Part shown: in pieces, positions 1 through 64,000 of the stretch
Position numbering within the stretch: position 1 is the stretch's first letter
How the letters are laid out: every line of letters starts with the position of its first letter
DNA from: Serratia nematodiphila DZ0503SBS1
Lineage (GTDB): Bacteria > Pseudomonadota > Gammaproteobacteria > Enterobacterales > Enterobacteriaceae
Length of the DNA stretch: 64,000 bases
Direction: 5' to 3'
Assembly (NCBI RefSeq): GCF_000738675.1
Contig: NZ_JPUX01000001.1
Span: forward strand, 2,728,001 to 2,792,000
Notes under the pieces: generated by a model
Told to the model about the DNA's origin: nothing
The model's database searches: none
Seen by the model: the letters and a program-made list of their open reading frames with translations, nothing else
Translations under genes and position numbers: made by a program

Positions 1-208
1 CTTTCGTTTGGGCCGGATAGCGTTAAACAAGCCACCCGCACTCCCTTCGCGATGTCTTGCTTGCCCGTAACTGTCTCCTTGCTTCTTAGCTGAAACGATA
101 CAAATTATGTTGATAAATAGCTCATTTCATGTGCAAAAACTCAATATCTTTCATTAGAACTGCGATGAAATTCGTATTTTTATCGCACTATTACTTCAAA
201 TACTCACC

Positions 209-226
209 CGGTGAAGTTCATCACAT
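209..226. promoter_or_regulatory. Candidate CRP-cAMP site
   Basis: GGTGA-N6-TCACA at 210-225 differs from the symmetric CRP core TGTGA-N6-TCACA at one position. It lies about 70 bp before the DUF4432 start codon, suitable for catabolite control of that gene. Binding is inferred from sequence only. Confidence 0.4.
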
Positions 227-296
227 TTCTTTAACCTGCTTAACAGTAGATTTTCCTTGTTTAGAAAAAAATCGATTCAGCTAAAGGGGAAGGGAA

Positions 297-1505
297 ATGA
301 AAAAGACATGGGTTATGGCGGTGTTTTCGGCCTTGATTTCAGGGCAGGCGGCGGCGCAGAGTTGGGTGCTGACCAGCGCTGAAGATGGCGTGGAGAAAGG
401 AAACTGGAAGATTTCGAGCGAGGCGCTGAAGGTGAAGGATAAAACGTTCAGCATCGAACAGAAAGTGTTGCACGGCGGCAAGCAAGAAGGCAGCAAAGTC
501 CTGATTATCCGCAGCCAGGATGGCCTGACCATCACGCTGAGTCCCACCCGCGGCATGAACCTCCTGCGGGCAGAAGGCTTTGGCGCGAAAATGGGATGGG
601 ATTCACCGGTCAAAGAGGTGGTCAACCCCGCTTTTATCAATCTGGAAAGCCGCAATGGGCTCGGCTGGCTGGAAGGTTTCAATGAGATGATGGTGCGTTG
701 TGGCTATGAGTGGACCGGTCATCCGGTGACCGAAGGAGGGCAAATTTATACGTTGCACGGCAAAGCGGGCAATACGCCGGCCTCGCGGGTTGAGGTTGAG
801 GTAGCGGATACGGCGCCGTATGAAATTCGTATTCGCGGCCTGATCAAAGAGAGCACATTCAAAAAAGCCGATCTGCAAACCCTCACCGAATTGCGCTATG
901 TGCCCGGCAGCAACAGTTTCAGCCTGCATGATGTGTTAACCAACCGGGCGGATTATCCCCATGACTACCAGATTATTTATCACAGCAATTTCGGCGCGCC
1001 GATTCTGGAAAATGGCGCCCGTTTCCTGGCGCCGATGGCCAGCATCAGCCCGTTTAACGACTATGCCAAAGCCGGGCTGAAGACCTGGGGAACCTATGCC
1101 GGCCCAACCAAAGGGTTCGATGAAATGGTCTTTAACATTAAGCCATTATCGGATCCGAATCATCAGACACTGGCGGCGCTGGTCAATAACGCGGGCGACA
1201 AAGGGGTGGCGATTCAGTTCGATACCCGCCAGTTGCCCGTCCTGACGCTGTGGAAGAATACCGATACGTTAAAACAAGGGTATGTGACGGGGATTGAGCC
1301 GGGCACCAGCTATGCCTACCCGGTTACCGTCGAGCGCGAACAAAAACGCGTCAAGCAGTTGCAGCCTGGCGCCAGTGCGCAGTTTGATCTGACCTATACC
1401 TTGCTGCACAGCAAAGCGCAGGTGGCGGATCTGGAGAAGAAGATTGCTGATATTCAGGGTAAGGTAAAAATTGATGAGAATGCCGCGCCGATAGCCAAAG
1501 AGTAA
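297..1505 (+). CDS. Periplasmic DUF4432 / aldose 1-epimerase-like protein
   Basis: A 402-residue protein whose N-terminus (MKKTWVMAVFSALISGQAAA) is a clear Sec signal peptide with likely cleavage near residue 20-21. The rest resembles the DUF4432 branch of the galactose-mutarotase-like fold, with segments such as TLSPTRGMNL, GWLEGFNEMMVRCG and TLHGKAGN. A sugar-binding or sugar-epimerising role in the periplasm is plausible, but the substrate is unknown. The start is set by a purine-rich ribosome site (GGGGAAGGGAA) just upstream. The gene stands alone; a CRP-like site precedes it and a strong terminator follows. The last 30 residues are charged and probably helical. Confidence 0.75.
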   Translation: MKKTWVMAVFSALISGQAAAQSWVLTSAEDGVEKGNWKISSEALKVKDKTFSIEQKVLHGGKQEGSKVLIIRSQDGLTITLSPTRGMNLLRAEGFGAKMGWDSPVKEVVNPAFINLESRNGLGWLEGFNEMMVRCGYEWTGHPVTEGGQIYTLHGKAGNTPASRVEVEVADTAPYEIRIRGLIKESTFKKADLQTLTELRYVPGSNSFSLHDVLTNRADYPHDYQIIYHSNFGAPILENGARFLAPMASISPFNDYAKAGLKTWGTYAGPTKGFDEMVFNIKPLSDPNHQTLAALVNNAGDKGVAIQFDTRQLPVLTLWKNTDTLKQGYVTGIEPGTSYAYPVTVEREQKRVKQLQPGASAQFDLTYTLLHSKAQVADLEKKIADIQGKVKIDENAAPIAKE

Positions 1506-1539
1506 CGCTGCCTGTCGACGCGTTTAGCGTTAAAGCAAA

Positions 1540-1569
1540 AAGCCCGCTTAAGTTGCCTTAAGCGGGCTT
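1540..1569. terminator. Bidirectional intrinsic terminator
   Basis: A perfect 13-bp stem (AAGCCCGCTTAAG with its complement) and a TTGC loop, with T residues after it on the plus strand and A residues before it. It can end both the DUF4432 gene and the convergent tRNA-Asn transcript. A near copy occurs at 33790-33819. Confidence 0.85.
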
Positions 1570-1578
1570 TTCTAAATA

Positions 1579-1654
1579 TGGCTCCTCTGACTGGACTCGA
1601 ACCAGTGACATACGGATTAACAGTCCGCCGTTCTACCGACTGAACTACAGAGGA
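1579..1654 (-). tRNA. asnT-like: tRNA-Asn (GTT), copy 1
   Basis: The 76-nt minus-strand sequence starts TCCTCTGTAGTTCAGTCGG and ends with an encoded CCA, matching the enterobacterial tRNA-Asn. The anticodon GTT lies at plus positions 1619-1621. The intact acceptor stem, D-arm, anticodon arm and T-arm can be read by eye. An identical gene occurs at 33829-33904. The symbol only marks the family; copies cannot be told apart from sequence. Confidence 0.97.
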
Positions 1655-1672
1655 ATCGTTGGAACGGGGCGA

Positions 1673-1701
1673 ATAATAGCGGGGCGCCCGGGGTTTGTCA
1701 A
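1673..1701 (-). promoter_or_regulatory. Sigma70 promoter of tRNA-Asn copy 1
   Basis: On the minus strand TTGACA (1696-1701) and TATTAT (1673-1678) are separated by exactly 17 bp. A GC-rich stretch follows the -10 element, as in stringently controlled stable RNA promoters. The same arrangement precedes copy 2. Confidence 0.8.
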
Positions 1702-2087
1702 AGCGCTAAACTGCAAAAAAAGCGCGTTTGCTGAGGGAATGAACACCTTGCGCTGTTTTTCGGCATTTTCCATCGCTGTGCGGTGATTTTGCGGCCCACA
1801 ACGATTGCACAAGCCTTTGCACGGCGATGGTGCAGGGCCGTTCTCCCTCTCATGCTAGCCGCACTGCCCATACTCTCGGTTATCCCCGCTACACGCCGCG
1901 CTGCAACTGATATGTAGGATGAATAAGCAAACAATATGTATTCGTCGTCACAATGGCTGGATTTTTGCTTACCCATTTTTGGGGAATGCGACTGCGCTCT
2001 CAAGAAAATTATTTTCCCCGTCTACACATAAAGTGACTGATCCGCGCCCCAGGGCGTTTCGCTACAACAGTGCTGAGGAAGATAACA
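1702..2087. other. Intergenic region before the liv-type operon
   Basis: About 390 bp with no convincing gene; the short frames here lack codon bias or a ribosome site. It should carry the promoter of the downstream ABC importer, but I cannot assign -35/-10 elements with confidence. Confidence 0.5.
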
Positions 2088-3206
2088 ATGTCATCGAAAT
2101 TGATAAAAAGTCCGCTCGCTGCTTTGCTCATCGGTTGTTTAGGTACGGCTTTTTCCGCGCAGGCCGATATCGTCATCGGCGTCGCCGGGCCGTTCTCCGG
2201 GCCGAACGCCACCTATGGCGATCAGTATTGGCGCGGGGCTTCGCAGGCGGCGGCGGACATCAACGCCGCCGGCGGGATCAAAGGGGAAAAAATCAAACTG
2301 GTGCAGGGGGATGACGCCTGCGAACCGAAGCAGGCGGTCGCGGTCGCCAACCGGCTGGTGGATCAGGACAAGGTGTCGGCGGTGGTCGGCCACTTCTGTT
2401 CCTCATCCACCATGCCCGCTTCCGAGGTGTATGACGAGGCCGGCATCATCGCCATTACCCCCGGCTCCACCAATCCGCAGATCACCGAGCGCGGCATGAA
2501 GAGCATGTTCCGCATGTGCGGGCGCGACGATCAGCAGGGCGTGATCGCCACCAACTACATGTTGGATACGCTGAAGGCCAAGCGCATCGCGGTGATCCAC
2601 GATAAAGACACCTACGGCCAGGGGCTGGCGGACGCAGCGAAGGCGGCGATGAACAAGCGCGGGGTCAAGGAAGTGCTGTATGAGGGGCTGTCGCGCGGTG
2701 AGAAAGACTTCAACGCGCTGGTGACCAAGATCGCCTCGGTCAAGCCTGACGTAGTCTACTTCGGCGGCTGCCATCCGGAAGCCGGGCCGCTGGTGCGCCA
2801 GATGCGCGAACAGGGCGTGACCGCCAAGTTCTTCTCCGGCGACTGCGTGGTGACCGAAGAGCTGGTGACCGCCGCCGGCGGGCCGCAGTACACCAACGGC
2901 GTGCTGATGACCTTCGGCAACGATCCGCGCCTGATCCCGGAGGGCAAGGCGGTGATCGCCAAGTTCCGCGCCAGCGGCTTTGAGCCGGAAGGCTACACCC
3001 TCTATTCCTACGCCTCGATCCAGGCGATCGCCGCCGCCTTCAACGCCACCGGCGGCAAAGACAGCGCCAAGGCCGCCGAATGGCTGAAGTCACACGACGT
3101 GGACACCGTGATGGGCAAGAAAGCCTGGGATCAGAAGGGCGATCTGAAGGTCTCGGACTACGTGGTCTATCAATGGGATGACAAGGGCAAATATCACCAG
3201 CTGTAA
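2088..3206 (+). CDS. livK: Branched-chain amino acid-type ABC transporter, periplasmic binding protein
   Basis: A 372-residue LivJ/LivK/BraC-type solute-binding protein. Residues 1-26 form a signal peptide ending AQA, and the mature N-terminus DIVIGVAGPFSG is typical of this family. Other family marks are QAAADINAAGG and the DDACEP segment. The start at 2088 is chosen because GAGGA lies 8 nt upstream and it places the signal peptide correctly; an upstream in-frame ATG at 2070 would spoil it. It heads a five-gene importer operon (3330-7126). The expected ligand is Leu/Ile/Val, but paralogues bind other amino acids or amides, so the specificity is open. Confidence 0.85.
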   Translation: MSSKLIKSPLAALLIGCLGTAFSAQADIVIGVAGPFSGPNATYGDQYWRGASQAAADINAAGGIKGEKIKLVQGDDACEPKQAVAVANRLVDQDKVSAVVGHFCSSSTMPASEVYDEAGIIAITPGSTNPQITERGMKSMFRMCGRDDQQGVIATNYMLDTLKAKRIAVIHDKDTYGQGLADAAKAAMNKRGVKEVLYEGLSRGEKDFNALVTKIASVKPDVVYFGGCHPEAGPLVRQMREQGVTAKFFSGDCVVTEELVTAAGGPQYTNGVLMTFGNDPRLIPEGKAVIAKFRASGFEPEGYTLYSYASIQAIAAAFNATGGKDSAKAAEWLKSHDVDTVMGKKAWDQKGDLKVSDYVVYQWDDKGKYHQL

Positions 3207-3329
3207 ACGGCCGAACCGTGAAGTTATGACCCTATGACCGACGGGCCGCCGCCCTGGCGCGCCCGTTCCGCGATGACCTTTGGCCGCGTCGGACTGCGTT
3301 GGCGGCCTTACCAGGCGAGACTGCTCATT

Positions 3330-4244
3330 ATGGATGTATTCTTTCTGCAACAGCTGATCAACGGCCTGACCCTCGGCGCGGTGTATGGCCTGATCGCCAT
3401 CGGCTACACCATGGTTTACGGCATCATCGGCATGATTAACTTCGCCCACGGCGAGGTATATATGATCTCCGCCTACCTGTGCGCCATCGGTTTGGCGCTG
3501 CTGTCGTTCTTCGGGCTGCACTCGTTTCCGCTGCTGATCCTCGGCACGCTGGTGTTCACCATCGTCATCACCGGGGTGTACGGCTGGGTAATCGAGCGCA
3601 TCGCCTACAAGCCGCTGCGCAACTCCACCCGTCTGGCGCCGCTGATCTCCGCCATCGGCATGTCGTTAATCCTGCAAAACTACGCGCAGATAAGCCAGGG
3701 GCCGCGCCAGCAGGGCATCCCGACGCTGCTGAGCGGCGTGTTCCGCCTGGAGTTCGACGGCGGCGTGGTGCAGATCACCTACACCAAAGTGTTCATTCTG
3801 GTGGCGTCGCTGCTCGGTATGGCGATCCTCACCTACATCATTCAGCGCACCCGGCTGGGGCGCATCTGCCGCGCCACCCAGCAGGATCGCAAAATGGCTT
3901 CGATTCTCGGCATCAATACCGATCGGGTGATCTCGCTGGTGTTCGTGATCGGCGCCGCCATGGCCGGGTTGGCCGGGGTGCTGATCACCATGAACTACGG
4001 CACCTTCGATTTTTACGTCGGCTTTATCATCGGCATCAAGGCCTTCACCGCCGCGGTGTTGGGCGGCATCGGCTCGCTGCCGGGCGCGATGCTGGGCGGG
4101 CTGCTGCTCGGCGTGGCGGAGGCGCAGTTCGCCGGCATGGTGAATTCGGATTACAAGGACGTGTTCTCCTTCGGGTTGCTGGTGGCGATCCTGATCTTCC
4201 GTCCGCAGGGCCTGCTCGGCCGGCCCCTGATCGCCAAGGTTTAA
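3330..4244 (+). CDS. livH: Branched-chain amino acid-type ABC transporter permease
   Basis: A 304-residue inner-membrane permease of the LivH family. Hydrophobic segments run throughout, and the conserved stretch GYTMVYGIIGMINFAHGEVY follows the first helix. Near the C-terminus are KAFTAAVLGGIGSLPGAMLG and the ending GLLGRPLI typical of LivH. The start at 3330 (MDVFFLQQ) matches the family length; an in-frame ATG at 3234 would add a charged non-hydrophobic lead. It pairs with LivM, whose gene starts 10 bp downstream. Confidence 0.88.
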   Translation: MDVFFLQQLINGLTLGAVYGLIAIGYTMVYGIIGMINFAHGEVYMISAYLCAIGLALLSFFGLHSFPLLILGTLVFTIVITGVYGWVIERIAYKPLRNSTRLAPLISAIGMSLILQNYAQISQGPRQQGIPTLLSGVFRLEFDGGVVQITYTKVFILVASLLGMAILTYIIQRTRLGRICRATQQDRKMASILGINTDRVISLVFVIGAAMAGLAGVLITMNYGTFDFYVGFIIGIKAFTAAVLGGIGSLPGAMLGGLLLGVAEAQFAGMVNSDYKDVFSFGLLVAILIFRPQGLLGRPLIAKV

Positions 4245-4254
4245 GGAGAACGCC

Positions 4255-5541
4255 ATGTCGCAATCCGTAATCAACGGCGGGCTGAACGTCAAACGCAGCC
4301 TGCTGGACGCTGTCTTGGCCGGGCTGATCGCCCTGATCGTGTTCGGGCCGATCGTCGGCATCGTGCTGAATGGCTACAGCTTTAACTTCGAGCCGCACCG
4401 GCTGGTATGGATTATCGCCGCGGTGATGGCCGGGCGGCTGCTGCTGAGCCTGTTCCTGCAAACCGCGCCGGGGCGCAGGGTGTTGGCGCGCTTCGACGGC
4501 GGCAACGACGGCGTTTACGTGCGGCCGCTGGGCTATAAATCCAACCTGCGCTGGATCCTGCCGCTGATGGCGGCGATCGCGCTGCTGTTCCCGTTTGTCG
4601 CCACCAAATACCTGCTGACGGTGGCGATCCTCGGCCTGATCTACGTGCTGCTCGGCCTGGGGCTGAACATTGTGGTCGGGCTGGCGGGGCTGCTCGATCT
4701 GGGGTACGTGGCGTTTTACGCCATCGGCGCCTACGGGCTGGCGCTGGGCTACCAGTATCTCGGGCTGGGGTTCTGGGCGATGCTGCCGCTGGGCGCGCTG
4801 ATGGCGGCGCTGGCTGGCGCATTGCTGGGCTTCCCGGTGCTGCGCATGCACGGCGACTACCTGGCGATCGTTACGCTGGGGTTCGGCGAGATCATTCGGC
4901 TGGTGCTGAACAACTGGATGTCGCTCACCGGCGGGCCGAACGGCGTCTCGGTGCCGGCGCCGACGGTGTTCGGCCTGGAGTTCGGCCGGCGCGCCAAAGA
5001 CGGCGGGGTGCCGATCCACGAGTTTTTCGGCATCGATTACAACCCGAATCTCAAGTTCATTTTCATCTACGCGGTGCTGTTTTTGGTGGTGCTGCTGGTG
5101 CTGTATATCAAGCACCGGCTGACGCGCATGCCGATCGGCCGCGCCTGGGAGGCGCTGCGCGAGGATGAGATCGCCTGCCGTTCTCTGGGGCTGAATCACG
5201 TGTTGGTGAAGCTGTCGGCGTTTATGCTCGGCGCTTCCACCGCCGGGCTGGCGGGGGTGTTCTTCGCCACCTACCAGGGCTTCGTCAACCCGACTTCGTT
5301 CACCTTCTTCGAGTCGGCGCTGATCCTGGCGATCGTGGTGCTGGGCGGCATGGGCTCCACCCTCGGCGTGGTGCTGGCGGCCTTCGTGCTGACGGTGGCG
5401 CCGGAGCTGCTGCGCAGCTTCGCCGAATACCGGGTGCTGCTGTTCGGCGTGCTGATGGTGGCGATGATGATCTGGCGGCCGCGCGGGCTGGTGCGCATCA
5501 GCCGATCCAGCTTCGCTGAACGCAAGGGGGTGGCGCCATGA
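4255..5541 (+). CDS. livM: Branched-chain amino acid-type ABC transporter permease with N-terminal DUF3382
   Basis: A 428-residue LivM-type permease. The first ~100 residues are the extra N-terminal domain seen in LivM, followed by the core permease with GLGLNIVVGLAGLLDLGYVA and the cytoplasmic coupling loop around GRAWEALREDEIACRSLG. AAGGAG precedes the ATG. It ends in an ATGA overlap with livG, so the genes are translationally coupled. Confidence 0.88.
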   Translation: MSQSVINGGLNVKRSLLDAVLAGLIALIVFGPIVGIVLNGYSFNFEPHRLVWIIAAVMAGRLLLSLFLQTAPGRRVLARFDGGNDGVYVRPLGYKSNLRWILPLMAAIALLFPFVATKYLLTVAILGLIYVLLGLGLNIVVGLAGLLDLGYVAFYAIGAYGLALGYQYLGLGFWAMLPLGALMAALAGALLGFPVLRMHGDYLAIVTLGFGEIIRLVLNNWMSLTGGPNGVSVPAPTVFGLEFGRRAKDGGVPIHEFFGIDYNPNLKFIFIYAVLFLVVLLVLYIKHRLTRMPIGRAWEALREDEIACRSLGLNHVLVKLSAFMLGASTAGLAGVFFATYQGFVNPTSFTFFESALILAIVVLGGMGSTLGVVLAAFVLTVAPELLRSFAEYRVLLFGVLMVAMMIWRPRGLVRISRSSFAERKGVAP

Positions 5542-6409
5542 GCGACGCCATTTTGCGGGTGGAACACCTGATGATGCACTTTGGCGGCATCAAAGCGCTG
5601 AACGACGTCAATCTGGAGGTGGAACGCGGCTCCATCACCGCGCTGATTGGCCCCAACGGCGCCGGCAAGACCACGGTATTCAACTGCCTGACCGGCTTTT
5701 ACCGCGCCAGCGGCGGCGCGATCCTGCTCAATACCCACAAGCGGCCGACCGACGTGATCCAGGTGCTGGGGCAGAAGTTCCGCGCCGGCGACTGGATACG
5801 CCCAAAGCGGCTCGGTTCGCGCCTCTATTACAAGATGTTCGGCGGCACCCACCTGGTGAACCGCGCCGGGCTGGCGCGCACCTTCCAAAATATCCGTCTG
5901 TTCCGCGAAATGTCGGTGGTGGAGAACCTGCTGGTGGCGCAGCACATGCAGAGCAACCGCAACCTGATCGCCGGGGTGCTGAATACGCCGGGCTACCGCC
6001 GGGCGGAGAGCGCCGCGCTCGATCACGCCTTCTACTGGCTGGAGGTGGTGGATCTGGTGAGCTGCGCCAACCGGCTGGCGGGGGAGATGTCTTACGGCCA
6101 GCAGCGGCGGCTGGAGATCGCGCGCGCCATGTGCACCGCGCCGGAGATGATCTGCCTCGATGAGCCGGCCGCCGGGCTGAACCCGGTGGAGACGGCCACG
6201 CTGAGCCGCATCATTCGCTTCCTGCGGCAGCATCACGGCATCACGGTGCTGTTGATCGAGCATGACATGGGCATGGTAATGGAGATCTCCGATCGGGTGA
6301 TCGTGCTCGATCACGGCGATGTGATCGCCCGCGGCACGCCGCAGGAGATCCAGCACAACGAGGCGGTGATCGCCGCCTACCTGGGCGCGGATGAAGAGGA
6401 GCTGGCGGG

Positions 6410-6413
<4 letters not shown>
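5538..6413 (+). CDS. livG: Branched-chain amino acid-type ABC transporter ATPase, long form
   Basis: A 291-residue ABC ATPase with Walker A GPNGAGKTT (about residue 38), signature MSYGQQRR, Walker B MICLDEPAAGLNP and the switch histidine in LLIEHDM. It overlaps livM and livF by 4 bp on each side. E. coli LivG is about 255 residues; the extra ~35 lie between Walker A and the Q-loop FQNIRLF and contain a basic, aromatic stretch (about residues 65-105). The catalytic motifs are intact. Confidence 0.87.
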
Positions 6414-7126
<713 letters not shown>

Positions 7127-7137
7127 GCGCCGCCCCA

Positions 7138-7165
7138 CGGGCAGGGATGCCCGCGTTCATTTTTC
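7138..7165. terminator. Terminator between livF and the HxlR gene
   Basis: CGGGCA at 7138-7143 pairs with TGCCCG at 7148-7153 and is followed by a T-rich stretch. It sits between the convergent livF and HxlR genes. A second GC hairpin overlaps the livF stop codon. Moderate support only. Confidence 0.5.
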
Positions 7166-7580
7166 AGCGGCGTTGCGCTTCTTGGCCATCGTAGTGCGAA
7201 CGGGCCGCTCTGAAGGCGTCGGCGGAGGCGATAATCCACGACCAGAGCGGCAGCATGTTGAGCAGCATCTCTTCCCCCGCGTCGGTGATGGTGTAAACCA
7301 CGCGGGGCAGTTTCTCCTGATAATCGCAGCGCGATATCAGCCCGTCCCGCTCGAGATGGCGCAGCGTCCGCGTCAGCATTCTCTGCGTCACGCCCGCCAG
7401 TTGGCGGCTTATCTCGCCGTGGCGCAGCGGCCCGTGAGTGCCCAGGAGATGCAATATCCCCAGCGACCAACGGTTGCCCGCATGCGCGAGGATCTCACGC
7501 TTCAACCCTTCATCGTCGTTGCTCAGTTCTTCACAGAACGCCTGCGAAAATTGCAGCAGCGCTGCGCGATCGCTCGTCAT
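7164..7580 (-). CDS. HxlR-family transcriptional regulator
   Basis: A 138-residue winged-helix regulator of the HxlR/MarR-like family, with typical segments GNRWSLGILHLLGTHGPLR, LAGVTQRMLTRTLRHLERDG and LPRVVYTITDAG. The start at 7580 is chosen because GAGAGG lies 6 nt upstream; an ATG six codons further up has no ribosome site. It is transcribed divergently from the NmrA-like gene at 7667, the usual arrangement in which a HxlR protein controls a neighbouring oxidoreductase. The start-to-start gap of about 86 bp must hold both promoters. The effector is unknown. Confidence 0.82.
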   Translation of the reverse strand: MTSDRAALLQFSQAFCEELSNDDEGLKREILAHAGNRWSLGILHLLGTHGPLRHGEISRQLAGVTQRMLTRTLRHLERDGLISRCDYQEKLPRVVYTITDAGEEMLLNMLPLWSWIIASADAFRAARSHYDGQEAQRR

Positions 7581-7666
7581 ATTCCTCTCCGGTATCACGC
7601 GTGTACCTAATTGAACCCGTTTTTGTCAGCTGTCAGGATGACGCAGTGTCAAGACAGGAGGCAAGC

Positions 7667-8599
7667 ATGAAATCCACAAATCCATCTATCAATACCGTGC
7701 TCATACTCGGCGCCGGTGAACTGGGGTTGCCGGTACTGCGAGCGATGAGCCGGCAGGCTCGGTTATCTCCATCTTTAAAAATCAGCGTGCTGCTCCGGCC
7801 GGAGGCTGCACGCGCCGTCAGCGGCCCGCTCCGGGCGCGGCGGGATGCGCTGGCGCGGCTCGGCATCGCCGTGGTGGAAGGCGATCTGCAGCAAAACGGC
7901 GTGGAGGCGCTGAGCGCGCTATTCCGTTCCTTCGACGCGGTGATCAACTGCAGCGGCTTTGTCGGCGGGGCGGGCACGCAGATAAAGATCACCCAGGCCG
8001 TCTTGCAGGCGGGCGTGGCGCGCTATTTCCCGTGGCAGTTCGGCGTGGACTACGATGTCGTGGGTAAAGGCAGCGGGCAACAGGTGTGGGATGAACAGCT
8101 TGAGGTGCGCCACCTGCTGCGTGCGCAGAAGGCGACGGAGTGGGTGATTGTTTCCACGGGCATTTTTACCAGCTACCTGTTTGACCCCGCCTTTGGCGTG
8201 GTGGATGCGGCAAGCAAAACGGTGCGCGCGCTGGGTGACTGGCGCTACGCGGTGACGCTGACCACCCCTGAGGACATTGGCCGGCTGACGGCCGCGATTT
8301 TTTTCCATCGGCCCGCGTTTCGCAACCAGGCGGTTTATATCGCCGGCGACACGCTGACCTACCGCGAGCTTGCCGAACTTATGCAGGCGCACTGGGGCGT
8401 GGAGGTCAACAGGATCCTGTTGGACAAAGAGCGGCTGCGGGAAGATGTGCGGAACCATCCGCGTGACGTCGGCGCCAAATACCGGCTGGCTTTCGCCCGG
8501 CCCGACGGCGTGGCCTGGGATAAGGCGAAAACCTTCAATGCGCGCCAGGGCATAGCCACCACCACCGCCGAGCAGTGGCTGGCATCTCAGGGCGGTTAA
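7667..8599 (+). CDS. NmrA-like NAD(P)-binding oxidoreductase
   Basis: A 310-residue Rossmann-fold protein with the dinucleotide motif GAGELG near the N-terminus. The sequence is organised like NmrA/isoflavone-reductase-like atypical SDR proteins (AVINCSGFVGG, then FPWQFGVDYD, then WVIVSTGIF). It starts at 7667 after AGGAGG; an in-frame ATG at 7601 lies inside the divergent promoter region. Such proteins are either NADPH-dependent aromatic reductases or redox sensors. The divergent HxlR gene suggests it is induced by electrophiles or quinones, which is inference. Confidence 0.72.
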   Translation: MKSTNPSINTVLILGAGELGLPVLRAMSRQARLSPSLKISVLLRPEAARAVSGPLRARRDALARLGIAVVEGDLQQNGVEALSALFRSFDAVINCSGFVGGAGTQIKITQAVLQAGVARYFPWQFGVDYDVVGKGSGQQVWDEQLEVRHLLRAQKATEWVIVSTGIFTSYLFDPAFGVVDAASKTVRALGDWRYAVTLTTPEDIGRLTAAIFFHRPAFRNQAVYIAGDTLTYRELAELMQAHWGVEVNRILLDKERLREDVRNHPRDVGAKYRLAFARPDGVAWDKAKTFNARQGIATTTAEQWLASQGG

Positions 8600-8616
8600 T
8601 CGCCTGAGCGCCGCAG

Positions 8617-9306
8617 TCAGAACTGGCGCTGCATCCAGCGCACGTTCAGCCGCACCAGCGCGATGATGGCGCCGGAGAGCAGCCGCAGCCCGGCGGGCAT
8701 GTCGCGGCGGCGGATGTCCAGCAGCAGCACGGTGCGCACCTGCGGGCTGTCGTTCCATACCTCGTGCTCGAAGGTATCGTCCCACAGCATGAATTCCCCC
8801 TCGCGCAGCCGGTATTCGCGGCCGTCCACTTTCAGCACCGCCGCCGGCGCGCCGTCGGCGCGTTTGGGCATGTCCAGCACCAGATAGCCGCGCAGAATGC
8901 CGCGAAACGGCCCGCGATGGGGCGGCACCTGTTTGCCGGGCGCCAGGAAGGAGAGCGAGGCGGACAGCACGTCAGGCGACGAAGCGATCAGCGCCGCCAG
9001 CGTCGGGCAGCGCGCCAGGTTGTGGGGGATGGGCTGGCCATAGGCCTTCATGATGAACATGCGCCAGTCGCGCGCGTCATTGGCGGAGATCGACGCCTGC
9101 TGGCTCATGATCTCGTGAAAACGGGGAATATTGTGCAGATCGTGGGCGACGGTCAGCGCCTCTTCGCGGATCTGCCGCCATTGGGCGGTGAAACGTTCGG
9201 CGTCGGGGAACAGCGCGGCGCTGTCGAGCACCGGTTGGCCCTGAATGCGGCGATCGTAAACATTGCGCAATGCGAGCACGGACCAATCATAAATCGCGGA
9301 CATCAT
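8617..9306 (-). CDS. Aspartyl/asparaginyl beta-hydroxylase-family protein, LpxO-like
   Basis: A 229-residue protein with the family signature of Fe(II)/2-oxoglutarate hydroxylases: PPHRGPFRGILRGYLVL carries the first iron-binding His and the 2-oxoglutarate-binding Arg, and FMLWDDTFEHEVWND carries the second His. This pattern is shared with LpxO, which hydroxylates lipid A secondary acyl chains. Either lipid A or another substrate is possible. Two adjacent ATGs (9306 and 9303) both fit the GAGG ribosome site. The hydrophobic C-terminal stretch before WMQRQF may touch the membrane. Confidence 0.72.
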   Translation of the reverse strand: MMSAIYDWSVLALRNVYDRRIQGQPVLDSAALFPDAERFTAQWRQIREEALTVAHDLHNIPRFHEIMSQQASISANDARDWRMFIMKAYGQPIPHNLARCPTLAALIASSPDVLSASLSFLAPGKQVPPHRGPFRGILRGYLVLDMPKRADGAPAAVLKVDGREYRLREGEFMLWDDTFEHEVWNDSPQVRTVLLLDIRRRDMPAGLRLLSGAIIALVRLNVRWMQRQF

Positions 9307-9472
9307 AATGACCTCGCCTCAGGAAACGCCAAAGGGACACTGCGCGCTTCTTCGGCGCGGCGCGTGGACGGCCTGGGAAGAACGGCAGGAAAAATTGGTA
9401 CGCTTCAATAGATTAGCACAGCATTTTGGCAACCGTGCGTCGGTGAGCGTGTCGATGGGCGGTGAAAAAAAC

Positions 9473-9489
9473 CACACAATTAAAGTGTG
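9473..9489. promoter_or_regulatory. CACAC-N7-GTGTG inverted repeat between the hydroxylase gene and sotB
   Basis: A short dyad about 75 bp before the sotB start and 165 bp before the divergent hydroxylase start. It may be an operator; the regulator is unknown. Confidence 0.25.
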
Positions 9490-9562
9490 ACGCATATCGC
9501 ATTTATCGGGCCGGTTGGTTAAAATATCGCAACTTGCCGCACCTGTCCGGATTTTGTTTACC

Positions 9563-10753
9563 ATGGAACACGCTCCCGTTTCGCGCTCAACCGCCTGGTT
9601 GCGCGTGGTTATCCTTGCCGTCTCGGCCTTTATCTTCAACACCACCGAGTTTATTCCGGTCGGTCTGCTGAGTGATATCGCCGCCAGCTTCTCGATGCAA
9701 ACCGAACAGGTCGGCTTGATCATTACCATTTACGCCTGGATCGTCGCCGCCGCCTCGTTGGCGTGCATGCTGCTGACCAGCAAGATTGAGCGCCGCAAGT
9801 TGCTGATCGGCGTGTTCATGCTGTTTATCGCCAGCCACGTGCTGACCGCCGTGGCCTGGAACTTCACCACGCTGGTCATTTCGCGCGCCGGCGTGGCGCT
9901 GGCGCACTCGGTGTTCTGGTCTATCACCGCCTCGCTGGCGATCCGCGTGGCGCCGCCGGGCAAGAAAGCCCAGGCGCTGAGCCTGCTGGCGGGCGGCACC
10001 GCGCTGGCGATGGTGCTCGGGCTGCCGCTCGGGCGGGTGGTCGGGCAGCTGCTCGGCTGGCGCATGACCTTTATCGGCATCGCGGTGTGCGCCACCCTGG
10101 CGCTGGTGCTGCTGTGGCGCCTGCTGCCGGTGCTGAAAAGCGAGCATTCCGGTTCGCTGGCCAGCGTGCCGCTGCTGTTCAAGCGCCCGGCGCTGGTGGC
10201 GCTTTACATGCTGACCATCATTGTGGTGACGGCGCACTTCACCGCCTACAGCTACATTGAGCCGTTTATCCAGACCGTGGCCGGGCTGTCGGAGAACTTC
10301 ACCACGCTGATGCTGCTGCTGTTCGGCGCCGCCGGCATCGTCGGCAGCCTGCTGTTCAGCCGCTACAGCGAGCGGTTTCCTTCCGGCTTCTTCATCGGCG
10401 CCATCACGCTGCTGGCCTTGAGCCTGCTGCTGCTGTTGCCGGCGGCCGGCAGTGAAAGCCACCTGACGGTGCTGTGCATCTTCTGGGGGATGGCGATCAT
10501 GGCGATCGGCCTGTCGATGCAGGCCAAAGTGCTGAGCCTGGCGCCGGACGCTACCGACGTGGCGATGGCGATTTTCTCCGGCCTGTACAACTTCGGCATC
10601 GGCAGCGGCGCGCTGCTGGGCAACCAGGTGAGCCTGCATCTGGGCATGGGCAACATCGGCTTCGTCGCCGCGCCGCTGGCGCTGATCGCCCTCGGCTGGT
10701 GCCTGTTGAGCGTCTACCGCAGCGAACGGCTGCAGCAGCACCACAGCCGTTAA
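9563..10753 (+). CDS. sotB: SotB-type sugar/arabinose-IPTG efflux MFS transporter
   Basis: A 396-residue, 12-helix major facilitator of the DHA1 family, the same length as E. coli SotB. Recognisable segments are [18 protein letters not shown] after the first helix, the motif-A-like region and [20 protein letters not shown] near the end. The start at 9563 ([14 protein letters not shown]) gives the family length; an in-frame ATG at 9515 would add 16 residues. SotB exports sugars such as arabinose and IPTG. Confidence 0.85.
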
Positions 10754-10763
10754 CCTGCCGATT

Positions 10764-10786
10764 CGGGATGCCGCTGCGGCATCCCG
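10764..10786 (+). terminator. Terminator after sotB
   Basis: CGGGATGCC and GGCATCCCG form a 9-bp stem around GCTGC, followed by a modest T stretch. Confidence 0.6.
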
Positions 10787-10924
10787 CGCTACATTTTCCT
10801 GCTATAAAACAGGCTGCTGCAGCGTTTTATGCTTAACTTTTTTTCATAGTCTGCTAATTAAAAATTTAACTCCGACGCCGCTTCGCTAGCATAGAAAGTC
10901 ATCAAAAATGTTAATGCGAGGTTA

Positions 10925-12322
10925 ATGGTGAGTGAATCTGTAGCGGCGTCGCCGATCCATGCGCGGGATTTGGCGGCCAGAATCGACGCCTTGCCCGCGT
11001 CGGCCGGCCTGTGGCGCTTTATCATTCTGCTGTCGCTGGGCGGCTTTTTCGAACTCTACGATCTGTTCCAGACCGGCTATATCAGCACTGGCCTTATCGC
11101 CGACGGCATTTTCCACACCGGCGCGCAGGGCGTTTTCGGCGTGTCGGATCAGGCGGCCTTTGCCTCCGCCACCTTTCTCGGTCTGTTCGTCGGCGCCAGC
11201 CTGCTGAGCCCGTACGCCGATCGCTTCGGCCGGCGCGCCACCTTTATGTTCGCCCTGATCTGGTATGGCGCCTTCTCGCTGCTGTTGGCGTTTCAACAGC
11301 AGGCGGAATGGGTGATCTTTCTGCGTTTTCTGGTGGGCGTCGGGCTCGGCATCGAGTTGGTGACCATCGATACCTACCTGACGGAGTGGGTGCCCGCGCA
11401 CTTGCGCACCCGGGCTTTCGCCTTCGCGTTCTTCGTGCAGTTTCTGTCGGTGCCGGCGGTGGCGCTGATGTCCTGGTGGCTGGTGCCGCAGACGATTTGG
11501 GGGCTGAGCGGCTGGCGCTATGTGGTGATCGCCGGCGCGCTGGCTTCGCTGGTGATCTGGCTGGTGCGCAAGGGGCTGCCGGAGTCGCCGCGTTGGCTGG
11601 TGCAACAGCGGCGCTATGCGCAGGCCCGGCAGGTGATGCGGGACATGGAGCGGCGCTGTGGCGTGGCGGCCGCGGACTTCCCGTCGCGCCCGGTGGACGA
11701 TGCCGAGGGAGCGCCGCTGCGCGGCCGCTTTCGCGACATCTGGGCGCCGCAATATCGCGATCGCACGCTGATGCTGGTAGTGATGAATTTCTTTCAGGCC
11801 ATCGGCTTCTTCGGCTTCGGCAACTGGCTGCCGGCGCTGCTGTCGGGTAAGGGCGCTTCGGTCACCCACAGCCTGCTGTACGCTTTCTTTATCACGCTGG
11901 CCTACCCGCTGGGCTCGCTGCTGTGCAGCTTCTACGCCGACAAGATGGAGAACAAGTGGCAGATCGTGTTGTCCTGCCTGGTGACGGTGATCTTCGGCTC
12001 GCTGTTCGCACTGCAGAACAACCCGCTGTGGCTGATCCTGTGCGGTTTCTTCATCACCTGGTCCAACGCCTGGCTGACCTACAGCTACCACTCTTACCAG
12101 TCCGAGATCTTCCCGACCCATATCCGCGCCCGCGCCGTCGGTTTCTGCTACTCCTTCAGCCGGCTGTCGACGGTGTTCAGCAGTATCATCATCGGCATTA
12201 TCTTGCAGTACGGCGGTTCGCTGGGGGTGATCGCGTTTATCGTCGCCAGCATGCTGATCGTGATGCTGGTGATCGGGCTGTTCGGCCCAAAAACGCGCGG
12301 TATCGATCTGGAAAACATCTGA
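10925..12322 (+). CDS. MFS transporter, sugar/metabolite porter type
   Basis: A 465-residue 12-helix carrier. Features include [15 protein letters not shown] in helix 1, the motif [10 protein letters not shown] between helices 2 and 3, the [12 protein letters not shown] motif at the start of the central loop, and a long hydrophilic central loop. This is the layout of the sugar-porter and metabolite:H+ symporter families. The substrate cannot be read from sequence. GAGG lies 5 nt before the ATG; the next codon is GTG, so the start could be one codon later. It stands alone between two hairpin terminators. Confidence 0.78.
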
Positions 12323-12331
12323 CGTTTTTGC

Positions 12332-12352
12332 GCCGGCGGCGACGCCGGCTTC
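12332..12352 (+). terminator. Hairpin after the MFS gene
   Basis: GCCGGCG (12332-12338) and CGCCGGC (12343-12349) around GCGA, with a weak T run. Confidence 0.5.
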
Positions 12353-12465
12353 TTCAGCAAAAAAACTCGCGATCATGCGAAAATTATTCCGTTATCACTG
12401 CCTTTACGCCTGCCGTACTGTTAACCCGTACAAAATCCAATTCGATACCGAGCGGGGAACACGTC

Positions 12466-13296
12466 ATGAGCACCCTTACCGCGCCCGATGGCGCACGCAT
12501 TTTCTATAAGGATTGGGGCCGCGGCCAGCCGATCCTGTTCTCCCACGGTTGGCCGCTGTCCGCCGACGCCTGGGACAACCAGATGCTGTTTTTCGGCCAG
12601 AGCGGATTCCGCGTGATCGCCCACGATCGCCGCGGCCACGGCCGTTCGGAGCAAACCTGGCACGGCAACGACATCAACCAATACGCTGACGATCTGGCCC
12701 TGCTGATCGAAACGCTGGATCTGCGCAATCTGATCCTGGTCGGCCATTCCACCGGCGGCGGCGAAGTGGCGCGCTACATCGGCCGTCACGGCAGCGATCG
12801 GGTGGCGAAGGTGGTGCTGGTCGGCGCCGTACCGCCGCTGATGCTGCAAACGCCGGTCAACCCTGAGGGTACGCCGATGGCGGCCTTCGACGGCATTCGC
12901 AGCGGCGTGGCGGGCAACCGCTCGCAGTTCTTCAAAGATTTGGCGGTGCCGTTCTATGGCCTCCACTGCGACGAGGTGGAGAGCAATGCGGGGCTGATCG
13001 ACCACTTCTGGCTGATGGGCATGCAGGGCGGCGTGAAAGGGCAGTACGAGTGTGTGCGCGCGTTCTCCGAAGTGGATTACACCGCCGACCTGCTGGCGAT
13101 CGACAAGCCGACGCTGCTGGTGCACGGCGACGCCGATCAGATCGTGCCGATCGGCGCCTCGGCGCTGAAAGCCGCTAAGCTTATGCAACAGGCGGAGCTG
13201 AATGTTTACGCCGGCGGTTCGCACGGTTTGGCGCAGATCGATCCCGATCGCTTCAACGCCGATCTGCTGGCCTTCATCCAAAATTCGCCGTTTTAA
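12466..13296 (+). CDS. Alpha/beta hydrolase, non-haem chloroperoxidase type (first of two)
   Basis: A 276-residue alpha/beta hydrolase. The nucleophile elbow GHSTGGG places the catalytic Ser at residue 95, the acid is the second Asp of GDADQIVP (about 224) and the His is in GGSHGLAQ (about 253). [15 protein letters not shown] and HDRRGHGRS are characteristic of cofactor-free haloperoxidase/esterase proteins. It starts at 12466 and heads an operon with DoxX and MFS genes. A close paralogue lies at 25307-26137. The natural role is probably ester or peracid chemistry; halogenation is usually a side activity. Confidence 0.82.
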
Positions 13297-13304
13297 GGGG
13301 CGCG

Positions 13305-13730
13305 ATGAACCTGACTGCTATCGCCGCCCGCTGCGCACAGCGGCTGCATGCGCCTGCGGTGCGTTGGCTGCTGCTGCTCGCCATTTGCGCCGCCTATATT
13401 CAGGGCGGGTTGGTCAAAGCGCTGAACGTCGAAGGCGCGGTCGCCGAGATGAGCCACTTCGGCCTGCAGCCGGCGGCGCTGTTCGCCGTGCTGGTGACGC
13501 TGCTCGAACTGGCGGCGTCGGCGCTGATCCTGAGCGGCTTTTATCGCTGGCTCGGCGCGCTGGCGCTGGCCGGTTTTACCCTGATGGCGACGCTGATGGC
13601 CAATCCGTTCTGGCAGTTCGACGGGGCGGAGCGCGGCCAGATGATGAACGGATTTTTTGAACACCTTGGGCTGGCCGGAGCGCTGTTGCTGGTGGCATTT
13701 AACGATTTGAAGGAGCGAACAGATGGCTGA
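13305..13730 (+). CDS. DoxX-family membrane protein
   Basis: A 141-residue protein with four hydrophobic segments and DoxX-like features: an AAYIQGGLVKALN segment in helix 1, an LELAASALILSG helix, and MANPFWQFDGAERGQMMNGFFEHLGLAGALLLVA at the end. It lies 8 bp after the hydrolase and overlaps the next gene by 8 bp, so the three are probably one transcript. DoxX proteins are linked to redox and thiol stress in other bacteria; the role here is unknown. Confidence 0.75.
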   Translation: MNLTAIAARCAQRLHAPAVRWLLLLAICAAYIQGGLVKALNVEGAVAEMSHFGLQPAALFAVLVTLLELAASALILSGFYRWLGALALAGFTLMATLMANPFWQFDGAERGQMMNGFFEHLGLAGALLLVAFNDLKERTDG

Positions 13731-15333
13731 GCAGACGGAAAACAAGGCGGCGGCGGGCGGCTTCGCGCCGCTGAAAATCCCATTATTTGCGGTGCTGTGG
13801 GGCGCGACGGTGCTCGGCAACGTCGGCAGCTTTATGCGCGACGTCGCCAGCTCGTGGTTGATCACTGACCTGTCGAGCAACCCTTCGGCAGTGGCGCTGA
13901 TGCAAACCGCCGCTACGCTGCCGGTGTTCCTGCTGGCGATCCCGGCCGGGGTGCTGTCGGACATTCTCGATCGGCGGCGCTTTCTGATCTTCGTGCAAAT
14001 CTTGCTGGCCTGCGTGAGCGGCAGCCTGCTGGTGCTGTCGCAGACCGGCTCGCTGACGGTGGAGTATTTGCTGGCGCTGACGTTCGTCGGCGGTATCGGC
14101 GCGGCGCTGATGGGGCCGACCTGGCAGGCGATCGTGCCGGAGCTGGTGCCGCGCGCCGAGCTGAAAAACGCCGTGGCGCTGAACTCGCTGGGCATCAACA
14201 TCGCTCGCTCCATCGGCCCGGCGGCCGGGGGGCTGCTGCTGGCCAGCTTCGGCGCCGGCGCGGCCTACGGCGCGGACGTGATGAGCTATGTGCTGGTGAT
14301 CGCGGCGCTGCTGTGGTGGAAGCGGCCGAAGGTTGAGGACAGCGGCCTGTCGGAACACTTCTTCGGCGCCTTCCGCGCCGGCCTGCGCTATGCCCGCTCC
14401 AGCCGCGAGTTGCACGTGGTGCTGCTGCGGGCGGCGGTATTTTTCGCCTTCTCCAGCTCGGTCTGGGCGCTGTTGCCGCTGGTGGCGCGCCGCATGCTGG
14501 GCGGCAGCGCCGGCTTTTACGGCGTTTTGCTGGGGGCGGTGGGCGCCGGGGCGATCCTCGGGGCTATTGTGCTGCCGCGCCTGCGTCAGCGGCTGAATGC
14601 CGACGGGCTGGTGTTGCTGGCGGCGGTGTTGACGGCGGCGGTGATGGCGGCCCTGTCGCTGGCGCCGCCGCAGTGGCTGGCGGTGGTGCTGCTGTTGGTG
14701 CTGGGCGCAGGCTGGATTATCGCGTTGACCACGCTCAACGGTGCGGCGCAGGGCGTGCTGCCCAACTGGGTGCGCGGCCGCGGCCTGGCCATCTACCTGA
14801 TGGTGTTCAACGGCGCGATGGCGGCGGGCAGCCTGCTGTGGGGGCTGGTGGCGCAGGAGCTGGGCGTGGCCGCCACGCTGCTGGTCGGCGGCGTCGGCCT
14901 GTTGGCGGCGGGGCTGCTGTTCCACCGCCTGCGTCTGCCGACCGGTGAGGCCGATCTGCAGCCGTCGAACCATTGGCCGGAACCGTTGGTCAACACGCCG
15001 GTCGAAAACGATCGCGGCCCGGTCATGATTCAGGTGGAGTACCGCATCCGCGAACAGGATCGGCCGCAGTTCTTGCGCACGCTGCTGATGCTGGAGCGGG
15101 CGCGCCGCCGCGATGGCGCTTACGCCTGGGGTATCACCGAGCATACCGGCGATCCGGAATGCATCATGGAGTGGTTCCTGGTGGAGTCCTGGGCGGAGCA
15201 TCTGCGGCAGCACCAGCGGGTGTCGCACGCCGACGCCGATCTGCAGCAGGAGGCGCTGCGCTTCCATATTGGCCCGGAGAAACCGGTGGTGCATCACTTC
15301 CTGTCATTGGACAGGCGGCAGGTGAAGCATTAA
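13723..15333 (+). CDS. EntS-like (DUF894) MFS exporter with C-terminal soluble domain
   Basis: A 536-residue protein. Residues 1-~410 are a 12-helix carrier of the MFS_3/EntS-like group (LFAVLWGATVLGNVGSFMRD, PAGVLSDILDRRRFLIF, ALNSLGINIARSIGPAAGG). Residues ~430-536 form a soluble domain with the look of a dimeric alpha/beta-barrel monooxygenase-like fold (VEYRIREQDRPQFLRTL, then WGITEH, then EWFLVESWAEHLRQHQRVS). The fusion recurs in annotated DUF894 transporters. Substrate unknown; the operon with hydrolase and DoxX suggests export of a toxic or oxidised small molecule. Confidence 0.78.
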   Translation: MAEQTENKAAAGGFAPLKIPLFAVLWGATVLGNVGSFMRDVASSWLITDLSSNPSAVALMQTAATLPVFLLAIPAGVLSDILDRRRFLIFVQILLACVSGSLLVLSQTGSLTVEYLLALTFVGGIGAALMGPTWQAIVPELVPRAELKNAVALNSLGINIARSIGPAAGGLLLASFGAGAAYGADVMSYVLVIAALLWWKRPKVEDSGLSEHFFGAFRAGLRYARSSRELHVVLLRAAVFFAFSSSVWALLPLVARRMLGGSAGFYGVLLGAVGAGAILGAIVLPRLRQRLNADGLVLLAAVLTAAVMAALSLAPPQWLAVVLLLVLGAGWIIALTTLNGAAQGVLPNWVRGRGLAIYLMVFNGAMAAGSLLWGLVAQELGVAATLLVGGVGLLAAGLLFHRLRLPTGEADLQPSNHWPEPLVNTPVENDRGPVMIQVEYRIREQDRPQFLRTLLMLERARRRDGAYAWGITEHTGDPECIMEWFLVESWAEHLRQHQRVSHADADLQQEALRFHIGPEKPVVHHFLSLDRRQVKH

Positions 15334-15429
15334 CTGCACGGCCAGGCGGTGAGAAGGTGCTATGCTTTTGGTCGGTTCGGCGGCGCGGCCGCCGTAAGAC
15401 GAATGTAGTCAGTACAGGGAGACACATTG

Positions 15430-16482
15430 ATGACGGCACCTTCTGCTTTTGCCCGCGAGCTTGGGCTGCGCTATCCGATCGTTCAGGGGCCGATGAACGG
15501 CGCGTCGCCGCCGGCGTTGGCGGTGGCGGTGAGCAACGCCGGGGCGCTGGGATCGTGCGCGGCGGCGCTGTTTTCACCGGCGGTGATCCTCGAACGTGTG
15601 CAGCAGATCCGCGCGCAGACCGCCGCGCCGTTCAACATCAACCTGTTTCTGCTCAATGAGCAGCACCCGGATCTCGCCGAACTGAAGCGCGCCCAGCACC
15701 TGCTGCGGCCGTTCCGCGAAGCGCTGGGGCTGAGCGAGCCGCCGATCCCCACTCAATTCGCCGAAAACAACCGCGACCAGATCGCAGCCTTGCTGGAGGC
15801 TGCGCCGCCGGTGGTCAGCTTCACCTTCGGTGTGCTGCCGCGCGCCACGGTCACGCAGTTCAAGAAGGCCGGTTCACGGGTGATCGGCACCGCCACCACG
15901 GTGGCGGAAGCCCGCGCCTGGGAAGAGGCGGGCGCCGACTTCGTTTGCGTCTCAGGCTCGGAGGCGGGCGGCCACCGCCCGACCTTCCTCGGCGATATCG
16001 AACAATCCTGCGTCGGGCTGATGGCCCTGCTGCCGCAGGTGGTGGCGGCGGTGAAAATCCCGGTGATCGCTGCAGGCGGCATCATGAACGGGCGCGGCAT
16101 CGCGGCGGCGCAATTGCTGGGCGCGCAGGCGGCGCAGCTCGGCACCGCGTTTCTGTGCAGCCCTGAGTCGGGCATCGCCGAAGCCTGGCGGGCGGCGCTG
16201 AGCAACGCCGGCGATGACAGCACGCGCCTGACGCGCGCCTTCAGCGGCCGCCCGGCGCGCGGCATCGTCAATGATTTCATGCGGCAGATGCGCGCGGAAG
16301 AGGCGCAGATCCTGCCTTATCCGGTGCAGAACGCGCTCACCGGCGATATCCGCCAGGCGGCGGCCAGGGCCGGGCGCGGGGAGTTTATGTCGCTGTGGGC
16401 CGGGCAGGGTGTCGGCCTGGCGCGGCCGATGCCGGCGGCGCAGCTGGTCGCCACCCTGGCGGCGGAGCTGGCAGCGGTGTGA
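15430..16482 (+). CDS. Nitronate monooxygenase / FMN-dependent 2-nitropropane dioxygenase family
   Basis: A 350-residue TIM-barrel flavoprotein. The family marks are YPIVQGPMNGASPPALA at the N-terminus, GSEAGGHRP with the conserved His, VIAAGGIMNGRGIAAA and LLGAQAAQLGTAFLCSPES for FMN phosphate binding. It oxidises alkyl nitronates in characterised members. The ATG at 15430 has AGGGAG 8 nt upstream; a TTG one codon earlier is less likely. It is about 100 bp after the MFS gene and may be co-regulated with it. Confidence 0.85.
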   Translation: MTAPSAFARELGLRYPIVQGPMNGASPPALAVAVSNAGALGSCAAALFSPAVILERVQQIRAQTAAPFNINLFLLNEQHPDLAELKRAQHLLRPFREALGLSEPPIPTQFAENNRDQIAALLEAAPPVVSFTFGVLPRATVTQFKKAGSRVIGTATTVAEARAWEEAGADFVCVSGSEAGGHRPTFLGDIEQSCVGLMALLPQVVAAVKIPVIAAGGIMNGRGIAAAQLLGAQAAQLGTAFLCSPESGIAEAWRAALSNAGDDSTRLTRAFSGRPARGIVNDFMRQMRAEEAQILPYPVQNALTGDIRQAAARAGRGEFMSLWAGQGVGLARPMPAAQLVATLAAELAAV

Positions 16483-16549
16483 CCTCGTCTGCGCGATTTA
16501 TTGCTGTGGCAATGTAAAAAGACGCCGGGGTGAGGCCTGATAAGAGATG

Positions 16550-16577
16550 AACAGTCCGGCGTTCGCGCCGGACTGTT
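16550..16577. terminator. Bidirectional terminator between nitronate monooxygenase and serralysin
   Basis: A perfect 12-bp stem AACAGTCCGGCG with a UUCG tetraloop lies between two convergent genes. It is unusually stable. Confidence 0.75.
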
Positions 16578-16587
16578 GGTTTCTTGG

Positions 16588-17970
16588 CTAGACGAGAATA
16601 TCGGCGGAAGCGTCGACATGCCCAACGATTTTAACCAGGAAATCAGGTGATTGATTGCCGGAGAGATTGATGGCCAGATCGGTGACATTCTGCTGCGCGT
16701 CATAATTCAGCGCCGCTTCATACAACGAGCCGCTTAAACTATCCACGAAGTGCAACTCGCTCCCTTCGGCCTTAGCCGTCTGGTTGAGCCACGACAGGTC
16801 GATTTTATCCACCGCCGTCTGGAAATCGCGGATCCAATCCGGCGCGGCGGCTTGGCTGTCGCCGGTTTCGCGGAAGACGAAGGTGTCCGCGCCTGCATCG
16901 CCCCAGAGCTGATCGGCGCCGCCGGCACCGTAAATGATGTCGTTGCCTGCACCGCCTTTTAGCGTATTGTTCAGCGCGTTGCCCACAAGAATGTCGGCGC
17001 CGCTGCCGCCGATGATATTTTCAATCTGCGCGCCGTAGGCGATGGCGATATTCGCCTTCAAGCCGCCTACATCAGAGAATGCGCCTTCGTTAATGTTGAT
17101 GCGCTGATCCTGGCTGTAGCCTGAAAAATCCAGCGTGTCATTGCCGCCGGCATCCCAGATAGCCGCCACGATTTTGTCCGTGGACGCTTTAACGCTCAGA
17201 AAGTCTCTGTCCGTATTCGAGTTGAAACCATAGGTGGTATCGCCGGTGCGCGTGGTGGTATTCGCGCCGTAAAGCTTCTGTATGGCGGTAATATCATCCA
17301 GCTGCGGTCCTGATGGCCAAACGCCTTTATAGTCAGCGCTGGTGTATTGTTCGTTAAAATAGCTCATCAAAGAATATTGATGGTCGTCTTCATAATACTT
17401 CGCCGAGTTGGCGTAGGTGGGGTAGGTGGCATTTGACGCATCATAATTGCCGGGATGAGAAAGCCCCAACGCATGCCCTATTTCATGGGTAAGCGTATCC
17501 CTGGCGTAGTTATTGGTTTGCGGATTGGAGGCGTCGTAGCCGTTATTACCGCTGATCCAAATGGTGCTTTTGAGATTGCTCTGCGTACTTTCATACGAGG
17601 TGTAATTGCCCCCGCTGGCCGCCTTATAAAAACCAAACTTTATATCTGCATTTTTCGCGTCGTTGCCTTTAACCTCGGTGAACGTGATGTTGGCCACATC
17701 CGACCAGGATTGCAATGAAAGCTTGGTTTGGGCTTGCTGAGCGGCGGTAAGCTGCGCGGCGCCCGTCTTGTCGCTGCCGGTATAGACGGGGAAAGAGTAG
17801 GTCAAGGTAGCCGCATGGTCGGTCACACCTTTGCCATTGGCGGAATAATGGCTCCTCAGCAGCAGATCTGAAACCTCTTGCGTGGTATATGACGGTTTAC
17901 TGCTCCCCGCGTGATCGCCTCTTTCATAACGGGTTAAATAATCGGAAATCTTATCGGTAGCTAATGACAT
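16588..17970 (-). CDS. Serralysin-family secreted zinc metalloprotease
   Basis: A 460-residue metzincin. The zinc motif HEIGHALGLSH is at residues 162-172 and the Met-turn SLMSYF follows with Met202. Glycine/aspartate RTX repeats (GGSGADILVG, GGAGNDIIYG, GGADQLWGDAGADTF) span about 321-363, and the C-terminus ADILV is the type I secretion motif of this family. The start at 17970 is set by AAAGGAG 7 nt upstream. S. marcescens serralysin is about 487 residues and Serratia carry several paralogues; this is a slightly short one. No prtDEF-type exporter or Inh inhibitor gene lies beside it, so secretion must use a system elsewhere. The zymogen N-terminus is short. Confidence 0.92.
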   Translation of the reverse strand: MSLATDKISDYLTRYERGDHAGSSKPSYTTQEVSDLLLRSHYSANGKGVTDHAATLTYSFPVYTGSDKTGAAQLTAAQQAQTKLSLQSWSDVANITFTEVKGNDAKNADIKFGFYKAASGGNYTSYESTQSNLKSTIWISGNNGYDASNPQTNNYARDTLTHEIGHALGLSHPGNYDASNATYPTYANSAKYYEDDHQYSLMSYFNEQYTSADYKGVWPSGPQLDDITAIQKLYGANTTTRTGDTTYGFNSNTDRDFLSVKASTDKIVAAIWDAGGNDTLDFSGYSQDQRININEGAFSDVGGLKANIAIAYGAQIENIIGGSGADILVGNALNNTLKGGAGNDIIYGAGGADQLWGDAGADTFVFRETGDSQAAAPDWIRDFQTAVDKIDLSWLNQTAKAEGSELHFVDSLSGSLYEAALNYDAQQNVTDLAINLSGNQSPDFLVKIVGHVDASADILV

Positions 17971-18268
17971 ATCAAACTCCTTTGGACGTTGACAATATTG
18001 CACCTAACGCTCTATATGCTCGTACACAGGTTTGAAAATCAGGGGTAATTAATGTGATATCATTGGCTTGCCTCCTTGGTCTGGCTTGAATATTGCGTTC
18101 AAGCGGAATATATCCTTATCATTAATCACGGTGAGGAATTAATTGTGCACTGCGATTGAGTTAAAGCAGTATAAACACAATTATTTTATTAATTAGTTAT
18201 TCTTATATGAATCTTTTACATAAGATATGAGTAAAAGACTTGTTTAAATAACTCGTTGGAATTAAATC
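17971..18268. other. AT-rich serralysin promoter region
   Basis: About 300 bp of markedly AT-rich sequence upstream of the protease, with no gene. It fits an H-NS-silenced or regulator-activated promoter, but I could not pick definite -35/-10 elements. Confidence 0.45.
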
Positions 18269-18385
18269 TTAATTTAATATTTCTCTGTAATCGGCGCGCG
18301 GCATTTGCGTTGCTGATTTATCTTTCTGTTTTTCCAGCTTTTTATCTGTGAAATGCGGTGAGTAGCCGCCATTGCCGTAACGCAT
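18269..18385 (-). pseudogene. Possible small ORF or gene remnant (38 codons)
   Basis: A minus-strand frame from an ATG at 18385 encodes a hydrophilic peptide starting MRYGNGGYSPHF and ending ADYREILN. The composition looks protein-like, and the frame stays open upstream without a start or ribosome site. It may be the 3' end of a lost gene or chance. I recognise no family. Confidence 0.2.
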
Positions 18386-18471
18386 AGAGGCGGCCGCACG
18401 CCGGCTGTCGTCATTAATCGGATACGGGATTATTGAGGGCGCCCGCGTACACCGATTAACTTGCCTGATGC

Positions 18472-19761
18472 TTAAAAACTGTAGGTGCCCTGCGCCAGCA
18501 CGAAGTTCATATCTTTCAGCCCGGCATGGTGCTGCAGGCTGGGGCCGACGTCGAAGTAGACGTAGGCGACCTTGAACTGGAGATCGCTTCTCGGCGTCCA
18601 GGTGGTTTCGACCTGGTACTGGTTGCCGATAAAGCGCGATCCCTGTTCGCTGCCTTTCACCGGGCGCATTGGCCCGAGATAGAAGGCGTCCTCGCGGCGT
18701 TGCCGCCATAAGGCGTCCCAGCTGAAGTCGATGGCCAGGGTTTGCCACGGCGTAATGGTGACCGAAGGATGGATGGCGATCAGGTTAGCCGGCGCCACCA
18801 GCCCGTTTTCGGTCAGGTAGGGAAGCTTGGGGTACATGGCGTTGAAGGTGTTGAGCTGCCCATCGTGACCGTTTTTGTCGCCGCTGGCGATGCCAATCTT
18901 GCCGCCGAAGCGCGGCCGCCAGCGCCAGTCGCTCACCGTATAGCCGGCGTGCGCCGACGCCGACCAGGCGCGGATATCGCGCTGTTCTGCGCTGCCGAAC
19001 TGCCAGGCAGCTTCATTATCCCAGTCGAACCCCCGCGCTGCGCCGAAGATGCGTGCGCCGACGGTATAGCGCCGCTCTTGCCCGCTAAGCTGCGCGTAGT
19101 GGGCGTCGTTATCCTCAAAGCCAAAGGTGTAGAGATCGAGCGAGGACGCCAGCGGCGTCAGCGGCGTGGTGCCGTACAGTCCCCACACCTTTTGGCTGTT
19201 GTCGGTATCGTCGTCGAAACTGCCGGTTTTAAGGGTGACGGGATGGCCGATAAAGGCGTCGAGGCGGTTTTTATCCTTGACCCAGCTGGCGCGGATAGCA
19301 TCGAAGGAACGGCGCACGTTGGGGCCATCGCGGGTGCCCAGCAGGTGCAGCGAACCCAGCGCAATCTCCTGGCGGCCGACCCGCAGGGTGCCGAGGCCGT
19401 AGGCAGTGGGCAGTTTCATATCTACATAGCCCTGCCCGAGGTAGGCATGATCTTCGTCGGTCGGCTTGCGCCCGCGATCGCGCGGCGTGGCCAGCGACGA
19501 TCCCACTTGCACATAGGCGCCGAAATAGTCGCCGTAGTCGAGGCGCGCGCCAACCAGCAAGCGCTGCATGAAAGTGTCGTCGCGTCCGCCGCTCAGATCC
19601 CGTTGATCCGTCCATTCATAGCGCTCGCGCAGTGAACCGTCGAAAGATAAGGTGGCCGCATCGCCCAACGGGATGTTTTTCCAGGGGGAAGCGGCGGGCT
19701 CCGCCGCCAGAGCGGGAAGCGTGGAGAACAGCAACAGTGCGGGTAACGTGCGTTTCATCAT
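18472..19761 (-). CDS. Outer-membrane beta-barrel of the alginate-export family
   Basis: A 429-residue protein with a signal peptide (residues 1-19, ending ALA) and alternating amphipathic strands to a terminal aromatic (GTYSF), as in outer-membrane barrels. Segments such as LRERYEWTDQRD, LRVGRQEIALGS and RRSFDAIRASW resemble the Alginate_exp (AlgE-like) domain, which in non-alginate producers serves as a porin for various small molecules. Start is at two tandem ATGs (19761 or 19758), with a weak ribosome site. It lies 41 bp after the periplasmic VOC gene and is probably co-transcribed with it. Confidence 0.75.
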   Translation of the reverse strand: MMKRTLPALLLFSTLPALAAEPAASPWKNIPLGDAATLSFDGSLRERYEWTDQRDLSGGRDDTFMQRLLVGARLDYGDYFGAYVQVGSSLATPRDRGRKPTDEDHAYLGQGYVDMKLPTAYGLGTLRVGRQEIALGSLHLLGTRDGPNVRRSFDAIRASWVKDKNRLDAFIGHPVTLKTGSFDDDTDNSQKVWGLYGTTPLTPLASSLDLYTFGFEDNDAHYAQLSGQERRYTVGARIFGAARGFDWDNEAAWQFGSAEQRDIRAWSASAHAGYTVSDWRWRPRFGGKIGIASGDKNGHDGQLNTFNAMYPKLPYLTENGLVAPANLIAIHPSVTITPWQTLAIDFSWDALWRQRREDAFYLGPMRPVKGSEQGSRFIGNQYQVETTWTPRSDLQFKVAYVYFDVGPSLQHHAGLKDMNFVLAQGTYSF

Positions 19762-19802
19762 GAATATCCGAAGAAAAAAGCGCGCCGCAGCGCGCCTTGG
19801 GT

Positions 19803-20702
19803 TTATTTGGCCGTCTGGTGAATTTCGGCGATGTAGCCGCCGGGGAAACGCACCAGCGCCGAGGCGCGGCGTTCCGCCGCCGTCGAACGCCACAGCACCT
19901 GCGCGCCGCTGGCCGTCGCTTTGGCCAGCGTGGCCTGCAGATCCTCGACGCCATAACCGGTGCGCTCATGGCCGAACGGATAAGGCAGATGCCCATCGGT
20001 GACGAAAATGCGCGTTTTGCCAAAACGCGAGTCCAGTTCGATCTGGCGGATCTTGCCGTTATCGTTGCGGCCGATCGCCGCATCGCTGACCTGCTCGTCG
20101 CGCACGACTTTGCCGTGCGAGAACGTCTGATAGCTTTTCAGGAAGTCATCGACGCGGTAAGCGGAGAGATACAGGCGGTTTTCCGGCACGCTCAGCAGCG
20201 GCTTGTAGTTGGGCGCCTTGGTGTGCCAATAAAGCTGCATGTTGACGCCGCCGGGCCATTGGATCACCGCGTCGCGCCCAATCGGATCGTCGAAGGGGGC
20301 GACCAGCACATCGGCGCCGGCGGCCCTGGCCTGCCGGATAGCGGCGTCCATATCCCTGACCAGAAAACCGTTGCGTTCGACGCCGAACGGGTACGGGATC
20401 GGCGTTTTGAAATCGAACACCGAGAAGCTGCCGGCCGGCGTCAGTATCAGCTGGGAATAGGTTTCGCTCGGCGTCGGCGTGACGTTGACCAGCACGCGTT
20501 CGGTGCGGGTGCCGCCGAAGGTTTTCAGGATGCTGTCGACAAAGGCATCCATCTTGCCGCGTTCGACGTAGACATGGGTGGTGTCATATTGCGGCCCCAC
20601 GGCGAGAGATGCCGTATCGGCCGCCCATGATACGGCAGGGAGCAGCAGCGCAAGGGCCGATATCCTCAGCCGACGAGAAGAAATACCGATAATGTGTTGC
20701 AT
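19803..20702 (-). CDS. Periplasmic double-VOC (glyoxalase-like) protein
   Basis: A 299-residue protein with a signal peptide ending near SWA-ADT (residue 27). Two vicinal-oxygen-chelate modules follow: each has PYPFG-x-ERxGxxVxD, then a helix ending GADVL or GAQVL, then a WPGG or FPGG beta hairpin. The internal duplication is obvious by eye. GGAGG sits upstream of the ATG at 20702. A periplasmic VOC protein beside an alginate-export-type porin suggests uptake or modification of a ligand arriving through the outer membrane. No catalytic assignment can be made. Confidence 0.7.
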   Translation of the reverse strand: MQHIIGISSRRLRISALALLLPAVSWAADTASLAVGPQYDTTHVYVERGKMDAFVDSILKTFGGTRTERVLVNVTPTPSETYSQLILTPAGSFSVFDFKTPIPYPFGVERNGFLVRDMDAAIRQARAAGADVLVAPFDDPIGRDAVIQWPGGVNMQLYWHTKAPNYKPLLSVPENRLYLSAYRVDDFLKSYQTFSHGKVVRDEQVSDAAIGRNDNGKIRQIELDSRFGKTRIFVTDGHLPYPFGHERTGYGVEDLQATLAKATASGAQVLWRSTAAERRASALVRFPGGYIAEIHQTAK

Positions 20703-20916
20703 GATGACCTCCAGGTAGCGGTTATTTTCCTGAGTGCAGCGTAATTTCCTATGAGCTTTCCCGTCGGCTGAAAAATAAAAGCTAAAAACGCAACGCGCGT
20801 GATGAAACGCTAAATAGGGGCGAAGTTCTGACGCCCCGGCGAATATGGCGCAGGGGCAGAACATTTATTCTTATTGGCGTAAACGGTGAGGCGCCGGGCC
20901 AGCAGGCCCGCTATCG

Positions 20917-20982
20917 CTAAGGGACGGCGCTGATAATGCGGCCCGCCTCGTCGCGTGTTGAAGTGAATTGAGGATAATCCAT
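20917..20982 (-). CDS. Candidate 21-residue small protein
   Basis: An ORF with a good AAGGAG ribosome site 8 nt upstream of its ATG encodes a peptide reading MDYPQFTSTRDEAGR then IISAVP. It is followed by a GC hairpin (GGGCC-TGCT-GGCCC at 20898-20909). It lies between katG and the VOC gene, about 215 bp before the latter, on the same strand. Unrecognised; it could be a peptide gene, a leader, or the start of a truncated gene. Confidence 0.4.
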   Translation of the reverse strand: MDYPQFTSTRDEAGRIISAVP

Positions 20983-21190
20983 AACGGTGTTCTCCTTGAT
21001 GGGATATATCGTATTAGCGCGCTGAATTTACGTTCTTCATTGCCCTCTCAATATAAATACAGCATTAAAAGAATTGCCGCCCATCAAATTTTTATATGAC
21101 TTGTTGAGTAAATACGAATAAGCGGGGAAATAAAGTATAACGGCGCACGCCGTGGCCGGCGTTGAGGGGCGGCGGTGTGGATCTCGGGAG
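20983..21190. other. Region between katG and the small ORF
   Basis: AT-rich at 21000-21150 and without any gene. It probably holds the promoter for the small ORF and perhaps for the VOC-porin pair. Confidence 0.4.
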
Positions 21191-21217
21191 GAAAAACGGC
21201 CTGCCGAAGCAGACCGT
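21191..21217 (-). terminator. Terminator of katG
   Basis: On the minus strand ACGGTCTGC and GCAGGCCGT pair around a TTCG loop, followed by five T residues. It lies 11 bp after the katG stop. Confidence 0.8.
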
Positions 21218-21227
21218 TGCGGGGAGT

Positions 21228-23474
<2,247 letters not shown>

Positions 23475-23682
23475 TTAACAAGGCATGCGGGTAAGGCTTG
23501 CGTCGGGTGTTGCGCTAAATAACTGAACTCAATCGATTTACGTCACTCCCGTCGCCAACGGACAAAGGGTGACTCATGGCTAAGCTTAGTCAGCGGCGGC
23601 GGAGAGATAAAATAGGAATGAGTGAATATTGTGATAGCTTGCGGCGATTCATGGCTGTGCTATTGATTGTCAGCACACCGCT

Positions 23683-25107
23683 TTATCGGCGCCGCAACAT
23701 GAACGTGAGCACCGCGTCCGCCAGTTTGCCGAACGGCGCGCGCAGCAGGCCGGTAAAGTGCCAGCGGCTCTGGATGAAAACGCCCTTGGCGTGGCTCAGC
23801 GCCCGAAATCCTTCGATGCCGTGACAGGCCCCCATGCCGCTGGGGCCGATGCCGCCGAACGGCAGATCGTCCTGGGCGAAATGCAGCAGGGTGGCGTTGA
23901 CGCTGACGTTGCCTGAGGTGGTGTGCGTCAGCAGCCGATCCTGCTGCGCGCCTGCCGGGCCAAAGTAATACAGCGCCAGCGGGCGCGGCCCGGCGTTGAT
24001 AACGTCGATCGTTTCATCAAAGGCGGCGTAGGTGCGCACCGGCAGCAGCGGCCCGAAGATCTCTTCTTGCATGATCCGGCTGTCGTCGGGGGCGCCGACG
24101 ATCAGCGTGGGGGCCAGGATTTTCGGCCGTTCAGACGCCGAGTCCGGGCGATGGCCGACCGGAATGATTTGCGCGCCCCGCGCCTGGGCGTCGGCCAGCA
24201 GGTCTTGCAAACGCTGATAGTGCCTGTCGCTGATGATGGCGCCGTAGTCGCTGCCCGTCGGCCCTGTGGGGTAAAACGCTTTGACCGCCGCGTCGTAGAG
24301 CGCCATGAAGCTTGCCAGATCGTCCTGATGGATTAGCAGGTAATCGGGCGCGATGCAGGTTTGGCCCGCGTTCGACAGCTTGCCGAACGCCACGCTCTGG
24401 ACGTTTCTGGCGTTAACCGCGCCGCGCGCCATGACGGCGGGGCTTTTGCCGCCCAACTCGAGCGTTAACGGCACCAGATTTTTAGCGGCCGCCTGCATGA
24501 CCTGACGGCCGATCGCCGTACTGCCGGTGAACACCAGATGGTCGAAAGCCAGCTCGCTGAATCTGGCCCCGACCTCCGGCCCGCCGGTCACCACGGCGAT
24601 CTCGTCGGCGGGAAACTGCGCCGCCAGCATCGTCTCTATGAGCTGGCTGGTATGCGGCGTGAGCTCCGAAGGTTTCAGCATCACGCGGTTGCCGGCGGCC
24701 AGGGCGGTGGCCAGCGGGATGAAGGTCAACGATAAAGGGTAGTTCCACGGCGCCATGACGCCGATCACGCCCTTGGGCTGATATTGCACATAGGCGCGCG
24801 CAGCCTGGTACGGCAGGGCGACGTGGCGGCGCTCCGGCTTCATGAAGCGTTTCAGGTTGCGCAGCAGGTAATCGATCGCCTGCACGGTGACCACAATCTC
24901 CAGAATGTCGGTCTCGTAAGGCGAGCGGTGGCCGAAGTCCGCGCTGACGGCCGCCGCCAGCGCGCCGCGCTGGGCCAGAATGGCGCTCCGCAAGCGGCGC
25001 AGGGCGGCCTTGCGCTGATCCATCGTCGGCGCGCCGTCGCGCAGGAAGGCGTGGCGCTGGGCGGCAAGCCGTTGCTCCATCGTCGTGGCGGTGTCATCTC
25101 CTTGCAC
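23683..25107 (-). CDS. calB: Coniferyl-aldehyde-type dehydrogenase
   Basis: A 474-residue aldehyde dehydrogenase. The catalytic Cys is about residue 251 in NAGQTCIAPDY and the general base Glu about 217 in LTLELGGKSPAV. It has the APWNYPLSLTFIPL cofactor loop and the C-terminal GPSGMGACHGIEGFRALSH that resembles CalB and class-3 membrane-linked enzymes. The start is taken as GTG at 25107, because AGGAG lies 7 nt upstream and this gives family length; upstream in-frame ATGs lie in the divergent promoter. It would oxidise aromatic or fatty aldehydes to acids. It is divergent from the hydrolase at 25307. Confidence 0.8.
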   Translation of the reverse strand: MQGDDTATTMEQRLAAQRHAFLRDGAPTMDQRKAALRRLRSAILAQRGALAAAVSADFGHRSPYETDILEIVVTVQAIDYLLRNLKRFMKPERRHVALPYQAARAYVQYQPKGVIGVMAPWNYPLSLTFIPLATALAAGNRVMLKPSELTPHTSQLIETMLAAQFPADEIAVVTGGPEVGARFSELAFDHLVFTGSTAIGRQVMQAAAKNLVPLTLELGGKSPAVMARGAVNARNVQSVAFGKLSNAGQTCIAPDYLLIHQDDLASFMALYDAAVKAFYPTGPTGSDYGAIISDRHYQRLQDLLADAQARGAQIIPVGHRPDSASERPKILAPTLIVGAPDDSRIMQEEIFGPLLPVRTYAAFDETIDVINAGPRPLALYYFGPAGAQQDRLLTHTTSGNVSVNATLLHFAQDDLPFGGIGPSGMGACHGIEGFRALSHAKGVFIQSRWHFTGLLRAPFGKLADAVLTFMLRRR

Positions 25108-25306
25108 TTGAATACTCCTGATGCCGATCGAAAGCGGGAATGCGGTTTGCCGAATTGGGTTTGACCTTAAAGTGAGCTTTAAACCTATACTCGTTAAACG
25201 ATCAACGCAAGATCGTCGGCCAGCCGGGATGAGGGAGCCAGAGATCCCGGCGCCGCGCGCAGTATAAACCTTCTTTTTTAACCATAGTGTAAATGGGAGA
25301 AACGAC

Positions 25307-26137
25307 ATGGGTTATGTAACGACCAGCGATGGCGTCGAGATTTTCTACAAGGATTGGGGCCCCAAAAACGGCAAGGTTATCTATTTCCACCACGGCTGGC
25401 CGCTGTCCAGCGATGACTGGGATGCCCAGATGCTGTTCTTCGTGAACCAAGGGTTCCGCGTGGTTGCGCACGATCGCCGCGGCCACGGCCGCTCCAGCCA
25501 GGTGTGGGAAGGGCACGACATGGACCACTACGCCGATGACGTCGCCGCGGTGGTGAAACACCTCGGCGTACAGGGCGCGATGCACGTGGGCCACTCGACG
25601 GGCGGCGGCGAGGTAGTGCGCTATATCGTGCGCCACGGCGAGGACAAGGTGTCCAAAGCGGTGTTGATCAGCGCGGTGCCGCCGCTGATGGTGAAAACCG
25701 ATGCCAATCCGCAGGGCACCCCAAAATCGGTATTCGATGATTTCCAGGCGCAGTTGGCCGCCAACCGGGCGCATTTCTATTACGACGTGCCCGCCGGCCC
25801 GTTCTACGGCTATAACCGTCCGGGCGCCAAACCGTCGGAGGCCATTATCTGGAACTGGTGGCGGCAGGGCATGATGGGCGGCGCCAAGGCGCACTATGAC
25901 GGCATCGTCGCCTTCTCGCAGACCGATTTCACCGAAGATCTCAAGAAGATCGCCATTCCGGTGCTGGTGATCCACGGCGACGACGATCAGGTGGTGCCTT
26001 ATCAGGATTCCGGCGTGCTGTCGGCCAAGCTGGTGCAAAACGGCACGCTGCATACCTACAAGGGCGCGCCGCACGGCATCCCGACTACCCACGCCGATCA
26101 GGTCAACGCCGATCTGCTGGCGTTCGTGAACAGTTAA
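25307..26137 (+). CDS. Alpha/beta hydrolase, non-haem chloroperoxidase type (second of two)
   Basis: A 276-residue paralogue of the protein at 12466-13296, with the nucleophile Ser97 in GHSTGGG, acid Asp in GDDDQVVP and His in GAPHGIPTTH. The N-terminal half is closely similar to the first copy ([36 protein letters not shown]). GGGAGA precedes the ATG, and a strong terminator follows. Divergence from the aldehyde dehydrogenase gene suggests possible joint control. Confidence 0.85.
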   Translation: MGYVTTSDGVEIFYKDWGPKNGKVIYFHHGWPLSSDDWDAQMLFFVNQGFRVVAHDRRGHGRSSQVWEGHDMDHYADDVAAVVKHLGVQGAMHVGHSTGGGEVVRYIVRHGEDKVSKAVLISAVPPLMVKTDANPQGTPKSVFDDFQAQLAANRAHFYYDVPAGPFYGYNRPGAKPSEAIIWNWWRQGMMGGAKAHYDGIVAFSQTDFTEDLKKIAIPVLVIHGDDDQVVPYQDSGVLSAKLVQNGTLHTYKGAPHGIPTTHADQVNADLLAFVNS

Positions 26138-26154
26138 GCGCGAACAAGCACTTT

Positions 26155-26183
26155 GCTCCGCCCTGAGTGGGCGGGGCTTTTTT
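26155..26183 (+). terminator. Terminator after the second hydrolase
   Basis: GCTCCGCCC pairs with GGGCGGGGC (one G-U pair) around TGAGT, followed by six T residues. Confidence 0.9.
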
Positions 26184-26203
26184 CATTGCGATGAGGAACG
26201 CCA

Positions 26204-27148
26204 ATGCAAACGATCCTGGGCGCCAGTGGCCAGATCGCCCAAGAGCTGGCGCGTGAACTGAAGCGCGCGTACACCGATGATTTAAGATTGGTCAGCCGCA
26301 ACCCGAGGAAGGTCAACGACAGCGATACGCTGGTTGCGGCCGACCTGCTCGATGCACAGCAGACCCTGGCGGCGGTGAAGGGCAGCGAGGTGGTGTATTT
26401 CGCCGCCGGCCTGCCGCCGGATTCGGCGCTGTGGGATCGGCAATTTCCGACCATGCTGCAGAATGCGCTGCACGCCAGCCGTACCGCGGGCGTGCCCTTT
26501 GTCTATTTCGACAATACCTATATGTATCCGCAGAACGGCGAGCCGCAGACGGAATCGACGCCGTTCGCGCCTCGGGGGCGCAAGGGACGGGTGCGCGCTC
26601 TGATGACCGAGAGGGTGCTCGACGAGATGAAGCGGGGGCAGATCCCCGTGCTGATCGGCCGTGCGCCCGAGTTTTATGGGCCGGGGAAAACGCAGAGCTT
26701 CACCAATGCGCTGATCGTCGACAGGCTGAAAGCGGGGGAAAAACCGCGCGTGCCGGTTCGCGATGACAGGCTGCGCACGCTGATCTGGACGCCCGACGCC
26801 AGCCGCGGGTTAGCTCGGCTCGGCAATACGCCCGACGCGTTCGGCCAGACGTGGCATCTCCCGTGCTGCGACGAGCGGCTCACCTATGCGCAGTTCGCCG
26901 CCTTGGCTTGCGAGGTGTTTGGGAAGGACATTTCATATTCCGTTATCGGCAAATGGGCGTTGATCGCCGCAGGGCTGTTTTCGTCCGGGGCGCGAGAGAT
27001 GCGCGAGCTGCTGCCGCGCTACGAGCACGATAACCTGTTCGACTCGACCAAGTTCAAACAGCGTTTTCCCGATTTCGCCGTCACGACGTATCGCGCCGGG
27101 CTGGAAACGATTTGGCGGGAGTGGAAGAACGCGCAAGCGCGACGTTAA
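26204..27148 (+). CDS. NAD-dependent epimerase/dehydratase-family protein
   Basis: A 314-residue extended-SDR-like protein. The nucleotide-binding segment ILGASGQIAQELARELK is close to the N-terminus, and the YxxxK equivalent is not obvious: FDNTYMYPQNG occupies the Tyr region, so catalysis may differ from canonical epimerases. AGGAA precedes the ATG at 26204. It sits between two terminators and is probably monocistronic. Substrate unknown. Confidence 0.65.
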   Translation: MQTILGASGQIAQELARELKRAYTDDLRLVSRNPRKVNDSDTLVAADLLDAQQTLAAVKGSEVVYFAAGLPPDSALWDRQFPTMLQNALHASRTAGVPFVYFDNTYMYPQNGEPQTESTPFAPRGRKGRVRALMTERVLDEMKRGQIPVLIGRAPEFYGPGKTQSFTNALIVDRLKAGEKPRVPVRDDRLRTLIWTPDASRGLARLGNTPDAFGQTWHLPCCDERLTYAQFAALACEVFGKDISYSVIGKWALIAAGLFSSGAREMRELLPRYEHDNLFDSTKFKQRFPDFAVTTYRAGLETIWREWKNAQARR

Positions 27149-27240
27149 GGCATCTGTCGCGCCATGAGCAGGCGCATTCGGCACCCTGTCATCACTCTGC
27201 CCTCATGATCCTCTCACACCGTCTCGATCGGCGCGAGCGA

Positions 27241-27269
27241 GCCTCGTCCTTCTCCGGGCGGGGCTTTTT
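27241..27269 (+). terminator. Terminator after the epimerase gene
   Basis: GCCTCGTCC pairs with GGGCGGGGC (two G-U pairs) around TTCTCC, followed by five T residues. The 3' arm and T run are the same as in the terminator at 26155. Confidence 0.8.
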
Positions 27270-27394
27270 ATTGGCTATGGTACCCCGCTTGAGCGCCGCC
27301 AGCGCGAGGGTGATTGAGGGATATCCCTCATTGCGGCCCTGCCGGCGGTTATTTAAGCTGAATGGGCAATGCAACGGTGAATATGGAGATAATC

Positions 27395-28270
27395 ATGACT
27401 GATTCAGTGTCCAACGATCGTAATCCCACCCCGGATGTGGCGGAAGACAACGCGTTTTTCCCATCCCCTTACTCCCTCAGCCAATACACCTCGTCCAAAA
27501 CCGACTTCACGGGCGCCAGCTACCCGAACGCCTATCGCGGCGGCAAGTGGAAGGTGCTGATGATCGCCTCGCAGGAGCGCTACCTGCTGATGCAAAACGG
27601 CAAGTTCTTCTCCACCGGCAACCATCCGGTCGAGATGCTGCTGCCGATGTATCACCTGGATCTGGCCGGTTTCGAGATCGACGTCGCCACGCCGTCCGGC
27701 GATCCGGTGAAGCTGGAGATGTGGGCGTTCCCGCATGAAGATGAAGCGGTCAAGGCCACCTATGAGAAGTACCGCAGCCAACTCAAGCAGCCGAAAAAGC
27801 TGACGGAAGTGGTGAAGGATCTGGATGGCGGCAACTACCTCGGCGTTTTCATTCCCGGCGGCCACGGCGTGCTCAACGATATCCCGTTCAGCGAAGAGGT
27901 GAAAAAGACGCTGCACTGGGCGCATGACCACGATCGCTACGTGATCTCGCTGTGCCACGGGCCGGCCGGTTTGCTGGCGGCGGGCATCGGCGAGAGCAAA
28001 GACGATTTCCTCTATCGCGGCTATGAGATGTGCGTGTTCCCGGATGCTCTCGATACCGGCGCCAACATCGATATCGGCTATATCCCCGGCCCGATGCCCT
28101 GGCTGGTGGGCGAACGCCTGCGTGAGCTGGGCGTTAAGATCGTCAACGCCGACATCACCGGCAAGGTGCATAAAGATCGGCGCCTGCTGACCGGCGATAG
28201 CCCGCTGGCTTCCAACAACCTCGGTAAACTGGCGGCGGAAACGCTGCTGGCCGACGTCGCCGCGCGATGA
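27395..28270 (+). CDS. hchA: HchA (Hsp31), glyoxalase III / DJ-1 superfamily
   Basis: A 291-residue DJ-1/PfpI-superfamily protein of the Hsp31 type. Cys187-His188 in [10 protein letters not shown] is the nucleophile elbow, the conserved acid is in [10 protein letters not shown] (Glu80), and [13 protein letters not shown] is typical. HchA converts methylglyoxal to lactate without glutathione and acts as a holding chaperone; a protein deglycase activity has been claimed. The start at 27395 has GGAG 7 nt upstream. It overlaps the following regulator gene by 4 bp (ATGA). Confidence 0.92.
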
Positions 28271-28995
28271 GCGACGAGATCGCGCAGCGCGCTTTCCAGA
28301 CGGCGTTGGCGATGGACCACGAGCGCACTTTGTCCGCCATTCAGGGGCGGGTTCGCGCCTTCGCCGCGCCGTTCGGTTTCAACCGCTTTGTGCTGTTTTC
28401 CGCCTCCGCGGCGGCGGAGGCGGGGATCGAGCATATTTATTGGGTCGAAGGCGACTGGTTCGGTGAGGGGGAGGCGGTCGATGCGCTGACCTACGTGCGG
28501 CACTGCCCGGTGACCCGGCACATGCTGCGGGCCGCCGAACCGTTCTTCTGGACCAAAACCCGGGCGCAGCAGGGCGAGCGCTACCGGATTGTGCGCACGC
28601 CGCGCGGCGCCGGTCTGCACGGCGTGCAGATCCCGGTATTCGGCCCCGCCGGGTTGGAGGGGGCGGTCAGCCTGGGGGGCGAGCGCATCGACGCCTCGCC
28701 GCCGGTGCGGCTGGCGCTGTCGCTGGTGGGCACGGCGGCTTTTCTGGCGGCGCGGCGGCTGTTCGAACCTGCTGCCGGTGAGGGGGAGGGCCGGCTGTCG
28801 GCGCGCGAGCGCGAGGTGCTGAGCTGGACCGCCATTGGCCGGCGGCAGGCGGATATCGCCGCGATGCTCGGCCTGTCTGAACGCACGGTGGAAAACCACC
28901 TGCGGCGCATTCGTCAACGTCTCGGCGCCGCCACCACCGCGCAGGCGATCAGCGTGGCGATCCGCCTGGGCGAAATCGCCCCCGAGAGCCGTTAG
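28267..28995 (+). CDS. LuxR-family regulator with autoinducer-binding-like domain
   Basis: A 242-residue protein. The C-terminus (about 175-238) is a LuxR/GerE HTH ([38 protein letters not shown]). The N-terminal ~165 residues resemble the AHL-binding domain: [17 protein letters not shown] corresponds to the DPV...W segment, and [12 protein letters not shown] and AVSLGG match the later conserved parts. The ligand-binding Asp of the DP motif appears replaced by Cys, while the Trp is kept. No luxI-like gene is present, so it is a LuxR solo. Overlap with hchA implies co-transcription. Confidence 0.8.
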
Positions 28996-29882
28996 CCCGC
29001 CGCCATTTGCCGCAGCAGCCACGCGCGCAGCGCCATGATATCGGGGCGCTGCGCGGTCTCTTCGGTGGCCACCAGATAATAGTTGGCGCCGGGCAACGCC
29101 ATCTCGAACGGCGCTGCCAGCACGCCGCGCTGCAACAAATCGCGCGCCAGCAGCCGGCTGGCGATCACCACCCCCTGGCCCGCCACCGCCGCCTGCAGCG
29201 CATGGGTCTCGTCGCTGAAGGTCAGCCCGGCTTCCACGTTCAATCCTTCCGGCCCGTAGCGCCGCCGCCAGTTCTCCCAGGTCGGTGAGTCGGCGGGCAC
29301 CTGCCGATGCGCCACGTGAAACAGCGTCACCCGCAGCAAATCTTCGATGCGCTCCAGCGCCAGCGCCGGGCTGGCCACCACGATAAAGCGATCCTCATGC
29401 AGCAGGGTGCAGTGCAGATCGCTTTCCGGCATTTCGCGGTAGCGGATGGCGACGTCCACGGTGCGCTGGCTGAGATCCACCCGCTCGACGCTGGTGTGCA
29501 GGCGCAGATCGATGGCGGGAAACTCCGCCTTGAAATCCGCCAGGCGCGGCACCAGCCAGTGGGTGAGAAAGTTGGAGGTGGTGGTGACGGTCAGCGCCGG
29601 CGGCTGCCGGGCGCGGGTGATTTGGGCGACGGACTGCTCCAGCGCGGCGAAGGCGCGCTGGGTGCCGGCATACAGGATCTCGCCGGTTTCGGTCAGGCTG
29701 ACGCCCTGCGCGCTGCGCTCGCACACCCGGCATGCCAGCACCGACTCCAGCAGCTTAATCTGATGGCTGATCGCCGTTGCGCTGACGCCCAGCTCCTCGG
29801 CGGCCAGTTTGAAGCTGCGGCAGACGGCCACGGCGTGGAAAGCGCGCAGCGCGCCCAGCGGCGGCAAACGGGTTTTTCTCAT
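28992..29882 (-). CDS. LysR-family regulator, GcvA-like
   Basis: A 296-residue LysR protein. The HTH (LPPLGALRAFHAVAVCRSFK, then LGVSATAISHQIKLLE) is at the N-terminus, and the effector domain begins about residue 90 (LTVTTTSNFLTHWLVPRL), closely resembling GcvA/TrpI-type regulators. The start at 29882 is chosen by comparison with the family; an ATG at 29903 would add seven residues. It is divergent from the membrane protein at 30011 and overlaps the luxR stop by 4 bp on the opposite strand. Confidence 0.85.
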   Translation of the reverse strand: MRKTRLPPLGALRAFHAVAVCRSFKLAAEELGVSATAISHQIKLLESVLACRVCERSAQGVSLTETGEILYAGTQRAFAALEQSVAQITRARQPPALTVTTTSNFLTHWLVPRLADFKAEFPAIDLRLHTSVERVDLSQRTVDVAIRYREMPESDLHCTLLHEDRFIVVASPALALERIEDLLRVTLFHVAHRQVPADSPTWENWRRRYGPEGLNVEAGLTFSDETHALQAAVAGQGVVIASRLLARDLLQRGVLAAPFEMALPGANYYLVATEETAQRPDIMALRAWLLRQMAAG

Positions 29883-30010
29883 GGCTGAATTATTCTCATC
29901 CAAGGCTGAAAACTATGAGTTTGTCTGACCGATTATACAAGAGATAGGCTACTGACATGTGAACAGGGAAATGAATTTATTTCATCATTTCCATCATGTC
30001 GGAGTGAACG

Positions 30011-30583
30011 ATGAGCCTCTATATCAACAACGGCGCTCTGGGCGCCATGGAACACACGGGAACGGCGGCGAGTGCCCTGGCGCTCAGCGTGCCGGTCGCG
30101 GCGGGCGCCTTGCTGCTGAAGACCGAAAATCTGCTGGGCATCGGCGCTACCCTGATGCTGCTGACGGCATTGGCGCTGGCGTTTCTCGGCGGCGCCGCGC
30201 TGGCCCGCTGGCGGACGCTGCGGAACCGGCCTGCGCTGGCTATTCTCCGCCACGGCTTTTTACTGGCGGCGGCGGGATGGCTATTGATGCTGCTGATGCT
30301 GTTCGGCGGCCACGGCTGGCCGGCCCTGCTGCCGGGCCTCGCCCTCGGCGGCCTGGGCCAGGGCGTCGCCTACCGCACGGCGGTGGGGGAGAAAGGGGCC
30401 TTCGTCGTGGCGTGCAGGCTGACGACGGTGGTGACTCTCGTGGCCGTAGTGGTTGCCGTTTCGCTGGTGCAAACCTATGCGGCGCCGGGGATAAAGGGAG
30501 CCTGTTTCGCGCTGGCGCTGCTGGTCGATCTGGCCTTGCTGGGGGCGTTGATGGCGCGGATTGCGGAGCGTGACAGGGAGTGA
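30011..30583 (+). CDS. Integral membrane protein of unknown function
   Basis: A 190-residue protein with about five or six hydrophobic segments and a short charged end (RIAERDRE). GGAG precedes the ATG. It is divergent from the LysR gene, whose product is the likely regulator. No family recognised; a small transporter or a DUF membrane protein is possible. Confidence 0.6.
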   Translation: MSLYINNGALGAMEHTGTAASALALSVPVAAGALLLKTENLLGIGATLMLLTALALAFLGGAALARWRTLRNRPALAILRHGFLLAAAGWLLMLLMLFGGHGWPALLPGLALGGLGQGVAYRTAVGEKGAFVVACRLTTVVTLVAVVVAVSLVQTYAAPGIKGACFALALLVDLALLGALMARIAERDRE

Positions 30584-30604
30584 GCCGCCGCGCCGCAGGT
30601 AAAC

Positions 30605-30629
30605 AGCCCGCCGGTAAACCCGGCGGGCT
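30605..30629. terminator. Bidirectional terminator
   Basis: AGCCCGCCGG pairs with CCGGCGGGCT around TAAAC, between two convergent genes. T content is low. Confidence 0.6.
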
Positions 30630-30633
30630 TCGC

Positions 30634-32340
30634 TTAGGCGGCCGCCAGCTCTTGCGGGGCAATGGTTTGCAAACCGACAAGCTGAATGGCCGGCTGCTCC
30701 AGATTGATGCCAAAGTATCCTTGATCCCAATTGTAGATATTGACGACGTGCTGATTGAGCGCGCTTTCGCCCTGCATGAATATCGACAGATCCTGCGTAT
30801 GGGTTTGCGCGTTGTAATTCAGTGAGAAGCTGCTGTTTGATCCTTCGGCGCCGAAGGCCAGCAGGTGGTTATCGATAGACAGGGAGGAGGCCTGTAAAAA
30901 GCCCAGCTCGAAGCTGTCGTCGATGTAGATATTGTGGGTCTGCTTCACGGGAATGTTCAGCAGGCTGTTGGGGAAGGGCACATCGTTGGACAGCATGCTC
31001 AGGTTTACGCCGAGATAATCCTGCGGCGCACTCCCACCCGGCGCAGTGGTATAACCATGCTCGAAGCGAATCTCGCTGGAGCCTTTGCCCAGGTTGACCT
31101 CCAGACCGTTGGCCGGCGTCAGCACCCGATCGTTAAAGGTGACGTTGTCCTTAAAGTCGGTCAGTTTCACCGCTTCGATGTTGTACAGCCCGTCCTTAAA
31201 GCCATACAGCCCGATGCCGTTTTTCTCGATCACCCCGCGTCCGCCGTAGCTGCCCTGGGCGTCAAACTTCAGGTTTACCCCGTGCGACAGGCTGGAATAA
31301 TCGACCGTATCGTGGCCGCCGCCGCCGTCGATCACCGTCCAGCCGTAGTTGCCGGCGTTGTTTTGCCAGCCGCGCGGTACGCTGATGGTGTCGTCGCCGC
31401 TGCCGGTGTTAACGGCGATATTGCCGAACGCCAGCGTGAAATCATCATCATGCAGCGTACCGACGCGGTACAGATTCGGCGTGGACAGCACGTCGGCAAT
31501 GTCGTTGAAAATCGCCGAGCCGATATCCAGCTTGCCGGGGATAATGCTGCCGCCGCCGGTCACGCTGCTGCCGTAGGACTCAGTGTAGAAATCACGCGCC
31601 GCCTCGGCGGCCAGGCGGATGGTCTCGTGGCCAATGCCGAGGGTGGTCAAATAGGTGGGCACTTCGCCCGCCAGCAGCGTTTCAACCACGTAACTGAGGT
31701 TTTTCATCTGCATGGAGACCTGCGCCGCGGCAATCAGATCGTAAGTCCCGCCTTCCACCTTAAAGGCCGAGGTGTCGTTGGTCGCCACCCATTCGGTAAA
31801 GAACGAGGTGTCGCCTAAATAGGAGAACAGCGTGGTGCCGGCCCAGGGGGAATAGTTGGGGGCGCCGGTCGAGGAGGCGTCGGTGAACACTTCGGACGCC
31901 GCCGCACCGGCGTCGATCAGGCCAACCTCGTGAATATCCGGCACTTTGGCGCTGGTGGGCGGGGCATCCGGCAGCGGCGCATTGGGATCGCTGCTCAGAT
32001 CGACGCCAAACAGCGTTTTGGCGAAGTTTTTGGCGATGTTGTCGGAGGCATTCTGAATGCGCGCCTCCCAGTCATCGGGCACGTGCCCGGTGCGCAGCTC
32101 ATACTGCAACTTGGTTTGGTCGCGAATGTAATGGGCAAACGCCCCCTGATTCGAGTTCACGCCATAGGCGCCTTTGATCCAGGTATACACCGCGATATCC
32201 ACGCCATCAATGGGTTGGTTGGCATGGTTGGGATCGGTGAGCGCATCGACGGATGCGGCATACACGGCCGGCCAGTCGCCGGCTTTGGCGGCCTCCCAAA
32301 TCGCTTGCAGTTTTTCTCGGTCGGTAATGACGTAAGCCAT
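30634..32340 (-). CDS. Large predicted type I secreted protein of unknown function
   Basis: A 568-residue acidic protein with no signal peptide and almost no cysteine. Residues 1-~110 are hydrophilic and helical (ITDREKLQAIWEAAKAGDW). About residues 315-380 hold degenerate RTX-like blocks (NTGSGDDTISVP, IDGGGGHDTVDYSS) and a following beta-rich region with repeated Asn/Asp/Gly. The C-terminus is small and hydrophobic (QTIAPQELAAA), unlike the DxLV ending of serralysin. AAGGAG 7 nt before the ATG sets the start at 32340. Secretion by a type I exporter is inferred from the RTX-like blocks. No exporter gene is adjacent, and I recognise no enzymatic domain. Confidence 0.6.
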   Translation of the reverse strand: MAYVITDREKLQAIWEAAKAGDWPAVYAASVDALTDPNHANQPIDGVDIAVYTWIKGAYGVNSNQGAFAHYIRDQTKLQYELRTGHVPDDWEARIQNASDNIAKNFAKTLFGVDLSSDPNAPLPDAPPTSAKVPDIHEVGLIDAGAAASEVFTDASSTGAPNYSPWAGTTLFSYLGDTSFFTEWVATNDTSAFKVEGGTYDLIAAAQVSMQMKNLSYVVETLLAGEVPTYLTTLGIGHETIRLAAEAARDFYTESYGSSVTGGGSIIPGKLDIGSAIFNDIADVLSTPNLYRVGTLHDDDFTLAFGNIAVNTGSGDDTISVPRGWQNNAGNYGWTVIDGGGGHDTVDYSSLSHGVNLKFDAQGSYGGRGVIEKNGIGLYGFKDGLYNIEAVKLTDFKDNVTFNDRVLTPANGLEVNLGKGSSEIRFEHGYTTAPGGSAPQDYLGVNLSMLSNDVPFPNSLLNIPVKQTHNIYIDDSFELGFLQASSLSIDNHLLAFGAEGSNSSFSLNYNAQTHTQDLSIFMQGESALNQHVVNIYNWDQGYFGINLEQPAIQLVGLQTIAPQELAAA

Positions 32341-32792
32341 ATAAACACTCCTTGTTGCTGAGAGATTGCTTTGAAATTCAACATGATGAATGGAAGCGCG
32401 CGATGGAATAAACCGAAACCCGAACAGCCAGAAACGCGCATGCCGCGAGCCGCAGCGAACGATGGGCGGCAGGCACCCATAGCGAAAGGATAGACGCAAC
32501 TTGCCGAGCGCGAACAATTCGCTTATCGATTGTTTTTACAGGATTATTGCTGTAAAACGGCGGGTTAACCCGCGTATTGGCGTCAGGAAGGGATATCCGT
32601 CAGCTGGGTTAGGAATATTCTTAGATAAAAGAGTGGGTTTCGCTGGTGGGGGGGCCGGATAGTTTCCTACAGCTGCGTTTATCTCCTTGCCGCCGTATCA
32701 TTTACCCTGGCGCCCGCTTATCCTGCATCAGCATTAGCGCGTAACGGAAACCGCGGGCTGATGAACGGTTAATCCAACCTGGAGGACTCGCT
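32341..32792. other. Intergenic region between the secreted protein and the PanE-like gene
   Basis: About 450 bp without a supported gene. It contains the divergent promoters of both neighbours. The frames that run through it are extensions of the secreted-protein frame without a ribosome site. Confidence 0.5.
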
Positions 32793-33683
32793 ATGTCCGA
32801 TCGCCCTACCATTGCGCTTATCGGCCCCGGTGCCATCGGCACCGCCATCGCCGCGGCGCTTCATGAAGTGGGCCGCACGCCGCTGCTTTGCGGGCGTACG
32901 GCCCATCCGCAATTAATTCTGCGCCACGATGAGGGAGAAGTGGTGGTGCCGGGGCCGGTTTTAAGCGATCCGCGTACCGTAGCCCATCCCTACGATCTGG
33001 TTTTTGTCGCCGTAAAAACCACGCAGGTGACCGACAGCGCGGGCTGGCTGGCGGCGTTGTGCAATAAAAACACCGTCGTGTGCGCGCTGCAAAACGGCGT
33101 CGAGCAGCAATCTCTGCTGGCGCCTTACGTCAATGGGGCGACAGTGCTGCCCTCCGTGGTGTGGTTTCCGGCGCAGCGCGAGAAAGATGCGTCCGTCAGG
33201 CTGCGCGGCACGCCGCGCCTGACGCTGCCGGATGCGCCACAGGCGCAAGCGATCGCCGACGCGCTCAGCGGTTCACGCTGTGCGGTTGAGCTGTCATCGG
33301 ATTTTATCTCGATTGCCTGGCGTAAGCTGTTGCAGAATGCGGCTGCGGGGCTGATGGTGCTGGCCAATCGCCGCGCAGGCATGTTTTCGCGCGCCGATAT
33401 AACGCAACTGGCTCTGGCTTATCTGCGTGAATGCCTGGCCGTCGCGCGCGCGCAGGGTGCGGTGCTTCACGATAACGTGCCGGAGGCGATCGTGGACGGC
33501 TTTCAGCGTGCGCCCGCGGATTTGGGCACCTCTATTCTTGCCGACCGGCAGGCCAACCGGCCACTGGAGTGGGACATACGCAACGGTGTCGTGCAGCGTT
33601 ATGGGCGCTTGCAGGGCATGCCTACGCCGATTAGCGATATCCTGGTGCCGCTGCTGGCGGCGGGCAGTGAAGGGCCGGGGTGA
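32793..33683 (+). CDS. Ketopantoate reductase-family (PanE/ApbA-like) oxidoreductase
   Basis: A 296-residue protein with the N-terminal NADPH motif ALIGPGAIGTAIAAAL and the family landmarks LVFVAVKTTQ, ALQNGVEQQ and AWRKLLQNA with the putative catalytic Lys. The C-terminal helical domain has EWDIRNGVVQRYGR. GGAGG lies upstream. It is probably a paralogue of PanE rather than the pantothenate enzyme, because it is alone and has no biosynthetic neighbours. Its own substrate is unknown. Confidence 0.75.
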   Translation: MSDRPTIALIGPGAIGTAIAAALHEVGRTPLLCGRTAHPQLILRHDEGEVVVPGPVLSDPRTVAHPYDLVFVAVKTTQVTDSAGWLAALCNKNTVVCALQNGVEQQSLLAPYVNGATVLPSVVWFPAQREKDASVRLRGTPRLTLPDAPQAQAIADALSGSRCAVELSSDFISIAWRKLLQNAAAGLMVLANRRAGMFSRADITQLALAYLRECLAVARAQGAVLHDNVPEAIVDGFQRAPADLGTSILADRQANRPLEWDIRNGVVQRYGRLQGMPTPISDILVPLLAAGSEGPG

Positions 33684-33789
33684 TAGCCGGCGGCGCAGGC
33701 GTTCGTCGGGCAAGGGTATTTTCGCTGTCAATGCAGCTGGCATTCAGACAGCCGGTTGCCTGCCGCAGCCCAAACACCCCAACAGCAAA

Positions 33790-33819
33790 AAGCCCGCTTA
33801 AGTTTCCTTAAGCGGGCTT
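33790..33819. terminator. Terminator after tRNA-Asn copy 2
   Basis: A 13-bp stem identical to the one at 1540-1569 but with loop TTTC. On the minus strand it is followed by T residues. Confidence 0.85.
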
Positions 33820-33828
33820 CTCTAAATA

Positions 33829-33904
33829 TGGCTCCTCTGACTGGACTCGAACCAGTGACATACGGATTAACAGTCCGCCGTTCTACCGACTGAACTACAG
33901 AGGA
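33829..33904 (-). tRNA. asnU-like: tRNA-Asn (GTT), copy 2
   Basis: Identical over all 76 nt to 1579-1654, including the encoded CCA. The anticodon GTT lies at 33869-33871. Spacing between copies is 32,250 bp, in the same orientation. The symbol only marks the family. Confidence 0.97.
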
Positions 33905-33922
33905 ATCGTGTGAACGGGGCGA

Positions 33923-33951
33923 ATAATAGCGAGGCGCCGCAGGCATGTCAA
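33923..33951 (-). promoter_or_regulatory. Sigma70 promoter of tRNA-Asn copy 2
   Basis: Minus-strand TTGACA (33946-33951), 17-bp spacer and TATTAT (33923-33928), with the same GC-rich discriminator as copy 1. Confidence 0.8.
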
Positions 33952-34018
33952 AGGCGGATTACACATTCTGTGACTGTTTGCTTACAGAATGCGCAACCCG
34001 TTGAGTTTTTTGGCAGAT

Positions 34019-37126
<3,108 letters not shown>

Positions 37127-37210
37127 CTAGGTGATGCTCACCAAGATGCTGACCGGCGCATAAAAAGTAAAGCGGTTACACGCAACCTTGCAAGGGCGAT
37201 CAAATAACCG

Positions 37211-37897
37211 CTAATGCGGCTCGCCAGCGCGGTAGATCCGCTGTGGGCGGCCCACCTTGCCGTAAATGATCTCGGCGCGCAGCTGCTGTGCGGCGGTGCA
37301 AAACTCCAGATAACGGCGCGCGGTGGTGCGGCTGAGCCCCATTTTTTGCGCAACGCTTTCAGCGGTGTGGCGCGCGGCGGGCTCGGCGAACAGCGCGCGG
37401 ACCTTGCCGAGCGTCAGTTCGTCGATGCCGGCGGGCAGCGCCGCCTGCTGTTCGCCGCGGGCGTAGGTGTTGAACATCTCGTCAATGCGGCGCTGGTTGA
37501 GGCGCGCTTTGTCTTTCAGCGCTTCGCGGCGCTGGCTGAAGCGCTGCAATGTCTGGCTCAGCCGGTCATAGGCCAGCGGTTTGATCAGGTAGTCGAACAC
37601 GCCGTAGCGCAACGCCTCGGCCACGGTGGCCATGTCGCTGGCGGCGGTGATGAACACGATGCCGCCGCGATAGCCGCTCAGCGTCAGTTCGCGCAGCAGG
37701 GTGATGCCCTGGCCGTCGGGCAGAAAGTTGTCCAGCAGGATCAGGTCCGGCTTGAAGCGTTCGGTCATGGCGCGCGCCTGCGCCAGCGTGCCGGCCAGCC
37801 AAATCTGGCGGCAGCCGCCGTTCTGGCGGATAAACTCCGCGTGCATCTCCGCCAGTGGCGTTTCGTCTTCAACGATCAGGATGTTCAGCCATTCCAT
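37211..37897 (-). CDS. dpiA: Citrate-responsive response regulator DpiA/CitB
   Basis: A 228-residue CitB-family regulator. The receiver domain has the acidic pair in VEDETPL and phosphoacceptor Asp56 in LILLDNFLPDG, with Lys in LIKPLAYDR. The C-terminal HTH region is AESVAQKMGLSRTTARRYLEF. In E. coli it is encoded with the kinase gene dpiB and activates the divergent citCDEFXGT operon, and it faces citC here in the same way. The kinase gene is absent: lacZ follows only about 100 bp after the dpiA stop. Confidence 0.9.
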   Translation of the reverse strand: MEWLNILIVEDETPLAEMHAEFIRQNGGCRQIWLAGTLAQARAMTERFKPDLILLDNFLPDGQGITLLRELTLSGYRGGIVFITAASDMATVAEALRYGVFDYLIKPLAYDRLSQTLQRFSQRREALKDKARLNQRRIDEMFNTYARGEQQAALPAGIDELTLGKVRALFAEPAARHTAESVAQKMGLSRTTARRYLEFCTAAQQLRAEIIYGKVGRPQRIYRAGEPH

Positions 37898-38210
37898 AGT
37901 GCGACCCGTAATTGCAATAAAAATGCTAAGTGAATGTAAGTGAATTGCGGCGCCAAATAAAGATTATCTCAATAATAAACACCATAAGATTAATTAAGTA
38001 AATAAAGAACATTAAATAACTTATTAACCGGGATCGGTTTGTGAAATAGGTCAATAATCGGCGTTTTTTTTCTGCTTACCATGGGTTTATTGAACGAGAA
38101 GGTGGTTTTATCTTCATGGTTTTTAAGGTTTTAATTGCCATTTCTGATGTTAATTAAAATGCCTTTTTGTATTTCATTTGTTGTTTGCCAGTTAACCCAG
38201 AGAGCGTGTT
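37898..38210. promoter_or_regulatory. dpiA-citC divergent control region
   Basis: A 313-bp AT-rich intergenic region that should hold the DpiA sites and both promoters. A CRP-like sequence is at 38040-38055. AT-rich stretches suited to CitB-type binding lie at 37960-38030. No individual DpiA box could be defined. Confidence 0.5.
38040..38055. promoter_or_regulatory. Candidate CRP site before citC
   Basis: TGTGA-N6-TCAAT at 38040-38055 is a good left half and a degenerate right half of a CRP site, 155 bp before the citC start. Citrate fermentation genes are CRP-dependent in Klebsiella, so this is plausible. Confidence 0.3.
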
Positions 38211-39281
38211 ATGTTAGGCGATGCCGTATTTAATCGGGTAAAGCGATCGGATCATAAAGCGATTTCAGAAATAAGCGCCTTCTTGCGCAGTAACGATCTG
38301 AATATCGACACCACGGTTGAAATATTTATTACCGTTACCCAGCACGACAAATTGGTCGCCTGCGGCGGCATCGCCGACAATATTATCAAATGCGTCGCCA
38401 TCAGCCCGCTGATGCGCGGCGAAGGGTTGGCGCTGGCGCTGGCGACCGAGCTGGTGAACCTGGCCTATGAGCGCCATCACACCCAGCTGTTTATCTACAC
38501 CAAGGTGCAGAACGAGCCGCTGTTCCGCCAGTGCGGTTTCTACCCGATCGCCACCGTGCCGGGCATCGTGGTGCTGATGGAAAACAGCCCGTGCCGCCTG
38601 AAGCGCTACGCCGCCCAGCTGGCGAGCCAGCGCCGGCCGGGCGAGACCATCGGCAGCATCGTGATGAACGCCAACCCCTTCACTCGCGGGCACCAATATC
38701 TGGTGCGGCAGGCGGCCAAACGCTGCGACTGGCTGCACCTGTTTCTGGTGAAGGAAAACACCTCGCGCTTCAGCTATGAAGACCGGCGCCGGCTGGTGCT
38801 GGCCGGCACCGCCGATATCCCCAACCTCACGGTACACGAAGGCTCGCAGTACGTGATCTCGCGCGCCACCTTCCCCTGTTACTTCATCAAGGACCAGGGC
38901 GTGGCCGACGACTGTTACACCGAAATCGATCTGAAGATCTTCCGCCAGTATCTGGCGCCCGCGCTGGGCATTACGCACCGCTTCGTCGGCAACGAGCCGT
39001 TCTGCGCGGTGACCGCGAAATACAACCGCGACATGCGCTACTGGCTGGAAACGCCGGCGTTGCCCAGCCCGCCGATCGCGCTGGTGGAAATCGAGCGTTT
39101 GCAATATCAGGGCACGGCGATCTCCGCCTCCTGGGTGCGCAAGCTGCTGGCGGCGGGGGACTTCCACGCCGCCGCGCCGCTGGTGCCGCCGGACACCCTG
39201 TACTACCTGCAGGATCTGCAAACGCAGCGCCGGGCCAAGGCGGCCCCGCATCCTTTTGAGTCCGCACAATCAGGTGAATGA
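38211..39281 (+). CDS. citC: [Citrate (pro-3S)-lyase] ligase
   Basis: A 356-residue ligase that acetylates the prosthetic group of citrate lyase with ATP and acetate. The N-terminal ~115 residues have the GNAT-like fold ([25 protein letters not shown]) and the C-terminal part is a nucleotidyltransferase with [16 protein letters not shown] (HxGH-type) and [10 protein letters not shown]. It is the first gene of an operon with tight overlaps through citT, and it is divergent from dpiA. Confidence 0.93.
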
Positions 39282-39589
39282 TGAAAATTATCCGAGAAGC
39301 AATGGCCGGCACGCTGGAATCCAGCGATGTCATGGTGCGCATCGCGCCCGCCGAAGGGCCACAGCACGATCTGCTGATCGCCAGCAGCGTGGAAAAACAG
39401 TTCGGCGCGGCGATCCGCCGCACCCTGCTGGAGGTGCTGCAGCGTTATGAGGTGGAACCGGTGCAGGTGATCGTCGACGACAAAGGGGCGCTGGACTGCG
39501 TGCTGCGCGCCCGGCTGGAAACCGCGCTGATGCGCGCCTGCGAGGGTGGCCAACTGCCGTGGGAGGCGAAAGATGAAAACGCTGAATAA
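39281..39589 (+). CDS. citD: Citrate lyase acyl carrier protein (gamma subunit)
   Basis: A 102-residue carrier. Ser14 in [12 protein letters not shown] is the attachment site for the 2'-(5''-triphosphoribosyl)-3'-dephospho-CoA arm, as in E. coli. [14 protein letters not shown] is conserved. The second of two tandem ATGs is used to match the family. It overlaps citC by 1 bp and citE by 17 bp. Confidence 0.93.
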
Positions 39590-40493
39590 AACCCGGCTGC
39601 GCCGCAGCATGTTGTTCGTCCCCGGCGCCAACGCGGCGATGGTCAGCAACGCCTTTATCTATCAGGCCGATGCGCTGATGTTCGATCTTGAAGACTCGGT
39701 GATCCTGCGTGAAAAAGACGCGGCGCGCCGGCTGGTGTACCACGCGCTGCAGCACCCGCTGTACCAGGAGGTGGAAACCATCGTGCGCGTCAATGCGCTC
39801 GACTCCGCCTACGGCCTGGCGGATTTGCAGGCGGTGGTGCGCGGCGGCGCGGACATCGTGCGCCTGCCGAAGACCGACAGCGCGCAGGACGTTATCGACA
39901 TGGAGCGCGAGATTGCCGCCATCGAAGCGGCCTGCGGCCGGCCGGTCGGCAGCACCGGGCTGCTGGCGGCGATCGAATCGGCGCAGGGCATCACCAACGC
40001 GGTGGCGATCGCGCACGCTTCGCCGCGTCTTATCGGCATCGCGCTGGGGGCGGAAGACTATGTACGCAACCTGCGCACCGAACGCTCGCCGGAAGGCATC
40101 GAGCTGCTGTTCGCCCGCTGCTCGCTGCTGCAGGCGGCGCGCGCCGCCGGCATTCAGGCGTTCGACACCGTTTACTCCGACGCCAACAACGAGGCCGGTT
40201 TCCTGCAGGAGGCGGCGCTGATCAAACAGCTCGGCTTCGACGGAAAATCGCTGATCAACCCGCGCCAAATTGAGCTGCTGCACAACCTGTACGCGCCGAC
40301 CGCCAAAGAGGTGGCGCACGCGCAGCGGGTGGTGGACGCCGCCGAAGCGGCGGAGCGGGAGGGGCGCGGCGTGGTGTCGCTGAACGGAAAAATGGTCGAC
40401 AGCCCGGTGATTGAACGCGCCCGGCTGGTGCTGGCGCGCGCCGCGCTGTCCGGCTTACGGGAAGAACCGGCGCAGCACGGGGAGGAAGCATGA
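39573..40493 (+). CDS. citE: Citrate lyase beta subunit (citryl-CoA lyase)
   Basis: A 306-residue HpcH/HpaI-like TIM-barrel lyase. [15 protein letters not shown] begins the fold, LMFDLEDSV and [12 protein letters not shown] carry metal and CoA contacts, and [14 protein letters not shown] is diagnostic of CitE. GGGAGG precedes the start. It splits the citryl-carrier into oxaloacetate and acetyl-carrier. Confidence 0.95.
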
Positions 40494-41998
40494 TGAACCG
40501 CCAACAACGATTGATGACCTTCGCCAACCCGGCGGATCTGCCGGGCTATCAGGACGTGTCCAAAGCCAACCTGCAGGCGCGCAAACCGCGCGATCTCAAA
40601 CTGTGTGACTCCTTGCAGGAAGCGGTGCGCCGCAGCGGGCTGCAGGACGGCATGACCATTTCCTTCCACCATGCGTTTCGCGGTGGTGATTTGACGCTCA
40701 ATCAGGTGATGGAGACGCTGGCGGCGATGGGGTTCCGCAACCTGACGCTGGCCTCCAGCTCGCTGACCGACTGCCATGCGCCGCTGGTTGAGCATATCCG
40801 CCACGGCGTGGTGAGCCGCATTTACACCTCCGGGCTGCGCGGCCCGCTGGCGGACGCCGTTTCGCGCGGCCTGCTGGCGGAGCCGGTGCAAATTCATTCG
40901 CACGGCGGCCGGGTCAACCTGATCGAATCCGGCGAGCTGAAGATAGACGTGGCCTTCCTCGGCGTGCCGGCCTGCGATGAGTTCGGCAACGCCAACGGCT
41001 ACAGCGGTGAAGCCTGCTGCGGCTCGCTCGGCTATGCGCGGGTGGACGCCGAGGCGGCGGGCACCGTGGTGTTGCTGACCGAGCAGCTGGTGCCGTATCC
41101 GCATCATCCCGCCAGCCTGGCGCAGGATCGGGTGGATCTGATCGTGCAGCTGGAGCGGGTGGGCGACGCCGACAAGATCGGCGCCGACGCCACGCGCATG
41201 ACCTCGAACCCGCGCGAGCTGCTGATCGCCCGCCGCGCCGCCGAGGTGATCGCCGGTTCCGGCTACTTCACCGAAGGCTTCTCGCTGCAAACCGGCACCG
41301 GCGGCGCCTCGCTGGCGGTGACCCGGTTCCTGGAGGACAAGATGCGCGCCCGCGGCATTCGCGCCGCGTTCGCCCTTGGCGGCATCACCTCGACCATGGT
41401 GGATCTGCACGAGAAAGGGCTGATCGGCAAGCTGCTGGACGTGCAGAGCTTCGATCGGGCGGCGGCGACCTCGCTGGCGCGCAACCCGCGCCATATCGAA
41501 ATCAGCGCCAACCAGTACGCCAACTTCAGTTCCAAGGGCGCCTCGGTCGATCGGCTCGACGTGGTGGTGCTGAGCGCGCTGGAAATCGACACCGGCTTCA
41601 ACGTTAACGTGCTGACCGGCTCCGACGGCGTGCTGCGCGGCGCATCCGGCGGCCACTGCGACACCGCCGCCGCCGCGCGGCTGGCGATCATCGTCGCGCC
41701 GCTGGTGCGCGGGCGCATCCCGACGCTGGTGGAGCAGGTGACCACCTGTGTCACGCCGGGCTCCAGCATCGACATTTTGGTGACCGACCACGGCATCGCC
41801 GTCAACCCGGCGCGGCCGGAGCTGGCGCAGCGCCTGCGGGAGGCCGGGCTCGAGGTGGTGAGCATCGACTGGCTGCGCGCCCGCGCGCTGCAGCTGACCG
41901 GCGAACCGCAGCCGATCGCCTTTACCGACAAGGTGGTGGCGGTGGTGCGCTACCGCGACGGCTCGGTGATCGACGTGGTGCATCAGGTGGCGGAGTAA
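40490..41998 (+). CDS. citF: Citrate lyase alpha subunit (acetyl-ACP:citrate ACP-transferase)
   Basis: A 502-residue CoA-transferase-like protein with conserved [28 protein letters not shown] and [19 protein letters not shown] overlap with citE; the next codon is also ATG, so the protein may be one residue shorter. It exchanges acetyl for citryl on CitD. Confidence 0.95.
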
Positions 41999-42001
41999 GC
42001 G

Positions 42002-42550
42002 ATGGCCGCCGTCGATCCCCAACTGGCCGCCGAACGCGCAGTCAGCCTGCCGGAACTGCTCACCAGCCGCGAATGCCGTCAGGCGCGCCAGCAGGCGTGG
42101 CTGGCGCAACACCAGTGCACGCTGCTGGTGCTGACGCTGGTCGTCCCCGGCCCGGTGAAGGACAGCGCGCTGACGCGCGGCATCTTCAACCTCGGGTGGG
42201 CGGCGCTGCTGCGGCTGTGCGCCGAGCAGGGCTGGCCCAGCCCGCAGGCCGAAGCACTGGCGCTCTCCACCGGCTGCGAAGGTTTTGTCGCGCTGCGCGC
42301 CGATGCCCAGCGGGTGAAGGACTGCGCCATGCAGCTGGAGGTGAGCCGCCCGATCGGCCGGCTGTGGGATATCGACGTGCTGGATACGCAGGGGCGCATT
42401 TTGTCGCGCCGCGATATCGGCCTGCCGGAACGGCGCTGCTTGCTGTGCGGCCAACCGGCCAAGATCTGCGCCCGCCAGCGGCGGCACAGCAGCGAGCAAC
42501 TGCTGCATGAAATGGAAAGGATGTTCAACGATGCGATCTCTGCCGATTAA
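42002..42550 (+). CDS. citX: Apo-citrate lyase phosphoribosyl-dephospho-CoA transferase
   Basis: A 182-residue CitX protein. Landmarks are [16 protein letters not shown] and [10 protein letters not shown], and the C-terminal [13 protein letters not shown] and the Cys-containing [13 protein letters not shown]. It attaches the prosthetic group to CitD. It overlaps citG by 20 bp. Confidence 0.93.
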
Positions 42551-43415
42551 CCTGCCCGCCCGCCGTGCCGAACCGGCCTGCGACTTCGCCCGCGCCGCCT
42601 TTCGCGCGCTGCTGGTGGAGGTCAACCTCACGCCCAAACCGGGGCTGGTCGATCGTCATAACACCGGCGCCCACCGCGACATGGATCTCGGGCATTTCTA
42701 CCGCAGCGCCCGCGCCATCGGCGTGTGGCTGCCGCGCTTTATCCAGCGCGGGCGCGAAGACGCGGCTCTGCCGGCAGAACAGCAGCTGGCGCGGCTGCGG
42801 CCGCTGGGCCTGGCCTGCGAAAACCAGATGTTTCGCGCCACCGGCGGCATTAACACCCACAAGGGCAGCGTGTTCTCGCTCGGGTTGTTGTGCGCCGCCT
42901 TCGGCCGCCTGCAGCAGCAGGGGCGCGCCATCGGCGCAGCGGCGCTGTGCGCCGAAACGGCGGCGATGTGCCGAGGATTGGTGGACCGCGAGCTGCGGCG
43001 CAACAACGCCGGGCAGACCGCCGGCCAGCGGCTGTTCGCTGCCTACGGCCTCAGCGGCGCGCGCGGCGAGGCGGAGGCCGGTTTTCGGCTGGTGCTGGAC
43101 GGCGCGCTGCCGCTGTATCGGCAACGGCTGGCCGCCGGCGGCGACGAACAGCGGGCGCTGCTGGACAGCCTGCTGTGGCTGATGGCCCACAACGATGACA
43201 CCAACGTCGCCTCGCGCGGCGGCATGCACGCCCTGCGCTGGCTGCGGCGCCGGGCGGCGTTGCTGCTGGCGCAGGGCGGTTCGGCCGGGGAGGCGGGCCT
43301 GGCGCGCCTGCGGCGCTTCGATGCCGATTGCATTGCCCGCAACCTCAGCCCCGGCGGCAGCGCCGACCTGTTGATAGTGACCTGGCTGCTGGCGCAGCTG
43401 GGTGCCCAAGAATAA
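42531..43415 (+). CDS. citG: Triphosphoribosyl-dephospho-CoA synthase
   Basis: A 294-residue CitG protein making the citrate lyase prosthetic group precursor from ATP and dephospho-Co[37 protein letters not shown] and [15 protein letters not shown] are hallmark motifs. The start at 42531 matches the usual N-terminal extent but its ribosome site (AAAGG, 10 nt away) is spaced loosely. Confidence 0.93.
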
Positions 43416-43440
43416 TAACCAAGCCTTCAGGAGAGTCCCT

Positions 43441-44904
43441 ATGTCCCAAACCCAGGAAAAGATCTGGAAAGCGATAGCGCCGCTGGCGGTGCTCGCGATC
43501 CTGTTATTGATACCGGTGCCCGACGGCATGCCGCCGCAGGCGTGGCACTACTTCGCCATCTTCGTGGCGATGATCGTCGGCATGATTCTGGAGCCGATCC
43601 CGGCCACCGCCATCAGCTTTATCGCGGTGACTGTCAGCGTGCTCAGCGCCAACTGGGTGCTGTTCGGTGCGCAGGAACTGGCGGAGCCGGGTTTCAAGGC
43701 CGGTAAAGAGGCGCTGAAATGGGGGCTGGCGGGCTTCTCCAGCACCACCGTCTGGCTGGTGTTCGGCGCCTTTATTTTTGCGCTGGGCTACGAGGCCACC
43801 GGGCTGGGGCGGCGCATCGCGCTGTTCCTGGTGAAATTCATGGGCAAGCGTACGCTGACGCTGGGCTATGCGGTGGTGATCATCGATATCCTGCTGGCGC
43901 CGTTCACGCCGTCCAACACCGCGCGCACCGGCGGCACGGTGTTCCCGGTGGTGAAAAACCTGCCGCCGCTGTTCGATTCCTTCCCTAACGATCCCTCTTC
44001 GCGCCGCATCGGCGGTTACCTGATGTGGATGATGGTGGTCGGCACCAGCATCAGCTCCTCGATGTTCGTCACCGGCGCCGCGCCGAACGTGCTGGGCATC
44101 GAGTTCGTCGGCAAGATAGCCGGGGTGCACATCAGCTGGATGCAGTGGTTCCTGGCGTTCCTGCCGGTCGGCCTGCTGCTGCTGATCATCGCGCCGCTGA
44201 TCTCCTACTATCTGTACAAGCCGGGCGTGACCCACAGCAGCGAAGTGGCCGCCTGGGCGAATACCGCGCTGGGGGAAATGGGCAAGCTGACGCGCAAGGA
44301 GTACACCCTGATCGGCCTGGTGCTGCTCAGCCTGTGCCTGTGGGTGTTCGGCGGCAAGGTGCTGGACGCCACCGCGGTGTGCCTGTTGGCGGTGTCGCTG
44401 ATGCTGGCGCTGCACGTGGTGTCGTGGAAAGAGATCACCAAATATTCCAGCGCCTGGAATACGCTGGTTAACCTGGCGACGCTGGTGGTGATGGCCAACG
44501 GCCTGACGCGCTCCGGCTTTATCGACTGGTTCGCCCAGACCATGAGCACCCACCTGGACGGCTTCTCGCCGAACATGACGGTGGTGGCGCTGGTGCTGGT
44601 GTTCTACTTCGCCCACTACCTGTTCGCCAGCCTGTCGGCGCACACCGCCACCATGCTGCCGGTGATCCTGGCGGTCGGCAAAGGGTTGCCGGGCGTGCCG
44701 ATGGAGCAGCTGTCGATGCTGCTGGTGCTGTCGATCGGCATCATGGGCGTGCTGACGCCGTACGCCACCGGGCCGGGGGTGATCATCTACGGCTGCGGCT
44801 ACGTGAAATCGAAAGACTACTGGCGCCTGGGCGGCATTCTCGGCGTGGTGTACATCGCCGCGCTGCTGCTGATCGGCTGGCCGATCATGAGCCTGTGGTA
44901 CTGA
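43441..44904 (+). CDS. citT: Citrate:succinate antiporter
   Basis: A 487-residue DASS-family carrier, the same length as E. coli CitT, with about 12 hydrophobic segments. FTPSNTARTGGTVFPVVKNL and the late VLTPYATGPGVIIYGCGYV are the substrate-binding SNT/TPxxxG motifs. AGGAG precedes the ATG at 43441. This antiporter in place of CitS-Oad genes indicates the E. coli-type fermentation, where succinate leaves as citrate enters. Confidence 0.93.
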   Translation: MSQTQEKIWKAIAPLAVLAILLLIPVPDGMPPQAWHYFAIFVAMIVGMILEPIPATAISFIAVTVSVLSANWVLFGAQELAEPGFKAGKEALKWGLAGFSSTTVWLVFGAFIFALGYEATGLGRRIALFLVKFMGKRTLTLGYAVVIIDILLAPFTPSNTARTGGTVFPVVKNLPPLFDSFPNDPSSRRIGGYLMWMMVVGTSISSSMFVTGAAPNVLGIEFVGKIAGVHISWMQWFLAFLPVGLLLLIIAPLISYYLYKPGVTHSSEVAAWANTALGEMGKLTRKEYTLIGLVLLSLCLWVFGGKVLDATAVCLLAVSLMLALHVVSWKEITKYSSAWNTLVNLATLVVMANGLTRSGFIDWFAQTMSTHLDGFSPNMTVVALVLVFYFAHYLFASLSAHTATMLPVILAVGKGLPGVPMEQLSMLLVLSIGIMGVLTPYATGPGVIIYGCGYVKSKDYWRLGGILGVVYIAALLLIGWPIMSLWY

Positions 44905-44913
44905 GTTGACGCA

Positions 44914-44939
44914 CAGCGGCCGCCGCCCGGCGGCCGCTG
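44914..44939 (+). terminator. Terminator after citT
   Basis: CAGCGGCCGCC pairs with GGCGGCCGCTG around a short GCCC loop, followed after a few bases by TCTTTTC. Confidence 0.6.
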
Positions 44940-45050
44940 GTACGATCTTTTCCCGTGAACCCTGTCACACACTTGTCACACTAACCCCGCCATCATACGC
45001 AGGCAAACGCTAACACCTTAAAAATAATCATTTTCCGGGAGCCTCTGCGG

Positions 45051-46280
45051 ATGAGAAAAAAAACGTTATTGCTGTGCCTGCCCTTGTTATTCACCGGGAA
45101 CGCGCTGGCGGACGCCGGCGGTTATCAACTGGAACAGGTGCTGGTGATGAGCCGCCATAACCTGCGCGCGCCGCTGGCCAACAACGGCAGCGTGCTGGCG
45201 CAGTCCACGCCGAAGGCCTGGCCGGCCTGGGAAACGCCGGGCGGCCAGCTGACCACCAAGGGCGGGGTGCTGGAAGTGTACATGGGGCACTACTTCAACG
45301 CCTGGCTGAAGCAGACCGGCCTGTTGCCGCAAGAGGGCTGCCCGACCGCCGGCAGCGTGTACGTCTACGCCAACAGCCTGCAGCGCACGGTGGCCACCGC
45401 ACAGTTCTTCAGCAACGGCGCGTTCCCGGGCTGCGACGTCAGCGTGCACCATCAGGACAAGATGGGCGAGATGGATCCGACTTTCAACCCGATCATCACC
45501 GACACCAGCGAAGCCTTCAACCAGCAGGCGCTGGCGGCGATGAACGCCGCGCTGGGATCGCTGAAGCTGGACGCCTCGTATAAACAGCTGGCGAAGATCA
45601 TCGATTACAAGGATTCCGCCGCCTGCAAGACCGACAAACACTGCGACCTGACCAAAGAAACCAGCGTGATGAGCGCGGTGCCGGGCAAAGAGCCGGGTGT
45701 CTCCGGCCCGCTGCGGGTGGGCAACTCGCTGGTGGACGCCTTTATGCTGCAGTACTACGAAGGTTTCCCGATGAAAGAGGTGGCCTGGGGCAAAATCGCT
45801 ACCCCGCAGCAGTGGAAGCAGCTGGCGCAGTTGAAAGACGGCTATCAGGATTCGCTGTTCACCTCGCCGGTGGTGGCGCAAAACGTCGCCAAACCGCTGC
45901 TGACTTATATCAACAACGCGCTGCTCGGCGAGCGCAAACCGGACGCGCCGAAGCTGACGGTGCTGGTCGGCCACGACTCCAATATCGCTTCGCTGCTGTC
46001 GGCCATGCAGTTCCAGCCGTATCAGCTGCCGCAGCAGTACGAGAAAACGCCGATCGGCGGCAAGCTGGTGTTCCAACGCTGGCGCGACGCGCAGAACGAC
46101 CGTGAATTGCTGAAGATCGAGTACGTCTATCAGTCCACCGAACAGCTGCGCAAGGCGACGCCGCTGACGCTGCAAACCCCGCCGCAGCGGGTAACGCTGG
46201 CGCTGAAAGGCTGCCCGATCGACAAGGACGGTTTCTGCGCCTGGAGCGATTTTGAAAAGACCATGAAGGGCATCCTGTAA
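45051..46280 (+). CDS. agp: Periplasmic glucose-1-phosphatase
   Basis: A 409-residue histidine acid phosphatase. Signal peptide residues 1-20 end ALA-DAGG. The active-site motif SRHNLRAP places Arg35 and nucleophile His36, and HD in LVGHDSN (308-309) supplies the acid. Asn in the RHN motif and the HDSN tetrad are typical of Agp rather than AppA. It releases phosphate from glucose-1-phosphate in the periplasm and also has inositol-phosphate activity in homologues. It stands alone. Confidence 0.93.
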
Positions 46281-46286
46281 TGCCCA

Positions 46287-46314
46287 GCCTCTCTCCCGAA
46301 TGCGGGGGAGAGGC
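46287..46314 (+). terminator. Hairpin after agp
   Basis: GCCTCTCTCCCG pairs with CGGGGGAGAGGC (one G-U) around AATG, then a pyrimidine-rich CTCTTCCC. It is a stable stem with a weak U tract. Confidence 0.6.
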
Positions 46315-46441
46315 CTCTTCCCATCCCGGCTAACGCGCCGCCGTGCCGGCCTTAACGCCATTTATTTTGCCCAGGGTCATTGTTGCAGGCGGTTTCGGGG
46401 GCTAACATCATCAGCCTGCCTGCTTATCATGGATACCGCCG

Positions 46442-47134
46442 TTGCCCACTTTTATCCGCAATATCGAATTTTTCACGCCGGACGGCTATCCGGGCCAGGT
46501 GGCGCGCTGCCAGTTTGCGCTGGCGGATTACCGCGACGACAGTTTTTCTGAGGCGGGCTTTGCGCTGCCGGACCATCTGGCGCGCGCGGTGCCGAAACGC
46601 CGTGCGGAGTATCTGGCCGGGCGTGTTCTGGCGCGCCAGCTGTTGGCGCCACTCGGTTTCGCCGACTTCACCCTGGCGCGCGGCGAAGATCGCGCGCCGC
46701 AGTGGCCGCCGGGCATCGCCGGGGCGCTGAGCCATAATTCGCATACCGCGCTATGCGCCGTGCATCGCGAGAGCGGGCTGGGCGGCGTTGGGCTGGACGT
46801 GGAGACGTTGCTGTCCGTGGAGCGAGCTGAGGAGCTGTGGAGCGCGATCGTTTCACCGGCGGAGCGCGAGGCGTTGCTGGGCGAAACGCTGCCGTTCAAC
46901 GCGCTGCTGACGCTGACGTTTTCCGCCAAAGAGAGCCTGTTTAAGGCGCTGTATCCGCAGGTGCGTTGTTACTTCGATTTTCTTGATGCGCGCATGACGG
47001 CCGTGGATGTGCAGCGGCAGACGTTCGTATTAGAGCTGCTTAAGACATTGACGCCGCATTGCCCCGCCGGGCGCCGGTTCAGCGGGCATTTTTGGCGTGA
47101 AGGTGACGACGTCACGACCTTTATTTTTTGCTAA
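46442..47134 (+). CDS. entD: 4'-Phosphopantetheinyl transferase EntD-type
   Basis: A 230-residue PPTase. GALSHNSHTALCAV, GVGLDVETLL (metal-binding Asp) and TLTFSAKESLFKALYP are the core motifs. It activates carrier domains of siderophore synthetases. No ATG lies in frame at the right place, so the start is taken as TTG at 46442, with a poor GGAT-like ribosome site. Only entC and entA of the dihydroxybenzoate pathway lie downstream. Confidence 0.85.
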   Translation: MPTFIRNIEFFTPDGYPGQVARCQFALADYRDDSFSEAGFALPDHLARAVPKRRAEYLAGRVLARQLLAPLGFADFTLARGEDRAPQWPPGIAGALSHNSHTALCAVHRESGLGGVGLDVETLLSVERAEELWSAIVSPAEREALLGETLPFNALLTLTFSAKESLFKALYPQVRCYFDFLDARMTAVDVQRQTFVLELLKTLTPHCPAGRRFSGHFWREGDDVTTFIFC

Positions 47135-47262
47135 AATCCAATAATAACAATGTGTTATTTATTTTCGTGCCGTAACGCAGATTTGACGCAGCGGGCGGAA
47201 AGATTCATTCATCGGAGATTGACCCACGGTGGGGAACCGGTGTAATTTACCATCCCTTTACA

Positions 47263-47297
47263 GCTAATGATAACTATTCGCATAAACATTATCATTG
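47263..47297. promoter_or_regulatory. Fur-box region upstream of entC
   Basis: Two adjacent sequences resemble the Fur site: AATGATAACTATT (near 47266) matches AATGATAATCATT at 11 of 13 positions, and AAACATTATCATT (near 47284) matches it in reverse. They overlap a possible TTTACA -35 at 47257-47262. Iron-repressed expression of entCA is therefore likely. Confidence 0.65.
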
Positions 47298-47323
47298 GTG
47301 AGGCGCAACAAAGGAGTGGTCTT

Positions 47324-48514
47324 GTGGCGACACTGACGACAGAAAACCAAACCTTCCCCGGGTTTGCGTACGCCGAACAATCGACCTTTTTGTACCGGTC
47401 CGAATTCCGTTCCCTCTCCGCCAGCGGCGTGTTCGAGCGCATTGAGACGCCGGCGTTCGGCGGCGAGCAGGAAGACAGCGCGCTGGCGCAGCATATCCGC
47501 CAGGCGTTGGCGCGCGCCAAAGCCGCCGGCCAGGCGGCACCGGTGGTGGTGGGCGCCATTCCGTTCGATACGCGCCGGCCTTCCAGCCTGTACGTGCCTG
47601 AAAACTGCCAGTTTGTCGCCAACGACAGCTTTACCCGCGCCGCGCGCCCGATGCTGCAACAGCCGCATCGCCTGGCCGCCTGCACCAGCATTCCGGACGA
47701 GCCGCGCTTCAAGCACGCGGTGGCGGAAGCGGTCAGCCGCTTCAAACAAGGCAAGCTGGACAAGGCGGTGCTGTCGCGCATCCTCGACATCGAGCTGGAG
47801 CAGCCGGTGGCGGGTCACCAAATCCTCAATAACCTGATGGTGCAGAACCCGACCGGATACCACTTCTCCCTGCCGCTGGCCGATGGCGGCGTGCTGCTCG
47901 GCGCCAGCCCGGAGCTGCTGATCCGCAAGCAGGGCGGCGAAATCCACACCAATCCGCTGGCGGGGTCGGCGCGCCGTCAGGACGATGCGCGGCAGGATCG
48001 CCTCGGCAGCGAGCGCCTGATGCGCTCGACCAAAGACAAATACGAACACAAACTGGTGATCGACGACATTCGTCGGCGCCTGGCGCCGCTGTGCGCCAGC
48101 CTGAGCGTACCGAGCGGCCCGTCGCTGCTCAGCACCGGCACCATGTGGCACCTGTCCACCCGCATTCGCGGCGAGTTGCTGAACCCCGCGCTCAACGTGA
48201 TGCAACTGGCCTGCCTGCTGCATCCGACGCCGGCGCTGTGCGGCTTCCCGACCGAGAGCGCCCGCCAATTGATCGCCGATCTGGAACCGCACGATCGCGG
48301 CCTGTTCAGCGGCATCGTCGGCTGGTGCGACGCCAACGGCGACGGCGAGTGGGCGATCGTCATCCGCAGCGGCCTGCTGCGCGGCAACCGGGTGCGTCTG
48401 TTCGCCGGCGCGGGCATCGTCGCCGCCTCGACGCCGCAGTCCGAGTGGATGGAAACCGCCGCCAAACTGGGCACCATGCTCAACGCTTTCGGCCTGAACA
48501 GCGGCGCGCTGTAG
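47324..48514 (+). CDS. entC: Isochorismate synthase
   Basis: A 396-residue chorismate-utilising enzyme (E. coli EntC is 391). Motifs include FKHAVAEAVSRFKQGKLDKAVLSR, LGASPELLIRK, NPLAGSARR and the metal-binding GLFSGIVGW region. It converts chorismate to isochorismate. The start is GTG at 47324 with AAGGAG 7 nt upstream; the in-frame ATG further up lies in the Fur region. Confidence 0.93.
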   Translation: MATLTTENQTFPGFAYAEQSTFLYRSEFRSLSASGVFERIETPAFGGEQEDSALAQHIRQALARAKAAGQAAPVVVGAIPFDTRRPSSLYVPENCQFVANDSFTRAARPMLQQPHRLAACTSIPDEPRFKHAVAEAVSRFKQGKLDKAVLSRILDIELEQPVAGHQILNNLMVQNPTGYHFSLPLADGGVLLGASPELLIRKQGGEIHTNPLAGSARRQDDARQDRLGSERLMRSTKDKYEHKLVIDDIRRRLAPLCASLSVPSGPSLLSTGTMWHLSTRIRGELLNPALNVMQLACLLHPTPALCGFPTESARQLIADLEPHDRGLFSGIVGWCDANGDGEWAIVIRSGLLRGNRVRLFAGAGIVAASTPQSEWMETAAKLGTMLNAFGLNSGAL

Positions 48515-48567
48515 GGCCACTGTGCGGCGCAGCGCGCCGCATCACATGCTTTTCGCAGGAGACAACG

Positions 48568-48618
48568 ATGAACAACAACATGACCCGGCTGTGCGCCCGG
48601 ATGGCGGTGCGCGCATGA
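48568..48618 (+). CDS. 16-codon ORF between entC and entA
   Basis: CAGGAGACAACGATG is a strong start, and the frame encodes MNNNMTRLCARMAVRA. Its TGA overlaps the entA ATG (ATGA), so its ribosomes would reinitiate on entA, which has no good ribosome site of its own. In E. coli entE and entB occupy this place. This may be a leader or the scar of a deletion. Confidence 0.45.
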   Translation: MNNNMTRLCARMAVRA

Positions 48619-49373
48619 GCATTCAGATGGATTTCACCGGCAAACGCGTGTGGGTGACCGGCGCGGCGCGCGGCATCGGCGAGCAGATCGCCCGGCATTT
48701 TTTGACGCAGGGCGCCGAGGTGGTGGGGTTTGACCGCGAGTTCGCCAACCCGGATCTGCCTTACCCTTGCGTGACGCTGGACATCAGCCGGCCGGAGCAG
48801 GTGGAGGCGGTGTGCCGCCAACAGCTGGCGGAAAACCCGCGACTGGACGTGTTGGTCAATGCCGCCGGCATTCTGCGCATGGGCAATACTGAAGATCTGA
48901 GCGTGGATGACTGGCACCAGTGCATCAACGTCAACGCCTCGGGGGCGTTTTACCTGTTCCGCGCCGTGCTGCCGCACTTCAAGGCGCAGCGCAGCGGGGC
49001 GATCGTCAGCATCGGCTCCAACGCCGCGCACGTGCCGCGCGCGCAGATGGCGGCCTACTGCGCCTCCAAGGCGGCGCTGACCAGCCTGAACCACTGCGTG
49101 GGGCTGGAGATGGCGCCGTTCGGTGTGCGCTGCAATCTGGTGTCGCCGGGCTCGACCGACACGCCGATGCAGCGCGGCATGTGGCAGACCGACGATGCAC
49201 AGCAGCGCACCATCGCCGGCTTCCCCGAGCTGTTCAAACTGGGGATCCCGCTGGGTAAAATCGCCCGCCCGGACGAGATCGCCAACGCGGTGTTGTTCCT
49301 GGCCTCCGACTTGGCCAGCCACATCACCATGCAGGATATCGTGATCGACGGCGGCGCCACGCTGGCCGCCTGA
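48615..49373 (+). CDS. entA: 2,3-Dihydro-2,3-dihydroxybenzoate dehydrogenase
   Basis: A 252-residue short-chain dehydrogenase. The NAD motif VTGAARGIGEQIA is at residues ~14-26, LDVLVNAAGIL follows, and the catalytic Tyr-Lys pair is in AAYCASKAAL. The C-terminal DIVIDGGATL is standard. It oxidises 2,3-dihydro-2,3-dihydroxybenzoate to 2,3-dihydroxybenzoate with NAD+. The isochorismatase (EntB) between EntC and EntA is missing from this locus. Starts at 48615 by coupling to the 16-codon ORF. Confidence 0.93.
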   Translation: MSIQMDFTGKRVWVTGAARGIGEQIARHFLTQGAEVVGFDREFANPDLPYPCVTLDISRPEQVEAVCRQQLAENPRLDVLVNAAGILRMGNTEDLSVDDWHQCINVNASGAFYLFRAVLPHFKAQRSGAIVSIGSNAAHVPRAQMAAYCASKAALTSLNHCVGLEMAPFGVRCNLVSPGSTDTPMQRGMWQTDDAQQRTIAGFPELFKLGIPLGKIARPDEIANAVLFLASDLASHITMQDIVIDGGATLAA

Positions 49374-49374
49374 G

Positions 49375-50259
49375 TCAGACCCGCTGGCGGCGCAGCAGGT
49401 GTTGCGCACCTTCCGCCGCCAGCAGCAGCACCGCCAGCCAGATCGCCAGATAGGTTGGCCATTCGCTTTGGCTGATGTTCTCGCCGAGCAGCAGCGCGAC
49501 GATCACCAGCAGCACCGGTTCCACATAGCTCAGCAGGCCGAACAGGCTGAACGGCAGCAGGCGGCTGGCGAGGATGTAGCACACCAATGCCACGGCGCTG
49601 ATGACGCCGAGCAGCGGAATGCGCCAATACAGCTCGGTATTGATCGGCAGCGCCGCGGCGCCACCGTCGCCGAAGGCGAACCAGGCCGCAGCCGGCAGCA
49701 TCAGCGCCAGCTCGCACCACAGCCCGCCGAGATTGTCGGTGCCGAAACGCCGCCGCAAAATAAAGTAGAGCGGATAACCCAGCGCCACCACCAGCGTCGG
49801 CCACGACACGCCACCCGCCTGATACAGCTCATTGCCCACCCCCACCATGGCGCATGCCACCGCCAGTTTTTGCAGCAGCGACAGCCGATCGCGGTAAATC
49901 AAACGGCCCACCAGCACCATCGTCAGCGGCAGCAGAAAATAGCCGAGCGATACGTCGAGCGCCTTGCCGTGCAGCGGCGCCCACAGGAACAGCCACAGCT
50001 GCACCCCCAGCAGCGCCGAGGTGAGCAGCAGGCCCAGCAGACGCAGCGGCCGTTGGCCGATCCAGGCCAGCGTGTCGCCCACCTTGCGCCAATCGCCGGA
50101 CAGCGCCATGAACAGCGTCAGGAACGGCAGCGTCAGCAGCGTGCGCCAGCCGTAGACCTGCTCGCCGTTCAGCGGGGTGAGGGTAGAGGTGAAGTAATAC
50201 ATCGCGCCGAACAAGATGGAGGCGACGACTGAAAGAGTGATGCCCTTAATCACACGCAT
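49375..50259 (-). CDS. rarD: EamA/RarD-type drug/metabolite transporter
   Basis: A 294-residue DMT-superfamily protein with about ten helices. ALDVSLGYFLLPLTMVLVGRLIY and GLLSYVEPVLLVIVALLLGE match the RarD subgroup. Two EamA repeats are apparent (about 5-135 and 150-285). It converges on entA with a 1-bp gap. Substrate unknown. Confidence 0.72.
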   Translation of the reverse strand: MRVIKGITLSVVASILFGAMYYFTSTLTPLNGEQVYGWRTLLTLPFLTLFMALSGDWRKVGDTLAWIGQRPLRLLGLLLTSALLGVQLWLFLWAPLHGKALDVSLGYFLLPLTMVLVGRLIYRDRLSLLQKLAVACAMVGVGNELYQAGGVSWPTLVVALGYPLYFILRRRFGTDNLGGLWCELALMLPAAAWFAFGDGGAAALPINTELYWRIPLLGVISAVALVCYILASRLLPFSLFGLLSYVEPVLLVIVALLLGENISQSEWPTYLAIWLAVLLLAAEGAQHLLRRQRV

Positions 50260-50392
50260 TCCTGGTGAGTGATTGATTTTATGGCGGCTACTGTAGAGAA
50301 ATTTGCCGCCAACAACAATGGCGCCGCCGGGCGCTGGACAATCGGCGGCGGCGGGTTACAATGGGTACTGTGTATTCATACAGGCTTTGGCG

Positions 50393-51040
50393 ATGACAAT
50401 CGATCTTTTTGAAGACGCGCTGCCGCCGCCGTGGCGCGAAGAGATCGCCCCCGGCGCGGTGGTGATGCACGGCTTCGTGCGCGATCACGGGCCGGCACTG
50501 CTGGCGGCGGTGCAGGGCGTGGTGGCCCAGGTGCCGTGGCGGCATTTGACCACCCCCGGCGGGCACGTGATGTCGGTGGCGATGAGCTGGTGCGGCAACG
50601 GCTGGACCAGCGACAGCCGGGGCTACCGCTATTCGGAACGCGACGCGCGCAGCGGCAAACGCTGGCCGGCCATTCCGCCGATCCTGATGGCGCTGGCGGA
50701 CGAAGCTGCGCAGCAGGCGGGCTTCGGCCCCTTCGTGCCGGATTCCTGCCTGATGAACCGTTACGATCCGGGCAGCAAGCTGTCGCTGCATCAGGATAAA
50801 GACGAACACGACTTCGGCGCGCCGATCGTCTCGGTGTCGCTCGGGCTGCCGGCGGTGTTTCAGTTCGGCGGCCTGCAGCGCAGCGACCGGGCGCGGCGCA
50901 TTCCGCTGGCGCACGGCGATGTGGTGGTGTGGGGCGGCCCATCGCGGCTCTGTTTTCACGGCATCCTGCCGGTCAAGGAAGGCTACCACTCGCTGGTGGG
51001 GCCGCACCGCATCAACATCACGCTACGCAAGGCGCTTTAG
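50393..51040 (+). CDS. alkB: DNA oxidative demethylase AlkB
   Basis: A 215-residue Fe(II)/2-oxoglutarate dioxygenase that repairs 1-methyladenine and 3-methylcytosine. The iron ligands are His133 and Asp135 (SLHQDKDEHD) and His189 (CFHGI). The 2-oxoglutarate-binding Arg pair is in GPHRINITLRKA (206 and 212). NRYDPGSKLSLH is conserved. No ada gene adjoins it. The 3' end overlaps the convergent LysR gene by 18 bp. Confidence 0.93.
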   Translation: MTIDLFEDALPPPWREEIAPGAVVMHGFVRDHGPALLAAVQGVVAQVPWRHLTTPGGHVMSVAMSWCGNGWTSDSRGYRYSERDARSGKRWPAIPPILMALADEAAQQAGFGPFVPDSCLMNRYDPGSKLSLHQDKDEHDFGAPIVSVSLGLPAVFQFGGLQRSDRARRIPLAHGDVVVWGGPSRLCFHGILPVKEGYHSLVGPHRINITLRKAL

Positions 51041-51958
51041 CTGCGGCTCCTGCGCCAGGCAGGCGACGAGATAGTCGATAAACACCCGCAGTTTGGGCGG
51101 CAGATACTGGTTGGGCGCGTAGAGCAACCACAGGCCGCCGTGATAGCTGCTGAGGAAATCCCATTCCGGCAACACCTGCACGATCTCGCCGTCGTCGAGC
51201 GCCTGGCGGGCGGTAAAGTACGGCAGGCTGCCGATGCCGATATGCCGTTTCACCGCGTCCAGCCGCACGCCGGTGTGGTTGGCGGCGTAGCGGCCGCGCA
51301 CGTTGACCGTCACCGTTTTGCCGCTGCGGCGGAATTTCCATTGCGCGTCGCTCGGCGTTTCCCCCAGATAGATGCAGCTGTGCGCCGCCAGATCGTGCGG
51401 GTGCTGCGGCGCGCCGTGCTGCGCCAGGTAGTGCGGCGTGGCGCACAGCAGATGGTCTATTCTCATCAACTGGCGGCCGATCAACCCGGGCGACGGGCGA
51501 TCGGTAATGCGCAGCGCCAGATCGACCCGATCGTCTATCAAATCCATGTAGCGATCTTCCAGCCGCAGCCGCACGTCCACCTTCGGGTAGCGGCGCAGGA
51601 ACTCCGGCATGTGCGGATGCAGCACGAAGCGGCCCACCGCTTTGGGTACGCTGACGCTGACCAGTCCTTCTGGCTCCGCGGCGCCACGCCCGCCGATCGC
51701 CATCACCGCGTCGGCCGCCGCCAGCAGGGTGCGGCAGTGCGCAAACACCTCTTCGCCGCTTTCGCTCAGCCGCAGTTTGCGGGTGGTGCGATGCAGCAGC
51801 TGCAGCGCCAGCGCCTGTTCGAGCTTCGCCACGCTGCGGCTGACGGCGGAAGGCGAAGCGCCCAGTTTGCGGGCGGCGGCGGAAAAGCTGCCGCTCTCTA
51901 CCACCTGAACGAAAACGGCCATTTCGGCCAACAGCGCGTAAGAAAGATTTGTGCTCAT
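51023..51958 (-). CDS. LysR-family regulator, CrgA/DmlR-like
   Basis: A 311-residue LysR protein with HTH FVQVVESGSFSAAARKLG and SPSAVSRSVAKLE. The effector domain opens GLVSVSVPKAVGRFVLHPHMPEFL, like CrgA/DmlR-type regulators. The start at 51958 (MSTNLSYA) is preferred; an ATG at 51973 would add five residues. It may control the alanyl-tRNA editing gene 84 bp away (divergent). Confidence 0.85.
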   Translation of the reverse strand: MSTNLSYALLAEMAVFVQVVESGSFSAAARKLGASPSAVSRSVAKLEQALALQLLHRTTRKLRLSESGEEVFAHCRTLLAAADAVMAIGGRGAAEPEGLVSVSVPKAVGRFVLHPHMPEFLRRYPKVDVRLRLEDRYMDLIDDRVDLALRITDRPSPGLIGRQLMRIDHLLCATPHYLAQHGAPQHPHDLAAHSCIYLGETPSDAQWKFRRSGKTVTVNVRGRYAANHTGVRLDAVKRHIGIGSLPYFTARQALDDGEIVQVLPEWDFLSSYHGGLWLLYAPNQYLPPKLRVFIDYLVACLAQEPQLKRLA

Positions 51959-52041
51959 GACGCAAAAGTCCATTGTGATGGCGGCGGATTATCCTCCGAT
52001 TATGGCATGAATATAATGGCTCTCCGAACCGAGGAGAAAAA

Positions 52042-52674
52042 ATGATGACCGAGCGACGTTATTACTACAGCGACGATTTACAGGGCCAGGCGCGGGTGTT
52101 GAGCTGTGCGCCGGCCGAGGCGGGCGCTTACGCCGTGGAACTGGACGCCACGCTGTTCCACCCGCAGGGCGGCGGCCAGCCTTCCGATGTGGGGTCGTTA
52201 GGCGGCGTTACCGTGCTGCGGGTGCAGCAGCAGGGGGATACCGTGGTGCACTTTACCGCCGCGCCGCTGCCGAACGGGCCGGTTACGATGCAAATCGATG
52301 AAGCGCAGCGTCGGCTGCACGCCCGCTGGCACTCCGCTGGGCATCTGATCGGCTGGTTGGGCGAAACCCGGGGCTGGCGGCCGGTCAAGGCGCATCATTG
52401 GCCGGGGGAAGGGCGCATCACTTTCGCGCCGGGATCGGATGCGCAGACGATAGAAGTGGACTTTTTGCAGGCGGAGCTGATGCGTTTGATCGCCGCCGAT
52501 CTGCCGCGCCGCCAGCAGGCGGTGGACGGCCTGCGCCAGGTCGGCTTCGGCGAGTTGCCCGCCTACGGCTGTGGCGGCACCCATGTCGCCGCGTTGGGCG
52601 AGGTGGGCGCGATCGCGATTACCGGCCTAAAGATGAAGAAAGGGCAATTGAACGTGCAATATGAGCTGGGTTGA
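52042..52674 (+). CDS. Alanyl-tRNA editing (AlaX-like) protein
   Basis: A 210-residue free-standing editing domain. The zinc motif is HxxxH (His97-His101 in RWHSAGHLIG) and Cys177/His181 in YGCGGTHV. DATLFHPQGGGQPSDVG is the conserved N-terminal core. It hydrolyses mischarged tRNA-Ala (Ser or Gly). GAGGAG precedes the start. Confidence 0.88.
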   Translation: MMTERRYYYSDDLQGQARVLSCAPAEAGAYAVELDATLFHPQGGGQPSDVGSLGGVTVLRVQQQGDTVVHFTAAPLPNGPVTMQIDEAQRRLHARWHSAGHLIGWLGETRGWRPVKAHHWPGEGRITFAPGSDAQTIEVDFLQAELMRLIAADLPRRQQAVDGLRQVGFGELPAYGCGGTHVAALGEVGAIAITGLKMKKGQLNVQYELG

Positions 52675-52687
52675 ATAAGGGGGCGGC

Positions 52688-52930
52688 TCAGCGCCCGGCC
52701 TGCCGCAGCTGGGTGCAGAATGCGCATTGGCATCCCGCTACCGGCACCGCCGCGCAGCTGCCGATGCTCACCGGCTGGGCGTCCATGGCGTGAAAGCCGT
52801 AAAACAGATTTTCGATGTTTTGTTCCGCCACCCGCGCCTGCTCCGGGCGCGGTTCGGGCACTTTCGACTGAAACGCTGCGGCCTTGCCGGCCAGCAGGCT
52901 GAGAAACAACAGCGACAGCTGGATTTTCAT
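52688..52930 (-). CDS. Small secreted protein with three cysteines
   Basis: An 80-residue protein with a signal peptide (residues 1-19, ending AAA-FQS) and a mature part that contains three Cys (GSCAAVPVAGCQCAFCTQ region). AAGGGAAG is upstream. No family recognised. A thiol-rich metal-binding or periplasmic redox role is possible. Confidence 0.6.
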   Translation of the reverse strand: MKIQLSLLFLSLLAGKAAAFQSKVPEPRPEQARVAEQNIENLFYGFHAMDAQPVSIGSCAAVPVAGCQCAFCTQLRQAGR

Positions 52931-53144
52931 CGTCGTCTTCCCTTTACTTGTTTTTTGATACGTTATAACAAAACCAAGGCGCCGCCAAGCGCCGCTCTCG
53001 CGATCGGCGCCCGCCAGCGCGTGAGCCGGTGCGGTGAACGCCCGTGTTTAATTTACCTTTCTATTTGATTTCATTGAAATTGATGAAGTAGTCCGATGCC
53101 ATCATCCAGGGAATGACAGGGCAGTCAATATTCTAAATACTTAA

Positions 53145-53249
53145 GTTTTCAGCGGCGCCTGGAAAGCGGGCCGGGTCGGGGCCGTGACCGGCGTTTACGC
53201 GGTGTCCTACAGCTTTTTGAAGTATTTCAAGGCGTGGTACCACAGATAG
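53145..53249 (+). pseudogene. Fragment of a membrane-protein C-terminus
   Basis: A 34-codon open stretch after a TAA encodes VFSGAWKAGRVGAVTGVYAV then SYSFLKYFKAWYHR with a TAG stop. It looks like real coding sequence cut off at the left, with an amphipathic helix and a basic end. There is no start codon with a ribosome site. Parent family not identified. Confidence 0.3.
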
Positions 53250-53359
53250 CCGAACGGCGGGCGTGGAGTGAGCTCCCGTTCGGTTGCGGTGCGCGATTGC
53301 GGCTTTGGGCCGGCAACCGCGCGCCGAAGGCGGGGGGCGAACCGCCTTCATCTCCTCGT

Positions 53360-55000
53360 TTAAACGCTGTCTTCAGCGATCAGCACCTCAGTGATATCAA
53401 TGCGATGCAGCAGCTTTCTCTGTTTCTCATGGCTGATTTTCTTCATGCGGCGCAGCCGGTACAGCTCTTCTCTTTCCGCGTGCAACGAGGCTAAGTACAA
53501 CTGCTTTTCCAGCCGCTTCAGCGCCACGATATTCTTAACGTCTTCTTTGGTCAGAATTTTACGTTGCAGCACGTCCAGCATCCGCCGCGTCGTTTCTTCA
53601 ATCAGCTCCGGCGTGGCGTCGTCCGGCGGGGCGACGAGCAGCTTTTCCTTGGTTTCGTTAACGGCTTTGGTCGCCGCGCTCGCCAAGGCTTCTGAAACGG
53701 AGAAAGCCTCTTCCTGATCTTCTTCCGGCGGCAAATTGCCGCGCAACAGGAAGGGCAGCGTGACGATGCCGACGACGATCGACAGCAAGATGACCCCCGA
53801 GGCGATAAACACCAGCTGATACCGCCCCGGGAATGGCGAGCCATCCAATAAAAACAGCGGAATTGACAGCACGCCCGCCAGGGTCACCGCCCCTCGCACC
53901 CCGGCAAAGGCGGCGACGAACAGATCGCGCGTGCTGAATTTCGAAAATAACAGCGGATCTTTGCGCATCAGGGTCGCGCTGCCGACCTTCATCAGCCACA
54001 GCCAAATCAAACGCACGGCGATCAAACTAAAATAGATGATCACCACGTAAGCCAGCAGCGTCTCCAGGCTGATGGAATGATCGATACCGGTTTGCGCCAC
54101 GGTGAAGTTCAAGATGCCTGGCAGCTGCAGCCCAAGCAGAATAAACACCATGCCGTTAAACACGAACTCGAGCATTTCCCAAATATTATTGGTGCGTAAA
54201 CGCACCAGCGGCATGCTGCGATTCACTTTGGATTGGCCAATCATCATGCCGGCGCTGACGGCGGCCAGGATGCCGGATACGCCGATTCTTTCCGCAATCA
54301 GATAGCAGGAAAAGGGCAGTAACAGCGAGAAAATAATCTGGGTGGCGGAATCGTTATACATCCATTTATGGATGAACTTAACCATTTGATTATAGAGAAA
54401 GACAATAATGATGCCGCACAGCACCCCGCCAATCGATACCTGCAGAAAAGTCAGAAAGGCGCTCTCCAGGGTAAACGCCATCGCGCCGAGCGCGACAGCG
54501 ATGGAGAAGTTGAGGGAAACCAACCCGGAGGCGTCGTTCATCAGCGCCTCCCCTTCGATCACGCTCATCACGGGTTTGGGCATGCGTCCTTTACCGACAA
54601 TGCCGGACAGCGCCACGGCGTCCGTTGGCGACAGAACGGCGGCCAGGGCAAACGCGGCGGCGAGGGGGATTGACGGGAGCAGGAAGTGAATCAGATAACC
54701 CACCCCGACGACCGTGATGATCACCAGCACCAAGGCCAGACAAAGGATTTCTCTGCCGTAATGGATGAACTCTTGCGCCGGCGTTTTCCAACCGTCGGCG
54801 AACAGCAGCGGGGGAATAAACAGCATCAAGAAAAGCTCGGGATTGAAGTCGATATGCAACCCAAACTGCGGCCAGGCCAAGACGGCGCCAACGATGATTT
54901 GCATCAGCGGAAGCGGGATTTGGAAGGGCAAGATGCGCGTCACGACGCCGGACAACGAGACGGTGAGCAATAAGATCAATATGGTGAAGAATGTTTCCAT
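53360..55000 (-). CDS. Na+/H+ antiporter, NhaP/YjcE-type (CPA1)
   Basis: A 546-residue CPA1 antiporter. About 12 hydrophobic segments occupy residues 1-415. LSPTDAVALSGIVGKGRMPK, EGEALMNDASGLV (ion-binding ND) and FAGVRGAVTLAGVLSIPLFL are the core family motifs. The last ~130 residues form a charged cytoplasmic tail with coiled-coil tendency. AAAGG precedes the ATG at 55000. It would exchange cytoplasmic Na+ or K+ for H+. Confidence 0.85.
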   Translation of the reverse strand: METFFTILILLLTVSLSGVVTRILPFQIPLPLMQIIVGAVLAWPQFGLHIDFNPELFLMLFIPPLLFADGWKTPAQEFIHYGREILCLALVLVIITVVGVGYLIHFLLPSIPLAAAFALAAVLSPTDAVALSGIVGKGRMPKPVMSVIEGEALMNDASGLVSLNFSIAVALGAMAFTLESAFLTFLQVSIGGVLCGIIIVFLYNQMVKFIHKWMYNDSATQIIFSLLLPFSCYLIAERIGVSGILAAVSAGMMIGQSKVNRSMPLVRLRTNNIWEMLEFVFNGMVFILLGLQLPGILNFTVAQTGIDHSISLETLLAYVVIIYFSLIAVRLIWLWLMKVGSATLMRKDPLLFSKFSTRDLFVAAFAGVRGAVTLAGVLSIPLFLLDGSPFPGRYQLVFIASGVILLSIVVGIVTLPFLLRGNLPPEEDQEEAFSVSEALASAATKAVNETKEKLLVAPPDDATPELIEETTRRMLDVLQRKILTKEDVKNIVALKRLEKQLYLASLHAEREELYRLRRMKKISHEKQRKLLHRIDITEVLIAEDSV

Positions 55001-55194
55001 CGTGAACCTTTTGTGGATTTAATTTTTCTCGCCGTTATCAAACGGTTTTTCTGCATGCCGCCCCTCAGGCGGGCTCGTCGGCCAAGGCTAAGCAGCGGCC
55101 ATGGCGGCCGCTGTCGATAAAGAAAGCGCAGTTGAGCAAGGCCGGTCTTCGCCCCGCTTGCCTGTGGGATGGCGCAGACAAACGGGGCAAAGGG

Positions 55195-57534
55195 TTAAGG
55201 CAGCGCAAACGCCATCACGTAATCGCCGGTTTCTGACGAATGCGCGGCGCCGCCGACCACAATAACGATGTATTGCTTGCCGGTTTTAGGCGAAACGTAG
55301 CTCATCGGCGTCGCGCTCGCGCCGACCGGCAGCGCATATTTCCAGACTTCTTTGCCGGTGCTGCTGTTATAGGCGCGCAGATAATAGTCCTGGAAGCCGG
55401 CGAAGAAGACCAGGCCGCCGGCGGTCGTCATGGTGCCCGCGTAGGTGGGCATGCCAACCGGCATCGGCAGATGCGATCTGATGCCCAGTGGCCCCATTTT
55501 TTCGGCGGTGCCGGCCGGTATCTGCCAGGCAATCTTTTTGTTTTTGTAATCGACGGCGGTGATCGTGCCGTAAGGGGGTTGGTTGCAAGGCACTTCGAGC
55601 GGCGACATCCACATCAACGTGATCATGCCGTATGGCGTGCCGATCATGGGAGAAGGCCCGTGGCCATCGATCACTTTTTGCGGGTACTGTTTCGCGACGC
55701 GTTCATAGTTGTCGCGCGCCACTAACCAAAACACATTCGGGATGCGCACATCGTTCATGTAAGCCAGATGGTTCACAGGATCAATCGACATGCTCCCCCA
55801 GTTGAGTCCGCCTAAATTGCCGGGCTGCTCGAGCGTTGGGCGGGTGCCGATCGGGGTCATGTCGCCCTGGTAATTCATCTGTTTGAACAGGATGCGGCAG
55901 GCCATCTGGTCAAACAGGGTGGTGCCCCACATTTTTTCTTCGGTCAGGCGTTCGGCGCCAATGGTCGGCATGCCGACGGAGAGCGGCTGGGTTGGCGAGA
56001 GGCGCTCTTCCTCTGCGGCGCCTTGGGTCGGCACGGCTTTCTCTTCAACCTGCGCCAGCGGTTTGCCGGTCTCCCGGTTCAGGTAGAAAATCTGCCCGCG
56101 TTTGGTGCCGAGCAAAAGGGCGGGCACCGGGCGATGTTGCTCATCAAAACCGTCCACCAGCGCGGGTTGGGATGCGAGGTCATAATCCCAAATGTCGTGA
56201 TGCGTGGTTTGGAATTTCCAGCGCTCACGGCCTGTTTCAATATCAATGGCGACCAGGGCAGAGTTGTACGCATCCGAATTTTCCGGGCGATTCATGCCGT
56301 AATAGTCGGGCGTTGCATTGCCAAGCGGCGCATACAACAAGCCTAATTTGTCGTCATAGGCGGCGGTGGTCCACATATTCGGCGTGCCGCGCGTATAGGT
56401 GCTTCCGGCAGGCGGAGCCTTGGTGATGCCCGGGTTGCCTAAGTCCCACGCCCAGTCCAACTCGCCGGTTTTGGCGTCGAACGCCCTGATGACGCCGGAG
56501 GGCTCGCCTTTCATTACGTTATCGATAACCCAGCCGCCGACGATAATCTTCCCTCTGGCGATGGTCGGCGCCGAGGTTTGGAAGTAATAACCCGGTTTGA
56601 CTTCCCCCATATGCTGGCCGAGATTCACCTCACCGTTTTGACCGAAGGCGGGGCATTTCTGGCCCGTTTTGGCATCCAGCGCAATGAGGCGGGCATCGAT
56701 CGTGGTGTGAACGATCGTTTTCTCGCACAGCGCGCCTGGCGCAATATCTTCATTTTTGTAGTAGCCAAGCCCGCGGCAGCGTTGCCAAACGGGGGAGGTG
56801 GAATGCGAGTCAAATTTCCAGCGCGCTTTACCCGTATCGGCATCGATAGCGGTGATAAGACCGTTGGGCGTACAGCTATACACCACATCATCAATCGCGA
56901 GCGGGGTGTTTTGGTCCACGCCCGGCCGGAAATCGCCGGTGCGATAAACCCAGGCGAGTTTCAGGTCTTTGACGGTTGAACGGTTCACCTGATTGAACGG
57001 CGCGTAGCGCGTTCCTTCCGTCGTGCGGCCATAGGCGCTCCAATCGGCAGGCGCATTGTCGCTTTTGCTCTCGATAAACGTCACGTCGCCAGCAGGGGTA
57101 ATTTCGCCATGGGGAAAGAAGGCGCCGATAAAGAAAGCGACAAAGGCCACGGATAATGCCGAACCGGCGATGTAAGCCTGCTTTTGACTCTTGGCGCCGT
57201 GCAGGTATGAGGGAAGTAAAAACGCGGCGATAATAGAGAGGCCGGCGGGCACCAGCAGGCGAGGGAACAATGCCCAGTAGTTAAGCCCCGATTCCCAAAG
57301 CGCCCACAACAACGTCATCAAAAACAGCAGGCCGGTTAAGTAACAAGCCGATTTGCTGCGCTTGAGGACCAGCACTGCGGCGGCGATGTAGCCTATCCCG
57401 GTAATGGCATAGTAGAACGATCCGCCGAGGGCGATCAGCCAAATTCCCCCCACGGTTAACGCGACGCCAGAAAAAACCAGCAAGCAAAAGAACGTGATTA
57501 TTGCGGCTCTCTTACCAAACGATGTTCTAATCAT
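55195..57534 (-). CDS. gcd: Membrane-bound PQQ-dependent glucose dehydrogenase family
   Basis: A 779-residue quinoprotein. Five hydrophobic segments fill residues 1-~145 (the ubiquinone-linked anchor). The remainder is the beta-propeller with the PQQ-domain signature NRSTVKDLKLAWVYRTGD, DADTGKARWKFDS, WAWDLGN, and the terminal GKQYIVIVVGGAAHSSETGDY. It oxidises glucose to gluconolactone in the periplasm. AAGGA 7 nt upstream supports the start at 57534 over the in-frame ATG at 57561. PQQ biosynthesis genes are not in the window. Close relatives oxidise quinate or shikimate, so glucose is probable rather than certain. Confidence 0.87.
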   Translation of the reverse strand: MIRTSFGKRAAIITFFCLLVFSGVALTVGGIWLIALGGSFYYAITGIGYIAAAVLVLKRSKSACYLTGLLFLMTLLWALWESGLNYWALFPRLLVPAGLSIIAAFLLPSYLHGAKSQKQAYIAGSALSVAFVAFFIGAFFPHGEITPAGDVTFIESKSDNAPADWSAYGRTTEGTRYAPFNQVNRSTVKDLKLAWVYRTGDFRPGVDQNTPLAIDDVVYSCTPNGLITAIDADTGKARWKFDSHSTSPVWQRCRGLGYYKNEDIAPGALCEKTIVHTTIDARLIALDAKTGQKCPAFGQNGEVNLGQHMGEVKPGYYFQTSAPTIARGKIIVGGWVIDNVMKGEPSGVIRAFDAKTGELDWAWDLGNPGITKAPPAGSTYTRGTPNMWTTAAYDDKLGLLYAPLGNATPDYYGMNRPENSDAYNSALVAIDIETGRERWKFQTTHHDIWDYDLASQPALVDGFDEQHRPVPALLLGTKRGQIFYLNRETGKPLAQVEEKAVPTQGAAEEERLSPTQPLSVGMPTIGAERLTEEKMWGTTLFDQMACRILFKQMNYQGDMTPIGTRPTLEQPGNLGGLNWGSMSIDPVNHLAYMNDVRIPNVFWLVARDNYERVAKQYPQKVIDGHGPSPMIGTPYGMITLMWMSPLEVPCNQPPYGTITAVDYKNKKIAWQIPAGTAEKMGPLGIRSHLPMPVGMPTYAGTMTTAGGLVFFAGFQDYYLRAYNSSTGKEVWKYALPVGASATPMSYVSPKTGKQYIVIVVGGAAHSSETGDYVMAFALP

Positions 57535-57991
57535 ATGTTTTCCTTTGACTTTTAAATCCACATTGGATCACCATCCCATCGCTGCCAACGCGTGAAAATG
57601 CAGGCGCGAAAGGCAAGGCATTTCCCGCCTTGAGACTTTTTATTCTTTAACGCTTTAGGGGCATTGAGTTGTCGTTTTGATATCCATTTCAACAGTGGCC
57701 ATTGCGGCTTGGATCCGTCGCCAGACCAAGATAAGGGTTTTTTATTGGGCGATGACAGAACGCGCGCGATAAAAATAACCATCAACATTTTTATTTAATA
57801 CCGGGTTGTAACCGTCTCGCAGAGATACGGTTGTGGGTGCGCTGGGCAATCCGATATTTTATAGCAGTGATAAGCGCATTGAATGAAAGAGCCTCTCTGG
57901 ACTAATTATTTAGAGTGATGATGAATGCGGAACTGCTTTTAATCACGAGGTTGCGTAGAGGTTTACCCTGCGTTGAGTTCAGGGTGAAACG
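57535..57991. other. Intergenic region upstream of gcd
   Basis: About 460 bp with no supported gene. A 78-codon minus frame (57552-57788) lacks a ribosome site. A hairpin with AACCGT and ACGGTT arms lies near 57809-57833 but lacks a T run. Confidence 0.4.
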
Positions 57992-58165
57992 TCATTCTTT
58001 ATCAAGCCGGTGTCGATAGAAGCGGCGAAAAAAATGATTCAATGCCATTCTTTCCCCATCGACATAGACAATATAACCTTTCCCGCGTTCGCCGACGGTG
58101 ACTTTTTCAACATTAACATTAGGATAGTGTTTTTTTAGGTTTTTAGACCATGCTTGGATACTCAT
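57992..58165 (-). CDS. Small basic hypothetical protein (57 residues)
   Basis: A strongly basic peptide starting MSIQAWSKNLKKHYPNVNVE and ending NHFFRRFYRHRLDKE. AGGA lies 10 nt before the ATG. An alternative start 30 codons upstream has a hydrophobic, Tyr-rich extension. The pattern of charged and aromatic residues looks genuine. No family recognised. Confidence 0.5.
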   Translation of the reverse strand: MSIQAWSKNLKKHYPNVNVEKVTVGERGKGYIVYVDGERMALNHFFRRFYRHRLDKE

Positions 58166-58660
58166 AATTCTATTTTCCTGACGCGCTTTATTCTTGTTTA
58201 AGGCATATTGATAGCACCCGTAAAAATAAGTCTCGTGGAAATAAAATATCGTCACTACCTGGGGATGTCTACAAGCGTGCGGGCGGGATAAAGCGAAAAA
58301 TGCCGGTTGCGCTCAGGCAGGGTATTTAATGAAAATGTAATAAAAACAACAAGTTGACCAATCAGTCGCACAAAAAGCAAATGTGGGTAACACATTGATA
58401 TTTAATGTTTTGGTACGTAAGTCATATCGAAGTCAACGCTTAACGGATAAGCGGTTATTCCTTGTGGGGGCGAGAAAATCTCATCTTGGCGCGATCTTTA
58501 GGGAGGTATTGACGCGTTTTCCAATTAGATAAGTCTTAAAGTTGGTGCTTTGCGGCGAGTGGATAATGAGTGGTTTTGAGCCTAAATTCATCATGACTCT
58601 TTATTGATAAATATAAATAATTACCCTTTTTAATAAATAGCAACGCCGATAGTGACAAGG
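58166..58660. other. Intergenic region between the small basic ORF and the AraC gene
   Basis: About 500 bp with no supported gene, AT-rich between 58580 and 58640. Nothing recognised. Confidence 0.4.
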
Positions 58661-59548
58661 TTAGCGCTCTGGCCCAGGCGCTACCTCTTTCTCTCTGTGC
58701 TTGATAGGGAAGACAATGGGGATATAGGTCTTCATCTCTATTCTATCGCCGCCTTTGGGGGTGATGATTTCAATGAGAAAGCGATCGATCATGCCAACTT
58801 TATTTATCGGGAATGATTTGGTGTAGATACTTTGCGTGAATTTTTGCGCCTCATCGCTTGCGCCGTCAAAACTGAACTCTGCAAAAAGTTGCATGTCTTT
58901 TTTTCCCTGGGCGTCGGCCAGGGAGGCAAGCACGCTGCCAAGACAGTCTTCTTCAGAAATATAGAGGGTCTTCAAATAGATGCTGACGTAATTCTCTTTC
59001 TTGATGCTCGCGCCAAAATTGAAAAAGTTAATCACGCCGCTATCCGTTTTTTTCATGTTATCAATTGCCGCCAATCGCAGCGCGGAAACCGCAGGATGGA
59101 AGTGATATATTTCTGCATCAACGCCATCCCCTGAATCGTCGAAAAACTTTGGCAGGTGCACATAGCGATGCTCGGGAATGCCGTCGAGAAACAGCAATGG
59201 GATGGCGGAGGACACGTCCCACGATTTACTTTTGCGATACTGCATCGGCGAGGTTCTGAATTGCTTGCGGAAGGCTCGTTCAAATGATTGATATGACTGA
59301 AAATTTAGCGTTTTAACGATATCGGAAATAGAGAGGTTCGTCGCTTTCAACATAAATGCGGCGCGAATGAGTTTTCTGCCCCTCACATAGCTTCCGAAAG
59401 TCATCCCTGTTTCATCTTTAAACGCTTTTTGGATATGCCCGCGTGAATATCCGCTTTTTTCTGACAGCATCTCAACGGTGAGCTTCTCATTGAACCCACT
59501 TTCTTCCACCCAGGCGAGCAGCTCCTCAATGACTTTGGTTATAAACAT
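58661..59548 (-). CDS. AraC-family regulator with N-terminal HTH (first of two)
   Basis: A 295-residue regulator in which the two AraC HTH motifs occupy residues ~10-105 (LSEKSGYSRGHIQKAFKDETG, then ISDIVKTLNFQSYQSFERAFRKQF) and the effector part follows (~120-295), the order of Rob rather than AraC. The C-terminal half begins WDVSSAIPLLFLDG and is of the GyrI/AraC-binding type by layout. It is divergent from its paralogue at 60369; 820 bp separate the two starts. Confidence 0.8.
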   Translation of the reverse strand: MFITKVIEELLAWVEESGFNEKLTVEMLSEKSGYSRGHIQKAFKDETGMTFGSYVRGRKLIRAAFMLKATNLSISDIVKTLNFQSYQSFERAFRKQFRTSPMQYRKSKSWDVSSAIPLLFLDGIPEHRYVHLPKFFDDSGDGVDAEIYHFHPAVSALRLAAIDNMKKTDSGVINFFNFGASIKKENYVSIYLKTLYISEEDCLGSVLASLADAQGKKDMQLFAEFSFDGASDEAQKFTQSIYTKSFPINKVGMIDRFLIEIITPKGGDRIEMKTYIPIVFPIKHREKEVAPGPER

Positions 59549-60368
59549 GCAGGAGCTCCCTTTTAGTTAACTGCCTAATGGTTGCGTTGGGTAAAATAAC
59601 GCGTTATCGGTATTCAGCGATAAGCCCCAATTTATCCGTTCTTTTAGGCAATATCCTGAGTATAGAACGCTTGCAATATTAACGCGGTAAATTAAAAAAA
59701 ATGTACTTAAAAGTGTCATTTACCAAATAGCCGCGTATGGCAAGAAGTCGAACGTGAAGGGGGGGCATTTTTGATTTTGTTAATTTATTGATTTTTATTG
59801 ATTTTTATTGGGGTTCCAAGGTGAAGGGAGAACGATTTTTGCTCATTGATAGATAAAAACTCTATATGGCTGTCAATTTATTGACAGTAACATCTTTTCG
59901 AATCGGAATAATTAACTATTCTATGTTTAAGAGTGGGTGGTTAAGCGGAAAATAGGCAGGCAAGGCATTGCGTAATTAAATGATGGTTAATCCAGGGGGG
60001 CGTCAAGGGTAATGATATTCAGAGAAGCGTATGTATGCTTTATTTTCACGATAAATAGCGTTTGCTATTTATCTTCTGGCTGTGGCCCGCGCTTTTTGAG
60101 GCAGAATAAACGCTGAGCGTTGTTCTGTCTTGGCGTCCGTGGTTTATCAGCGTTTTTCCACACGACTTCTTTGTGAATCTCATCTTGTGCGAGAGGTGAA
60201 TCGGCATCTTTCGCCCTGGAAATGATTTTTTTTGCAATGTGATGCGTGGATATATTTGAACGGATATGGGAATGCCATTCTTCGAAAGAAAGCAAGTCGG
60301 ACAGCTTTTGGTTCCGCAAGAAGAGAGATGCATTCAATAATAAAAATAGCAAGATGACAGGCTTTACT
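59549..60368. promoter_or_regulatory. Divergent AraC-AraC intergenic region
   Basis: An 820-bp, AT-rich region. GGTAAAT at 59686-59692 and ATTTACC at 59718-59724 form an inverted repeat with a 25-bp spacer. AAAAGTGTCATTT at 59709-59721 is nearly identical to AAAAGTGTTATTT at 61331-61343 in front of the right-most small-RNA unit. No ribosome site supports the minus-strand frames here. Confidence 0.4.
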
Positions 60369-61094
60369 ATGGATTGTTCTAACAAGTTCAGACGCAATAT
60401 TTTAGATGAGATAATCGCTATCATTGAAAAAGCCATTGATACACAAAGCCATGTATCAATAAGGGCGCTATCCATTAAGTCAGGGTATTCCATCGGGCAT
60501 TTACAGCGGATGTTCTATTTGTATGAAGGGATGAAGATAGGCACTTATATCAGAAAGCGCAGACTAAGCCGCGCGACGTTATTGCTGAAATGTACCGATC
60601 TGAAGATCTATGAAATCGCGTTGCTTTCCGGATTTAGTTCTCAGCAATCATTTAGCCGTGCGTTTTCAAATCAATTCGGTTGCCCGCCGAGAACATTCAG
60701 AACTCTGCGCGATTGGCCTTTTCTCAATTATCAACCGATTATTGGCTTCGATAAAGAGCCTTTCCCCAGCAGCATCGTGTACTTGAATTTGCATGAGTAT
60801 TACGAGAAAAAAAGGATCGTGCAACTGCTTTCGCCGATAATCAGCCGGGGGCAGATGAAGGTAAACGTAAAGAATCCAATAACCTGTAGCCTGTACAACG
60901 CATCGGCAAAGTACATTGCGATCAGACGCAATGAAAAAAAGATGAGCGAAAACGAGTTCATCCTATCGCTCTATGAGGGGGTGTTGGCTTCCCAGGATAT
61001 CTTCATCACGCAAAGCGTAATCTTTAAAATTCACGATCACTGCCCAGGTGAAAAGGAAAACGTCAGCATGTGGTATTTCATCCCGATAAAATGA
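60369..61094 (+). CDS. AraC-family regulator with N-terminal HTH (second of two)
   Basis: A 241-residue paralogue of the protein at 58661, with HTHs IKSGYSIGHLQRMFYLYEGM and IYEIALLSGFSSQQSFSRAFSNQF and then about 135 further residues. The start at 60369 is chosen from AGG spaced 7 nt upstream; in-frame ATGs at 60354 and 60246 are alternatives. The low GC of this gene and its surroundings compared with the rest of the window suggests horizontal acquisition. Confidence 0.78.
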   Translation: MDCSNKFRRNILDEIIAIIEKAIDTQSHVSIRALSIKSGYSIGHLQRMFYLYEGMKIGTYIRKRRLSRATLLLKCTDLKIYEIALLSGFSSQQSFSRAFSNQFGCPPRTFRTLRDWPFLNYQPIIGFDKEPFPSSIVYLNLHEYYEKKRIVQLLSPIISRGQMKVNVKNPITCSLYNASAKYIAIRRNEKKMSENEFILSLYEGVLASQDIFITQSVIFKIHDHCPGEKENVSMWYFIPIK

Positions 61095-61229
61095 GCTTTG
61101 TTTATCGCGCGCGGCAGAAGGTTGCCTGATCACAACGGAAAGCTTTGGTTATGCCATCGATATTTTGATGGCGCCCTCCCGTCACCCCCCCTTAAGCCTG
61201 TTTCCGTCAACGGAACGGTTGGCGAGGAA

Positions 61230-61290
61230 GAAAAAAAACCGACCGCGAGGGTCGGTAAGCATGGGGTATTCAATAGGTATGACAATACTA
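61230..61290 (-). ncRNA. Candidate small RNA unit 1
   Basis: Minus strand: GGTAAA (61324-61329), 20 bp, TATTAT (61298-61303), then about 60 nt ending in the 7-bp stem ACCGACC-CTCGC-GGTCGGT and eight T residues. No ORF. Start is estimated from the -10 element. Same architecture as units 2 and 3. Confidence 0.5.
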
Positions 61291-61428
61291 CAATTAAATA
61301 ATAGCGCGTGTTTGGTTTTTTTCTTTACCGAAAAGTGTTATTTCATGGAGCAATTGGCCCGGCATTCGCACATCCTCTTTTACCATAAGACTGGGGGCCG
61401 TGACGTGCAGGCATCATGAAATGAAGAT

Positions 61429-61515
61429 AAAAAAAGCCGGCGATTAACGCCGGCCAATGAAACATCGAAATCTCTCTGAGATGCACGACCTCTACACGGT
61501 AAATAAGGCTATGCG
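61429..61515 (-). ncRNA. Candidate small RNA unit 2
   Basis: Minus strand: GGTAAA (61548-61553), 20 bp, TTAAAT (61522-61527), then about 87 nt ending in GCCGGCG-TTAAT-CGCCGGC and seven T residues. It sits immediately upstream of unit 1. Confidence 0.5.
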
Positions 61516-61589
61516 GTTGCTATTTAACCCCGCCTGCTGCGCTTTTTTTTACCAAAAAGAGATATTTTTGGCAGGCGAGGAAAGGAAAT

Positions 61590-61667
61590 AAAAAAGCCGG
61601 TCGGACGACCGGCGAATGCGAAAATAACAGGGTAACGTTAATTGAAAGTGCACATAAAATGATAGCG
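61590..61667 (-). ncRNA. Candidate small RNA unit 3
   Basis: Minus strand: GGTAAA (61700-61705), 20-21 bp, TAGGAT-like element (61673-61679), then about 78 nt ending in GCCGGTC-GTCC-GACCGGC and six T residues. It is first of the three tandem units in the direction of transcription. Confidence 0.5.
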
Positions 61668-61808
61668 AATTAATCCTAGCACTGACATCGGCAGTATATT
61701 TTACCTAAAAATGTCTTTGCGGCATTGGCATTACCGCCCGGCTCTGACGGCGGAATGAGTTTGTGCGAGAGGAGAAAGGGCGGCCGATACTGCGCCCCCG
61801 AAGCCAGG

Positions 61809-63728
61809 CTAAGATCCCAGCGGCCAGACCGCCTCGCGCACGGCGATCGCTCTGGGTAGCAGCCCGAGGGCGTAGAAGCGGTCGGCGATGCTTTGCTGCT
61901 GGCGGATCACCTGCAAATCCATGGCGCGGATCTCGTGGCTGCGGCGCGACAGCGCGAGTTCCAGCGAGGCGCTCGCCAGCCCCAGTTCGTCGGAAAGGTG
62001 ACGAGCGGCTTCTCTCGGCTGCGCGGCAATGTAGCGGCCGGTGTGCTGCAATGCTTGCATCAGCGGCTGCAACAGATCGCCCGAGCGCTCGGCGAAGTCG
62101 CGGCGCGCCAGATAGAATTGCTGATTGAGCACTCGCTGGGTGCCGTCGGCGATCACGCGCAGTTCCCCGCTGCGCTGCGCGTCGCTGAGCAGCGGATCCC
62201 ACATCATCCAGGCGTCCACCGCCTGCAGGTCGGTCGCCGACAGCGGATACTTCGGCGGCGCGTAGACGATACGCACATCGTTCAACGTCAATCCCTGTTC
62301 GTCCAGCATCTGCAGCAATAAATAGTGCACGTTGGAGCCTTTGTTGAGCGCGATGCGTTTGCCGCGCAGATCGGCGGCGCTGTGTATCGGGCTGTCTTGC
62401 GGCACCACCATCGCCACGCTCTGCGGCGCCGGCGGCTCAAAACCGACGTACACCAGCGCATTGCCCTGTGCCTGGGCGAAGATCGGCGGCACTTCGCCGG
62501 TGGTGCCGAAGTCTATCTCATCGCCGTCGAGCGCGTGCAGCAGCTGCGGCCCGGCGGGAAACTCGCTCCACAGCACGCTGATGCGCTGTGTGGCGAAGAG
62601 CTGTTCCAGGCTTTGCCGCGCCTTGAGCACCCCGAGGTTGCCGAACTTTTGATAGCCGATGCGCAGTTCGCGTTCGGGCAGCGGCGCTGCGGCGATGGCC
62701 GGCGAATGTGCGGGTGCGCCGGCGCTGCGACGGCGCGGTTTGATCAAACCAAGATGCGCCAAATGGGTGCGCAGGGTATTGCGGCTGACGCCGAGCAACG
62801 ACGCCGCTTGCAGCTGGTTGCCGCCGCTGCGCTCGAAGGCGTTGCGCACCAGCGCATCCAGCACCCGTTGGTAAAGCTGCGCGCTGTCGCCTTGCAACTG
62901 CTGCTGCACAAAGCGATCGATGGCGTCATCGCCGCCGCCGTCGTTATCCGTCAGGCGATGGGTGAGCTGCAGTTGCTGCGGGGCGATCGCCCCCTCCTGG
63001 CTCAGCAAGACCGCATTATGCAGCGTGTTCTCCAGCTCGCGCACGTTGCCGGGCCAAGGGTAGTCCAGCAGCGTCTGCTGCGCTTCCGCCGTCAACCGCG
63101 GCAGTGGCCGTTCCAGACGGCGGGCGTACAGCGCAAGAAAATGTCTGGCCAGCACTGGAATATCGTCCGGCCGCTGGCGCAAGGGCGGTAAAGCCACCGC
63201 CGCCACGTTCAGGCGGTAATAGAGATCTTCACGGAACCGCCGTTGGCGAATCGCGCCGGCCAGATCGACGTGGGTGGCGGCGATGACCCGCACATCGATC
63301 TTCAGCGGTTTGCGCGAACCGACGCGGGTGATCTCCCGTTCCTGCAGCACGCGCAGCAGCTTGACCTGCAGCGACAGGTTCAGTTCGCCGATCTCGTCCA
63401 GAAGCAGGGTGCCGCCTTCCGCCGCTTCGAACCAGCCCTGATGAGTGCCGACGGCGCCGGTGAAGGCGCCTTTCTCATGGCCGAACAGTTCGGCTTCCGC
63501 CAGGCTTTCCGTCAGCGCGCCGCAGTTGACCGCCAGGAAAGGTTGATGGCGGCGCGCGCTGTGGTGGTGCAGATAGCGCGCCACCACTTCTTTGCCGGTG
63601 CCGGTTTCACCGACGATCAGCACGGTGGCGTCGGTGGGAGCCAGCCGATCGAGCACGCTTTGCAGAGCGAGCGACGCCGGATCGATCAGCACCGGTTTGT
63701 CGGCGGCGAACGGTTGGGGATCGTACAT
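61809..63728 (-). CDS. Sigma54-dependent activator fused to an SsuA-like binding-protein domain
   Basis: A 639-residue protein. Residues ~15-250 are an AAA+ sigma54 activator: Walker A GETGTGKE (40-47), the sigma54-contacting GAFTGA (87-92), Walker [10 protein letters not shown] (105-113) and [13 protein letters not shown] (223-235). A Fis-type HTH follows ([21 protein letters not shown], 302-322). Residues ~354-639 resemble the periplasmic sulfonate-binding protein SsuA/NMT1-like family ([60 protein letters not shown]) but no signal peptide precedes it, so it is cytoplasmic. There is no N-terminal receiver or GAF/PAS domain, so the fused domain is probably the sensor. AGGAG sets the start at 63728. 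Confidence 0.87.
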
Positions 63729-63810
63729 GGGCGTCTCCTGTCTGACGACGATGGGGAAAAAAATCTTATCCCAGCCAATGAGCCGCCGCGAGAGGATAAA
63801 AGGCGCACGG

Positions 63811-63858
63811 TGCTGCATTGGCAACAGCTTTCCGCCGCCGCCTGCTGCCAATGCAGCA
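63811..63858. promoter_or_regulatory. Perfect 13-bp inverted repeat, candidate activator-binding (UAS) site
   Basis: TGCTGCATTGGCA (63811-63823) and its exact complement TGCCAATGCAGCA (63846-63858) are separated by 22 bp. They lie 64-111 bp before the -24 element at 63922, in the usual distance range of enhancer sites for sigma54 activators. Confidence 0.6.
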
Positions 63859-63921
63859 GCGTTTTGACGTCGATATCTCATCAATGTATTGATATGCATT
63901 GTTTTTTTTAAATCTGCAATG

Positions 63922-63937
63922 TGGCACGCATCCTGCT
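63922..63937 (+). promoter_or_regulatory. Sigma54 (-24/-12) promoter for a gene beyond the right edge
   Basis: TGGCACG-CATC-CTGCT fits TGGCACG-N4-TTGCW with one mismatch; GG and GC are 12 bp apart as required. The gene it serves would start to the right of 64000. Confidence 0.65.
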
Positions 63938-64000
63938 TTTCTTTTTATAACCAAGCAAAGTTTTTCTATCGATAAATAATGAAAATAGTTATATAGGAAA

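Follow-up and report, generated by a model that had tools for sequence, protein, structure and literature searches.

An SfnR-type sigma54 activator of Serratia nematodiphila with a C-terminal SsuA-type domain, a predicted cytoplasmic sulfonate sensor

What is an SsuA-type solute-binding domain doing behind the DNA-binding domain of a sigma54 activator? The question is raised by a single gene (61809..63728, minus strand) in the window analysed here, a stretch of 64,000 nucleotides from Serratia nematodiphila DZ0503SBS1. This gene encodes an SfnR-type sigma54 activator of 639 amino acids, and a ribosome-binding-site-like AGGAG (63735..63739, minus strand) lies ahead of its ATG at 63728. The AAA+ sigma54-interaction domain with its lid (residues 21-258; 62955..63668, minus strand) contains a Walker A motif at residues 40-47 and GAFTGA at residues 87-92. 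It is followed by a Fis-type helix-turn-helix (HTH; residues 285-325; 62754..62876, minus strand), which forms three helices in the predicted model and matches the HTH_8 profile at residues 294-320 (6.2e-7, 29.5 bits against a cut-off of 22). Next comes a variable, probably disordered linker (residues 331-350; 62679..62738, minus strand), with pLDDT values below 50 and a high omega. The approximately 285 residues beyond the HTH make up a complete SsuA-type domain (residues 352-639; 61812..62675, minus strand), with Q360, G393, G411, N466 and W510 at its pocket positions. This domain scores 184 bits with the SsuA profile TIGR01728 (cut-off 163.5) over residues 355-635, and remains under the cut-off of the narrower SsuA profile PRK11553. 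There is no sensor domain ahead of the AAA+ domain, and a sequence scan of the protein found no hydrophobic segment, signal peptide or membrane segment. The protein is predicted to be cytoplasmic, which would place the SsuA-type domain behind a cytoplasmic activator.

A preliminary description of this DNA had proposed this domain order, and had suggested that the SsuA-type domain was taken up by a sigma54 activator on the far side of the HTH, with neither a signal peptide nor an N-terminal sensor. Both points are borne out. The two halves, searched separately, return AAA+ and HTH_8 for the N-terminal part and TIGR01728, over its cut-off, for the C-terminal part. In the predicted structure, the AAA+ part has low confidence and the C-terminal domain has the fold of sulfonate-binding proteins; the solved structures nearest to it, by sequence as well as fold, are sulfonate binders. 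From this anatomy it can fairly be inferred, as was also suggested earlier, that control differs from the standard N-terminal repression.

The join between the AAA+/HTH part and the SsuA-type domain is intact in 34 aligned relatives. Both halves are under purifying selection, with omega values of 0.02-0.17 for the AAA+ part and 0.04-0.14 for the SsuA part in eight pairwise comparisons, and of 0.43-1.5 for linker residues 336-352 (seven defined pairs). A decayed C-terminal domain is ruled out by the values of 0.04-0.14 in the eight pairs. Whole-length relatives exist in 12 of the 30 genus genomes, S. nematodiphila counted. At least 25 fusion loci were found in the contig scan, in Serratia, Lonsdalea, Pantoea, Raoultella, Erwinia, Rouxiella, Hafnia and others; 24 are full length and one (L039) ends at a contig edge. 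L016 and L019 were omitted as duplicates of L022 (an S. plymuthica record) and L036 (an S. liquefaciens record), and L023 was omitted from the structure alignment for an ambiguous residue. Among plasmid records, 73 match over at least 80% of the query protein. The regulator has a match in 23 of 198 genomes of the family sample, and 22 of these matches carry the SsuA domain. The fusion was found in one of 369 genomes of the class sample (S. nematodiphila itself) and in three of 398 of the phylum sample, S. nematodiphila again counted; in these two samples at most three candidates per genome were scored, so that rare distant forms can be missed. Two Alphaproteobacteria (Azospirillum and Methylocystis) also have fused forms, and E. 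coli genomes gave no DNA match to the fusion gene at 1e-30. That a sequencing or assembly error fused two genes has nothing in its favour, the one-half names in some public records being mixed naming only. With the join kept in the aligned relatives, in the 22 family-sample genomes and in two Alphaproteobacteria, we regard such an artefact as having a negligible chance.

Both halves of the protein are already known, and the arrangement is unremarked in databases, where it goes under two names. Public records (for example, NZ_CP119396.1 and NC_013856.1) call the same architecture either an aliphatic sulfonate transporter substrate-binding protein or a sigma-54-dependent regulator, and the fused architecture explains this mixture of regulator and transporter names. 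We found no description of the fusion in a literature search of partial coverage, outside which most subscription papers lie, including the SfnR originals.

By its phylogeny, the AAA+/HTH part belongs inside the SfnR family. In a tree of 26 rows, SfnR and the fused forms make one clade of 15 rows with a support of 100/99, which includes SfnR1 and SfnR2, the Pseudomonas sigma54 activators of dimethylsulfone and methanesulfonate genes; the fused clade within it has a support of 96/93. The identity of this part is 61% to the Azospirillum fused form and 56% to the Methylocystis fused form; three short SfnRs share 50-52% with it, and an NtrC-like protein encoded in the S. nematodiphila genome itself shares 44%. 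Like SfnR, the window protein has no N-terminal sensor, has msuE, msuD or sfnG as neighbours and is associated with a palindrome and a -24/-12 box (in P. aeruginosa, before msuE). Unlike it, the fusion carries a solute-binding domain, whereas the short SfnRs have 361-386 amino acids and none: at a Pfam threshold of 1e-5, both alphaproteobacterial fusions contain such a domain, and four short SfnRs of Pseudomonas and Burkholderia do not. With its extra SsuA-type domain, the window protein departs from the strict definition of SfnR, AAA+ plus HTH and nothing more; by its domain composition it is an SfnR relative with a new architecture. In P. aeruginosa, two short activators, which we take to be SfnR1 and SfnR2, lie on either side of msuE, msuD and an acyl-CoA dehydrogenase gene. 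A passage of PMC8234197 is consistent with this assignment. The short activator of B. pyrrocinia adjoins msuE-sfnG. Used as a query against 72,556 plasmid records at 1e-80, it matched 132 (Pantoea 65, Burkholderia 57, Methylocystis 3 and seven others one each). Among the 60 matches listed, those outside Burkholderia and P. aeruginosa belong to Pantoea, Klebsiella, Methylocystis and Azospirillum, which are groups where fused proteins occur; the Paraburkholderia, Variovorax and Sphingobium matches are outside these 60. L049, another candidate, was rejected as an SfnR, its neighbours looking flagellar by eye.

Where did the SsuA-type domain come from? Its fold matches that of SsuA, the periplasmic alkanesulfonate binder (2x26 of E. 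coli; 3e4r, 3ksj and 3ksx of X. citri). In contrast to SsuA, it lacks a signal peptide, is attached to an activator and has asparagine (N466) in place of the serine S141 of X. citri SsuA. In the tree of SsuA domains, a branch with a support of 97/94 separates 12 stand-alone rows from the fused rows, so a single capture of an SsuA-like domain within this SfnR clade would be the simplest history. This tree has a midpoint root, and its two alphaproteobacterial rows are long and group only weakly with each other. A move of the canonical SsuA into the regulator was rejected, since the S. nematodiphila genome keeps its separate SsuA gene (L008) and a second solute-binding protein gene (L004). We also rejected N466 as a hallmark of the fusion, because several stand-alone solute-binding proteins have the same GSN; for the same reason, the donor was probably a protein of this GSN subgroup rather than canonical SsuA. 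One genome (G863) has a stand-alone SsuA-like gene immediately behind its fusion gene, in the same orientation (L196 2442-5451), which may illustrate the kind of source from which such a domain could be drawn.

The neighbouring genes are concerned with organosulfur compounds. A divergent operon starts at 64008, just outside the window, and encodes MsuD/SsuD, an FAD/NAD-binding protein, a DmoA-type monooxygenase, MetN-, MetI- and MetQ-like proteins, an MFS transporter and an SfnB-like protein. The MsuD/SsuD protein scores 620 bits with TIGR03565 (cut-off 518). The SfnB-like protein, with 252 bits against 431, is assigned below the cut-off, and the MetNIQ-like proteins score under the methionine-transporter cut-offs. 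MsuD/SsuD adjoins the regulator in 29 of 30 loci, the exception being L029. In the family sample, MsuD (at least 76% identity) stands beside the regulator in all 22 genomes with an SsuA-bearing one, and is present in one of ten chosen genomes without a regulator match. Other genes vary: at L022 and L043, msuD alone of this gene set is beside the regulator, and at the two loci tested for it (L023 and L104), the gene between msuD and the FAD gene is sfnG. The latter occurs in 11 of 198 family-sample genomes, nine of them with a regulator match; it is absent from 14 of the 23 regulator-bearing genomes and is thus not a constant partner in this sample. It can lie away from the fusion locus, as in S. 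nematodiphila (G000:C1:783276-784319) and in the genome of L022 (G015). Two genomes of one genus, of about 4 Mb each (G674 and G921; L194 and L197), have sfnG and no fused-regulator match; in G674, sfnG is near genes that resemble, by eye, a formaldehyde-oxidation pair.

A few genomes depart from the common pattern. In G874, the regulator has 352 amino acids and ends in the linker; it is the only regulator in the family sample without the SsuA domain. This genome has a -24/-12 box, one palindrome with one mismatch and an operon beginning at the FAD gene, and contains no MsuD or SsuD at 1e-100. In G785, the msuD operon is present with no regulator and no cis elements ahead of msuD. The fusion is also present in the L029 genome, a MAG, in which no MsuD-type gene reaches 76% identity; the only SsuD-like match there, at 64%, contains a stop.

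We found a conserved set of cis elements between the regulator and the msuD operon. Two enhancer-like palindromes, TGCTGCATTGGCAACA (63811..63826) and TGCTGCCAATGCAGCA (63843..63858), lie 32 bp apart, the second of them 63 bp before a sigma54 -24/-12 box, TGGCACGCATCCTGCT (63922..63937, plus strand), which reads towards the msuD operon. The consensus TGYTGC-N4-GCARCA recurs with spacings of 31-32 bp between the palindromes and 62-64 bp to the box. A box scoring at least 9 of 12 is present 184-210 bp upstream of the regulator start in 30 of 30 loci; 7.6% of 3000 shuffled 330-nt regions reach 9 of 12 anywhere. Both palindromes, with at most two mismatches each, are found in 29 of 30 loci (not in L042) as against 8 of 3000 shuffles. 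Close behind the box lies TTATAACCAA (63945..63954, plus strand), of which TATAACYAA is kept in 30 aligned loci. Largely the same arrangement precedes the distant sfnG of S. nematodiphila, with an exact palindrome at 783054 that is itself preceded by an imperfect one, a box at 783132 and TTATAACCAA at 783155 (G000:C1:783155-783164). The genome contains nine copies of TTATAACCAA; two follow a -24/-12 box, both before organosulfur genes. With two of nine copies behind a box, we rejected it as a general sulfur element. It might serve as an additional site for a regulator, or belong to the promoter of the regulator gene itself on the opposite strand.

Single elements are not diagnostic, since the box occurs six times in the genome (three for the backwards control) and the palindrome 28 times (five for the control). 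The combination of box and TATAACYAA occupies exactly those 12 of 30 genus genomes that carry the fusion and sfnG; its backwards control has no match in the 30. All 19 matches, two each in seven genomes and one each in five, adjoin the fusion gene or sfnG. Because fusion loci supplied the pattern, independent tests come only from the sfnG copies and from the genomes without a match. Random placement would give the identical set of 12 in 30 with a chance of 1e-8, a figure that shared descent makes an overstatement. In comparisons made without a shuffled null, palindrome and box are also present at the Azospirillum and Methylocystis fusions. In the same comparisons, P. aeruginosa, B. glumae and B. 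multivorans have both ahead of msuE, B. pyrrocinia has the box only, and neither was found before msuE of R. phaseoli and A. fabrum.

What, then, could be the ligand? According to a part of PMC3839906, Q36, G68, G86 and S141 of X. citri SsuA hold the sulfonate and W185 faces the pocket. Four of these five contact positions are kept in the fused forms: every one of the 35 fused rows, the window protein among them, has Q360, G393 and G411, and all 34 rows that cover W510 keep it. The fifth, S141, is N466 in all 34 covering rows. Given this replacement, seen also in several stand-alone solute-binding proteins, the ligand may be something other than a sulfonate. The substrate of MsuD would be the likeliest common signal of the regulator, because MsuD/SsuD is adjacent in 29 of 30 loci and the other genes vary. 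That the near-constant neighbour is an MsuD/SsuD monooxygenase points to small alkanesulfonates rather than taurine. Our first guess is methanesulfonate, since MsuD converts it into sulfite (a part of PMC8234197).

We therefore favour, as probable, an SfnR-family sigma54 activator whose C-terminal SsuA-type domain detects a small alkanesulfonate in the cytoplasm, with methanesulfonate as the likeliest ligand. The activator would bind the two palindromes at 63811-63858, and its sensor domain would close on the sulfonate. The AAA+ ring would thereby assemble or be freed, reach the -24/-12 box at 63922 and open the promoter, turning on the divergent msuD operon and, at its distant site, sfnG. Desulfonation and sulfone-oxidising enzymes would then be made only when their substrate is inside the cell. 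The domain order, fold match, SfnR kinship, neighbours, cis elements and co-occurrence are the sequence-based part of this explanation; sulfonate binding, domain closure, the effect on the ring and the direction of the switch are what we infer. Transcription activation with RpoN is predicted from the conserved -24/-12 box. Our confidence is limited by the 14 of 23 regulator genomes without sfnG and by the contact serine replaced throughout. The L029 fusion without an MsuD-type gene, the short SfnRs that function without the domain, the single case of G874 and the low confidence of the AAA+ model also count against it.

The domain might instead sense sulfur sufficiency, binding sulfate, sulfite or another oxyanion and switching the activator off. 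Titles of SfnR papers cited in PMC13352529 and in the part of PMC8234197 used here place Pseudomonas SfnR genes in the sulfate-starvation response, N466 replaces the sulfonate-contacting serine, and the main-chain oxyanion contacts at G393 and G411 would suit other anions. Against this stand the MsuD gene beside every one of the 22 SsuA-bearing regulators and the sulfonate ligands of the nearest solved relatives. The joint loss of the SsuA domain and MsuD/SsuD in G874, albeit one case, also fits a substrate sensor better, and we consider the sufficiency signal unlikely.

We give a somewhat smaller chance to a domain that is no sensor at all, a leftover of the fusion that aids oligomerisation or stability, with activity set by how much of the activator is expressed, as has been suggested for short SfnR. 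G874 keeps its regulator, box and operon without the domain, and short SfnRs, which lack it by Pfam, function as activators. However, Q360, G393, G411 and W510 are invariant in the covering fused rows, and selection holds the domain as tightly as the AAA+ part, beyond the needs of an inert module. Docking to a membrane transporter whose transport state controls the activator would agree with the normal docking of solute-binding proteins to permeases and with the ABC genes at some fusion loci. Yet permeases take these proteins on the periplasmic face, the fusion is predicted to be cytoplasmic and the ABC genes next to it resemble MetNIQ rather than SsuBC, making this very improbable.

If the sulfonate-sensor reading is extended, a clamshell solute-binding protein behind the HTH would, by closing on a sulfonate, control ring assembly on two enhancers spaced by roughly three helical turns. 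Such a mechanism would add a new control mode for sigma54 activators, in which a solute-binding protein was turned from transport to direct gene sensing; it would have arisen once in the SfnR family and be present in both Gamma- and Alphaproteobacteria. We hold this wider proposal tentatively, at somewhat less than even chances. LevR-type activators also have sensory domains C-terminal to the AAA+ domain, with PTS phosphorylation as input, but their HTH is N-terminal, whereas the putative sensor of the fusion lies beyond the HTH. In cyanobacterial NrtC and CmpC, judged from titles, a solute-binding-type fold is likewise at the C-terminus of an ATPase; that domain, with 14-16% identity to the one studied here, belongs to a transporter ATPase and not to a gene activator. 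A part of PMC7057263 describes PspF and HrpR/HrpS, which, like the fusion, lack an N-terminal regulatory domain but are controlled in trans by partner proteins, while the fusion has a possible sensor in cis, at the opposite end. It also describes N-terminal control for NtrC, NorR and NifA, unlike which the fusion would, if our reading is true, receive its control from the far side of the HTH. No sensor is apparent in SfnR-type activators, and the fused form suggests that their signal is a sulfonate inside the cell; its putative sensor can be cut off, mutated or titrated. A sulfone/sulfonate regulon is thereby predicted for a set of Enterobacterales.

Elsewhere in the window, two AraC-type regulator genes, both with HTH_18, lie close together (58661-59548, minus strand; 60246-61094, plus strand), and 55195-57561 (minus strand) encodes a PQQ-type dehydrogenase of the glucose/alcohol beta-propeller kind.
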